A stretch of DNA of 37,901 nucleotides from Deltaproteobacteria bacterium. Its GTDB lineage: Bacteria > Myxococcota_A > Polyangia > Polyangiales > Houyiibacteriaceae. Shown piece by piece: positions 1-37,901 of this stretch. Numbering within the stretch: the first letter of the stretch is position 1; each line of letters starts with the position of its first letter. The notes below the pieces were generated by a model. That model had not been told where the DNA came from. It ran no database searches and saw only the letters and a list, made by a program, of their open reading frames with translations. The stretch spans positions 1 to 37,901 of the forward strand of contig JAFDAJ010000009.1 in the NCBI GenBank assembly GCA_019313915.1, read 5' to 3'. Both the position numbers and the translations under genes were made by a program.

Positions 1-398
1 AGTCGCGCGTGCGCCCAGTCGACGTCGCGCTGCAGCTCGCTGTATTCCGGGCCTTCGTACAGCTCGTCGAAGGCTTTGAGCGCCTCTTCTGCTTTCGCAA
101 GCTCTGCACGTACCGTGTCGGGCTTGATTTCTTCCGGCGACGCGAAGAGATCGGTCAGCAGGAGCACTTTGTCGGGTCCGCCTTCAACGAAGCCGGGTCC
201 AATCGCTGCGATGTTCCGCTTGCCTTCGACCTCCCAGACCAGAAGGCCACACTTGAGCGCAGCCAGAAGTGGAAGGTGGTTCGGAAGCACGCCGAACTCG
301 CCCACGACGCTTGGCGCCTGAACCGAATCGACCCGTATCGAAAGTGCGGAGCCGCTCGGTGTGACGACGTCGAGTTGCAGGTGTTCCGAGTTAGCCAT
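1..398 (-). CDS. atpC: ATP synthase epsilon subunit, partial (C-terminus cut by window edge)
   Basis: This is the central-stalk epsilon subunit of F1, which couples gamma rotation to the c-ring and can inhibit ATP hydrolysis. The ATG is at 398 on the minus strand, 3 nt after the atpD stop, with an AAGGG ribosome-binding site inside the end of atpD. About 132 residues are visible and the frame is still open at position 1. The N-terminal beta-sandwich is clear: LQLDVVTPSG near residue 7, then GEFGVLPNHLPLLAALK, the classic epsilon signature, around residue 33. The stretch after about residue 90 begins the C-terminal helices. It is co-transcribed with atpD. Identification is firm; only the missing C-terminus is unknown. 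Confidence 0.95.
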   Translation of the reverse strand, partial: MANSEHLQLDVVTPSGSALSIRVDSVQAPSVVGEFGVLPNHLPLLAALKCGLLVWEVEGKRNIAAIGPGFVEGGPDKVLLLTDLFASPEEIKPDTVRAELAKAEEALKAFDELYEGPEYSELQRDVDWAHAR

Positions 399-401
399 GG
401 T

Positions 402-1929
<1,528 letters not shown>

Positions 1930-1991
1930 CGACGCCAGCCCCAACGAAGTAGGGTCATGCGGATGCCTGGCAAGCCCCGGAGCGCGCTCGA

Positions 1992-2020
1992 TTGACCCCC
2001 CCGCCTAGCCTTTCTACCCT
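1992..2020 (+). promoter_or_regulatory. Candidate promoter for the bactofilin gene
   Basis: TTGACC (1992-1997) and TACCCT (2015-2020) are separated by exactly 17 nt. The predicted transcript start (about 2027) lies only a few nucleotides before the ATG at 2031, and no Shine-Dalgarno is visible, so the mRNA would be nearly leaderless. The -10 box matches only the three most conserved positions (TA...T). Confidence 0.3.
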
Positions 2021-2030
2021 CAGCCCTGCG

Positions 2031-2453
2031 ATGCAGGACAACGAACCCGTCATCCACGCGCTTCTCGGTGCTGGAACCCGGTACGAAGGGAAGCTCTTTT
2101 TCGACGGCCGAGCGCGGATCGATGGCGACTTCGAGGGTGAGGTTCTCAGCGAGGGGGTCTTGGTCATCGGTGAGGAAGCGACGGTCAGGGGCGTCATTCG
2201 AGTTCACACGCTGATTGTGTGCGGCGGCAAGGTCGAAGGCGATATCCACGCGACCGAGCTGGTGGAGCTCCACGCGCCGGCGCTGGTGCGCGGAGACATT
2301 CGGACGCAGGTACTTTTCCTCGACAAAGGAGTCCATTTCGACGGCTCGTGCGTCATGGGCGAGGTCCACGATCTCCATGACCGGTCCGCAGCGCCCCGAT
2401 CAGCGGAGGACACCTCACCCGACGGCTACAAGGACCAGCCAAATAGAAGCTGA
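2031..2453 (+). CDS. Bactofilin (polymer-forming cytoskeletal protein)
   Basis: This is a bactofilin-family (DUF583) protein of 140 aa. The family self-assembles without nucleotide into filaments from a right-handed beta-helix and scaffolds cell-wall enzymes, chromosome machinery or polarity factors. The sequence shows the characteristic repeating short beta-strands with regular glycines from about residue 10 to 105: GAGTRYEGKLFFDGRARIDG, then EGEVLSEGVLVIGEEATVRG, then KVEGDIHATELVELHAPALVRGDI. The polar, unstructured tail of about 30 residues is usual. An upstream in-frame TTG (1992) is less likely because the family core begins just after the ATG. Its 3' end overlaps the convergent gene at 2426-3262 by 28 nt. 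Confidence 0.88.
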   Translation: MQDNEPVIHALLGAGTRYEGKLFFDGRARIDGDFEGEVLSEGVLVIGEEATVRGVIRVHTLIVCGGKVEGDIHATELVELHAPALVRGDIRTQVLFLDKGVHFDGSCVMGEVHDLHDRSAAPRSAEDTSPDGYKDQPNRS

Positions 2454-3262
2454 AAGGTGATCGCGTGGTCGGTGCCTTTGGCGCCGTTGCCCATTGCGGG
2501 GACGTTCATGTTGGAGCCCGTGAAGCGCAAGTTGTAGTACTCCCAGATGAAGCGGAACGCGTAGGTGAATCCCGCTTTCAGCCTGCCGTCGAAGGTGACG
2601 GCCGCATCGAGACCGACTCCCGAGCTGTCACTTCCGTACGCATCTTCGAGGCCGCCGAAAGCGAACGGAACACGGAGGCCGAAGTCGGCGCGGAAGCCAA
2701 AGAAGCTCGGCACGATGTCATAAGCCATGGCCGGGCCCAGTCGGACATACACGATCCTAGACGACGGGAGCACCGAGTTCAGATCGATGCTGAGCACATC
2801 GACGCCGACACCGACGAGCCCGCCCACCTGCAACCGGTCGATCGGATAGAGGTAGCCGAACTGTCCGAGCAGCCGCCATGTGTTGGTCTGCAGCGAGATC
2901 CCGGTTCCCTCGGGCTCGACCTCGAGACCGATACCTGAACCCCCGTCGATTTGAACGGCGATTGCTTGGATGCTGGGTCTGGGTGACCGTCGGGCCGCCG
3001 GCCTGATCAGGAGATGCCAGCCAAAGTCGAAGTAGGCCCCCGTATCCAAGGTTCCCTGCGCGGTCCCGCCCGCGTCGTCGCCCACGTCGAGGTCAATGTT
3101 TCTAGATCGGGCCCCGCCTCCGATCAGCATCACCAAGACGGGCAGTGTCGGGGCCTCGTCCTGCATCTCTGCAGCCGCTGGCCCTTCCTGCGCACGGACC
3201 CCGGCTAGCGCTACTACCAGAAAAAGGCCAGCAAAAACGCATACTCTGAGCGCCCCAAGCAT
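2426..3262 (-). CDS. Exported outer-membrane beta-barrel-like protein
   Basis: Protein of 278 aa with a clear Sec signal peptide (hydrophobic residues 5-22, predicted cleavage after VRA at about residue 24). The mature part alternates hydrophobic and polar residues with many Gly and aromatics (FDFGWHLLIRP, WRLLGQFGYLYPIDRL, ADFGLRVPFAFGG, FRFIWEYYNLRFTG) and ends in FQLLFGWSL, as expected for a small beta-barrel. No specific family was recognised, so transport, structural or pathogen-type OMP roles cannot be separated. The 3' end overlaps the bactofilin end by 28 nt. The divergent neighbour at 3381 shares a short upstream region holding a perfect 17-nt palindrome. Coding status is confident; function is unknown. 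Confidence 0.75.
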   Translation of the reverse strand: MLGALRVCVFAGLFLVVALAGVRAQEGPAAAEMQDEAPTLPVLVMLIGGGARSRNIDLDVGDDAGGTAQGTLDTGAYFDFGWHLLIRPAARRSPRPSIQAIAVQIDGGSGIGLEVEPEGTGISLQTNTWRLLGQFGYLYPIDRLQVGGLVGVGVDVLSIDLNSVLPSSRIVYVRLGPAMAYDIVPSFFGFRADFGLRVPFAFGGLEDAYGSDSSGVGLDAAVTFDGRLKAGFTYAFRFIWEYYNLRFTGSNMNVPAMGNGAKGTDHAITFQLLFGWSL

Positions 3263-3280
3263 TCGGGTTTCAACCTAGCA

Positions 3281-3305
3281 AGCCTTCCGGAGAAGGCTCA
3301 TTTTT
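3281..3305 (+). other. Stem-loop followed by a T-run in a divergent intergenic region
   Basis: AGCCTT (3281-3286) and AAGGCT (3293-3298) form a 6-bp stem with a CCGGAG loop, followed by CA and five T (3301-3305). It resembles a short intrinsic terminator on the plus strand, but no plus-strand gene ends nearby. It lies just upstream of the minus-strand start at 3262 and could instead be a leader hairpin or attenuate stray transcription. Confidence 0.3.
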
Positions 3306-3321
3306 CCGGGAGACTAGCCAA

Positions 3322-3338
3322 GGTGACGTAACGTCACC
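3322..3338. promoter_or_regulatory. Perfect 8-1-8 palindrome, candidate operator
   Basis: GGTGACGTAACGTCACC is a perfect inverted repeat (arms 3322-3329 and 3331-3338, central A at 3330). It lies between two divergent genes for exported proteins, 59 nt from one start (3262, minus) and 42 nt from the other (3381, plus). The symmetry and position suit a dimeric regulator controlling both. No regulator gene is adjacent, so the factor is unknown. Confidence 0.45.
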
Positions 3339-3380
3339 ATGGTAGCCGGCATAAGGGAAAGCGAAACGAGAGAAGCAGCC

Positions 3381-3980
3381 ATGAAAAAGACAGCCTTCAT
3401 CGGAATCATCGCCGCCGCATTCATAGCCGGATCGCCCTCGAGCCCGGCACGGGCGGCCGAGCAACACGACAAGAACGCCGGAATCTTCACCGCGCAGATC
3501 CCCGAAGAAGGTTCCAACATAGCTTGGGGCCAAGCGATTCTCGTCGTGGACAAGCCGTTGGAAGAGGTGTTGCCCATCGTTCTAGATTACGCGAACTACG
3601 TGCAATTCATGCCCAATTTCACCAAGTCCAAAGTGCTGGCACAACGGGGGAGCCGGGCGATGGTTTACATGGAAGTCAGTGTGGCCAAGGGCGCGTTCAC
3701 CCTGTGGGGCCAGCTCAACCTCGCGGAACGTCCCCAAGACGGTGATTCTCGCGTAGTCGAAGCCCATCTCATGGAGGGCAACATCGACGCCTTCAATGCT
3801 CGTTGGACTTTGACCCCGGTCGACGGCGGCGCGCGGACCGAGGTCGACTTCAAGATCTTCGTCGATCCCGACATGCCGCTTCCCTCGTCGATTTTCAGTC
3901 GCGAGAACGAGAAGGCCGCCGGCAAGACCGTTCGTGCCCTTCGGACCCGTGTGTTCGAGGGACCGCAGGGATCGAGCTAA
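3381..3980 (+). CDS. Exported SRPBCC (START/polyketide-cyclase-like) protein
   Basis: Protein of 199 aa. The start at 3381 is chosen because the ATG follows GAGAG at good spacing and begins a classic signal peptide (MKKTAFIGIIAAAF, cleavage near ARA at residue 25). Residues 45-185 fit the SRPBCC helix-grip fold that binds hydrophobic ligands: a strand, then KPLEEVLPIVLDYANYVQFMPNFTKSKVL (the helix and YxxFMP segment typical of START-like and coenzyme Q-binding domains), several beta-strands, and a C-terminal amphipathic helix. An exported ligand-binding role, for example lipid handling in the periplasm, is inference. A longer protein with two such domains lies at 28523-29764. Confidence 0.75.
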   Translation: MKKTAFIGIIAAAFIAGSPSSPARAAEQHDKNAGIFTAQIPEEGSNIAWGQAILVVDKPLEEVLPIVLDYANYVQFMPNFTKSKVLAQRGSRAMVYMEVSVAKGAFTLWGQLNLAERPQDGDSRVVEAHLMEGNIDAFNARWTLTPVDGGARTEVDFKIFVDPDMPLPSSIFSRENEKAAGKTVRALRTRVFEGPQGSS

Positions 3981-4010
3981 CCCGGGCTCTGCAGAGGGGC
4001 TCCGCCGACC

Positions 4011-4038
4011 TTGACTGGTTTCGGGCCCATGCTACGAA
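4011..4038 (+). promoter_or_regulatory. Candidate promoter for the atpF'FHAG operon
   Basis: TTGACT (4011-4016) and TACGAA (4033-4038) are separated by 16 nt in the 167-nt gap before atpF'. Transcription would begin near 4046 and give a leader of about 100 nt. This is the best promoter-like pair in the gap, but the -10 is weak. The rest of the gap shows no other clear signal. Confidence 0.3.
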
Positions 4039-4147
4039 CGCGCGCCGCTAGGGATTTATCCTTGCCGGAGCTGCGATTCGGCCCCAAGCGCCGTTTGGAG
4101 TTTCTCTCCTTCGGGACGCTCTGAGACCGACCGGGAATACCGCTGCG

Positions 4148-4615
4148 ATGAACGTGCTTTTCACAGCCCTCTTGTCCGAGGGCTCCATCATCGACCTCGA
4201 CGGCACGATCTGGATTCAGCTCGCGTTGTTTGCTGTTGCGTTTTTCGTTTTTCGTCCGCTGATCTTCCGCCCGATGGTCGCGCTGTTCGAAGCGCGCGAA
4301 AACGCCATCGAGGGTGCGAAGCTCGAGGCGCTCCGCCTGCAGGACGAAGCGTCCGCCGAGAGCGAAGAGTTCGACCTCGAGATGCGCCGCCTGCGCCTTC
4401 AAGCGGGCGAGGAGCGTGACCGCTTGCGTGCCGAAGGTAAGCGTCTCGAACGCACCGTGCTCGATCGGGTGCGGGAAGAAACCGACAGGCAGCTCTCCGA
4501 GGCCGACGCGAAGCTCAAGACGGAGGCGGCGAAGCTTCGCGCCGAAATCGATCGGTCCGTTCCGTTGCTGGCCAAGCAGATCGCATCGAAGATGCTCAAT
4601 CGGGAGGTTCAGTGA
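4148..4615 (+). CDS. atpF': ATP synthase subunit b'
   Basis: This is the peripheral-stalk b' subunit, 155 aa, which with b tethers alpha3beta3 to the a subunit. There is one N-terminal membrane helix at about residues 20-40 (DGTIWIQLALFAVAFFVFRPLI) followed by a long charged coiled coil (residues 45-140), the b/b' architecture. It lacks the N-terminal signal-like extension of the next gene, which is why it is called b' here; the b versus b' assignment is by order and shape, not phylogeny. The stop codon overlaps the atpF ATG by one base (TGATG), indicating translational coupling. Confidence 0.88.
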   Translation: MNVLFTALLSEGSIIDLDGTIWIQLALFAVAFFVFRPLIFRPMVALFEARENAIEGAKLEALRLQDEASAESEEFDLEMRRLRLQAGEERDRLRAEGKRLERTVLDRVREETDRQLSEADAKLKTEAAKLRAEIDRSVPLLAKQIASKMLNREVQ

Positions 4616-5270
4616 TGCGCGCGTTTTGGGTGATGCTTTTCGCATTGGTCGTCGCGTCACCGAGGCTGGTGTCGGCCGAAACCGCCCATGGCGAGTCCGT
4701 GGCCCACGAGGTGGCTGAAGAGGCGACCGGTCACGGCGCTGACGATGAGGGCCATGGCGAGCTCACCTTCTCTTCGCTGATCAGAAACCGCGAGTTCCAG
4801 GGCACCGTCATCAACTTCCTCGTCTTGGTCGGCTTGCTTGCCTGGGTGATCCGCAAGAAGGGCAACCCAGCGCTTGCGGCGCGTCGTGCCGAGGTCGAAA
4901 AAGAGCTTGCTGAAGCTCAGCGGCTTCGCGCCGAGGCCGAGAAGCGGCATATGGGGACCGCCATGCGTCTCGAGAAGCTCGACCAGGAAATGCTCCAGAT
5001 TCGCGGCGACATGATCAAGGCGGGCGAAGCAGAGCGCGATCGCATCGTCGCCCAGGCCGAAGAGAAGGCTGCGCGCCTTCGCAAGGACACCTCCTTCCTC
5101 ATCGACCAACAGATAAAGCAGCTGCGCAAGGAGCTCACACAGCAGGCCGCCAGCGCCGCGGTCTTCGCCGCCCAAGAGCTGCTGCAAGAACGGACGACGG
5201 ACGCGGATCAGGACCAGCTTTCCGAGGCATATCTCAGTCGTCTCGATGAGGTGTTCGAGGAGCGGCAGTC

Positions 5271-5274
<4 letters not shown>
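4615..5274 (+). CDS. atpF: ATP synthase subunit b with N-terminal signal-like extension
   Basis: Peripheral-stalk b subunit, 219 aa, longer than the roughly 155-170 aa of standard b. Residues 1-21 look like a Sec signal peptide (MRAFWVMLFALVVASPRLVSA), followed by a His/Glu/Asp-rich stretch (residues 22-50), the true membrane helix at about 62-80 (TVINFLVLVGLLAWVI), and a long coiled coil. A cleavable or second membrane-spanning N-terminus is known in some deltaproteobacterial b subunits; which applies here is not decided by sequence. A GTG at 4612 is a possible alternative start. The gene overlaps atpF' by 1 nt and atpH by 4 nt (ATGA). Confidence 0.9.
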
Positions 5275-7501
<2,227 letters not shown>

Positions 7502-7507
7502 GCAGCA

Positions 7508-8377
7508 ATGGCAAACCTCAAGGACATTCGTAAGCGTATCGGAAGCGTCAAGAGCACGCAGAAGATCACCCGGGCCATGAAGTTGGTTGCCGGTGCTCGT
7601 TTGCGAAAGGCGCAGGAAAACATCGAGCGCCTTCGTCCGTACGCCGTGAAGACCCACGAGGTCTTGAGCGGCTTGGCCGCGCGCGTCAGCCCCGAGGAGG
7701 ACGTTCACCCTCTGCTTGCCCGGCGTGAGCCGAAGAGCGTCATGTTGGTGGTTCTCACCAGCGACCGTGGTTTAGCCGGCGCATTCAACTCGAGCATCTG
7801 CAAAGCGGCATACAAGCGCTGGAAGGAGCTCGAGGCGGAGGGCAGCGAGGTTTGCTTCGGGATCATCGGACGTAAGGGCCGTGACTACTTCAACCGCCGA
7901 AACGCGAACATTCGCCACGACTTCCTCGGCGTCTTCGAGGACCTGAGCGCCGACAAGGCCGGTGAGATCGGGCGCTACATCGTCGAGGACTACACCTCGC
8001 TCCACCTCGATTCCTGCTACCTCGTCTACAACGAGTTCAAGAGCGCCATCACTCAGCAGGTCGTGATCGAGCCATTCCTGCCGATTAAGCCGCTCGAGCT
8101 CGCCGATGATCAGCTCGGCGATTTCATCTACGAGCCGAACCAGGACGCGCTGCTCGACACGCTGCTTCCGATGTATGTCGAAGTCGAAATCTACCGAGCG
8201 CTGCTCGAATCCGTCGCCTCCGAGCACGGTGCGCGAATGACCGCCATGGATTCCGCGACCAACAACGCCAGCGACATGATCGACCGGCTGACCCTTCAGT
8301 ACAACCGGGCCCGCCAGGCCGCCATCACCAAGGAATTGATGGAGATCATCGGCGGCGCTGAAGCTCTCAAGGCCTAA
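7508..8377 (+). CDS. atpG: ATP synthase gamma subunit
   Basis: Gamma is the central rotating shaft of F1, 289 aa, a typical length. The N-terminal helix KDIRKRIGSVKSTQKITRAMKLV and the C-terminal SEHGARMTAMDSATNNASDMIDRLTLQYNRARQAAITKELMEI are textbook gamma signatures. The Rossmann-like middle contains MLVVLTSDRGLAGAFNSSI near residue 80. It starts 6 nt after the atpA stop and is the last gene of the rightward ATPase operon; in most bacteria atpD would follow here. Confidence 0.97.
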   Translation: MANLKDIRKRIGSVKSTQKITRAMKLVAGARLRKAQENIERLRPYAVKTHEVLSGLAARVSPEEDVHPLLARREPKSVMLVVLTSDRGLAGAFNSSICKAAYKRWKELEAEGSEVCFGIIGRKGRDYFNRRNANIRHDFLGVFEDLSADKAGEIGRYIVEDYTSLHLDSCYLVYNEFKSAITQQVVIEPFLPIKPLELADDQLGDFIYEPNQDALLDTLLPMYVEVEIYRALLESVASEHGARMTAMDSATNNASDMIDRLTLQYNRARQAAITKELMEIIGGAEALKA

Positions 8378-8404
8378 GCACACGTCCGTGATACGGTAGC
8401 GCCA

Positions 8405-10015
8405 ATGCCGGGGGGGCGAATAGAACCGGCGGCGCTTCGGGTGACGGGCCCGCCACCTCTGTCATGGCTTGCGTGGCTCTGCGCCGCAGCCACGATCATC
8501 TATGTGGTCGGCGCACCGTTCTGGGTGGCCGACTACCCAATGATGACGGAGTTCCCGTTTCATGCGGCCTCCTCGTCGGTCTTCCGTCACTACACCGACG
8601 CGGGCTGGCACTTCCACGAGCAGTTCGCGTTCCAGATGCTCGCAGTCCCGCATCTGACCCTCTACGCGCTCTCGGCGATCTTCATGATCGTGTTGCCGCC
8701 CATCGTCGCCACGAAGCTCGCAGCTGCGTTGTTGATGGCACTCCTGCCGATCGGGTTGATGGTGCTTTGCTGGGGACTACGGAAATCCCCGTTTCTGGGC
8801 CTATGGGGTCTCGTTCCCGTGTGGGGTGTCCTTGCCCATTGGGGTTTCGTCGATTTCCTAGCTGCGCTCGGGCTTTTCGCGATGTCGTTGGGCTTAGCGC
8901 TACGCGTCGTCGACCGCCCAAGCGCCAAGGTGCAGGGCGCGCTCATCGCGGTCCTCGTTCTGCTCTTCTTCACTCAGGCGTACCGATTCCCCTTTGCGCT
9001 CGTGATGCTCGTTTTCATCGGCCTCGTGATGCACGGACGCGTCGACAGTGTGAGAGGGCTGTTCATTCCCATCGGCGTAGCTAGCGCGCTTTTTGCCGTG
9101 TGGTGGCTGACTCGCGCCGAGATGTTCGTCCCGAAGGTCCGATGGGTCTGGCCGCCCGACTGGAACCGGATGTCGAACGTTGGCACGTACACGGCCGACA
9201 TCTTCATCGGGAACGACGACAGCGAGATGTTTCGGCGTACCGGGCTCCTCCTGGCGCTGACGGCCTTTGCACTCCTCGTGATTGCGGTCGTCCGTCTCCG
9301 TTCCTGGCCCAAGGGTGGCTGGGTCGTTCCGGCGCATCTCGTCGTCGGCATTGCGATCGTCATTTCCCTCGGGCTTTACGTGACGCTTCCGATGGAGATC
9401 GGCGCCTCGTGGTACGTCTTCCCGCGTGAGGTCACCGCCGCGCTCTTCCTCGTGCCCGCGCTTCTACCCAACCTGCCGCGCAAGACCTGGGTCCATCTCG
9501 GGTTCGTGATTTGGACGGCGGTCGGGATTGCCCCGCTCGCAGACTTCGTCGCGGACGCCCACCGGGAGTTCTCGACGACGACTGTGCACTTCCGTGAGAT
9601 CGTCCGCGAGCTTCCCCAGGCTCCGAAGCTTCTCTATCTCGTGTATGATCACCAAGGTTCGCGCGCGCAGAACAGTCCCTATATTCATTTGCCAGCATAC
9701 GCACAGGCCGAGCGGGGGGGGTGGCTGAGCTTCCACCCCGCCCAGAACGACACGTTCCCATTCCGCTACCGGGATGCTGCCGACCCCAACGCGGTCGTCC
9801 CGCCCAGGACACCGGTGCGCTGGGAGTGGAGCCCGCAACAGTTCCAACTCGATCAGCACGGCGATTTTTTCGACTGGTTTCTCGTTCGTCGTGCGGGCTC
9901 CCCCGACAGCCTCTTCGTCTCCGATCCGTCCATCCAACGCGTGGCGCACTTCGAAAACTGGTGGCTTTATCATCGCCCGCGGCCCTCGGCTGGACCGCCT
10001 GGCGAAACGCCCTAA
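8405..10015 (+). CDS. Polytopic membrane protein, possible GT-C-like glycosyltransferase
   Basis: Protein of 536 aa with about ten predicted membrane helices between residues 20 and 385, then a soluble C-terminal region of about 150 aa rich in aromatics (WLSFHPAQNDTFPFRYRD, WEWSPQQFQLDQHGDFFDWF). After the first helix comes WVADYPMMTEFPFHAAS, an acidic plus His loop at the place where GT-C glycosyltransferases carry their catalytic Asp. Gene-level architecture (N-terminal acidic loop, many helices, soluble tail) fits that class, but no diagnostic motif settles it. It starts 27 nt after atpG and is followed closely by a small gene. Function unknown; membrane location confident. Confidence 0.7.
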   Translation: MPGGRIEPAALRVTGPPPLSWLAWLCAAATIIYVVGAPFWVADYPMMTEFPFHAASSSVFRHYTDAGWHFHEQFAFQMLAVPHLTLYALSAIFMIVLPPIVATKLAAALLMALLPIGLMVLCWGLRKSPFLGLWGLVPVWGVLAHWGFVDFLAALGLFAMSLGLALRVVDRPSAKVQGALIAVLVLLFFTQAYRFPFALVMLVFIGLVMHGRVDSVRGLFIPIGVASALFAVWWLTRAEMFVPKVRWVWPPDWNRMSNVGTYTADIFIGNDDSEMFRRTGLLLALTAFALLVIAVVRLRSWPKGGWVVPAHLVVGIAIVISLGLYVTLPMEIGASWYVFPREVTAALFLVPALLPNLPRKTWVHLGFVIWTAVGIAPLADFVADAHREFSTTTVHFREIVRELPQAPKLLYLVYDHQGSRAQNSPYIHLPAYAQAERGGWLSFHPAQNDTFPFRYRDAADPNAVVPPRTPVRWEWSPQQFQLDQHGDFFDWFLVRRAGSPDSLFVSDPSIQRVAHFENWWLYHRPRPSAGPPGETP

Positions 10016-10027
10016 ATACGAGAGCTG

Positions 10028-10345
10028 ATGGACCTCACGAGCGACGAAGAGCGTTGGGCCGTTTGGATGGTGCAGGCGCATCGATTTGCCAAGCGAGAGA
10101 ACTTCACCGATGCCGTCGTGAGAACGAAGCTCGTGCGAGACGCGGTTCACCAGGCCCTCGATAGGGCGACGGATCCGAAGCAACGGGAGCGGCTCGAACT
10201 GCATTTGGCGCGAGCCGAGGAGCAGCTCGCGAGCATGCAATCCAAATATGACGCGTGGCGGTCCGAGATCGCGGCCCGCCGCCAGCATACGATCGACCAA
10301 GCCGCGGAAGAGATGGCGAGGCCCCTTCCCGTGCCAACGGACTAG
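10028..10345 (+). CDS. Hypothetical helical protein
   Basis: A 105-aa cytoplasmic protein, not recognised. It is strongly charged and predicted almost entirely helical, with a heptad-like stretch at about residues 45-90 (REREL-type pattern, ERLELHLARAEEQLASMQ) suggesting a coiled coil. A GAGAG ribosome-binding site precedes the ATG. Only 2 nt separate its stop from the GTG start of the next gene, so the two are probably co-expressed and may be translationally coupled. No catalytic motif is visible. Confidence 0.6.
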   Translation: MDLTSDEERWAVWMVQAHRFAKRENFTDAVVRTKLVRDAVHQALDRATDPKQRERLELHLARAEEQLASMQSKYDAWRSEIAARRQHTIDQAAEEMARPLPVPTD

Positions 10346-10347
10346 CC

Positions 10348-11202
10348 GTGGCGCTTTCCGAGTGCTCGATCGCGTCGCAGGAAGCTGGAGAGTCTCTCGC
10401 TGGCACGGCGGTCGAATCGGTTGATCGATGGCTACTGCTCGAAGTGACGGCCCCGTGGGCCCCCAAGGCGCTTCAGAGCGAAGTCTTGCCACAGTCCGTG
10501 CGAGCCCAACTTACTCAGTGGCTGCAGACACCACGTTCGCGTTTGCAGTTCATTCGGCGGCCCGGCCGCCCAGGTAAGCGATCGCTGTTCATGGTGGTTT
10601 CCACGGCAAGTGATCGGCGCCAAGCGTCGCAAGTCGAGCTTGACCGATACGAGGACCTCCTCGATGTCGACATCGACGCGCTCCCGACCAAGCCGGCGGC
10701 GCCGACGTGTTTGGTTTGCGTGCATGGGCGCCGCGACCGCTGCTGCGGGCTGCACGGCAGCTCGGTGTTCCGCGCGATTCAATCGCATGGGGTAGATGTC
10801 TGGCAGACGAGTCACCTAGGGGGCCATCGGTTTGCTGCCTGCGCGTTGTGGCTGCCCGACGGGTTGATGTACGGACGCTTGCGCACCGAGCACGTGGAGG
10901 ACTTCGTGACGGCGCGTCGAGCCGGTGAAATCGGTGAGTTGGACTTCTTTCGCGGGCGCTGTGCCTATGACCGTCCCACGCAGGCCGCGGAGATCTTTGT
11001 GCGAAGGCGAATCGGTGAACAGGCGTCGGGAGCCGTCGAGTGGCAGGCGACCGAGCTCGAGTCCGAGTCGACCTGGGAGGCACGGTTTCAAACTGCGTCC
11101 GGCGACCAGGTGGTTCGGCTTCGGCTCGAAGACACCAACGCCGCACGCCCACCAAGCTGCGGCGCAGCCCCAGAGCCCATAGCAAGATTCACAGAACTCT
11201 AA
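10348..11202 (+). CDS. Sucrase/ferredoxin-like family protein
   Basis: Protein of 284 aa resembling the Suc/Fer-like family, which has a thioredoxin-fold, ferredoxin-like [2Fe-2S] module. The chosen start is GTG at 10348, 2 nt after the previous stop; an upstream start would overlap that gene heavily. Family landmarks: CLVCVHGRRDRCCGLHG at residues 121-137 with clustered cysteines for the iron-sulfur site, then WQTSHLGGHRFAACALWLPDGLMYGRL at 152-178, the HxGGHR motif. The C-terminal 80 residues are less conserved. The biochemical role of the family is poorly defined; electron transfer is the likely theme. An interrupted palindrome follows the stop. Confidence 0.75.
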   Translation: MALSECSIASQEAGESLAGTAVESVDRWLLLEVTAPWAPKALQSEVLPQSVRAQLTQWLQTPRSRLQFIRRPGRPGKRSLFMVVSTASDRRQASQVELDRYEDLLDVDIDALPTKPAAPTCLVCVHGRRDRCCGLHGSSVFRAIQSHGVDVWQTSHLGGHRFAACALWLPDGLMYGRLRTEHVEDFVTARRAGEIGELDFFRGRCAYDRPTQAAEIFVRRRIGEQASGAVEWQATELESESTWEARFQTASGDQVVRLRLEDTNAARPPSCGAAPEPIARFTEL

Positions 11203-11209
11203 GCCCAAC

Positions 11210-11232
11210 AAAAAGGGGACAGTCCCCTTTTT
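11210..11232. repeat. Perfect interrupted palindrome (A5G4AC / GTC4T5), REP-like or terminator
   Basis: Arms AAAAAGGGGAC (11210-11220) and GTCCCCTTTTT (11222-11232) flank one central A. It lies 8 nt after the stop of the gene ending at 11202. RNA would form a stem closed by a short loop with a U-tract, working as a bidirectional terminator. Very similar A-G/C-T palindromes recur as dispersed repeats in other proteobacterial genomes, so a mobile REP-like origin is also possible. Only one copy is present here. Confidence 0.65.
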
Positions 11233-11247
11233 CACCAACCTCTTCCA

Positions 11248-11276
11248 TTGGGAGACTTCCAACAATAGGCTAGAAG
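11248..11276 (+). promoter_or_regulatory. Candidate promoter upstream of the small membrane gene and prmA-rsmE
   Basis: TTGGGA (11248-11253), 17 nt, TAGAAG (11271-11276), then 6 nt to the GTG at 11283. Each box matches four of six consensus positions. The geometry would place the transcript start at the GTG. GAAGCGGGG just before the GTG might alternatively act as a ribosome-binding site, though it is very close. Confidence 0.3.
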
Positions 11277-11282
11277 CGGGGT

Positions 11283-11519
11283 GTGGAACTATGGTTGCTC
11301 GCGCTTTGGGCTCTTTCGGGCGCCGCGCTTCTGTTCACGCACCTCTTGATGGCTTGGCGCGTGCTTGCAGGGCCGTTGGGTGCGCAGTGGCGCTACCTCG
11401 GTTTCCTAGTGCCGGTATTTACTCCGATCGTCGCGTGGCGCGGGGGCAACCGCCTTGGTCCGATCACCTGGGTTCTGTTCCTGGTAATCTATCTGTCCGC
11501 GCGCATGGCCGAGGTCTAA
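11283..11519 (+). CDS. Small two- to three-helix membrane protein
   Basis: A 78-aa hydrophobic protein starting with GTG. Helices at about residues 2-26 (LWLLALWALSGAALLFTHLLMAW), 35-52 and 58-75. No family recognised. Its stop overlaps the prmA ATG by one base (TAATG), so it is the first gene of a unit with prmA and rsmE. Similar small membrane proteins are found in myxobacteria, but a link to methylation is not evident from sequence. Confidence 0.6.
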   Translation: MELWLLALWALSGAALLFTHLLMAWRVLAGPLGAQWRYLGFLVPVFTPIVAWRGGNRLGPITWVLFLVIYLSARMAEV

Positions 11520-12379
11520 TGTCCGACCCGGTGCATCATCCATTCGTGTCCATCCGGGTGCGGCCCGCGCGACTCGAGCTCGCGCAACTGAGGCTTTGGG
11601 AGCTCGGGGCGTCGGGTCTCGAAGAGCGCGACGAGACCACGCTCGTCTGCGAGGCAGCGTCTGATCAAGTCGTACTGATTGGGGCGTTTTCCGACGAAGC
11701 TGCGGCGCGGCACGCGCTCAAAGAGATCGGCGAGGAGTACGACGCAGAAATCATCTACGTTCCGAGCCAAGACTGGGCCACCGAATGGCGCCGTGGCTTC
11801 AGCGCACAGCGAATCGGAAAGCGCCTCTTGTTGCATCCTTCCTGGGAAGCGGTGCAGGGCGAGCCCGATGATGTCGTGCTGACGATCGATCCGGAGAACG
11901 CGTTTGGAAGCGGCGATCACGAAACGACCCGACTCGTATTGCGGTTGCTCGACCAATGGGTTGCGGGCGGCGAACGTGTGCTGGACGTCGGATGCGGCAG
12001 TGGAGTGCTCTCGATTGCCGCGTTACGCCTCGGTGCGGCGTCTGCCATTGCGGTCGACATCGATGAGGACGCTGTGGTCGTCGCGCGCCGAAATGCCGAA
12101 ATCAATGGCGTAGCGGAGCGTATCGAGGCCTCTGCTCGCCCATTGCAAGATATCGATGGCGCCTACGACATCGTCCTCGCCAATATCGAAACCAGAGTCC
12201 TAGTCCACATGCCCGAACCGCTCCAAGGGCGCCTCGCGGCAGGTGGCATTCTGATCTTGAGCGGCATTCTTCGCGCAGAGACGGATGAGCTCCTCGCCGC
12301 TTACGCTCCGATGCGCCTCGAAGAATGCGTCGAGGAAGGGGAGTGGTGCGCCTGTCTACTGAGGCCGGCCGAGCCATGA
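11519..12379 (+). CDS. prmA: Ribosomal protein L11 methyltransferase
   Basis: PrmA trimethylates ribosomal protein L11 using S-adenosylmethionine; 286 aa, close to the usual 290. Start ATG overlaps the preceding stop (TAATG); the longer open frame upstream reads through another gene and is rejected. An N-terminal L11-recognition domain (residues 1-60) leads to WATEWRRGFSAQRIGKRLLLHPSW near 84, the substrate/linker signature, DPENAFGSGDHETTRL near 125, the SAM-binding motif I VLDVGCGSGVLSIAA near 157, and NIE in the position of the catalytic NI[LE] motif. ATGA overlap couples it to rsmE. Confidence 0.95.
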   Translation: MSDPVHHPFVSIRVRPARLELAQLRLWELGASGLEERDETTLVCEAASDQVVLIGAFSDEAAARHALKEIGEEYDAEIIYVPSQDWATEWRRGFSAQRIGKRLLLHPSWEAVQGEPDDVVLTIDPENAFGSGDHETTRLVLRLLDQWVAGGERVLDVGCGSGVLSIAALRLGAASAIAVDIDEDAVVVARRNAEINGVAERIEASARPLQDIDGAYDIVLANIETRVLVHMPEPLQGRLAAGGILILSGILRAETDELLAAYAPMRLEECVEEGEWCACLLRPAEP

Positions 12380-13095
12380 CGGTTCGAAGGCTTTACGTGC
12401 CTGATCTGCCCGAGACGGGCGGGGCGGTGACCCTTGCAGAGGGGCCGAGCCGCCATGTTCGCGTGCTCCGTCTTCGCGCGGGCGATGAGGTCGTGCTCTT
12501 CGATGGCAAGGGCCGCGCCGCGCCGGCCCAACTCCAGTCCATCGGTGACCAGGTCGTTTGCCAAGCAGAGCCGCCTAAGCTCGCCGAGCCGCGGCGGACC
12601 CGTGTCGTGTTGATGCTAGCCGTTCCCAAGGGCTCAAAGCTCGACGATTGCGTGCGCATGGCCACTGAGCTCGGCGTCGATGAAGTGGCGTTGATGCACA
12701 CCGAGCGAACGGTCCCCCGTTGGGACGCGGGTCGAGAGCGGTCGCGCATCGATCGACTGACGAGGATCGCCAGCGAAGCGGCCGCCCAATGCGAGCGAAA
12801 CGACGTCCCCCTCGTCCATGGCCCCCAGTCTTGCTCGGCCTGGGTGGAGGCGATGCCCGAGGACGCGGCAGGGGTGGTGTTCTGGGCGCGCGCGCAAGGG
12901 GCCCTAGCGCTCGACGGCACCCCTGAACAAGTATGGTGTGCCATAGGCCCCGAGGGGGGCTTCACCGACGTCGAGGTCGCGCTATTCGAACGAGCGGGTT
13001 TTGGGGTGGCGAGCCTCGGAACACAGGTCCTTCGCGTGGAGACGGCCGTGCCCGCGGCGCTGGCCATCGTGCGGGACCGGCTCGAGCTGCTTTGA
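12376..13095 (+). CDS. rsmE: 16S rRNA m3U1498 methyltransferase
   Basis: RsmE is a SPOUT-class (knotted) methyltransferase that methylates U1498 in the decoding region of 16S rRNA; 239 aa. The start at 12376 (MTVRRLYVPDL) overlaps the prmA stop as ATGA. An N-terminal PUA-like domain (HVRVLRLRAGDEVVLFDGKG, residues 28-47) is followed by the SPOUT domain: ATELGVDEVALMHTERTVPRW near 96, SEAAAQCERNDVP, then the SAM-binding knot IGPEGGFTDVEVALF near 195 and LGTQVLRVETAVPAAL near 215. prmA-rsmE adjacency is common in proteobacteria. Confidence 0.95.
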   Translation: MTVRRLYVPDLPETGGAVTLAEGPSRHVRVLRLRAGDEVVLFDGKGRAAPAQLQSIGDQVVCQAEPPKLAEPRRTRVVLMLAVPKGSKLDDCVRMATELGVDEVALMHTERTVPRWDAGRERSRIDRLTRIASEAAAQCERNDVPLVHGPQSCSAWVEAMPEDAAGVVFWARAQGALALDGTPEQVWCAIGPEGGFTDVEVALFERAGFGVASLGTQVLRVETAVPAALAIVRDRLELL

Positions 13096-13143
13096 CAAGC
13101 TCGTTGACACGTCGACGGAACCACAGTCACCATTGCATCGATC

Positions 13144-15135
13144 ATGTCGGTTCTCGCCTCCCTTCTGGTCCGTGACCAGGTGATCCCTGTGGATCGCGTC
13201 CAGCAAGCGATCCAGGAGCAAGTCATGCGTGGTGGCAATCTCGACACCGTGCTCCTCGAGCTCGAGAGCTTGCGCGAGAACGAGATGAACGCGTATTGCG
13301 CGGCTGTATATGGTCTGCTGCCGGCGACGCGCGATGAAGTGATGCGGACGCCGATCAGCACGGTCCGCGTATTGCCCCGAGAGTTCGCCGTTCGGCATCG
13401 CTTGATTCCCGTGGCGCGGACAGAAGATGCCGTCGTGCTTGCCGTCGACCGCCCTCTGCCGGAAGCGACCCTTCGCGAGATCTCGTTCGAGCTGGGGATC
13501 GACCCCGTGCAACGCATCGTCTGCTCGGTGCGCGTCGAGGCCGGGTTGGCTCGCCACTATGACATCGAGATGACCGCCAGGATGCGTCACCTCAACGGCC
13601 GGCTGGAGGCCACGGACGCCGGCTCGATTCCCTACGTCGCGCCGTTCGAAGGTGTCGGCAAACGGAGCTCGCTCCCGCCGAAGAAGGACATCTCCGGCTC
13701 CTATCCACGCGTCGACTCGTCGATCCCCGCGCCGGTGGCGATGGCCGATACGGAGCCTCCGCCGGCAGTGCTGCCCCAAATCGGCTCTTCCGTTCCCGCG
13801 GGCACGTTTCGCGACTCCGACCCAGCGACACCTCGGCGCAAGCGGTCAGAGCCCCAATCGGGCTTCGTCGACGCGACCCGATATAGCCTTCCTCCGCGCC
13901 CGCCGGAGGTCCTAGGGAGGCCATCAGCGCGGTCGAACGCTTCACGGTTGCCTGCGCCGAGCGGCCGGTCGGGACCGCCCACGCGACCCGACTCGGCATC
14001 GAGCTGGCAACCCGCACCCGGTCCGCCTACGACCCGTCGCAGACGCTCCGTTCCTCCGGACGCGAGACGGGACAACGATGGAAGCGCGATGACCCACGAC
14101 GTCGTGTCCCTGGGTCCGAACTCGCCGGTCTCCGCGCCACCGAACGCGGGTAGCGAACCTGCTGGGCGAAGGTGGAACCCCGCACCTCCGCCGATCGTGT
14201 CCGAGGGCTCGCTCCCGAGTGTCATCATCGACGTCGGCGATGACGTCGAACAGCTGGTCGCAACGCTCCGCGAAGCAGGCCCCGAGGACGAAATGCTCAT
14301 CCTTCCCTTGTTGGGGGTCGGCGAGGCCGCGCTGCCGGCGTTGGCTCGCGAGTTTCCGGGCAATCTGTGGTTCGATCGCAACGAGCCCCATGCGCGCATC
14401 CCCGCGGGCAGGGACGTGTCACCGGTTGCGCGGACGTTCGTCGCCTTCGGGCAGCGCTCGGTTCCGTACCTGATTCAGCTCCTCGACGACGAGGACCCCG
14501 ACACGCGTTACTACGCCACCGTCCTTGCAGCGGAGTTCGTGCATCCCGATCTCGTTCAGCCAGTCGGCCGCCGTTTGTTCGATTCGGATCCCGGCATTCG
14601 TAGCGGCGCCTACCGCGCATTGAGCGTCCTCTATGCGTGCGAGGTCGAGTTCATGCAGCTAATCGAACGCCTTCGAGCCTCAGCACGCGATGGCAGGAGG
14701 CTCGAGCCTCAGGCGACCTCAATCGAAGCGCTCGGGAGGCTCCGTGACGCGGATTCGTTCGAATTCTTCGTCTCGTTGCTCGAAAACCCCGAGGACGTGG
14801 TGGTACGCGCCGCCCACGCGAGCTTGGTGCGCTTGAGTTGCCAAGACTTCGGGACGCACAAGAAGAAGTGGACGGCGTGGTTCGACAAGCACAGCAGCCA
14901 GCATCGGGTCGAATGGCTGATCGTCGGGCTCATGCATTCGGACGAGCGGCTTCGACGGCGCGCCAGCGACGAGCTCAAGCACCTCACCCAGGAATACTTC
15001 GGCTACGAACCCGGGCTCCCGAAGAAAGCCCGCGAGGCCGCACAGCAAAAGTACAGGCTTTGGTGGCAGCGGGTCGGTTTTCGAATGTTCGTCCAAGCCG
15101 AGTCCAGCGGCTCTGGTCATGCGCACCGCCAGTGA
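13144..15135 (+). CDS. GspE N-terminal-like domain fused to HEAT repeats
   Basis: Protein of 663 aa. Residues 1-145 match the N-terminal domain of type II secretion/type IV pilus ATPases (T2SSE_N/MshEN-like): LASLLVRDQVIPVDRVQQAIQEQ, then PREFAVRHRLIPVARTEDAVVLAVDRP. There is no ATPase domain. Residues 165-355 are Pro/Ser/Arg-rich and probably disordered. Residues 365-650 form HEAT-like helical repeats (VARTFVAFGQRSVPYLIQLLDDEDPDTRYYATVLAAEF). MshEN domains can bind cyclic di-GMP in other proteins; whether this one does is unknown. The HEAT part is clearly related to the gene at 18143-19153. Likely a cytoplasmic signalling or scaffold protein. Confidence 0.78.
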   Translation: MSVLASLLVRDQVIPVDRVQQAIQEQVMRGGNLDTVLLELESLRENEMNAYCAAVYGLLPATRDEVMRTPISTVRVLPREFAVRHRLIPVARTEDAVVLAVDRPLPEATLREISFELGIDPVQRIVCSVRVEAGLARHYDIEMTARMRHLNGRLEATDAGSIPYVAPFEGVGKRSSLPPKKDISGSYPRVDSSIPAPVAMADTEPPPAVLPQIGSSVPAGTFRDSDPATPRRKRSEPQSGFVDATRYSLPPRPPEVLGRPSARSNASRLPAPSGRSGPPTRPDSASSWQPAPGPPTTRRRRSVPPDARRDNDGSAMTHDVVSLGPNSPVSAPPNAGSEPAGRRWNPAPPPIVSEGSLPSVIIDVGDDVEQLVATLREAGPEDEMLILPLLGVGEAALPALAREFPGNLWFDRNEPHARIPAGRDVSPVARTFVAFGQRSVPYLIQLLDDEDPDTRYYATVLAAEFVHPDLVQPVGRRLFDSDPGIRSGAYRALSVLYACEVEFMQLIERLRASARDGRRLEPQATSIEALGRLRDADSFEFFVSLLENPEDVVVRAAHASLVRLSCQDFGTHKKKWTAWFDKHSSQHRVEWLIVGLMHSDERLRRRASDELKHLTQEYFGYEPGLPKKAREAAQQKYRLWWQRVGFRMFVQAESSGSGHAHRQ

Positions 15136-15171
15136 TAGACTTCGGCCTCGTCGAATCAGCGAGATCGAAAC

Positions 15172-17553
15172 GTGCGAATCCCGAGGCTTCTGACAATACT
15201 GGGTCCTGCGTCCGTTCTTTACGTTCTGGCGGCACGGGCCTCTTCGAACACCGCGCCGTCGCCGGAGTGGCTCGTGGCGCTGCTGTCACTGGTGCTCGCC
15301 CTGACCCCGCTCGCCGTGTTGGGGGCGAGCCCGGCTAGGCGCGGCGCTTCTAGGCTAGCGCTCATGGGGGTGAGCCTAGCGGTTGCGGTGGCCTCGGCGC
15401 GCACCGCCTCGCCTTTCCTCGACCACGCCCATGACTTTGCCTGGCTGGTCGTGGCGCTCCTGATGTTCGACCTCGCTCTGCCGCGTGACTCGAGGACGCT
15501 GGTTCGATACGGCGCTCTAGGAGCGTTTGCCTCGGCGGCGCTCCTGGGCGCCGCGTTGGCCGAACAGGGTTTGCTCCCCGCGCCGACGTTTGGCGTGGTG
15601 GTGGTAGGGGGCATCCTCGGGACCGGCGCGCTTCATCAGATCGTGCTCGTCGGAAGAGGCCATGTCGTCGAAGGTGCGCTGTCCGGCGTCGCGCTCGTGA
15701 GCCTTGCCGTCGGGTTGGCATACTCGTGGTTCGGTCCGTTTGGTGGTTTGTTGGCGACAGCGGTGGAGTTCGCGGTCGCGTCCTTGCTTTGGCTCGGACA
15801 TCTTGCGTGGATCGATCCGCGATGGCGGTCGTTGCGGCGCGTTGGCGTGCCGGCAGTCGTGGCATGCGCGGTGTGCTTCGTGGCGACCGTCGCACTCGTG
15901 CCAGACGCTCCTTTGCAAGGATGGCAACTGGGTACGCTCGCCATCGGGTCGGGCGTTCTTTGGTGGGTGACGTTCTCGTTAGCACGAAGACTCTCGAGCC
16001 GCGCGGTCTGGAGCACGGCGGGGCGACTCGCGGACGGCGCCCAAGCTGCGAGGCACAACTTGGTCGGTGGCGCCATACTAGAGGACCTTGCTTCGGCGGT
16101 TCTCGTTCCCTTGACCAGCACGCTCGGCGACGTCAACGGCCTGCCTGAGCTCTACACATTGGAGCCGCCCCTTCGGATCCGTTTGGATGTCGGTGACCGG
16201 GCGAATATCAAATCGGCGGACGCCCCCGCCGCCATCACTCGGGTCCTTTTTTCTGACGAACACCATGGCATTCTCGATCTCGCGAGCCTTCGTGCCCGGG
16301 TCGTTCGCGAGCCTTCGGTTCGGGAGGCCGTGGACACGATGGAGCGCCGGGCGATCGGCGGTGTGCTCCCCTGCGTGCATCTCGATCACATCGAGGGGCT
16401 ACTGTTTCTGCCCTTGCTCGGAAGGTCGGAGGCGCTCTCACGCGGCGAGCTCGAGCAGCTCGGCCGCTTGGGGGATTCGCTCGGAGGCGCGCTCGCGTCA
16501 GCGCTCGCGCGACGCCGGGCGGACACGCACATTCATCAACTGTCCGCGTCGAGGCGCCACGCCGAAGACCGGATCGCTACGCTCGAAGGAGAGCTCGAGC
16601 AGCTCCGAGGTCAGTGCGACGTCCTCGGGCGCGGGCTCGCTGAAAATCAAACCCTGCACGTTGCGTACAGCCAATCGATGAGACGGGTTCAGACCCGAGC
16701 GATCGAGCTTGCTTCGGTGACCGACCCTGTGTTGCTCGTCGCACCCGCGGGCTCTCCCGTGTTGCCGGTGTCCCGCTTCATTCACGATCGCGGGCCACGG
16801 TGGGAAGCCCCTTTCATCGTCGCCGATTGCTCCGCGGCGCCCCCCGACCAAGTCATCAGTCTGCTCTTCGGCTCGGAGAACGAGCGCCGCACCGGTTGGT
16901 TTCAATCGGCCATCGGTGGGACGTTGCTCTTGCGTGACTTGCCTGCCCTGTCGAAACCCGCTCAGACTCGGCTAGCGGCAGCGTTGAACGCACGAGCGGG
17001 TGCCGACGATGGTCCCCGGCCCCTTCAGCCCCGAATCATAGCGACGTCCCGTGCCCCGTTGAGCGAGCTGCGACGACGCGGCGCTCTGGACCCCGACCTT
17101 GCGGGTTGTTTCTACCAGCCTGGTCTGACGATTCCGCCGTTGCGCGATCGACGGGAAGATGTGCCCTCACTTGCGCTGCTCGCAATCGACCGGGCGTGCC
17201 GACTGTTGGCACGCGAACCCATAGGGATCGAGCAGCAAGCCATGGAGGCCCTCGTCGATCACGATTGGCCTGGCGACGTTGCCGAGCTCGAGCTGATGAT
17301 CGAGCTTGCTGTTGCAGAGGCGTCCACCAAGGCGATCGCCCTGCGCAACCTTCCCTCGCTCGCATGGCCGGCTGCCGACGAAGGGGAAGCGTTGAGCGGG
17401 ACCTACCTCGAGGTGGAGCGCCGCCTGCTCGAACGGGCTCTCCTTCGATCCGGGGGCAACAAGAGCGAGGCCGCGCGGATGCTAGGGCTGAAGCGCACCA
17501 CGTTCCTCGACAAGCTCCGGCGCCACGGCTTGGAACAACGCGCGGTGGGCTGA
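15172..17553 (+). CDS. Membrane-anchored regulator with degenerate sigma-54-activator domain and Fis-type HTH
   Basis: Protein of 793 aa, GTG start. Domains in order: about eight membrane helices (residues 10-270); a GAF-like region (305-450) containing VLPCVHLDHIEGLLFLPLLG; a short coiled coil (455-490); an AAA-like region (515-735) laid out like NtrC-family activators; and a C-terminal Fis-type helix-turn-helix (752-786, SGGNKSEAARMLGLKRTTFLDKLRRHGL). The AAA part has lost the P-loop (APAGSPV at 524-530) and the sigma-54-contacting GAFTGA loop (GSENERRTGWFQ at 567-578), while keeping GGTLLLRDLPAL and PPLRDRREDVPSL. It therefore probably cannot hydrolyse ATP or remodel sigma-54. Likely a membrane signal-responsive DNA-binding protein. 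Confidence 0.8.
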   Translation: MRIPRLLTILGPASVLYVLAARASSNTAPSPEWLVALLSLVLALTPLAVLGASPARRGASRLALMGVSLAVAVASARTASPFLDHAHDFAWLVVALLMFDLALPRDSRTLVRYGALGAFASAALLGAALAEQGLLPAPTFGVVVVGGILGTGALHQIVLVGRGHVVEGALSGVALVSLAVGLAYSWFGPFGGLLATAVEFAVASLLWLGHLAWIDPRWRSLRRVGVPAVVACAVCFVATVALVPDAPLQGWQLGTLAIGSGVLWWVTFSLARRLSSRAVWSTAGRLADGAQAARHNLVGGAILEDLASAVLVPLTSTLGDVNGLPELYTLEPPLRIRLDVGDRANIKSADAPAAITRVLFSDEHHGILDLASLRARVVREPSVREAVDTMERRAIGGVLPCVHLDHIEGLLFLPLLGRSEALSRGELEQLGRLGDSLGGALASALARRRADTHIHQLSASRRHAEDRIATLEGELEQLRGQCDVLGRGLAENQTLHVAYSQSMRRVQTRAIELASVTDPVLLVAPAGSPVLPVSRFIHDRGPRWEAPFIVADCSAAPPDQVISLLFGSENERRTGWFQSAIGGTLLLRDLPALSKPAQTRLAAALNARAGADDGPRPLQPRIIATSRAPLSELRRRGALDPDLAGCFYQPGLTIPPLRDRREDVPSLALLAIDRACRLLAREPIGIEQQAMEALVDHDWPGDVAELELMIELAVAEASTKAIALRNLPSLAWPAADEGEALSGTYLEVERRLLERALLRSGGNKSEAARMLGLKRTTFLDKLRRHGLEQRAVG

Positions 17554-17557
17554 AGAC

Positions 17558-18142
17558 ATGCGTTCGATCGTGCTTTGGGACGTCATGGGCACCCTCGTGC
17601 ACGATCCCTTCTTCGTCGAGATGCCGGAGTTCTTCGGAACGACGTTCGACGCGATGTTCGAGGCAAAGCATCCGAGCGCATGGATGGAATTTGAGCTCGG
17701 GCAGCGCTCCGAAGAAGATTTCCTGGAGAGCTTCTTTGCCGACGGCCGCGACTTCGATCGACGCGGTTTTGTTCGCACCGTCCGCTCGTCCTATCGGTGG
17801 CTACCGGGCATCGAGGAGCTTCTCGCGGAGCTCGGCGAGGCCGGCTGCACCATGCACGCGTTCTCGAACTATCCGGTCTGGTACCGGCTCATCGAAGAAC
17901 GCTTGAAGCTGTCACGGTTTCTCGATTGGACGTTCGTCTCCTGCATCACCGGACTGAGGAAACCGGACCCGGCGGCCTACACCCACGTCTTGAGCAAGCT
18001 CCGCGTTCCGGCCGAGCGGTGCGTCTTCGTCGACGATCGCAACAGTAACTGTGAAGCCGCGCGGCAGTGCGGGATTCGTTCCCTGCGATTTGACGGGGTC
18101 GGCCCCCTGCGCGCTTCGTTGCGCGACGCGGGGGTGTTGTAG
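17558..18142 (+). CDS. HAD-superfamily hydrolase with altered motif I
   Basis: Protein of 194 aa, HAD subfamily I fold. Motif I is WDVMGTL (residues 7-13): the nucleophile Asp8 is present but the second Asp of DxD is Met. Motif II lies in HAFSNYP (Ser/Asn), motif III in TGLRKPDP (Lys), motif IV in CVFVDDRNSN. The DVMGTLV-DPF opening is shared with an uncharacterised HAD family in cyanobacteria and plants. Without the second Asp, ordinary phosphomonoesterase activity is doubtful. The start is 4 nt after the preceding regulator's stop, so they are likely co-transcribed; the stop abuts the convergent HEAT gene directly. Confidence 0.82.
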   Translation: MRSIVLWDVMGTLVHDPFFVEMPEFFGTTFDAMFEAKHPSAWMEFELGQRSEEDFLESFFADGRDFDRRGFVRTVRSSYRWLPGIEELLAELGEAGCTMHAFSNYPVWYRLIEERLKLSRFLDWTFVSCITGLRKPDPAAYTHVLSKLRVPAERCVFVDDRNSNCEAARQCGIRSLRFDGVGPLRASLRDAGVL

Positions 18143-19153
18143 CTACTCCACGTGGCTCTTCGTCCACCAGCGTTCGTAGTTCCGCTGGATAGCAAGGAAC
18201 TCATCGCGCGTGGCCGTCTCCGACATTGGCTGCACAAAGCGGGTCAGGTGCCAGAGTTCGCGCGACGCCAATAGGCGGATGTTGGCGCGACTGTCTCCGA
18301 GGCCTTCGATGAGCCATTGAATCCGGGTCTCTTGGCCTCGCTCCGATAGCCAGCGGAGCCAAGGATCGCGAGAAAACCCGAAATCGTGCGCGGTGAGAAC
18401 CCTGAGACCCACCCGGCACGCAGTCGCGATGCCGCGGTCGGGGTCGGCTAGCAAGTCCACGAACAGCGGCGCTGACGACTCGTCTCGCAACTGGGTTAGC
18501 GCCGAGATCGCGCGGCGCCTCACCGGGAGCAGCAGAGCGATGTCGGATGCGCATCGGCGGAGCTCAGCCAGCGCGCTTCGGTACACGGGCTCGTGTTGGT
18601 ACGCGCTCAGGAGGTGAAGCGCGACGCGGCGACACTCCCGATCATCGTCGAGCGAGAGCTGCATGAGCGGTTCGATGACCCCGGAGTTCACGTATGCGCC
18701 GCAAATGACGGCGGCGTAGTAGCGGACGGTTGGACTCGAGTGACGCATCAGACGCGCGAGGTAGGGAACCGCCTCGCCTTCGAACGTAGCGAGCGCAGCC
18801 GCGCTGGCAGAGATCTCCTCCGGACGCGGGAGGCGTGAGTCTGTAGCGAGGGAAGGGCGCCACAGCGGCCCAGGGAAGCTCCTGGCGATCTCTTCGAGCG
18901 CGAAGTTGCCGAGCGCGAGCAGCCGCCTCACGACGGGCGCGATCTCCTCCGGGCCGAGCGTGACGAGTTGCTCGACGAGGGACCGGGCTTGCTCTGTCGG
19001 AGTCTCGAATGGCCTGTCATGGGTGCGCGAGCTTTCCTCGGCCGACGCAGGCACCCTTGCACGGACGCGGGACCCGTTGTCCTCAGCGTCGTCGTACGCC
19101 CCCTCCGGAAGGACACCCGCCGGGAGCGAGTGCTTTCGCCGTTGCCCAACCAT
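18143..19153 (-). CDS. HEAT-repeat protein, paralogue of the gene at 13144-15135
   Basis: Protein of 336 aa made of HEAT-like helical pairs from about residue 55 to 320 after a charged N-terminus. It matches the C-terminal half of the GspE_N-HEAT protein 3 kb away: LALGNFALEEIARSFPGPLW pairs with LGVGEAALPALAREFPGNLW, VPYLARLMRHSSPTVRYYAA with VPYLIQLLDDEDPDTRYYAT, and IQWLIEGLGDSRANIRLLAS with VEWLIVGLMHSDERLRRRAS. So the two share ancestry and perhaps a partner. It lacks the GspE-like domain. A TGGTATAAG extended -10 lies 6 nt before its ATG. Molecular function unknown. Confidence 0.8.
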   Translation of the reverse strand: MVGQRRKHSLPAGVLPEGAYDDAEDNGSRVRARVPASAEESSRTHDRPFETPTEQARSLVEQLVTLGPEEIAPVVRRLLALGNFALEEIARSFPGPLWRPSLATDSRLPRPEEISASAAALATFEGEAVPYLARLMRHSSPTVRYYAAVICGAYVNSGVIEPLMQLSLDDDRECRRVALHLLSAYQHEPVYRSALAELRRCASDIALLLPVRRRAISALTQLRDESSAPLFVDLLADPDRGIATACRVGLRVLTAHDFGFSRDPWLRWLSERGQETRIQWLIEGLGDSRANIRLLASRELWHLTRFVQPMSETATRDEFLAIQRNYERWWTKSHVE

Positions 19154-19159
19154 CGACCA

Positions 19160-19168
19160 CTTATACCA
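19160..19168 (-). promoter_or_regulatory. Extended -10 promoter for the HEAT-repeat gene, likely leaderless
   Basis: On the minus strand TGGTATAAG (19168-19160) is a strong extended -10 (TGnTATAAT-like). It ends 6 nt before the ATG at 19153, so the transcript would start at the start codon. No -35 box is visible, which extended -10 promoters tolerate, and no Shine-Dalgarno precedes the gene. Confidence 0.4.
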
Positions 19169-19233
19169 GGATAGGGGCGTTTTTGGCGTGACTGGCTAGT
19201 CGCGGCCTATTTTTGCGGGCAAACTGCGCGCCC

Positions 19234-20208
19234 ATGTACAGGATGGTAGTGCGCGAGCTCGGAGGGCCGAGCTCTCTGGAACGCCAGGAGCTCGATGCGG
19301 TCCCCGCCGGTCCGGGAGAGGTCGTCATCGACGTCCATGCCATTGGGTGCAATTTCTTCGATATCCTAATCACGCAGGGCAAGTACCAGGTCCGCCCCGA
19401 GCTCCCGTTTGCGCCCGGCGCGGAGATTGCAGGCACGGTTCGCGAGGTCGGCAAAGGGGTCGAGCGCTTTTCCGCGGGCGACCGCGTGAGCGCGTTGTTG
19501 GCGTACGGCGGCTTCGCCTCGACCGTCGCCGCACCGGTTGAGCGCGTGTTCGCCATGCCTCCGCAGATGACATTCGAGGAAGCCGCTGCGCTGGGCCTCG
19601 TCTATCAGACGTCCTACGTCGGCCTCGTGCACCGCGCTCACTTGCGAGCGGGGGAGACTCTCTTGGTGCACGCCGCAGCTGGCGGCGTTGGCCTTGCGGC
19701 CGTTCAGATCGGCGCGGCGTTGGGTGCGCGGGTCATAGGCACGGCGGGCTCTTCCGACAAGCTCGAGCTCGTGAAGAAAAACGGGGCGGATGTCGTCATC
19801 AACTACCGCGACGAGGATTGGGTCGAACGCGTCAAGGAATTAACCGATGGGCGCGGCGCCGACGTCATCTACGATCCCGTGGGAGGCGATACGTTCGACC
19901 TTTCGACGAAGTGCATTGCATTCGAAGGGCGAATTCTCATCATCGGGTTTGCCAGCGGGCGCATTCCATCCGCGAAGATGAGTCGCGTGCTGGTGAAGAA
20001 CTTCTCGTTGGTCGGGCTCCATTGGGGCCTGTACTTCGAGAAGAATACGCAGGTTCTTCAGGACGCACAGGACGCGATCTTGGGGCTGTATGCCGCCGGC
20101 AAGATCGCGCCCGTGGTGTCGGCGACGTATCCGCTGCTGGACGCCAAGGTCGCGCTAGACGCTCTCGGCGCCCGCAAAACCAAAGGAAAGGTCGTCCTGA
20201 TTCCCTAA
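19234..20208 (+). CDS. Zinc-independent medium-chain reductase (NADPH:quinone oxidoreductase-like)
   Basis: Protein of 324 aa. N-terminal GroES-like domain (residues 1-115) with GCNFFDILITQGKYQ and PFAPGAEIAGTVREVG, then a Rossmann NAD(P)H domain with the VHAAAGGVGLAAVQIGAALGA motif near 145 and the GADVIYDPVGGDTFD segment near 210. Cysteine ligands for catalytic zinc are absent, placing it with quinone oxidoreductases, crotonyl reductase-like and enoyl reductases of the MDR superfamily. Start chosen at ATG 19234; an ATG at 19243 and a TTG at 19213 are alternatives. Its stop overlaps the convergent CbiX-like stop by 3-4 nt. Substrate not determinable. Confidence 0.85.
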   Translation: MYRMVVRELGGPSSLERQELDAVPAGPGEVVIDVHAIGCNFFDILITQGKYQVRPELPFAPGAEIAGTVREVGKGVERFSAGDRVSALLAYGGFASTVAAPVERVFAMPPQMTFEEAAALGLVYQTSYVGLVHRAHLRAGETLLVHAAAGGVGLAAVQIGAALGARVIGTAGSSDKLELVKKNGADVVINYRDEDWVERVKELTDGRGADVIYDPVGGDTFDLSTKCIAFEGRILIIGFASGRIPSAKMSRVLVKNFSLVGLHWGLYFEKNTQVLQDAQDAILGLYAAGKIAPVVSATYPLLDAKVALDALGARKTKGKVVLIP

Positions 20209-20633
20209 TCTTTGCCCGACTGGGCGTCTAGAAGCGCCCCTTGGCACCGGTCGATGACCGCATCGATGACCCCCGCGTGGCTGCCGAGTGGGGCGGCCAT
20301 CGCGAATGCCACACCGTCGTGCAATTCGGCCGCCTCCGCGACCAGTCTGGGAAGATCTTCTGTCACGTGCCGACCCGGCGCGAGCATGAATGGATGCACG
20401 ACGACCGTGGTCGCCCCCTGTTCGACGCAGCGGGTGAACCCCTGCGCGATCGTGGGATCCGCGATCTCCATGTGAGCGGGCTCCACGATGCTTCGAGCGC
20501 CGAGGCGCTGCTTTACGAGTGCCGCAACTTCGTCGAGCAACGCGTTGGCTTCGGTACGTCGACTGCCGTGGTCGACCAAGAGAACCGCGCCGCGCCCACC
20601 AACGTGCCGAGTGTCTGCGTCGGAGTCGCTCAT
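20205..20633 (-). CDS. CbiX-like sirohydrochlorin chelatase family protein
   Basis: Small class II chelatase-like protein, 142 aa, the size of archaeal/short CbiX and SirB-type single-domain enzymes that insert Co2+ or Fe2+ into sirohydrochlorin. Motifs: AVLLVDHGSRRTEAN (residues 14-28), with the metal-binding His, and VVHPFMLAPGRHVTEDLP near 80, with the second His. The start at 20633 is chosen because the chelatase fold begins shortly after; longer in-frame starts would run into the upstream gene. It lies 61 nt after that gene in the same direction and has its own TTGACA upstream. No other tetrapyrrole genes are in the window. Confidence 0.8.
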   Translation of the reverse strand: MSDSDADTRHVGGRGAVLLVDHGSRRTEANALLDEVAALVKQRLGARSIVEPAHMEIADPTIAQGFTRCVEQGATTVVVHPFMLAPGRHVTEDLPRLVAEAAELHDGVAFAMAAPLGSHAGVIDAVIDRCQGALLDAQSGKD

Positions 20634-20637
20634 CGGG

Positions 20638-20668
20638 AGTATCTGGGCCTCGGTTTCGCAGGTGTCAA
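20638..20668 (-). promoter_or_regulatory. Candidate promoter for the CbiX-like gene
   Basis: A perfect TTGACA (20668-20663, minus strand) sits 29 nt before the ATG at 20633, inside the end of the upstream gene's 3' gap. GATACT (20643-20638) is a good -10 but with a 19-nt spacer; CAGATA fits the 17-nt spacer less well. Either puts the transcript start within a few nucleotides of the ATG. Confidence 0.3.
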
Positions 20669-20694
20669 GAAGCGTTGGGCGCCGCGTGGCCTCT

Positions 20695-21555
20695 TTAGGC
20701 GCAAGCGGAGAGCGCGCGCTTAACCGAACCGACATAGGAACCGCCGAACAAATTGACATGCACGAGCAGCGGGTAGAGCTGGTAAAGAGGAATCCGATCG
20801 CCGGCACCCGGTGCGAGCGGCCATGCGTTGTCATAGGCCGAAAACACGCGCTCGCCGAACCCGCCAAACAGCCGCATCATCGCCAGATCGATCTCACGGT
20901 GTCCACCGTACACCGCGGGGTCGATCAGACACGGCTGACCTGCCGCATCGGCGTGGAGGTTCCCGCCCCAGAGGTCACCGTGCAGGCGTGACGGAGGCTC
21001 TTCGGGGCCAACCCGCTCAGCAAGCACACGGCGCAGCGTGTCGAAGCGCGAGCGGGTTTCGCTGTCGATCAAGCCACGGTCGGTGGCGAGACGGAGCTGC
21101 GGCTCCAGCCGAGACACCCAGTAGAACGACGCCCAATCGCCCGCCGCGAGATTGGATTGCGCTAGGCGCCCGATGAAATTGTCGTGGTCGAGCCCGAACG
21201 ACGGCGCTCCAAATGCATGCAGGGCGGCCAGGGAGCGCCCGAGCGCTTCATCGAAGTCTGCCCGGCGTTTTGCGGGCGTCAGCAGCTCGAGCGCCAAGTA
21301 CGCTGGCGGCCGATCCGACACGGCGACGACTTTGGGAATGCGGATCTCGCCGGCCTCCTCGAGCCAGCGAAGCCCGCGCGCCTCCGCCTCGAACATGCCG
21401 GGGGGAGGATTGGGATGTGTCTTGACGAAAACGCTCGCTCCGTTGCCGAGCGAGACCTCGAATGCGTCGTTGATGTCGCCGCCGCCGAGTTGCTTTGCAC
21501 CGAGTATCTGCGTGCCGAGTCGCTGCTCGAGGGCGGCGCGCAGCTCCGGGCTCAT
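20695..21555 (-). CDS. Fructosamine/ketosamine kinase family protein
   Basis: Protein of 286 aa of the FN3K family, kinases with an aminoglycoside-phosphotransferase-like fold that phosphorylate protein-bound ketosamines so that the adduct is released (deglycation). Motifs: LGGGDINDAFEVSLGNGASVFVK (residues 23-45, nucleotide loop and Lys), LHGDLWGGNL near 193 (catalytic Asp loop) and LIDPAVYGGHREIDLAMMRLFGG near 210 (metal-binding Asp). Its ATG overlaps the stop of the low-Mr phosphatase gene (ATGA). Bacterial homologues commonly act on ribulosamines or erythrulosamines and often neighbour such a phosphatase, which fits here. Confidence 0.88.
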   Translation of the reverse strand: MSPELRAALEQRLGTQILGAKQLGGGDINDAFEVSLGNGASVFVKTHPNPPPGMFEAEARGLRWLEEAGEIRIPKVVAVSDRPPAYLALELLTPAKRRADFDEALGRSLAALHAFGAPSFGLDHDNFIGRLAQSNLAAGDWASFYWVSRLEPQLRLATDRGLIDSETRSRFDTLRRVLAERVGPEEPPSRLHGDLWGGNLHADAAGQPCLIDPAVYGGHREIDLAMMRLFGGFGERVFSAYDNAWPLAPGAGDRIPLYQLYPLLVHVNLFGGSYVGSVKRALSACA

Positions 21556-22034
21556 AGCGGGTGATTCTGCCGAATGTGCCGGAGAAGCCCCCTACACGCT
21601 GCCTCGCAAATATCGAGCACAGTCTTGAAGCCGTCACCCTCGCCATAGTACGGGTCCGGCACGTCTGCGTCGTGTGGCGAATCGGGATCGAAGCTCCGGA
21701 AGAGCGCCACCTTGGCTTCACCCGCTGCGTTGGGCGCCAACCGCACGAGGTCGCGCTGGTTCAAACGGTCCATGGCGATCACGTAGTCGAAGTACTCGAA
21801 GTCGGTTGCGAGGACCCGGCGTGCTCGCCCGTTGACGTCGATGCCCCTGCGCTTGCCCGCAGCCTTTGCGCGACGGTCCGGCGGTTCGCCGACGTGCCAG
21901 TCGCCTGTTCCGGCGCTGTCGATCTCGACTTGGGTCGTGAGCTGCTCGTCCTCGAGCAAGTGGCGCATGGTCGCCTCTGCGGTTGGCGACCGGCAAATGT
22001 TCCCCAGACAAACGAAACAGACGCGTACCGGCAT
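21552..22034 (-). CDS. Low-molecular-weight protein-tyrosine-phosphatase family enzyme
   Basis: Protein of 160 aa. The P-loop CLGNICRS (C-x5-R-S) lies at about residues 8-15, and the catalytic acid loop DPYYGEGDGF near 128. Start set at ATG 22034 (MPVRVCFVCLGNICRSP), 2 nt after the preceding stop. The enzyme uses Cys nucleophile chemistry on phosphomonoesters. Translational coupling to the FN3K-like gene suggests a role in deglycation: related bacterial and plant enzymes dephosphorylate ribulosamine 5-phosphate or erythrulosamine 4-phosphate, producing the kinase's substrate. A classical phosphotyrosine role cannot be excluded. Confidence 0.9.
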   Translation of the reverse strand: MPVRVCFVCLGNICRSPTAEATMRHLLEDEQLTTQVEIDSAGTGDWHVGEPPDRRAKAAGKRRGIDVNGRARRVLATDFEYFDYVIAMDRLNQRDLVRLAPNAAGEAKVALFRSFDPDSPHDADVPDPYYGEGDGFKTVLDICEAACRGLLRHIRQNHPL

Positions 22035-22036
22035 GA

Positions 22037-23056
22037 CTAAGGCGTCAGTAGGACCTTCCCGACGTTTTGGCCAGCCTCGATGTACGCATGTGCCGCGGAG
22101 GCCTGCTGAAAGGGAAAGCAGCGGTCGACCTGCGGTTTGATGAGACCCTGCGCATAGAGATCCAGTAGCGCGTTGAACGCTTCGTGGGTCAACTCTCTTG
22201 CGTCCCACAGATGCCCCATGTTGACGCCGGCAACGCCTTTGTTTTCATTCATCAGCGTCTTCGGCGTCCACCACGGCGCGTGCGCGAGCTGGCCGAGCAC
22301 GCGCGTCATCCGCCGCTTGCCATGCTTGACCATGTTGGCCCACCCAAAGAGTACGAGCAGGCCGCCCGGGCGAAGAAGCGAGTAGCCCTTCTTCCAATCG
22401 TCGCCCCCGAGGGCATCGAGCACGAGGTCGACGCCGCGGCCGTCGGTCAGCCTTCGAACCTCTCGCACGTAGTCGACCGAGTGATAATCGATCGGATGGT
22501 CGCAACCGTTCTCCCGGGCGTAGCCATGCTTGGCCTTTGACGCGGTACCGTAGGTCGTGATGCCGCCGACCGATCGACAAAGCTGACTCGCGGCGGTACC
22601 CACACCGCCCGCGACTTGATGAATCAGGACGTGGTCCCCGGCCCTCACCCGAAATACGTTGAAGAGCATGTGGTAGGCGGTCAGGTACGTGACCGGGAGC
22701 GCCGCACCTTCCTCGAACGTCATCGGTTCTGGCATCACGTACGTCTCGGCTGCGCCAACGCAAACCGTGTCCGCGTATCCTCCGAACCGCGTCATGGCTA
22801 GGACGCGTTGCCCTTCTCTTCGATCGGCCACCCCGTCGCCGACTGCGTCGATGACGCCCGACACTTCATATCCGACTACCATGGGTGGCGGTGGCGCGTC
22901 CGGATAGAGCCCCTGGCGGGCCATGATGTCCGCGAAGTTGATGCCCGAGGCGCGAACACGGATTCGGACCTCTCCCGCGCCCGGCGCGGGGTCATTGGCC
23001 TCGCGCACTTCGAGCACGTCGGGTTTTCCGTGCCTCGGAATCCAGACTGCTTTCAT
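22037..23056 (-). CDS. VAT1-like zinc-independent MDR oxidoreductase
   Basis: Protein of 339 aa, MDR superfamily, similar in layout to VAT1/quinone oxidoreductase-like proteins. N-terminal catalytic domain with SGINFADIMARQGLYPDAP (residues 37-55) and MVVGYEVSGVIDAVGDG, then the cofactor domain: VLIHQVAGGVGTAASQL near 143 and GVDLVLDALGGDDWKKG near 210. A distinctive WANMVKHGKRR and NKGVAGVNMGHLW region is typical of VAT1-like members. No zinc-ligand cysteines. It is first gene of the leftward operon with the phosphatase and the FN3K-like kinase; a reductase that removes reactive carbonyls would fit a glycation-repair theme, but this is inference. Confidence 0.85.
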   Translation of the reverse strand: MKAVWIPRHGKPDVLEVREANDPAPGAGEVRIRVRASGINFADIMARQGLYPDAPPPPMVVGYEVSGVIDAVGDGVADRREGQRVLAMTRFGGYADTVCVGAAETYVMPEPMTFEEGAALPVTYLTAYHMLFNVFRVRAGDHVLIHQVAGGVGTAASQLCRSVGGITTYGTASKAKHGYARENGCDHPIDYHSVDYVREVRRLTDGRGVDLVLDALGGDDWKKGYSLLRPGGLLVLFGWANMVKHGKRRMTRVLGQLAHAPWWTPKTLMNENKGVAGVNMGHLWDARELTHEAFNALLDLYAQGLIKPQVDRCFPFQQASAAHAYIEAGQNVGKVLLTP

Positions 23057-23062
23057 AGTGGA

Positions 23063-23090
23063 CGACTAACGCCGGCCAGAACCATGTCAA
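23063..23090 (-). promoter_or_regulatory. Candidate promoter for the leftward VAT1-phosphatase-FN3K operon
   Basis: On the minus strand a perfect TTGACA (23090-23085), 16 nt, and TAGTCG (23068-23063), then exactly 6 nt to the ATG at 23056. The transcript would start at the ATG; no Shine-Dalgarno is seen. The -10 is weak at its last positions. The same DNA also holds a rightward -35-like hexamer for the divergent gene. Confidence 0.35.
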
Positions 23091-23113
23091 GCGCCCCGGC
23101 CCCGTGTTAGAGT
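23084..23113 (+). promoter_or_regulatory. Candidate promoter for the PIN-domain gene, overlapping the divergent one
   Basis: ATGTCA (23084-23089), 18 nt, TAGAGT (23108-23113), then 6 nt to the ATG at 23120. The -35 hexamer is the reverse face of the TTGACA used by the leftward promoter, so both may share one site and compete. The geometry is again leaderless. Confidence 0.35.
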
Positions 23114-23119
23114 CAGCCC

Positions 23120-23533
23120 ATGGACGTCGTCCTCGCACCGGATATTTACGTCAACGCTTCGGTCGCGCTCGGCTCTCCGCCCGAACACGCGGTTCGTCGC
23201 GCCTTCGGGAGCCCCAGCAGGCCCAAAGCGTCCGGGTGGGTCATGGAACGGGTCGAATCAATGCTCCATGCGATCCCCGAGTTCAAAGACGGCGCCGTCG
23301 AGCGGCAGATGACGACCATTCGAGGCCTCGTCGATGTAGTGGATACCAACGAGTTCTTCATCGAGGACTGGGACAAGGCCCTCGTCGCGCTCGCGAAAGC
23401 TGCAGGGGTGGGTAGAGTGCTGACCGATCACCCCGATCTTCTCGCGTCCAAGCGCGTGGACGGGGTCGAGTTCGTTTCGTCCGACAGTTGGCTGGGCGAG
23501 CAAGCGGCCCCACCTCCCCCGCCCGTGGGCTAA
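23120..23533 (+). CDS. PIN-domain-like protein
   Basis: Protein of 137 aa. VVLAPDIYVNASVALGSPP at residues 3-21 fits strand 1 of a PIN fold with its first acidic residue (D8), and VGRVLTDHPDLLASKRVDGVEFVSS near 98-122 fits the conserved C-terminal segment with a further acidic pair. Acidic residues at about positions 8, 75-85 and 102-105 could bind the metal of a nuclease site. A VapC-type toxin is unlikely because no antitoxin-like gene is adjacent. It is separated by only 2 nt from the thioesterase gene downstream. The Pro-rich tail is probably unstructured. Confidence 0.65.
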   Translation: MDVVLAPDIYVNASVALGSPPEHAVRRAFGSPSRPKASGWVMERVESMLHAIPEFKDGAVERQMTTIRGLVDVVDTNEFFIEDWDKALVALAKAAGVGRVLTDHPDLLASKRVDGVEFVSSDSWLGEQAAPPPPPVG

Positions 23534-23535
23534 CC

Positions 23536-24015
23536 ATGTCCGACCCGTTTCTTTCCCAGAAGGATGACATCAAGCGGCGCCTAGAAGGGCGCTACGTTGG
23601 CGCAGTCCCTCACAATCAAGCTCTGAACCTTCGTGTGGTCGACTACAGGCCCGAGCACTTGTCTCTCGCTCTTCCCTACCGCGAGGACCTCGTCGGGAAT
23701 CCGGAGACGGGCGTGCTTCACGGCGGCTGCATCACCAGTCTGATCGATGCCACGTGTGGCGGCGCCGTCGTCATGTCGCTCGCCGCCCCCAGGCGCATCG
23801 CGACCCTCGACCTTCGAATTGACTACGTGCGCCCGGCGCTGCCCCATCAGGAAGTGATATGCGATGCGCACTGCTACAAGGTCACTCGGCACGTAGCGTT
23901 CGTCCGCGCCGCCGCGCACCACGGTGACAAGGCGAGCCCCATTGCGACCGCCTCCGGCACCTTCGTAGTCTTTCGTGATGAAGGCCGCCGCGGCATGGAC
24001 GGAGAGTCCGCATGA
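23536..24015 (+). CDS. Hotdog-fold thioesterase (PaaI-like), first of a tandem pair
   Basis: Protein of 159 aa with the PaaI/4HBT-type hotdog fold, probably hydrolysing acyl-CoA or aryl-CoA thioesters in the cytoplasm. The key segment is GNPETGVLHGGCITSLIDATCGGAV (residues 54-78), with HGG and the downstream Asp typical of the active site, then RIATLDLRIDYVRPA, the conserved central strand. Start at ATG 23536 (MSDPFLSQ), just after the PIN gene stop; the longer frame overlaps that gene. Coupled to the next thioesterase through an ATGA overlap. Confidence 0.85.
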   Translation: MSDPFLSQKDDIKRRLEGRYVGAVPHNQALNLRVVDYRPEHLSLALPYREDLVGNPETGVLHGGCITSLIDATCGGAVVMSLAAPRRIATLDLRIDYVRPALPHQEVICDAHCYKVTRHVAFVRAAAHHGDKASPIATASGTFVVFRDEGRRGMDGESA

Positions 24016-24449
24016 GGCTGCGCGATGCGGTCACGGCCGTTCATGAAACCGGCGATTTCACGGCAATCCAAGAAGCCATCCCCTACACCCGGTTCATGGG
24101 CATCACTGCCCAGCTGGTCAACGACGATGTAATCGGCCGAATGCGCTACTCGGATCACCTCGTCGGCAATGCGTCGATCCCGGCGCTACACGGCGGGACG
24201 CTCGGCGCGCTGATGGAGTCGACGGCGATCTTCAAGCTTCTGTGGAACGGAGAGACGACCGCAGTGCCTAAGACGATCAATATCACCGTCGAATATCTCC
24301 GGAGTGCTCGGCCGGAGGATGTGTTTGCTCGTGCAGAGTTCACGCGGCGCGGGCGGCGTGTGGCCAACGTTCGGATATTCGCGTATCAGAATGACCCCGA
24401 GTGCCCGGTTGCCGTGGCGACCGCGCACTTCCTCTTGGTGCAAGAGTAA
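24012..24449 (+). CDS. Hotdog-fold thioesterase, second of a tandem pair
   Basis: Protein of 145 aa, also PaaI/4HBT-like: ASIPALHGGTLGALMESTAIF (residues 55-75) has the HGG motif, here followed by Glu where the first gene has Asp. TINITVEYLRSARPEDVFARAEF is the central strand region. The pair shows only limited similarity, so it is an old duplication. Tandem, overlapping hotdog genes often make hetero-oligomers because active sites form at subunit interfaces; this is inference. The stop codon lies inside the first copy of a 10-bp triple repeat (24441-24470). Confidence 0.82.
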   Translation: MRLRDAVTAVHETGDFTAIQEAIPYTRFMGITAQLVNDDVIGRMRYSDHLVGNASIPALHGGTLGALMESTAIFKLLWNGETTAVPKTINITVEYLRSARPEDVFARAEFTRRGRRVANVRIFAYQNDPECPVAVATAHFLLVQE

Positions 24450-24470
24450 ACAAGAGTAAGCAACAGTAAC
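24441..24470 (+). repeat. Three tandem 10-bp repeats across a stop codon
   Basis: CAAGAGTAAA, CAAGAGTAAG, CAACAGTAAC follow each other exactly at 24441, 24451 and 24461. The first contains the thioesterase stop codon (TAA, 24447-24449), and each copy carries a TAA. One copy per helical turn could bind a protein, or it may be simple slippage. The next 50 nt (24471-24522) hold only a weak tRNA-like D-arm resemblance. Confidence 0.6.
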
Positions 24471-24522
24471 GCCCAGTTGGTAGAGCGTGCGAGAGTGCTG
24501 CTGCCGCGCGCTTCGAACGTAG

Positions 24523-25899
24523 TTACTTCCTATCGCGCTTTTTCTTGCCGCGGTAGCGAACCCGAATGGGTGTTCCCCGGAAACCGAAGCGCTTGCGAAT
24601 CTGGTTGACCACGTAACGCTGGTAACTGAAGTGCACGCCGTTCGGGTCGTTGGTCATGATCACGAACGTGGGCGGGCCAATGGTCGCCTGGGTGATGTAG
24701 TACAGCCGGATCGACCGGTGATGCATCGTCGGCGGCGGATGCTTCTCGATCACCTCTTCGAAGAACCGATTGAGCTCGCCCGTGCCAATTCGTTTTCGAT
24801 GCTCTGCCACCGCATCTTCCACCCGCCCGAGCAACGCGGTGACGCCTCGCCCCTGCAGCGCGCTCACAGTCACCAGGGGTGCCCAGGGCACGAACGCCAG
24901 GATCTCGCGAGTTCGGTCCATCGCCTTCTTTTGGGCCTCGCGGCTGAGGAGATCGGTCTTGTTCAGCGCGATGATCAACGCGCGGCCCCGGTCGTCTGCG
25001 AGTCCGGCGATCTTTGCGTCCTGCTCGCCGACACCGGCCTCCGCGTCGATCATGAGCACGACGACGTGGCAGCGCTCGATCGATCGAATGGCCTGGAGCA
25101 CGCTCAGGCCTTCCACACCGCGCTTCTTCACGCTCCGCTTACGGCGAATGCCCGCCGTGTCGATCAGGATCAGCCTCTTTCCGTCGCGTTCGATCAACGT
25201 ATCCACACTATCGACCGTGGTTCCTGGGCGGTCGTCGACGAGTTGGCGGTTTTCGCCGCAGAGCTGGTTGACCAACGATGACTTCCCGGCGTTCGGTCTG
25301 CCGATGATCGCCACCCTGGGGACGTTCAGCTCAGGCTCGGTGAGCTCGACGACTTCAGGCAGCCGATCGGCGATTGCTTCTTCCAGATCGCCGATGCCAC
25401 GCCCGTGAAGCGCAGAGATCGGCATGATCGAGCTGATGCCTAGCTCGTAGTACGACACCGCGTGGTGCTCCTTCGGCTTCGAGTCCGCCTTGTTTGCGAC
25501 GAAGATCACCGGCTTGCCCGCATCGCGAAGTAGCGCGACAGCTTCGCGGTCGGCGGGCAATGGGTCGACGGTTGCGTCGACCACGCACACGACGACGTCG
25601 CACTCTTCGAGTGCCAACCGCACCTGGCTCGTGATGCCAGCCTTCATCGGGTCGTCGCTGTCCGGGTCAAAGCCCCCCGTATCGATCAACACGAACTCGC
25701 GCCCCAGGGCGAACGCGTCGGCGTAGTGGCGATCGCGGGTTACCCCAGGGATATCCTCGACGATGGCAATGTGCTGCCCGGCCAAGCGGTTGAACAGCGT
25801 GCTCTTGCCCACGTTGGGCCGTCCGACGATGGCCACCAGCGGCCTGTTGACGATCGAGCCCGCCGGCCGACGTGCGTGAGCGCGACGCCGCCGGCTCAT
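24523..25899 (-). CDS. der: Ribosome-assembly GTPase Der (EngA)
   Basis: Der is a tandem-GTPase required for 50S ribosome maturation; 458 aa, normal length. First G domain: GRPNVGKST near residue 26, DTGG near 73, NKAD near 135. Second: GRPNAGKSS near 198, DTAGIRRK near 247, NKTD near 312. The C-terminal KH-like domain follows ([40 protein letters not shown]) and ends in a basic [11 protein letters not shown] tail. The ATG overlaps the era stop (ATGA). An N-terminal basic stretch of about 17 residues precedes the G domain and could be dispensable. Confidence 0.97.
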
Positions 25900-26834
25900 G
25901 CTTCACCCTCCTTGATCGCGAGTTGCCGGGCCTTGATCGGATCGCGGGTCCATCCAGGGACGGCCTTCACCCACAAACGCAGATACACCTTGCGCTGCAA
26001 GAAGGCCTCGATCTGTTGGCGTGCCTCGGTGCTGATCTTCTTGATTGCCTCGCCCTGGCTGCCTATGACGATAGCCTTGTGGCTCTGCTTCTCGACGATG
26101 AGGGCGCCCTCGATACGAAGTAGCCCGTTCTCTTCACCATAACTGTCGAGCTCGCACGCGATTCCGTATGGGATCTCTTGGCGCGTGTTGAGCATCGCCG
26201 CTTCGCGAATGAGCTCGCTGACGAAGAAGCGCTCGGGCCGGTCGGTCAGGAAATCCGCGTCGTAGAGCAGACCTTCCGGCAGCCTTTCACGGATCTCGCT
26301 GAGCAACGCCTCCAGATTGGTGCCGCGAGTCGCGGAGATAGGGACCACCGCGTCGAATCGGCGCTTCTTCTGATACGCCTCGATGAAGGAAAAAAGCCGC
26401 TCCTTCGCTTTGAGCCGGTCCACCTTGTTGATCGCGAGGATCACCGGTGCGTTCGAGACCTCCAACGCTTGCAAGACCGTGGCGTCCTTTTCATTGACCT
26501 CAGGCGGCGCGCTAGCCTTTGGCGCTTCCGTCACGAACACGACCGCATCGCAGTCGACGAGGCCCTGCTTGGCGCTGTCGATCAACACACGGCCGAGGGC
26601 GCCCTTGGGCCGTTCGAGCCCAGGCGTGTCGACGAAGGCTATCTGAGTCGGTGGGTCGTCGGACGCGTACACCCCCAACACGCAAGACCGCGTGGTGCCC
26701 GGCCTCGGTGTCGCGATGACGAGCTTCTGGCCGAGGAGGGCGTTGAGCAACGTGGACTTCCCGACATTGGGGCGTCCGACGATTGCACATCGGCCTGCTC
26801 GCGGCGCTTCAGCGTGTTCCTCGGGCTCCGGCAT
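25896..26834 (-). CDS. era: Ribosome-assembly GTPase Era
   Basis: Era binds the 3' end of 16S rRNA and assists 30S maturation; 312 aa. G1 GRPNVGKS at residues 20-27, G3 DTPG near 70, G4 NKVD near 136, then the KH domain with [46 protein letters not shown] near 210-255 (the GxxG-type loop IGSQGEAIK). A short acidic extension precedes the G domain. It is followed directly by der in one operon; the rnc gene that often precedes era elsewhere is not present. A TACACT hexamer lies 9 nt before the start, but no convincing -35. Confidence 0.97.
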
Positions 26835-26905
26835 GGGGGCGGCAGTGTAGCGGGGGGCAGCTTTCGATCGAGCCGGAAGCGTGGCCCCCCCCGGGGCCCT
26901 GAGCT

Positions 26906-27361
26906 ATGCTCCGCCGGCTCATGCGAAATATCACTTTCCAACTGGTCTGGCTTGCTTTGGCTTGCATCGTTCTTCTGGTCGCCTGCGTAGGCGGTACGGG
27001 GACCACCTGCTTTCAAGACGACGAGTGCAATGGCGAGCTGATTTGCTGCCACTTGGGTAGCCCCTTTACCCAGGGGACCTGCGAAACAGAGGCGGTCTGC
27101 GACGAGTTACGAGGCGGAGTCGGGGGCACGGGCGGTCAAGGCGGCATGGGCGGCGCAGCCGGTGAGGGCGGTCAAGGTGGCATGGGCGGCATGGCTGGCG
27201 CAGGCGGCATGGCCGGCGCAGGCGGCATGGCCGGCGCAGGCGGCATGGCTGGCGCAGGCGGTCAGGGCGGCACGGGCGGTCAGGGCGGCACGGGCGGTCA
27301 GGGCGGCACGGGCGGTCAGGGCGGCACGGGCGGTCAGGGCGGCACGGGCGGAGGCGTCTAG
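26906..27361 (+). CDS. Lipoprotein with Cys-rich region and Gly-rich tandem repeats
   Basis: Protein of 151 aa. The N-terminus is a lipoprotein signal (hydrophobic residues 9-26, lipobox VAC at about 25-27), so it is likely attached to an envelope membrane. A small Cys-rich module follows (CFQDDECNGELICCHLG ... CETEAVCDEL, residues 35-68, six or more Cys). Residues 70-151 are almost wholly Gly-rich hexapeptides: four GGMAGA then five GGQGGT units. Such GGxGGx tracts are frequent in myxobacterial lipoproteins. An alternative start is ATG 26921. It begins a three-gene unit with the TPR/PEGA gene. Function unknown. Confidence 0.72.
   Translation: MLRRLMRNITFQLVWLALACIVLLVACVGGTGTTCFQDDECNGELICCHLGSPFTQGTCETEAVCDELRGGVGGTGGQGGMGGAAGEGGQGGMGGMAGAGGMAGAGGMAGAGGMAGAGGQGGTGGQGGTGGQGGTGGQGGTGGQGGTGGGV
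27185..27346 (+). repeat. Two adjacent 18-bp coding minisatellites
   Basis: Four copies of an 18-bp unit (GGCGGCATGGCYGGCGCA, 27185-27256) are followed without a gap by five exact copies of another (GGCGGTCAGGGCGGCACG, 27257-27346). Both are in frame and encode Gly-rich hexapeptides. Near-identity between copies suggests recent slippage or unequal exchange, so the copy number is likely variable between strains. Confidence 0.92.
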
Positions 27362-27366
27362 GTCTC

Positions 27367-28350
27367 ATGAGGCTGGTGGTGCTCGCACTACTGTCCCTTC
27401 TTGCCTCCGCCGCGCAGGTGAGCGCGCAGCTGCCCACGGAACAGGAGGAGGCGACGTCGTTGCCTTCCGACGCCGAGCTAAGCGAGTTCCTCGCGAATCC
27501 AAGTACAACGGCCGTCGAGGCGTATCAGGTTGGTGTGCGTCTGTTCGAGGCGAAGCACTACGAAGGAGCAGAGTCCGCCTGGCTTCGTGCGTACTCGCTC
27601 GGGCGAGATCCGAACCTTCTCGTCGCGGTGGCGGACACCCGCCAACGCCGCGGCGATGAACCGGGCGCCGTCGCGATGCTAGAGCAGTATCTGGTCGAGC
27701 GGCCCGACGCGCCGGATCGCACGTCGATCGCAGCGCGTATCGCGACTCTCCTGCAGAGCCCCGCCGTGCTTTCCGTCCGATCGGCGCAACCCGGTCACGC
27801 GATCCTGCTCGATGGTATTCCAGTCGAAAAGAAGACGCCCGCCGATCTCGAGGTCGAGCCTGGCACCCACACGGTCCTCGTCGTGGGAGAAGGAACGCAC
27901 GTCGGCGAGAAGACCGTCCAGGTTGGATATGGCGAAGTGAAGCAGCTGGACTTCGCGCCAGACGCAACGAGCGAGGTGGTCGTCGCGCAGAGTGAGCAAG
28001 CCAGCTTGCAGGCTCAGCTCGCCATCGAAAGGGAAGACACGGCCATCCGACGCGCTGTGATTTCGACCGGGAGCATTTCCGCTGCAGCGCTGTTGACGGG
28101 AACCGTCCTCGGCTTCTTGGCGATCCAGAAGGAGCAGGACTACCGAGACAACCCCACCGAGGGGACCGCCGACAAGGGCGAGCGGTTTGCCCTCGTCGCC
28201 GATGTCTCATTCGGTCTCGCGGCATTGTCTGCGATCACTTCGTTCACGCTCTTCATGACTCACAAGAACAAAAGAAAACGAGAGCGCGAGAGTGCGCACT
28301 TGCGGATCGAAACCCGAGGGGCCGGCGCGACGGCGATCCTGAAATTCTGA
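27367..28350 (+). CDS. Exported TPR/PEGA-domain membrane protein
   Basis: Protein of 327 aa. Signal peptide at residues 1-20 (cleavage after VSA); TPR-like helices at about 47-130 (AYQVGVRLFEAKHYEGAESAWLRAYSLGRDPNLLVAVAD); a PEGA-type beta domain at about 133-200 (PGHAILLDGIPVEKKTPADLEVEPGTHTVLVVGEG); then two hydrophobic segments (about 231-252 and 272-292) and a basic Lys/Arg stretch. TPR plus PEGA in an envelope protein is common in myxobacteria and is thought to scaffold periplasmic protein or glycan contacts; the partner is unknown. Start ATG lies 5 nt after the preceding stop. Confidence 0.75.
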   Translation: MRLVVLALLSLLASAAQVSAQLPTEQEEATSLPSDAELSEFLANPSTTAVEAYQVGVRLFEAKHYEGAESAWLRAYSLGRDPNLLVAVADTRQRRGDEPGAVAMLEQYLVERPDAPDRTSIAARIATLLQSPAVLSVRSAQPGHAILLDGIPVEKKTPADLEVEPGTHTVLVVGEGTHVGEKTVQVGYGEVKQLDFAPDATSEVVVAQSEQASLQAQLAIEREDTAIRRAVISTGSISAAALLTGTVLGFLAIQKEQDYRDNPTEGTADKGERFALVADVSFGLAALSAITSFTLFMTHKNKRKRERESAHLRIETRGAGATAILKF

Positions 28351-28352
28351 CT

Positions 28353-28526
28353 ATGATGCGCTTCGATACCGTTCTGTTCCTTCTTGCCACCGGCGTTGCC
28401 TTCGTGGTCAGCGGATGTTCGCTGGTCGTCGATTTCGACAGAAGTCTTCTCGTCGATGCAGGCGTCGACGCCGCCCCGGACGCGTCGGTCGACGCGGGCG
28501 GCGAAGAACCAGCCGACGCCAACTAG
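28353..28526 (+). CDS. Small lipoprotein
   Basis: A 57-aa protein. It begins MMRFDTVLFLLATGVAFVVS and then GCSL, giving a lipobox VSGC with the lipidated Cys at residue 22. The mature part is short and acidic (DAGVDAAPDASVDAGGEEPADAN), an Asp/Ala-rich spacer typical of myxobacterial lipoproteins. It starts 2 nt after the TPR/PEGA stop and completes that unit. Its TAG (28524-28526) shares the palindrome CTAG with the TAG of the convergent SRPBCC gene. Gene-like composition and a clean lipobox support it; function unknown. Confidence 0.65.
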   Translation: MMRFDTVLFLLATGVAFVVSGCSLVVDFDRSLLVDAGVDAAPDASVDAGGEEPADAN

Positions 28527-29764
28527 CGGCCCATCAAGAGCACGCGTGTTCGCAGTGAGCGCATCACTGCAAGTTGGGTGGCTGCAACGAACCCGTGGGA
28601 GAAATGGGTGTTCCCCGCGATGAGCTTCCGAATGAGCTTTGGCGAATCCGCCGGGTCGAAGGTCGCCCACGCGATTACACCGGCCTCACCCCCCGGATAG
28701 CGGTGGGTGTCGAAGCGCCACTGACCCCTCGAAAGAGTGCCCGAGATGCCGTCGACGGCTATTACCGTAGGACTGGGTCGCAACACCATCTCGCCACCCA
28801 CGTGGAGCAATGGGATCGGGATCTCCCACTCGAACTTCGTGCCTTCGTCGGTGTGTTCGGTCACCTGCGCACAGGTTCCATGGAGCAACGACTTACCAAA
28901 CTCCTCTGGGTCCAGCATCACGCGGCGTACGCGCCGCTCGCTGGTTCCCGTGCGCCCGACGACCGCAACGCTCTGCAGCGTATTGCCGTCTAAATCCATG
29001 AGAACCAAGTCTCCGCGCCCCAAGAGTGGACGCAACGCGTTCATGTCCACCCGCGGACGACGAAGCGGCATCGTTGCGAACTTCCCGTTGACGTAGGTTC
29101 CGGCCCGCCGCTCCGCTTCGGTCTTGATCTCGAGCAGGGTGACCATCGCCACGGCGACATTGATCGTTCGATTCACCGCGTTGCCCTCGGATGCGAGCTG
29201 ACGCGTGATGTAATTCGCGTCGCGCATGTCGAGTCGCGAAGAAAACACGACGAGAGATTTGTTGAGGCCCTCCGGATAGACACGCCACATCACTCGCCCG
29301 ATACCGAGGTCCCCGCCGGTCGTTCGAATGTCGAATCGGTAGCCGCGCGTCGCGTTACCCGGGTAGGTCGTCATCACGTTGTGACCGGTGAGCGAGAACA
29401 GCGTAACCCCCCACGTCCAGTCGAACGCCATCATCTGACCGTTCACCGACTGAACCTCGACCGACGTCAGTGCGCTCATGAACCCGGGATAGTCGCTTGG
29501 CTTTCCGATCACCCCTGCGACAGTCTTCGCGGGCGCATGGATGCGCGCCGCGTAGATCACCGCCGGAAGGTCGGTCTGGCGATTTTGGAATTCTGTCAGC
29601 ACTACGGGCCCTTGCGCGAGGTGCGGCGTGAGCAAGGCCCGCTCCTCCGCGCTGAAGGTGCCCAGCCGCGCGACCGTGGCGTCTACTTTGCCCGTCTGGC
29701 GCTCGGCCAGTGCCGTGGTGCTCCACGTCGCGAGGACGATCAGAACTGTAAGAAATCTCCGCAT
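28523..29764 (-). CDS. Exported protein with two SRPBCC-like domains
   Basis: Protein of 413 aa with signal peptide (MRRFLTVLIVLATWSTTALA). The two halves each look like a START/SRPBCC domain: residues 50-215 (AVIYAARIHAPAKTVAGVIGKPSDYPGFMSALTSVEV, the entrance helix with the YxxFM motif) and 265-410 (FGKSLLHGTCAQVTE, FEWEIPIPLLHVGGEMVLR, LIRKLIAGNTHFSHGF helix). Weak internal repeat suggests duplication followed by divergence. SRPBCC proteins bind lipids or other hydrophobic ligands, so periplasmic lipid handling is plausible. A TTGAAG lies 28 nt before the ATG. It is related in domain type to the single-domain gene at 3381-3980. Confidence 0.72.
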   Translation of the reverse strand: MRRFLTVLIVLATWSTTALAERQTGKVDATVARLGTFSAEERALLTPHLAQGPVVLTEFQNRQTDLPAVIYAARIHAPAKTVAGVIGKPSDYPGFMSALTSVEVQSVNGQMMAFDWTWGVTLFSLTGHNVMTTYPGNATRGYRFDIRTTGGDLGIGRVMWRVYPEGLNKSLVVFSSRLDMRDANYITRQLASEGNAVNRTINVAVAMVTLLEIKTEAERRAGTYVNGKFATMPLRRPRVDMNALRPLLGRGDLVLMDLDGNTLQSVAVVGRTGTSERRVRRVMLDPEEFGKSLLHGTCAQVTEHTDEGTKFEWEIPIPLLHVGGEMVLRPSPTVIAVDGISGTLSRGQWRFDTHRYPGGEAGVIAWATFDPADSPKLIRKLIAGNTHFSHGFVAATQLAVMRSLRTRVLLMGR

Positions 29765-29833
29765 GCCGTATGGACGACCTCGCTTGCCGAATCTTCAATC
29801 CCGCGGCAAAACGGCCTTCAGCAGGACTTCGCC

Positions 29834-29989
29834 GTGCGCGCAAAGAGCAAATGGACCCCAGGGGGCATCGTATTGTGGCTGATCGCTGCCGCGATCGCGA
29901 GCCTCATCGTATGGTCGCAGTCGCGGCCCGCATCCGCGCCGCCACCCTCCATCGACGATGTCGAGGTCGAGGTGGAGTTCATAGAGTGA
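29834..29989 (+). CDS. Small single-helix membrane protein (putative)
   Basis: A 51-aa frame starting with GTG at 29834. One hydrophobic helix (GGIVLWLIAAAIASLIVWS, residues 10-28) follows a basic N-terminus and is followed by a Pro/Ala linker and an acidic tail (DDVEVEVEFIE). The ordered basic-hydrophobic-acidic layout is more gene-like than a random frame. There is no convincing Shine-Dalgarno, and no homologue is known to me. It sits alone between divergent genes. Confidence 0.4.
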   Translation: MRAKSKWTPGGIVLWLIAAAIASLIVWSQSRPASAPPPSIDDVEVEVEFIE

Positions 29990-30037
29990 CCGGATCGTGG
30001 GATTCTTCGCGGCGTTCTGGCTGACCTCACGCTCCGC

Positions 30038-30066
30038 TTGACCCTGCGAGTCCACCGCCCTTTACT
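30038..30066 (+). promoter_or_regulatory. Candidate leaderless promoter for the transaldolase-like gene
   Basis: TTGACC (30038-30043), exactly 17 nt, TTTACT (30061-30066), then 6 nt to the ATG at 30073. The transcript would start on or next to the ATG, and no Shine-Dalgarno is visible. This is one of the cleanest examples of the geometry in the window. Confidence 0.45.
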
Positions 30067-30072
30067 AGCGCC

Positions 30073-30720
30073 ATGCAGATTTTCATCGACACCGCCGACA
30101 TCGAGGAGATTCGTGACGCTGCCGCCATGGGAGTGATCGACGGCGTGACGACCAATCCATCGCTCGTCGCAAAGACAGGGCGGCCCTTCAAAGATGTGCT
30201 CGTCGATATTTGCGAAGTCGTCGACGGGCCGATCAGCGCGGAGGTGATCGCGACTGACTACGAAGGGATGATGAAAGAGGCGCGGACCCTCGCAAAGATG
30301 CACGACAACATCGTCGTCAAGATTCCCCTGATCGCCGAAGGCCTCAAGGCGGTTCGGACTCTCACCGATGAAGGCATCCGCACCAACGTCACCCTTTGCT
30401 TTAGTCCGACCCAAGGGCTCCTCGCCGCGAAAGCAGGCGCCACATACGTGAGCCCCTTCATCGGACGCATCGATGACATCAGCGGCAACGGGATGGAGAT
30501 CGTCGAGCAGCTGGTCACGATCTACCAAAACTACGGTCTGAGCACGCAGGTCCTCGCCGCCAGCATTCGTCACCCCGTTCACGTGGTGCAGGCTTCGCTC
30601 ATCGGCGCGCACGTCGCGACTATTCCGCACAAAGTCATTCACCAGTTGGTCAAGCATCCGCTCACCGACCTTGGTCTGGAGCGGTTCCTGGCGGATGCGA
30701 AAAAGATTCCGACCGCGTAA
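30073..30720 (+). CDS. Transaldolase / fructose-6-phosphate aldolase-type enzyme (TalC family)
   Basis: Class I aldolase, 215 aa, the short transaldolase form (MipB/TalC-like). The Schiff-base Lys is K83 in [19 protein letters not shown] (residues 26-36), [30 protein letters not shown] (around 110-139) and [27 protein letters not shown] (about 157-183) are the family landmarks. It either transfers dihydroxyacetone in the pentose-phosphate pathway or cleaves fructose 6-phosphate; sequence does not tell these apart reliably. No sugar genes are adjacent, apart from NAD kinase downstream. Confidence 0.93.
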
Positions 30721-30756
30721 GGCACGGCGAGTCAACAATCTCCCGATGAGTCATGC

Positions 30757-31668
30757 ATGCGGCCTAGAGTCCTCGTCGTTTACAAGAAGAGCACCTACCA
30801 GCGATACGTTGGTCGCGCGCAGGAACGACTCAAGGAGCTGATCGAGCACAGCGACGTTTCGGTCGAGGGCTTGCTCCACGAGCACGAGATTCATCAGGAG
30901 ACGCTTCGCCGGGCAAAGGCCGCGCTTCGAAGCCTGGGAGCCCGCGCGGTGCTCCGGTATCGTCCCGAGCCTCTGCCCGAGGAAGGCGCCTGGGATCTCA
31001 TCGTCACCCTCGGTGGTGACGGCACGCTGTTGTGGGCGTCGCATCTGGCCGACTCATCCACTCCAATGTTGGCAATCAACAGCGCGCCAGACACGAGCGT
31101 CGGATATTTCTGCGCGGCCGATGGGCACAACGTGGATGAAGTGCTGGCTGCTGCGCTCGAAGGAAGCCTGAAGTCGAGCCGCCTGGCGCGGATGCGCGTC
31201 GATGTCGGCGACACCGTCATTTCCACACGCGTCCTCAACGATGCCCTGTACTGCCACGAGAGTCCTGCCGCGACGTCGCGCTACATCTTGGAGTATGCGG
31301 GTGACCACGAGCGTCAGATGTCGAGCGGAGTCTGGGTCGGTCCGGCAGCGGGTTCGACTGCGGCGATTAGGTCAGCCGGCGGCAAGGTTCTTCCAACCGG
31401 GTCACAGAAGATCCAGTTCGTGGTGCGTGAGCCCTATCGGGGAGTCGATAACAAGTATCGCCTCGTCAAAGGGATGGTCCCGCCTGGCGAAGACATCAGG
31501 ATCGCGAGCCGGATGACCAAAGGCCGGATCTTTCTCGACGGCACCCAGAAGGTGTACTCGATCGGCATTGGTGACCGGATCCGGATGACTCTGTCGTCCG
31601 AGCCGCTTACGCTTCTGGGACTCGGTCGGCGCAGCAACCGGTCGACCAAACCCGACGCCCTGAAGTAA
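30757..31668 (+). CDS. nadK: NAD kinase
   Basis: NAD kinase family (PpnK), 303 aa, makes NADP+ from NAD+ and ATP or polyphosphate. The catalytic GGDGT lies at residues 86-90 (LIVTLGGDGTLLWA); the second conserved region is NDALYCHESPAATSRYILEY near 162, where most homologues have NE; and WVGPAAGSTAAIRSAGGKVLP near 196 supplies the Gly-rich nucleotide-binding segment. Start at ATG 30757, 36 nt after the transaldolase-like gene; an overlapping out-of-frame ATG is at 30753. The unusual NDA and a slightly long N-terminus are noted, but the family assignment is clear. Confidence 0.88.
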   Translation: MRPRVLVVYKKSTYQRYVGRAQERLKELIEHSDVSVEGLLHEHEIHQETLRRAKAALRSLGARAVLRYRPEPLPEEGAWDLIVTLGGDGTLLWASHLADSSTPMLAINSAPDTSVGYFCAADGHNVDEVLAAALEGSLKSSRLARMRVDVGDTVISTRVLNDALYCHESPAATSRYILEYAGDHERQMSSGVWVGPAAGSTAAIRSAGGKVLPTGSQKIQFVVREPYRGVDNKYRLVKGMVPPGEDIRIASRMTKGRIFLDGTQKVYSIGIGDRIRMTLSSEPLTLLGLGRRSNRSTKPDALK

Positions 31669-31669
31669 A

Positions 31670-31698
31670 TTGACCACACAAAGACGGGAGCGTTAGGT
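31670..31698 (+). promoter_or_regulatory. Candidate promoter for the membrane trio and murA-hisG-miaE
   Basis: TTGACC (31670-31675), 17 nt, TTAGGT (31693-31698), then 7 nt to the GTG at 31706. An alternative TAGGTA (31694-31699) gives an 18-nt spacer and 6 nt to the GTG. It starts just after the nadK stop, and genes from here to 36414 run in one direction with little spacing. Confidence 0.4.
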
Positions 31699-31705
31699 AA
31701 TACCC

Positions 31706-32317
31706 GTGCCGCGATATCGCAGTCACATCGCCCTGACGGTTTGGCCTATCACCGCTCTTCTCGTGCTGGAGATAGCCCGAATGTGGCCCGCGCTCCGCGG
31801 CGGGAGCTCGTTTGCCGCGGCATCGCCGGTCACGTGGATGTCCCTCGTGGCACACACGATCGTAGTGGTCGTGTTTCTCGGCGCGTATGCGCGAGGCTGG
31901 AGCACGCTCAATCTGGAGTTTCCAGAGGAGGCCGGTCCGTACCGGTCCGAGGGCTGCCGGCGCCTGCAGAAGCTCGCTGGTGGCATGGCCTGGGCCCTCG
32001 TCGTGGCCCACGTGGCCCTGCAGTGGTTCATGACCGTCCGCGTCGGTCCGGTGGCCCTGAGCCAATATGAGCTCTTGCGCAGATTTCTTTCCCGCCCCCT
32101 GGTCCTCGGCTTCTACGTGCTCGGGCTCGCCGCGCTCGGCCTCTTCATGTCACAGGGAATTGCCGCTTCGGTGCGGGCGTGGGGCTTGGCGCGAAGGCAT
32201 GAAAGTTCACGGTGGCTCGAGGTCGGTTGTACCTTAGCGTCCGCGGTGACTGTGCTGCTGGCGATCAATGTCCTGAGCCACTTCGTGACCGGGCGCGCGT
32301 ATTGGATGAGCCCATGA
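31706..32317 (+). CDS. Five-helix membrane protein, possibly SdhC/cytochrome-b-like
   Basis: Protein of 203 aa, GTG start, with five hydrophobic helices at about residues 8-27, 44-63, 90-112, 131-151 and 172-196. Conserved-looking histidines lie in helices 2 (H50, SLVAHTIV), 3 (H102, VVAHVALQ) and 5 (H192, LSHFVTG), a layout like the heme-b subunit of B-type succinate dehydrogenases. However, no sdhA or sdhB is nearby, so the heme assignment is speculative. It overlaps the ABC-2 permease gene by ATGA (32314-32317), pointing to a joint function with that transporter. Confidence 0.55.
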   Translation: MPRYRSHIALTVWPITALLVLEIARMWPALRGGSSFAAASPVTWMSLVAHTIVVVVFLGAYARGWSTLNLEFPEEAGPYRSEGCRRLQKLAGGMAWALVVAHVALQWFMTVRVGPVALSQYELLRRFLSRPLVLGFYVLGLAALGLFMSQGIAASVRAWGLARRHESSRWLEVGCTLASAVTVLLAINVLSHFVTGRAYWMSP

Positions 32318-33249
32318 GCGTGGCACGAATCTACGCGATCGCGCTCAACACCTATCGCGAGGCGGTACGAGACCGAGTGTTGTTTGGGGTCCTGGTGCTT
32401 GCGGCAGGCGTCCTCGCGCTGACGCTGGCACTTGGGGAGCTCTCGCTCGACCAGCAGATGCGCGTCGTCACCGACCTGGGGCTCGCGTCGATTTCGCTCT
32501 TCTCGGTCGTGGTCGCGATCTTCCTCGGGTCGTCACTCCTCTACAAGGAGATCGAGCGGAAGACGCTCTACGTCATTCTTCCCAAGCCAATCGCGCGGTT
32601 CGAATTCTTGCTAGGCAAGTACTTTGGAATCGTAGCGACCTGCGCAGTGTTCGTTGCGATCATGGGAGCCATTCAGCTCCTGGTGACTGCCATCCAGGCG
32701 GGGGCATCGACCGCGCTCATCATAGCGGTCCCGGCCGCCTTGATCGTTTGCCTCGGGGTTGGCATTTGGATGTCCAAGGACCGCACGCTCGTGGTGCCGA
32801 TCTGGTCCTTGGTCGCGCTTGGCGCATCAGCCTGGGTTTGCTCGACAGTCGACGTGGAGCTCTTCCGGTTGCTGGCTTCGCTGGTCCTCAATCTTGGTGA
32901 GGTGCTCATTCTCACCGCGGTCGCCCTCCTATTCTCTTCGTTTTCGACGCCATTCCTCACCGGCGCGTTTACATTCGGCGTCTGGTTGGTGGGCCGCGCC
33001 GCGCACGACATGGTCCACATGAAGACCCGTGTTCTCAGTCCCGCGATGAAGACGCTTCTCGGCTGGTTGGCCGAGGTCATCCCCAACTTCAATCTCTTCG
33101 TCCCCGGTCGGAACGCGCTCGTCACGAAGGCGAGCGAGTTCGGCGAGCCGCTCACCTATGTCGCGACGTCGATGGGCTACGCGATTCTCTACGCGGGCGC
33201 CACACTCGGCGTCGCCGCTCTGATCTTCCGACGCCGAGACTTCCTATGA
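32314..33249 (+). CDS. ABC-2 type transporter permease
   Basis: Protein of 311 aa with six predicted membrane helices. The opening (RIYAIALNTYREAVRDRVLFGVLVLAAGVLAL) and the amphipathic YKEIERKTLYVILPKPIARFEFLLGKYFGIVA segment near residue 80 are typical of ABC-2 permeases (NosY/DrrB-like), in which the latter contacts the ATPase. No ATP-binding subunit is encoded next to it, so the partner must be elsewhere. Start at ATG 32314 with ATGA overlap on the previous gene; ends with ATGA overlap on the next (33246-33249). Confidence 0.85.
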   Translation: MSVARIYAIALNTYREAVRDRVLFGVLVLAAGVLALTLALGELSLDQQMRVVTDLGLASISLFSVVVAIFLGSSLLYKEIERKTLYVILPKPIARFEFLLGKYFGIVATCAVFVAIMGAIQLLVTAIQAGASTALIIAVPAALIVCLGVGIWMSKDRTLVVPIWSLVALGASAWVCSTVDVELFRLLASLVLNLGEVLILTAVALLFSSFSTPFLTGAFTFGVWLVGRAAHDMVHMKTRVLSPAMKTLLGWLAEVIPNFNLFVPGRNALVTKASEFGEPLTYVATSMGYAILYAGATLGVAALIFRRRDFL

Positions 33250-33899
33250 AGTCTGTGTGGGCGCGTCCATGCGCGTCCGTCGCGGTTGTGGTCGTCGCGT
33301 TCTGCGCAGTGGTGCTGTTGCGCGTCGCTTCCGAGTCGCGCACGGAGCTCGCTGCAGCGCATGCATACCGACATGACGATCGATTGGCGCTCGCGGTCGA
33401 GCACTACCGCCGGGCGATTCGCTGGTCGTTGCCTTTGAGCACGAACACCGCGGAAGCCGTTTCGGCGCTAGAGTCGATTGCAGGCGAGTTGGAGACCGCT
33501 GGCGATGTGACGGGGGCGCTCTTGGCTTGGCGGTCGCTTTCAGGGGGACTTGCTGCAACGCGTTTCCTCTATTCCGGATCGAGCCCCACGCGTGAGAACG
33601 CGAGCGAGCACATCGCGCGTCTCATCGCGCTGGACCGCAGTGCGGCGATCGACGCGAACCTGACCGTCGAGCAGCTTGCGGCCGATCACCGCCGGCTTCT
33701 CAGTGAGGAGATTTCGCCCGATCCGTGGTGGGGAACTCTGCTGCTATTGGGAATGGCCCTGTGGGTTGGCGCGTTGGTCCTATTGGCGCGGCGCGGGTTC
33801 GATTCGGCTGGCCGCTTCCATTGGGCCGCCGCGCGAGGCCCGATATGGGGCGCTCTCGTCGGGTTTGTCTCCTTTGCTCTCGGACTGCTCTTCGCCTGA
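33246..33899 (+). CDS. Membrane protein with TPR-like soluble region
   Basis: Protein of 217 aa. One N-terminal helix (residues 10-27), a soluble region of about 130 residues with alternating helices suggestive of TPR units ([27 protein letters not shown]), and two C-terminal helices (about 163-182 and 195-216). It overlaps the ABC-2 permease by 4 nt. The three overlapping membrane genes probably form one complex. No specific family was recognised. Confidence 0.6.
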
Positions 33900-33937
33900 A
33901 GTTGCCCGAAGCTGGGCCACGGGGTAACAGGGGCGTC

Positions 33938-35203
33938 GTGGATAGCATCGAAATCGTCGGTGGAAACAGGCTCGTCGGATCGGTTCCGATCAGCGGCGCG
34001 AAGAACGCGGCGCTACCGATCTTGACCGCCGCACTCTTGGCAGACGGCGAGCACGTATTCCGCAACGTTCCCAACCTACGCGACGTCCACACGATGACAC
34101 GCTTGTTGGAGCGCCTCGGGGCACAGGCCGAGTTCGCTGACGGCCGAGTGCAGGTCTCGTTGTCCGGGCCGATCGAGCCGACTGCTCCATACGACTTGGT
34201 GAAGCAAATGCGCGCCTCGGTCGTGGTCCTCGGTCCGCTCGTCGCGCGTTGCGGACGGGCGGTGGTTTCGTTGCCGGGTGGTTGCGCGATCGGTGCGCGT
34301 CCCATCGACCAGCACCTCAAGGGCCTTTCGGCGATGGGCGCCGATGTCGAGCTCCGTCATGGCTACGTCGAGGTCACCGTTCCTGGCGGCAGGCTTCGCG
34401 GCTCCGACATCGCCTTGGATTTCCCGACCCACACCGGGACGGAGAATCTGATGTGCGCCGCCGTGCTGGCCAAGGGGCGCACGACGCTCACGAATTGTGC
34501 CCGCGAACCCGAGATTGAAGAGCTTGCTCGGGTCTTGAACAAGATGGGTGGGCGGATCGAAGGGGCCGGCACGTCGGTGATCTCGATCGAAGGCGTCGAT
34601 TCGCTGCATCCGATCGACCACGCGATCATCCCGGACCGCATCGAGGCAGGCACGTTCATGGTTGCAGCCGCGGCGACGGCTGGAGATCTGCTGCTCGAGG
34701 GCATCGGTTTCGAGCCCCTCGAAGCGGTGATTTCGAAGCTTCGTGAAGCAGGCGCAGTGGTCGAACGCGAAGGTGATGGCATCCGAGTGGTCGGGTCGCG
34801 TTCGATCCGCCCCACCGATGTGATCACCCAACCGCACCCCGGATTCCCAACCGATATGCAGGCGCAGTTCATGATGCTGATGTGTATCGCGGAGGGCACG
34901 AGCCGCATCACCGAGACGGTCTTCGAGAACCGCTTCATGCACGTCTCGGAGCTGAACCGGATGGGCGCCAACATCCAAGTCAACGGTAAGACCGCCACTG
35001 TGTGCGGCGTCGGCAAGCTCGAGGGCGCCGAGGTGATGGCTACTGACCTTCGGGCCAGCGCGTCGCTCGTCGTCGCCGGCTTGGTTGCGGAAGGCACGAC
35101 GTACGTTCGGCGGGTGTATCATCTCGATCGGGGCTATGAGCACATCGAGGAGAAGCTGATCCCGCTAGGGGCCAACATCAAGCGAGTATCTGGTAATGCC
35201 TAA
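33938..35203 (+). CDS. murA: UDP-N-acetylglucosamine 1-carboxyvinyltransferase
   Basis: MurA catalyses the first committed step of peptidoglycan synthesis, adding enolpyruvate from PEP to UDP-GlcNAc; 421 aa. GTG start at 33938 follows a GGGG-rich stretch. SGAKNAAL gives K22 and N23, and the PEP-binding Cys is C116 in [14 protein letters not shown], matching E. coli Cys115, the residue attacked by fosfomycin. [13 protein letters not shown] and [19 protein letters not shown] are further landmarks. Cys rather than Asp at this place implies fosfomycin sensitivity of the enzyme. It overlaps hisG by 8 nt. Confidence 0.97.
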
Positions 35204-35834
35204 ACGCAACCGAGACACGATTGTCATCGCAGTCCCCAAAGGCCGCGTCCTCGAACAGTTGAGCAGACGGCTCCAGCAAGCCGGCATCTCGACCGATGCC
35301 CTCACCGCGAAAAGCCGCAAGCTGGTGCGCGAAGACAAAGAGGCGGGCCTCAGCTACCTGCTGCTCAAGCCTGACGACGTTCCAACGTACGTCGAGTACG
35401 GCGCTGCCGACCTCGGCATCGTCGGGCGCGACGTCTTGATGGAGCGCGAGTACGATGTCTTCGCCCCCGTCGATCTCGACATCGGCAAGTGCGAGATGAT
35501 GGTCTGCGGGCGTCCGAAGGAGCCCATCGAAGGCAAGGGAGAGCGCCCCCTCCGCGTGGCGACGAAGTTCCTCCACATCGCCGAACAATACTTTCGAGCG
35601 AAGGGCACCCCGGTCGATCTGATCTTCTGCCAGGGTTCCGTCGAGCTCGCTCCCCTGACCGGCCTCGCCGACGTCATCGTCGACCTGGTGGAGACCGGAG
35701 AAACCCTCCGCCAGAATGGATTGGTTCCATTGGAGAAGATCGCCGACATCAGCTCGGTGGTGATCGCCAATCGTGCCGCCCTGAAGCTCCGCCGCAAAGC
35801 GATCGAGCCAATCCTCAACGCGCTACGGGGCTAG
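35196..35834 (+). CDS. hisG: ATP phosphoribosyltransferase, short form
   Basis: HisG starts histidine synthesis by joining ATP and PRPP. The 212-aa length and absence of a C-terminal regulatory domain mark the short form (HisG_S), which needs HisZ for regulation and full activity; hisZ is not in the window. Motifs: [18 protein letters not shown] near residue 9, [14 protein letters not shown] near 68, and [32 protein letters not shown] near 147-178 (PRPP loop region). ATG at 35196 overlaps the end of murA by 8 nt, as in murA-hisG pairs of some other proteobacteria. Confidence 0.95.
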
Positions 35835-35841
35835 GAAACCC

Positions 35842-36414
35842 ATGCTGCGTCTGCGCACCGCAACCGACCCCGCCTGGACCGACGTCGTCCTGAACGACTT
35901 CGACGCATTCCTCATCGACCACGCCGCCTGCGAACGAAAGGCATCGGCGACCGCACTAAAGCTCGTCGCCCACTACTCCGACCGTACCGTCCTAGTGCGC
36001 GAGTTAATCCCCTTCGCCCAGGAGGAGCTCGAACACTACGCGCAAGTGATGGAGATCATCCTGGACCGAGGCCTATCGACCCAGGCAGACGAAAAAGACC
36101 CCTACGTCGGCGCCCTCATGCAACTGATCAAACGCGGCCCCGAGCAGTTTTTTCTGGATCGCCTGTTGGTGCTGGGGATCGTCGAGGCGCGAGGCTGCGA
36201 GCGTTTCGGAATGGTGGCCGAAGGACTCGACCCAGGCCCGTTGAAGGACTTCTATGCCGACATCACACGGTCCGAATCGAGACATCACGGCCTGTTCGTG
36301 CGCCTGGCCCGGGAATACTTCCCCGCCGAGCGAGTCGTGCAACGGCTGGACGAGTTGCTAGAAGGCGAAGCAAGAATCGTCGACAGCCTGCCCCTCCGAC
36401 CCGCCGTGCACTAG
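35842..36414 (+). CDS. miaE: tRNA-(ms2io6A37) hydroxylase
   Basis: MiaE is a non-heme diiron monooxygenase that hydroxylates the isopentenyl group of ms2i6A at position 37 of tRNAs, using O2. 190 aa. The metal-ligand pattern is visible: E31 (ACERKASA), E62 and H65 (EELEH), E115 (VEARGCERF), E145 and H148 (SESRHH). The paired ExxH motifs match the family. It starts 7 nt after the hisG stop with CTAGGAAA upstream. MiaE is patchily distributed in bacteria; the matching miaA and miaB are not in the window. A hairpin follows the stop. Confidence 0.88.
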   Translation: MLRLRTATDPAWTDVVLNDFDAFLIDHAACERKASATALKLVAHYSDRTVLVRELIPFAQEELEHYAQVMEIILDRGLSTQADEKDPYVGALMQLIKRGPEQFFLDRLLVLGIVEARGCERFGMVAEGLDPGPLKDFYADITRSESRHHGLFVRLAREYFPAERVVQRLDELLEGEARIVDSLPLRPAVH

Positions 36415-36423
36415 CCAGCGAAG

Positions 36424-36460
36424 CCCCGTGGACGACGCAAAGCGTCGGCTTTACGGGTTT
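36424..36460 (+). terminator. Candidate terminator hairpin after miaE
   Basis: CGACGC (36433-36438) and GCGTCG (36442-36447) form a stem around an AAA loop. Outer arms CCCGT (36425-36429) and ACGGG (36453-36457) extend it across an internal loop, and TTT follows. It lies 10 nt after the miaE stop and closes the murA-hisG-miaE run. The T-tract is short, so termination may be weak. Confidence 0.45.
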
Positions 36461-36526
36461 CAGTGCCAGTGCCAGTGCCAGTGCCAGTGCCAGTGCCAGT
36501 GCCAGCGACAGCGACAGCGACAGCGA
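36461..36526 (+). repeat. Hexanucleotide microsatellite (CAGTGC)7 (CAGCGA)4
   Basis: Seven perfect CAGTGC copies (36461-36502) are followed by four CAGCGA copies (36503-36526). It is intergenic, about 230 nt upstream of a lipoprotein start. A short related tract (CAGCGCCAGTGCCAGTGG, from 37741) precedes the third copy of the repeated leader, so the array may belong to that unit. Slippage could change its length. Confidence 0.93.
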
Positions 36527-36691
36527 TGGTGCCGGCGACTGTGAGTGCCTAAGACTCAACCTGGGACGGTTGTTTCCTCGTGGCGCGAATTCGTGCCGAA
36601 ACCGCCTCGGCGGGGTCCGAGCCGCACCACTTTTCGGGCGGTAACAACGCGCAAAATCTGCGCGAATTATGAGTGGAAGGGCAGGGTATCC

Positions 36692-36758
36692 GTGGTAGAC
36701 CGGCGGCAGGGCATACATGAACGGGGATCCTCGGATCCTGCATCGGGGAGGTGACATC
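36692..36758 (+). promoter_or_regulatory. Repeated leader, copy 1: hairpin plus strong Shine-Dalgarno
   Basis: Block order: GTGGTAGACCGG (36692-36703), hairpin GGATC-CTCG-GATCC (36725-36738), then GGGGAGGTGA (36745-36754), almost fully complementary to the 16S 3' end and ideally placed 4-7 nt before the ATG at 36759. The block also occurs at 37303 and 37788. The stem keeps pairing while sequence changes between copies, which argues for a functional RNA fold in the leader. Confidence 0.65.
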
Positions 36759-37073
36759 ATGAAACTAGGTAGACTATTTGTGATCGCGTTGCTGGCTGGC
36801 ACCTTGGGGGTGCTCGGTTGCGGTGACGACGAGACCAACGGCACCGGCGGCACGGCAGGCAGTGGTGGCACGGCAGGCATGGGCGGTAACGGCGGCACGG
36901 GCGGCGCCATCGACCCGAACGAGCTATGCAACATTGAAGCCTGCGCCATAGACAGCGACATCGGTAGAGCGGCCAAGGCTGTGTGCATCGACGAGATCAA
37001 CAGCTGCATTGCAGCCGGCATTTTGACCACGGAGGAGTGCATCGCCTTCGGTACCGAGACCTGCACTGTCTGA
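36759..37073 (+). CDS. Small lipoprotein with Gly-rich linker and C-terminal Cys-rich module
   Basis: A 104-aa protein. The ATG at 36759 is preceded by GGGGAGGTGA. Signal MKLGRLFVIALLAGTLGVLG then C at residue 21 (lipobox VLGC), followed by DDE, which tends to favour inner-membrane retention by the classic +2 rule. A Gly/Thr-rich linker (residues 25-49) leads to a compact module with six Cys (LCNIEACAID ... AVCIDEINSC ... EECIAFGTETC). Its first 46 nt recur exactly at 37856-37901. Function unknown; it is one of a local set of related units. Confidence 0.75.
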   Translation: MKLGRLFVIALLAGTLGVLGCGDDETNGTGGTAGSGGTAGMGGNGGTGGAIDPNELCNIEACAIDSDIGRAAKAVCIDEINSCIAAGILTTEECIAFGTETCTV

Positions 37074-37107
37074 AGCCGCTAGGTAGAGAAGCGGCAGCTT
37101 CAGCTAG

Positions 37108-37144
37108 AAACCGGCGCAGTCGATTCGGCGGCGCCGGTTTTCTT
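37108..37144 (+). terminator. Intrinsic terminator of lipoprotein unit 1
   Basis: AAACCGGCGC (37108-37117) and GCGCCGGTTT (37131-37140) form a 10-bp stem with a 13-nt loop, followed by TCTT. It lies 34 nt after the stop. A second, imperfect hairpin with arms GAAGCCGCT and AGCGGC-AG-CTTC overlaps the stop codon region. Strong stem and T-rich tail support rho-independent termination. Confidence 0.8.
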
Positions 37145-37225
37145 ATGCGCTCACATGACCTGCCATAGTCCTTCTTTCGTTGGCGCCACAGATCCGTCAC
37201 CGTCTGGGCTCATTCGGCAAGAAAT

Positions 37226-37245
37226 CGAGATGAGTAAGCATCTCG
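37226..37245. other. Stem-loop between units 1 and 2
   Basis: CGAGATG (37226-37232) and CATCTCG (37239-37245) are perfect 7-bp arms around AGTAAG. There is no T-tract and no gene end nearby. It may be an operator or part of a long leader of unit 2. Otherwise the stretch from 37145 to 37302 shows nothing that looks coding. Confidence 0.4.
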
Positions 37246-37302
37246 CTTCGCCAAAGCAACGCTAGACATGCCCGTGTCGTGACTGGAAAGGCACGTGACA
37301 CG

Positions 37303-37350
37303 GTGGTAGACCGGACGTGGGCAGTACATGGAGCGGGATCTTCGGGTCCC
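37303..37350 (+). promoter_or_regulatory. Repeated leader, copy 2
   Basis: GTGGTAGACCGG (37303-37314) repeats copy 1 exactly. The hairpin GGGATC-TTCG-GGTCCC (37335-37350) is one pair longer and keeps pairing through a T:G wobble, although its sequence differs from copies 1 and 3. The Shine-Dalgarno has decayed to CCGGAGA and no ATG follows at the expected place. Confidence 0.6.
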
Positions 37351-37609
37351 CTATTGACCGGAGATACGTTTACGGACTGCACGAGCACATGTACGGGAGG
37401 CGGCTGCACCACTGTCGACTGTTCCGAATAGGAGAAGCCTCGGGTCAGATTGTCGGGGGTAACCGCCCCCTCAACGACGCGTCACGGAGCTGCGGACGCA
37501 CCTATTGCGAGTTGGCTTGCAAGGCCTGACCTTGCAATCTTGCCAACGCGGCGAACCGCGTCCCGGCGGCACGATGTGCGAAGTGGGTTCGTTTGAGGAG
37601 CAGCCGTAA
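37351..37609 (+). pseudogene. Decayed Cys-rich lipoprotein of unit 2
   Basis: After leader copy 2 there is no start codon or signal sequence. One frame reads DTFTDCTSTCTGGGCTTVDCSE and stops at 37429-37431; a second frame later reads SRSCGRTYCELACKA and stops at 37527-37529; a third reads GGTMCEVGSFEEQP and stops at 37607-37609. Cysteine-dense pieces in successive frames fit a frameshifted remnant that lost its signal peptide. An alternative is a short live GTG-started peptide beginning at 37303 and running into the first Cys-rich piece. A terminator follows, as in unit 1. Confidence 0.4.
37511..37547. other. Long bulged stem-loop within the unit 2 remnant
   Basis: GTTGGC-TTGCAAGG (37511-37524) pairs with CCTTGCAA-TCTT-GCCAAC (37530-37547): 14 base pairs with one 4-nt bulge and a 5-nt loop CCTGA. 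There is no T-tract. Such bulged hairpins can be repeat-derived or recombination sites, but the ends do not match attC core sequences. Confidence 0.5.
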
Positions 37610-37632
37610 GCTTAGCCCATCCAGCGCACAGG

Positions 37633-37672
37633 AACGGCGGCCTTCGGATCACTCCGTGGGTCGCCGTTTTGT
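37633..37672 (+). terminator. Candidate terminator of unit 2
   Basis: AACGGCG (37633-37639) and CGCCGTT (37662-37668) form a 7-bp stem, with inner pairing likely, followed by TTGTTT. It ends unit 2 much as the hairpin at 37108 ends unit 1. The stretch 37673-37787 then shows only a short CAGTGC-like tract and nothing coding. Confidence 0.6.
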
Positions 37673-37787
37673 TTGTGCCGTCGCGCTACTCCAGTCCCTG
37701 AAAGAACCGGGCTTACTAGGGTTGACACGCCGGTGCCGTGCAGCGCCAGTGCCAGTGGAAAATGGTGACTGGTGGGATATGTTGTCA

Positions 37788-37855
37788 GTGGTAGATCGGC
37801 GGTAGACCATATGTGAAACGGGGATCTTCGGATCCTGCACCGGGGAGGTGACGTT
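37788..37855 (+). promoter_or_regulatory. Repeated leader, copy 3
   Basis: GTGGTAGATCGG (37788-37799), hairpin GGATC-TTCG-GATCC (37822-37835, a UUCG-type tetraloop), then CGGGGAGGTGA with the ATG at 37856. The Shine-Dalgarno and the coding sequence after it are the same as copy 1, while the block between differs at several bases, keeping the stem. Confidence 0.65.
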
Positions 37856-37901
37856 ATGAAACTAGGTAGACTATTTGTGATCGCGTTGCTGGCTGGCACC
37901 T
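37856..37901 (+). CDS. Lipoprotein of unit 3, partial (cut by window end)
   Basis: Only the first 15 codons are inside the window: MKLGRLFVIALLAGT. All 46 nt match the start of the gene at 36759 exactly, so this is a second copy of the same signal sequence, preceded by the same leader and Shine-Dalgarno. Whether the mature part also matches unit 1 cannot be seen. Confidence 0.8.
   Translation, partial: MKLGRLFVIALLAGT

Follow-up and report, generated by a model that had tools for sequence, protein, structure and literature searches.

The window, a stretch of 37,901 nucleotides from a Deltaproteobacteria bacterium of the Polyangiales (contig JAFDAJ010000009.1), contains a cluster of four genes next to the housekeeping pair prmA-rsmE, with the following features.

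11291 to 13095, + strand: prmA (ribosomal protein L11 methyltransferase) and rsmE (16S rRNA methyltransferase)
13104 to 13133, + strand: promoter-like element TTGACA-18-CACCAT, putative function, from the genus alignment
13144 to 15135, + strand: MshEN-linker-HEAT protein (MshEN-HEAT), 663 aa (ORF list, Pfam, AlphaFold2)
13144 to 13608, + strand: MshEN domain (GspE/PilB N-terminal type) with degenerate c-di-GMP motifs (Pfam, alignment)
14236 to 15093, + strand: HEAT domain of MshEN-HEAT, homologous to 18143-19153 (Pfam, BLASTP, AlphaFold2)
15172 to 17553, + strand: degenerate NtrC-type regulator, membrane-anchored, 793 aa (Pfam, AlphaFold model, alignment)
17558 to 18142, + strand: HAD-family hydrolase, 194 aa, motif DVMGT (Pfam, alignment)
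18143 to 19153, - strand: stand-alone HEAT protein, 336 aa, convergent with the HAD gene (ORF list, Pfam, BLASTP, tree)
19240 to 20208, + strand: quinone-oxidoreductase-like gene, divergent from the stand-alone HEAT gene (Pfam)

The first-pass annotation had described the regulator and HAD genes as lying between two HEAT genes, one facing the others, and the open reading frames fall exactly where it had placed them. The MshEN-HEAT and regulator genes lie on one strand, 36 bp apart, and likely form an operon; the HAD gene follows the regulator after 4 bp. The stand-alone HEAT gene converges on these three genes (0 bp from stop to stop) and is separated by 86 bp from the divergent quinone-oxidoreductase-like gene. 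This 86-bp gap was searched for an operator and showed conserved blocks and no clear palindrome. The promoter-like element ends 10 bases 5' of the MshEN-HEAT start codon, and its TTGACA is unchanged in 11/11 aligned sequences of the genus. The prmA-rsmE pair adjoins MshEN-HEAT in many families.

MshEN-HEAT consists of an MshEN fold (residues 1-155), a disordered linker (178-362) and a HEAT solenoid (365-650), with AlphaFold2 pLDDT values of about 90, under 50 and about 95, respectively. Pfam recovered MshEN (PF05157, 5.4e-10, 39.6 bits against a cut-off of 23.1) and HEAT_2 (3.5e-14), and the model aligned with MshE (5htl) at Z 12.9 and rmsd 4.1 over 137 residues, as expected of an MshEN fold. 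No T2SSE match was found by Pfam, and HEAT repeats stand in its place, so the protein does not classify as a PilB/GspE traffic ATPase. Outside the genus of the window, every MshEN-HEAT protein examined has a GAF-like domain in its linker; the genus itself has lost this domain. A literature search did not find the combination of MshEN with HEAT repeats, and one combining GspE N-terminal, HEAT and Polyangi returned nothing containing the GspE N-terminal term.

The two HEAT proteins had been called clearly homologous along the HEAT region. BLASTP bore this out, with 33% identity over 278 aa (E = 2e-38) and the segments EFPGNLW/SFPGPLW, RYYAT/RYYAA and EWLIVGLMHS/QWLIEGLGDS in the alignment; the homology is limited to residues 368-643 of the 663-aa protein, and nothing in the 336-aa protein corresponds to its first ~365 residues. 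By Pfam the 336-aa protein matched HEAT_2 (3.4e-13), and a whole-genome search with it hit three places: its own locus, MshEN-HEAT (E 1.6e-38) and a further HEAT gene on contig C205 (E 1.5e-34). We built a HEAT tree of 99 rows, leaving out 15 duplicate or truncated loci and hits under 100 bits or 220 aa; because it is midpoint rooted, its direction serves for drawing only. A recent local tandem duplication was rejected, as 39 stand-alone HEAT rows from two subfamilies group in a single starred branch (99/97), quite unlike a pairing confined to the genus. Five rows labelled as solo HEAT (L034, L092, L094, L096 and L102) fall outside this branch and are long frames lacking an MshEN model match, or come from a cut stretch. 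The stand-alone HEAT protein is thus an old paralogue and no fresh tandem copy.

The usual interpretation of an MshEN domain is that of a c-di-GMP receptor. A sensor module in which MshEN binds c-di-GMP and the HEAT part relays the signal would fit the Pfam match above cut-off and the 14 GGDEF matches in the genome. However, MshEN-HEAT keeps only 3/14 key positions of the two 24-residue RLGxx...LxxxLxxQ motifs, against 10/14 in the PilB-like protein of the same genome, and scores 18.9 bits with the NCBIfam c-di-GMP motif model NF053729, below its cut-off of 38. The motif is degenerate in all 41 aligned MshEN-HEAT homologues (41 of 47 extracted proteins, omitting the near-duplicate or redundant rows L007, L009, L011, L032, L050 and L061). 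The Arg is found in 0 and 2/41 sequences for motifs I and II, respectively, and the first Gly in neither motif in 41/41; the Gln of motif I, a point in favor of binding, is kept in 38/41, and that of motif II is absent in 39/41 and present in 2. Similar changes in XpsE have been described to abolish binding (PMC5013675), yet a Thermus PilF domain lacking the Arg is reported to bind c-di-GMP tightly (PMC11731258). On balance, the MshEN domain is, from its motif residues, a poor c-di-GMP candidate, and we consider the sensor module very unlikely. The proposal that the GspE N-terminal domain acts as a nucleotide or protein sensor is accordingly weakened in its nucleotide part, because the motif is degenerate in all 41 homologues; protein docking is possible.

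The regulator comprises membrane helices (residues 3-278), a GAF-like segment (285-418), a coiled coil (424-492), an AAA+ fold (501-731) and a Fis-type helix-turn-helix (HTH, 745-784). Pfam matched Sigma54_activ_2, AAA_lid_14 and HTH_8, and Foldseek returned mainly NtrC-type AAA+ domains (NtrX, E 8.5e-15), which together identify an AAA+ fold with an HTH. Walker A (GxxGxGK), the DE of Walker B and GAFTGA are all missing in 18/18 aligned sequences, and the HTH is kept in 17/18. Judged on these sequence motifs, the regulator does not classify as a sigma54-dependent enhancer-binding protein. Residues 275-423 alone had no Pfam match, and the segment 285-418 is predicted to be GAF-like only from how its elements are arranged along the AlphaFold model. 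The possibility that the GAF of MshEN-HEAT had simply moved to the regulator was rejected, since a profile of the linker GAF-like domain matched no regulator frame. With the PADLOC anti-phage library, only generic AAA-HTH (RtcR-type) and HEAT-ARM matches were obtained, none protein-specific. In the HAD enzyme, 14/14 sequences keep the residues that we take to be the nucleophile Asp, the Ser/Thr, the Lys and the acidic pair, and the second Asp of DxDxT, the acid/base position of the phosphatase type, is Met in 14/14.

Gene order is kept across the genus of the window. In 16/19 genus genomes a single contig carries the stand-alone HEAT and regulator genes no more than 10 kb apart, the remaining three showing a contig end, a split regulator or a HEAT fragment alone. 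Of 30 genomes outside the genus with a regulator (E <= 1e-50), 13, from six family codes, have MshEN-HEAT within 10 kb of it; places were collated by hand, and all 13 positives were checked on fetched DNA. The two genes are immediate neighbours in L043, L059, L060 and L062 and lie a short distance apart in L033, L035 and L038; in L116 only the HEAT part was seen, because the contig cuts off the MshEN end. One genome (G001) has a regulator and no HEAT match at E <= 1e-10, and many genomes of the large family f12 have MshEN-HEAT with weak or no regulator matches. Absence of the neighbourhood from related genomes had been named as what would undo the idea of a local, undescribed signalling module; because the neighbourhood is conserved, the idea was not overturned, and the literature search found no paper combining MshEN with HEAT repeats. 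A fixed four-gene unit did not hold up: the HAD gene is absent in L003, the stand-alone HEAT gene lies next to the set in one family only, and in f12 MshEN-HEAT sits beside unrelated housekeeping genes, e.g., mgtE, hemD, recA and lspA. Outside the genus, what stays constant is the pairing of MshEN-HEAT with the regulator; the HAD enzyme and the stand-alone HEAT protein accompany this core in particular lineages only, and in one family they are part of the same ancient neighbourhood.

These distributions also bear on a simpler explanation, inherited synteny, in which the genes are merely neighbours in an old housekeeping block (atpG-like, prmA, rsmE, QOR-like and cbiX-like) and the proteins have unrelated jobs. 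The housekeeping flanks, the f12 neighbours, the absence of the HAD gene in L003 and the separation of the pair in 17/30 non-genus genomes speak for it, and the shared order beside prmA-rsmE may be such synteny. However, the L060 pair is adjacent with no prmA or rsmE match in the stretch examined, and in the genus MshEN-HEAT has its own conserved promoter-like element after rsmE. We regard synteny alone as somewhat unlikely.

The reading that we favor, with a probability of roughly 0.4, is that MshEN-HEAT is a scaffold or adaptor co-transcribed with a membrane-tethered, ATP-independent DNA-binding protein, and that the pair links conditions at the envelope or type IV pilus platform to DNA binding. 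MshEN-HEAT would be cytoplasmic, its PilB/GspE-type N-domain docking a protein partner rather than reading c-di-GMP; candidates are PilM/GspL-like actin-fold proteins or a PilZ-domain protein. Retention of the MshEN fold at high confidence while the ligand residues are gone is consistent with docking. The X. citri PilB N-domain (7lkm), part of a pilus ATPase and 14% identical to the MshEN-HEAT model (Z 12.6), likewise has the fold without the c-di-GMP motif and uses it for protein contacts: it binds PilZ, and a PilM contact was proposed from the GspE-GspL/EpsE-EpsL crystal complexes (PMC8389850). The flexible linker would present the HEAT solenoid, which would grip a second partner, most likely the regulator because both are made together. 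The regulator, having lost ATPase and sigma54 contact and retained its HTH, would then bind DNA at ordinary (sigma70-type) promoters in response to the envelope or pilus platform, with no need for ATP hydrolysis. NtrC-type proteins lacking GAFTGA have been described at sigma70 promoters, V. cholerae VpsR acting independently of ATP (PMC10274813). The close spacing and repeated adjacency of the two genes speak for this reading; the 17/30 non-genus genomes that have them apart, G001 and the many f12 genomes with weak or no regulator matches speak against it. We infer the docking partner, the contact of MshEN-HEAT with the regulator and any transcriptional output, the partner being a guess from homologues.

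The docking domain could instead act on the pilus itself. As a decoy, MshEN-HEAT would compete with PilB or GspE for PilM/GspL and throttle pilus assembly directly, the regulator being uninvolved. Among solved chains, the MshEN part has its closest natural sequence relative in M. xanthus PilB (3jc8_Ba, E 1.6e-24), and contig C174 carries a PilM match and the PilB-like MshEN protein, named PilB by sequence and length rather than by family search; their presence also speaks for the docking reading, and there is a second PilM/GspL-like protein (C392). No pilus or secretion genes were seen among the neighbours examined, however, and a long linker and HEAT solenoid would be superfluous for a decoy, which makes this quite unlikely. 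A scaffold role in cell division or polarity, as for PomY, an M. xanthus protein of the same phylum with HEAT repeats and disordered regions (PMC13170346), appears extremely improbable: PomY combines a coiled coil at its N-terminus with a winged helix at its C-terminus, neither present in the MshEN-HEAT model, and lacks MshEN.

Known systems resemble the pair in some features and differ from it in others. MshEN-HEAT shares the two-subdomain fold of V. cholerae MshE, M. xanthus PilB, T. thermophilus PilF and the X. citri PilB N-domain but lacks an ATPase, has a HEAT solenoid instead and carries a degenerate c-di-GMP motif. Published MshEN partners, in the part of the source available, are REC, HD-GYP, CheA, CheX, cyclase and Ser/Thr kinase domains, with HEAT unnamed there, and M. 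xanthus alone has 22 MshEN genes by that count (PMC5013675). The alphaRep and PBS-lyase-type HEAT repeat proteins match in repeat class and lack MshEN or GAF. The regulator shares the NtrC-type AAA+ fold and HTH of enhancer-binding proteins without GAFTGA (V. cholerae VpsR, Rhodobacter and Caulobacter NtrC) but is membrane embedded, carries a predicted GAF-like domain in place of the receiver and has additionally been stripped of Walker A and B. The conserved pair, a scaffold with a pilus-motor docking domain and a dead-ATPase DNA-binding protein, may be an undescribed signalling pair. A broader proposal, which we consider unlikely, is a Myxococcota-wide MshEN-GAF-HEAT signalling family, undescribed in our searches, in which a docking domain became an ATP-free adaptor working with a membrane transcription factor whose AAA+ engine is dead; this would provide a membrane-to-DNA route without ATP hydrolysis or sigma54, and the genus would have lost the adaptor's GAF-like sensor, leaving the GAF-like fold of the partner. 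If the adaptor reading is true, the regulator would be a further case of an NtrC activator fold serving as a plain DNA-binding protein, and an ATPase-free MshEN branch with an erased ligand motif would imply that the extent of c-di-GMP control in myxobacteria is exaggerated by automatic annotation.

The window makes up the whole of contig C203 in a 4.41-Mb genome of 448 contigs, and its close relatives among public genomes are metagenome assemblies. An ORF check placed the four genes of interest where the first-pass annotation had them, here listed with their neighbors:

11291-13095 (+), methyltransferase genes prmA and rsmE
13144-15135 (+), MshEN-HEAT, 663 aa (MshEN being the GspE/PilB N-terminal domain type)
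15172-17553 (+), degenerate NtrC-type regulator, 793 aa
17558-18142 (+), HAD gene, 194 aa
18143-19153 (-), stand-alone HEAT protein, 336 aa
19240-20208 (+), QOR, a quinone-oxidoreductase-like gene

The homology noted between the two HEAT proteins was confirmed (278 aa, 33% identity, E 2e-38), and contig C205 of the same genome holds a third HEAT gene.

The 663-aa protein matched MshEN and HEAT_2 in Pfam. An AlphaFold2 model built on 41 homologues predicted with confidence an MshEN domain at 1-170 and a helical solenoid at 365-650, joined by a disordered linker (178-362). Its top structural matches were MshE with c-di-GMP (5htl; Z 12.9, rmsd 4.1, 137 aligned) and the PilZ-bound PilB of Xanthomonas citri (Z 12.6), and by sequence profile the closest natural protein to the MshEN part, among those listed, was Myxococcus xanthus PilB (3jc8_Ba, E 1.6e-24). 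A literature search covering few subscription journals found no paper on MshEN combined with HEAT. HEAT matches occurred in 63 of 187 genomes of the phylum, and a search with the stand-alone protein gave matches in 126 of 144 genomes of the order. Two more MshEN proteins are encoded in the window's genome, on contigs C42 and C233 (loci L121 and L122; frames of 405 and 689 aa).

Binding of c-di-GMP by MshEN relies on two 24-residue motifs defined by Wang et al. 2016, who describe loss of binding in XpsE through changes at several motif positions (PMC5013675). With the motif register placed by hand, using hydrophobic pairs and the Gln, we counted conserved residues in 41 MshEN-HEAT homologues (motifs I and II, respectively): first Arg, 0 and 2; first Gly, 0 and 0; second Gly, 2 and 16; Gln, 38 and 2. 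Of 14 key positions, the window protein retains 3, against 10 in the PilB-like protein that the same genome encodes. Thermus PilF GSPII-B is described as binding c-di-GMP tightly without the Arg (PMC11731258), so a missing Arg is not decisive by itself. Judged from sequence, the window's MshEN is without a canonical c-di-GMP site. The genome contains 14 GGDEF matches. The genes and their HEAT homology stood, but a four-gene c-di-GMP sensor is an unlikely reading of them.

An extra linker domain of ∼160 residues was present in 51 of 66 reading frames combining MshEN and HEAT; the 15 frames devoid of it were all those of the window's genus in the set and none from elsewhere. Pfam GAF_2 matched this domain in L041 slightly below the cut-off (E 2.3e-6; 28.3 versus 28.6 bits) and in L048 (E 7e-4). 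No Pfam GAF match was obtained for five of the seven domains tested, and the nearest solved chain, 3oov, was weak (E 0.062). The domain is here termed GAF-like. The wider architecture is therefore MshEN-GAF-HEAT and the window's form a shortened one, its GAF-like sensor domain apparently lost in the genus.

The regulator begins with about eight to ten hydrophobic segments. In the predicted model these lead into an alpha/beta domain whose elements follow a GAF-like order; beyond it come a long coiled coil, the AAA+ fold, and finally the HTH. A Foldseek search retrieved NtrX (E 8.5e-15). None of 18 aligned orthologues (11 from the genus, 7 from outside) had the GxxGxGK Walker A, DE Walker B, or GAFTGA motif. 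The L033 copy retains GEPGTGL, with Leu in place of Lys, a clear trace of the regulator's ancestor. The HTH is present in 17 of the 18, divergent in L043; the orthologue in L062 (5404-7947, minus strand) has lost the HTH and still possesses the membrane, GAF-like, and AAA-like parts. GAFTGA-less proteins of the NtrC class are described as working at sigma70 promoters (PMC10274813), and the regulator, read as one of them, would do the same. RpoN is present in the genome. The AAA-HTH part also matched the PADLOC RtcR_PspF2 (CARF_AAA_HTH) model (E 3.4e-35), which looks generic because the CARF domain was not covered. In the one-contig genome G099 (contig C1), the regulator is seemingly split (206426-207460 and 2286591-2286932), one half adjoining MshEN-HEAT and the other the stand-alone HEAT gene; either an inversion or an assembly error could account for this.

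All 14 aligned HAD sequences, including those of the window, L030, and L077, carry DVMGTLVxDPF or DVMDTLVRDPF, with DVMGT or DVMDT replacing DxDGT and thus Met for the second catalytic Asp. The remaining motif residues are kept, and the gene could still encode a working HAD enzyme, if an unusual one.

The annotation had proposed examining whether the neighborhood persists in other genomes. A genome search found the regulator within 10 kb of the stand-alone HEAT gene in 16 of 19 genomes of the genus. The order prmA-rsmE-MshEN-HEAT-regulator-HAD-HEAT(-)-QOR was kept in 10 of 15 genus loci (QOR partial in L010), and four others agree up to the contig edges at which they end. In L003, from the same genus, no HAD lies between regulator and HEAT (5049 to 5066), the remaining order being intact. 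Across seven measured loci, gaps are 48-57 bp between rsmE and MshEN-HEAT, 19-49 bp between MshEN-HEAT and regulator, and -4 to 4 bp between regulator and HAD. Directly 5' of the MshEN-HEAT start, 11 aligned genus sequences share an invariant TTGACA and, 18 bp after it, a conserved CAnCAT-like box. These short gaps and boxes therefore suggest a separate three-gene transcript for MshEN-HEAT, regulator, and HAD, possibly nearly leaderless.

The genus's stand-alone HEAT gene lies on the opposite strand, diverging from QOR over 86-87 bp (seven loci measured). In the window this gap (19153-19240, 86 bp) contains blocks conserved in genus members: TTATACCAG, TAGTC, and GTTTT..GCAAACT. In a tree, the window's protein shared a branch (100/98) with those of other genera of its family (L027, L030, L064, L074, L075, L076, L077, and L080), and the C205-type proteins fell elsewhere. 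In five of these eight loci (L030, L074, L075, L076, and L077), prmA, rsmE, QOR, or HAD is still nearby. By tree and neighbors, the stand-alone HEAT gene is therefore an old copy kept in or near the ancestral block.

Beyond the genus, the regulator was found (E ≤ 1e-50) in 30 of 125 genomes of the order, with a HEAT match within 10 kb in 13, spanning six family codes; 17 had no close MshEN-HEAT/regulator pair. All 13 pairs were confirmed on DNA, the MshEN part being visible in 12; L116 ends at a contig edge. In two further genomes, G050 and G065, no more than 15 kb separates the regulator from a stand-alone HEAT gene, with HAD and QOR nearby. Among 39 clustered loci, prmA is nearby in 14 and rsmE in 13. 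Also counting against a fixed neighborhood, MshEN-HEAT in family f12 adjoins mgtE (L046, L047, L054), hemD (L048, L050), recA (L053), or lspA (L056). A ligA-like gene, named by eye from sequence, is nearby in L028, L029, L033, and L035. We infer that MshEN-HEAT and the regulator are an old pairing of a scaffold with a membrane regulator, accompanied by other genes that differ between families.
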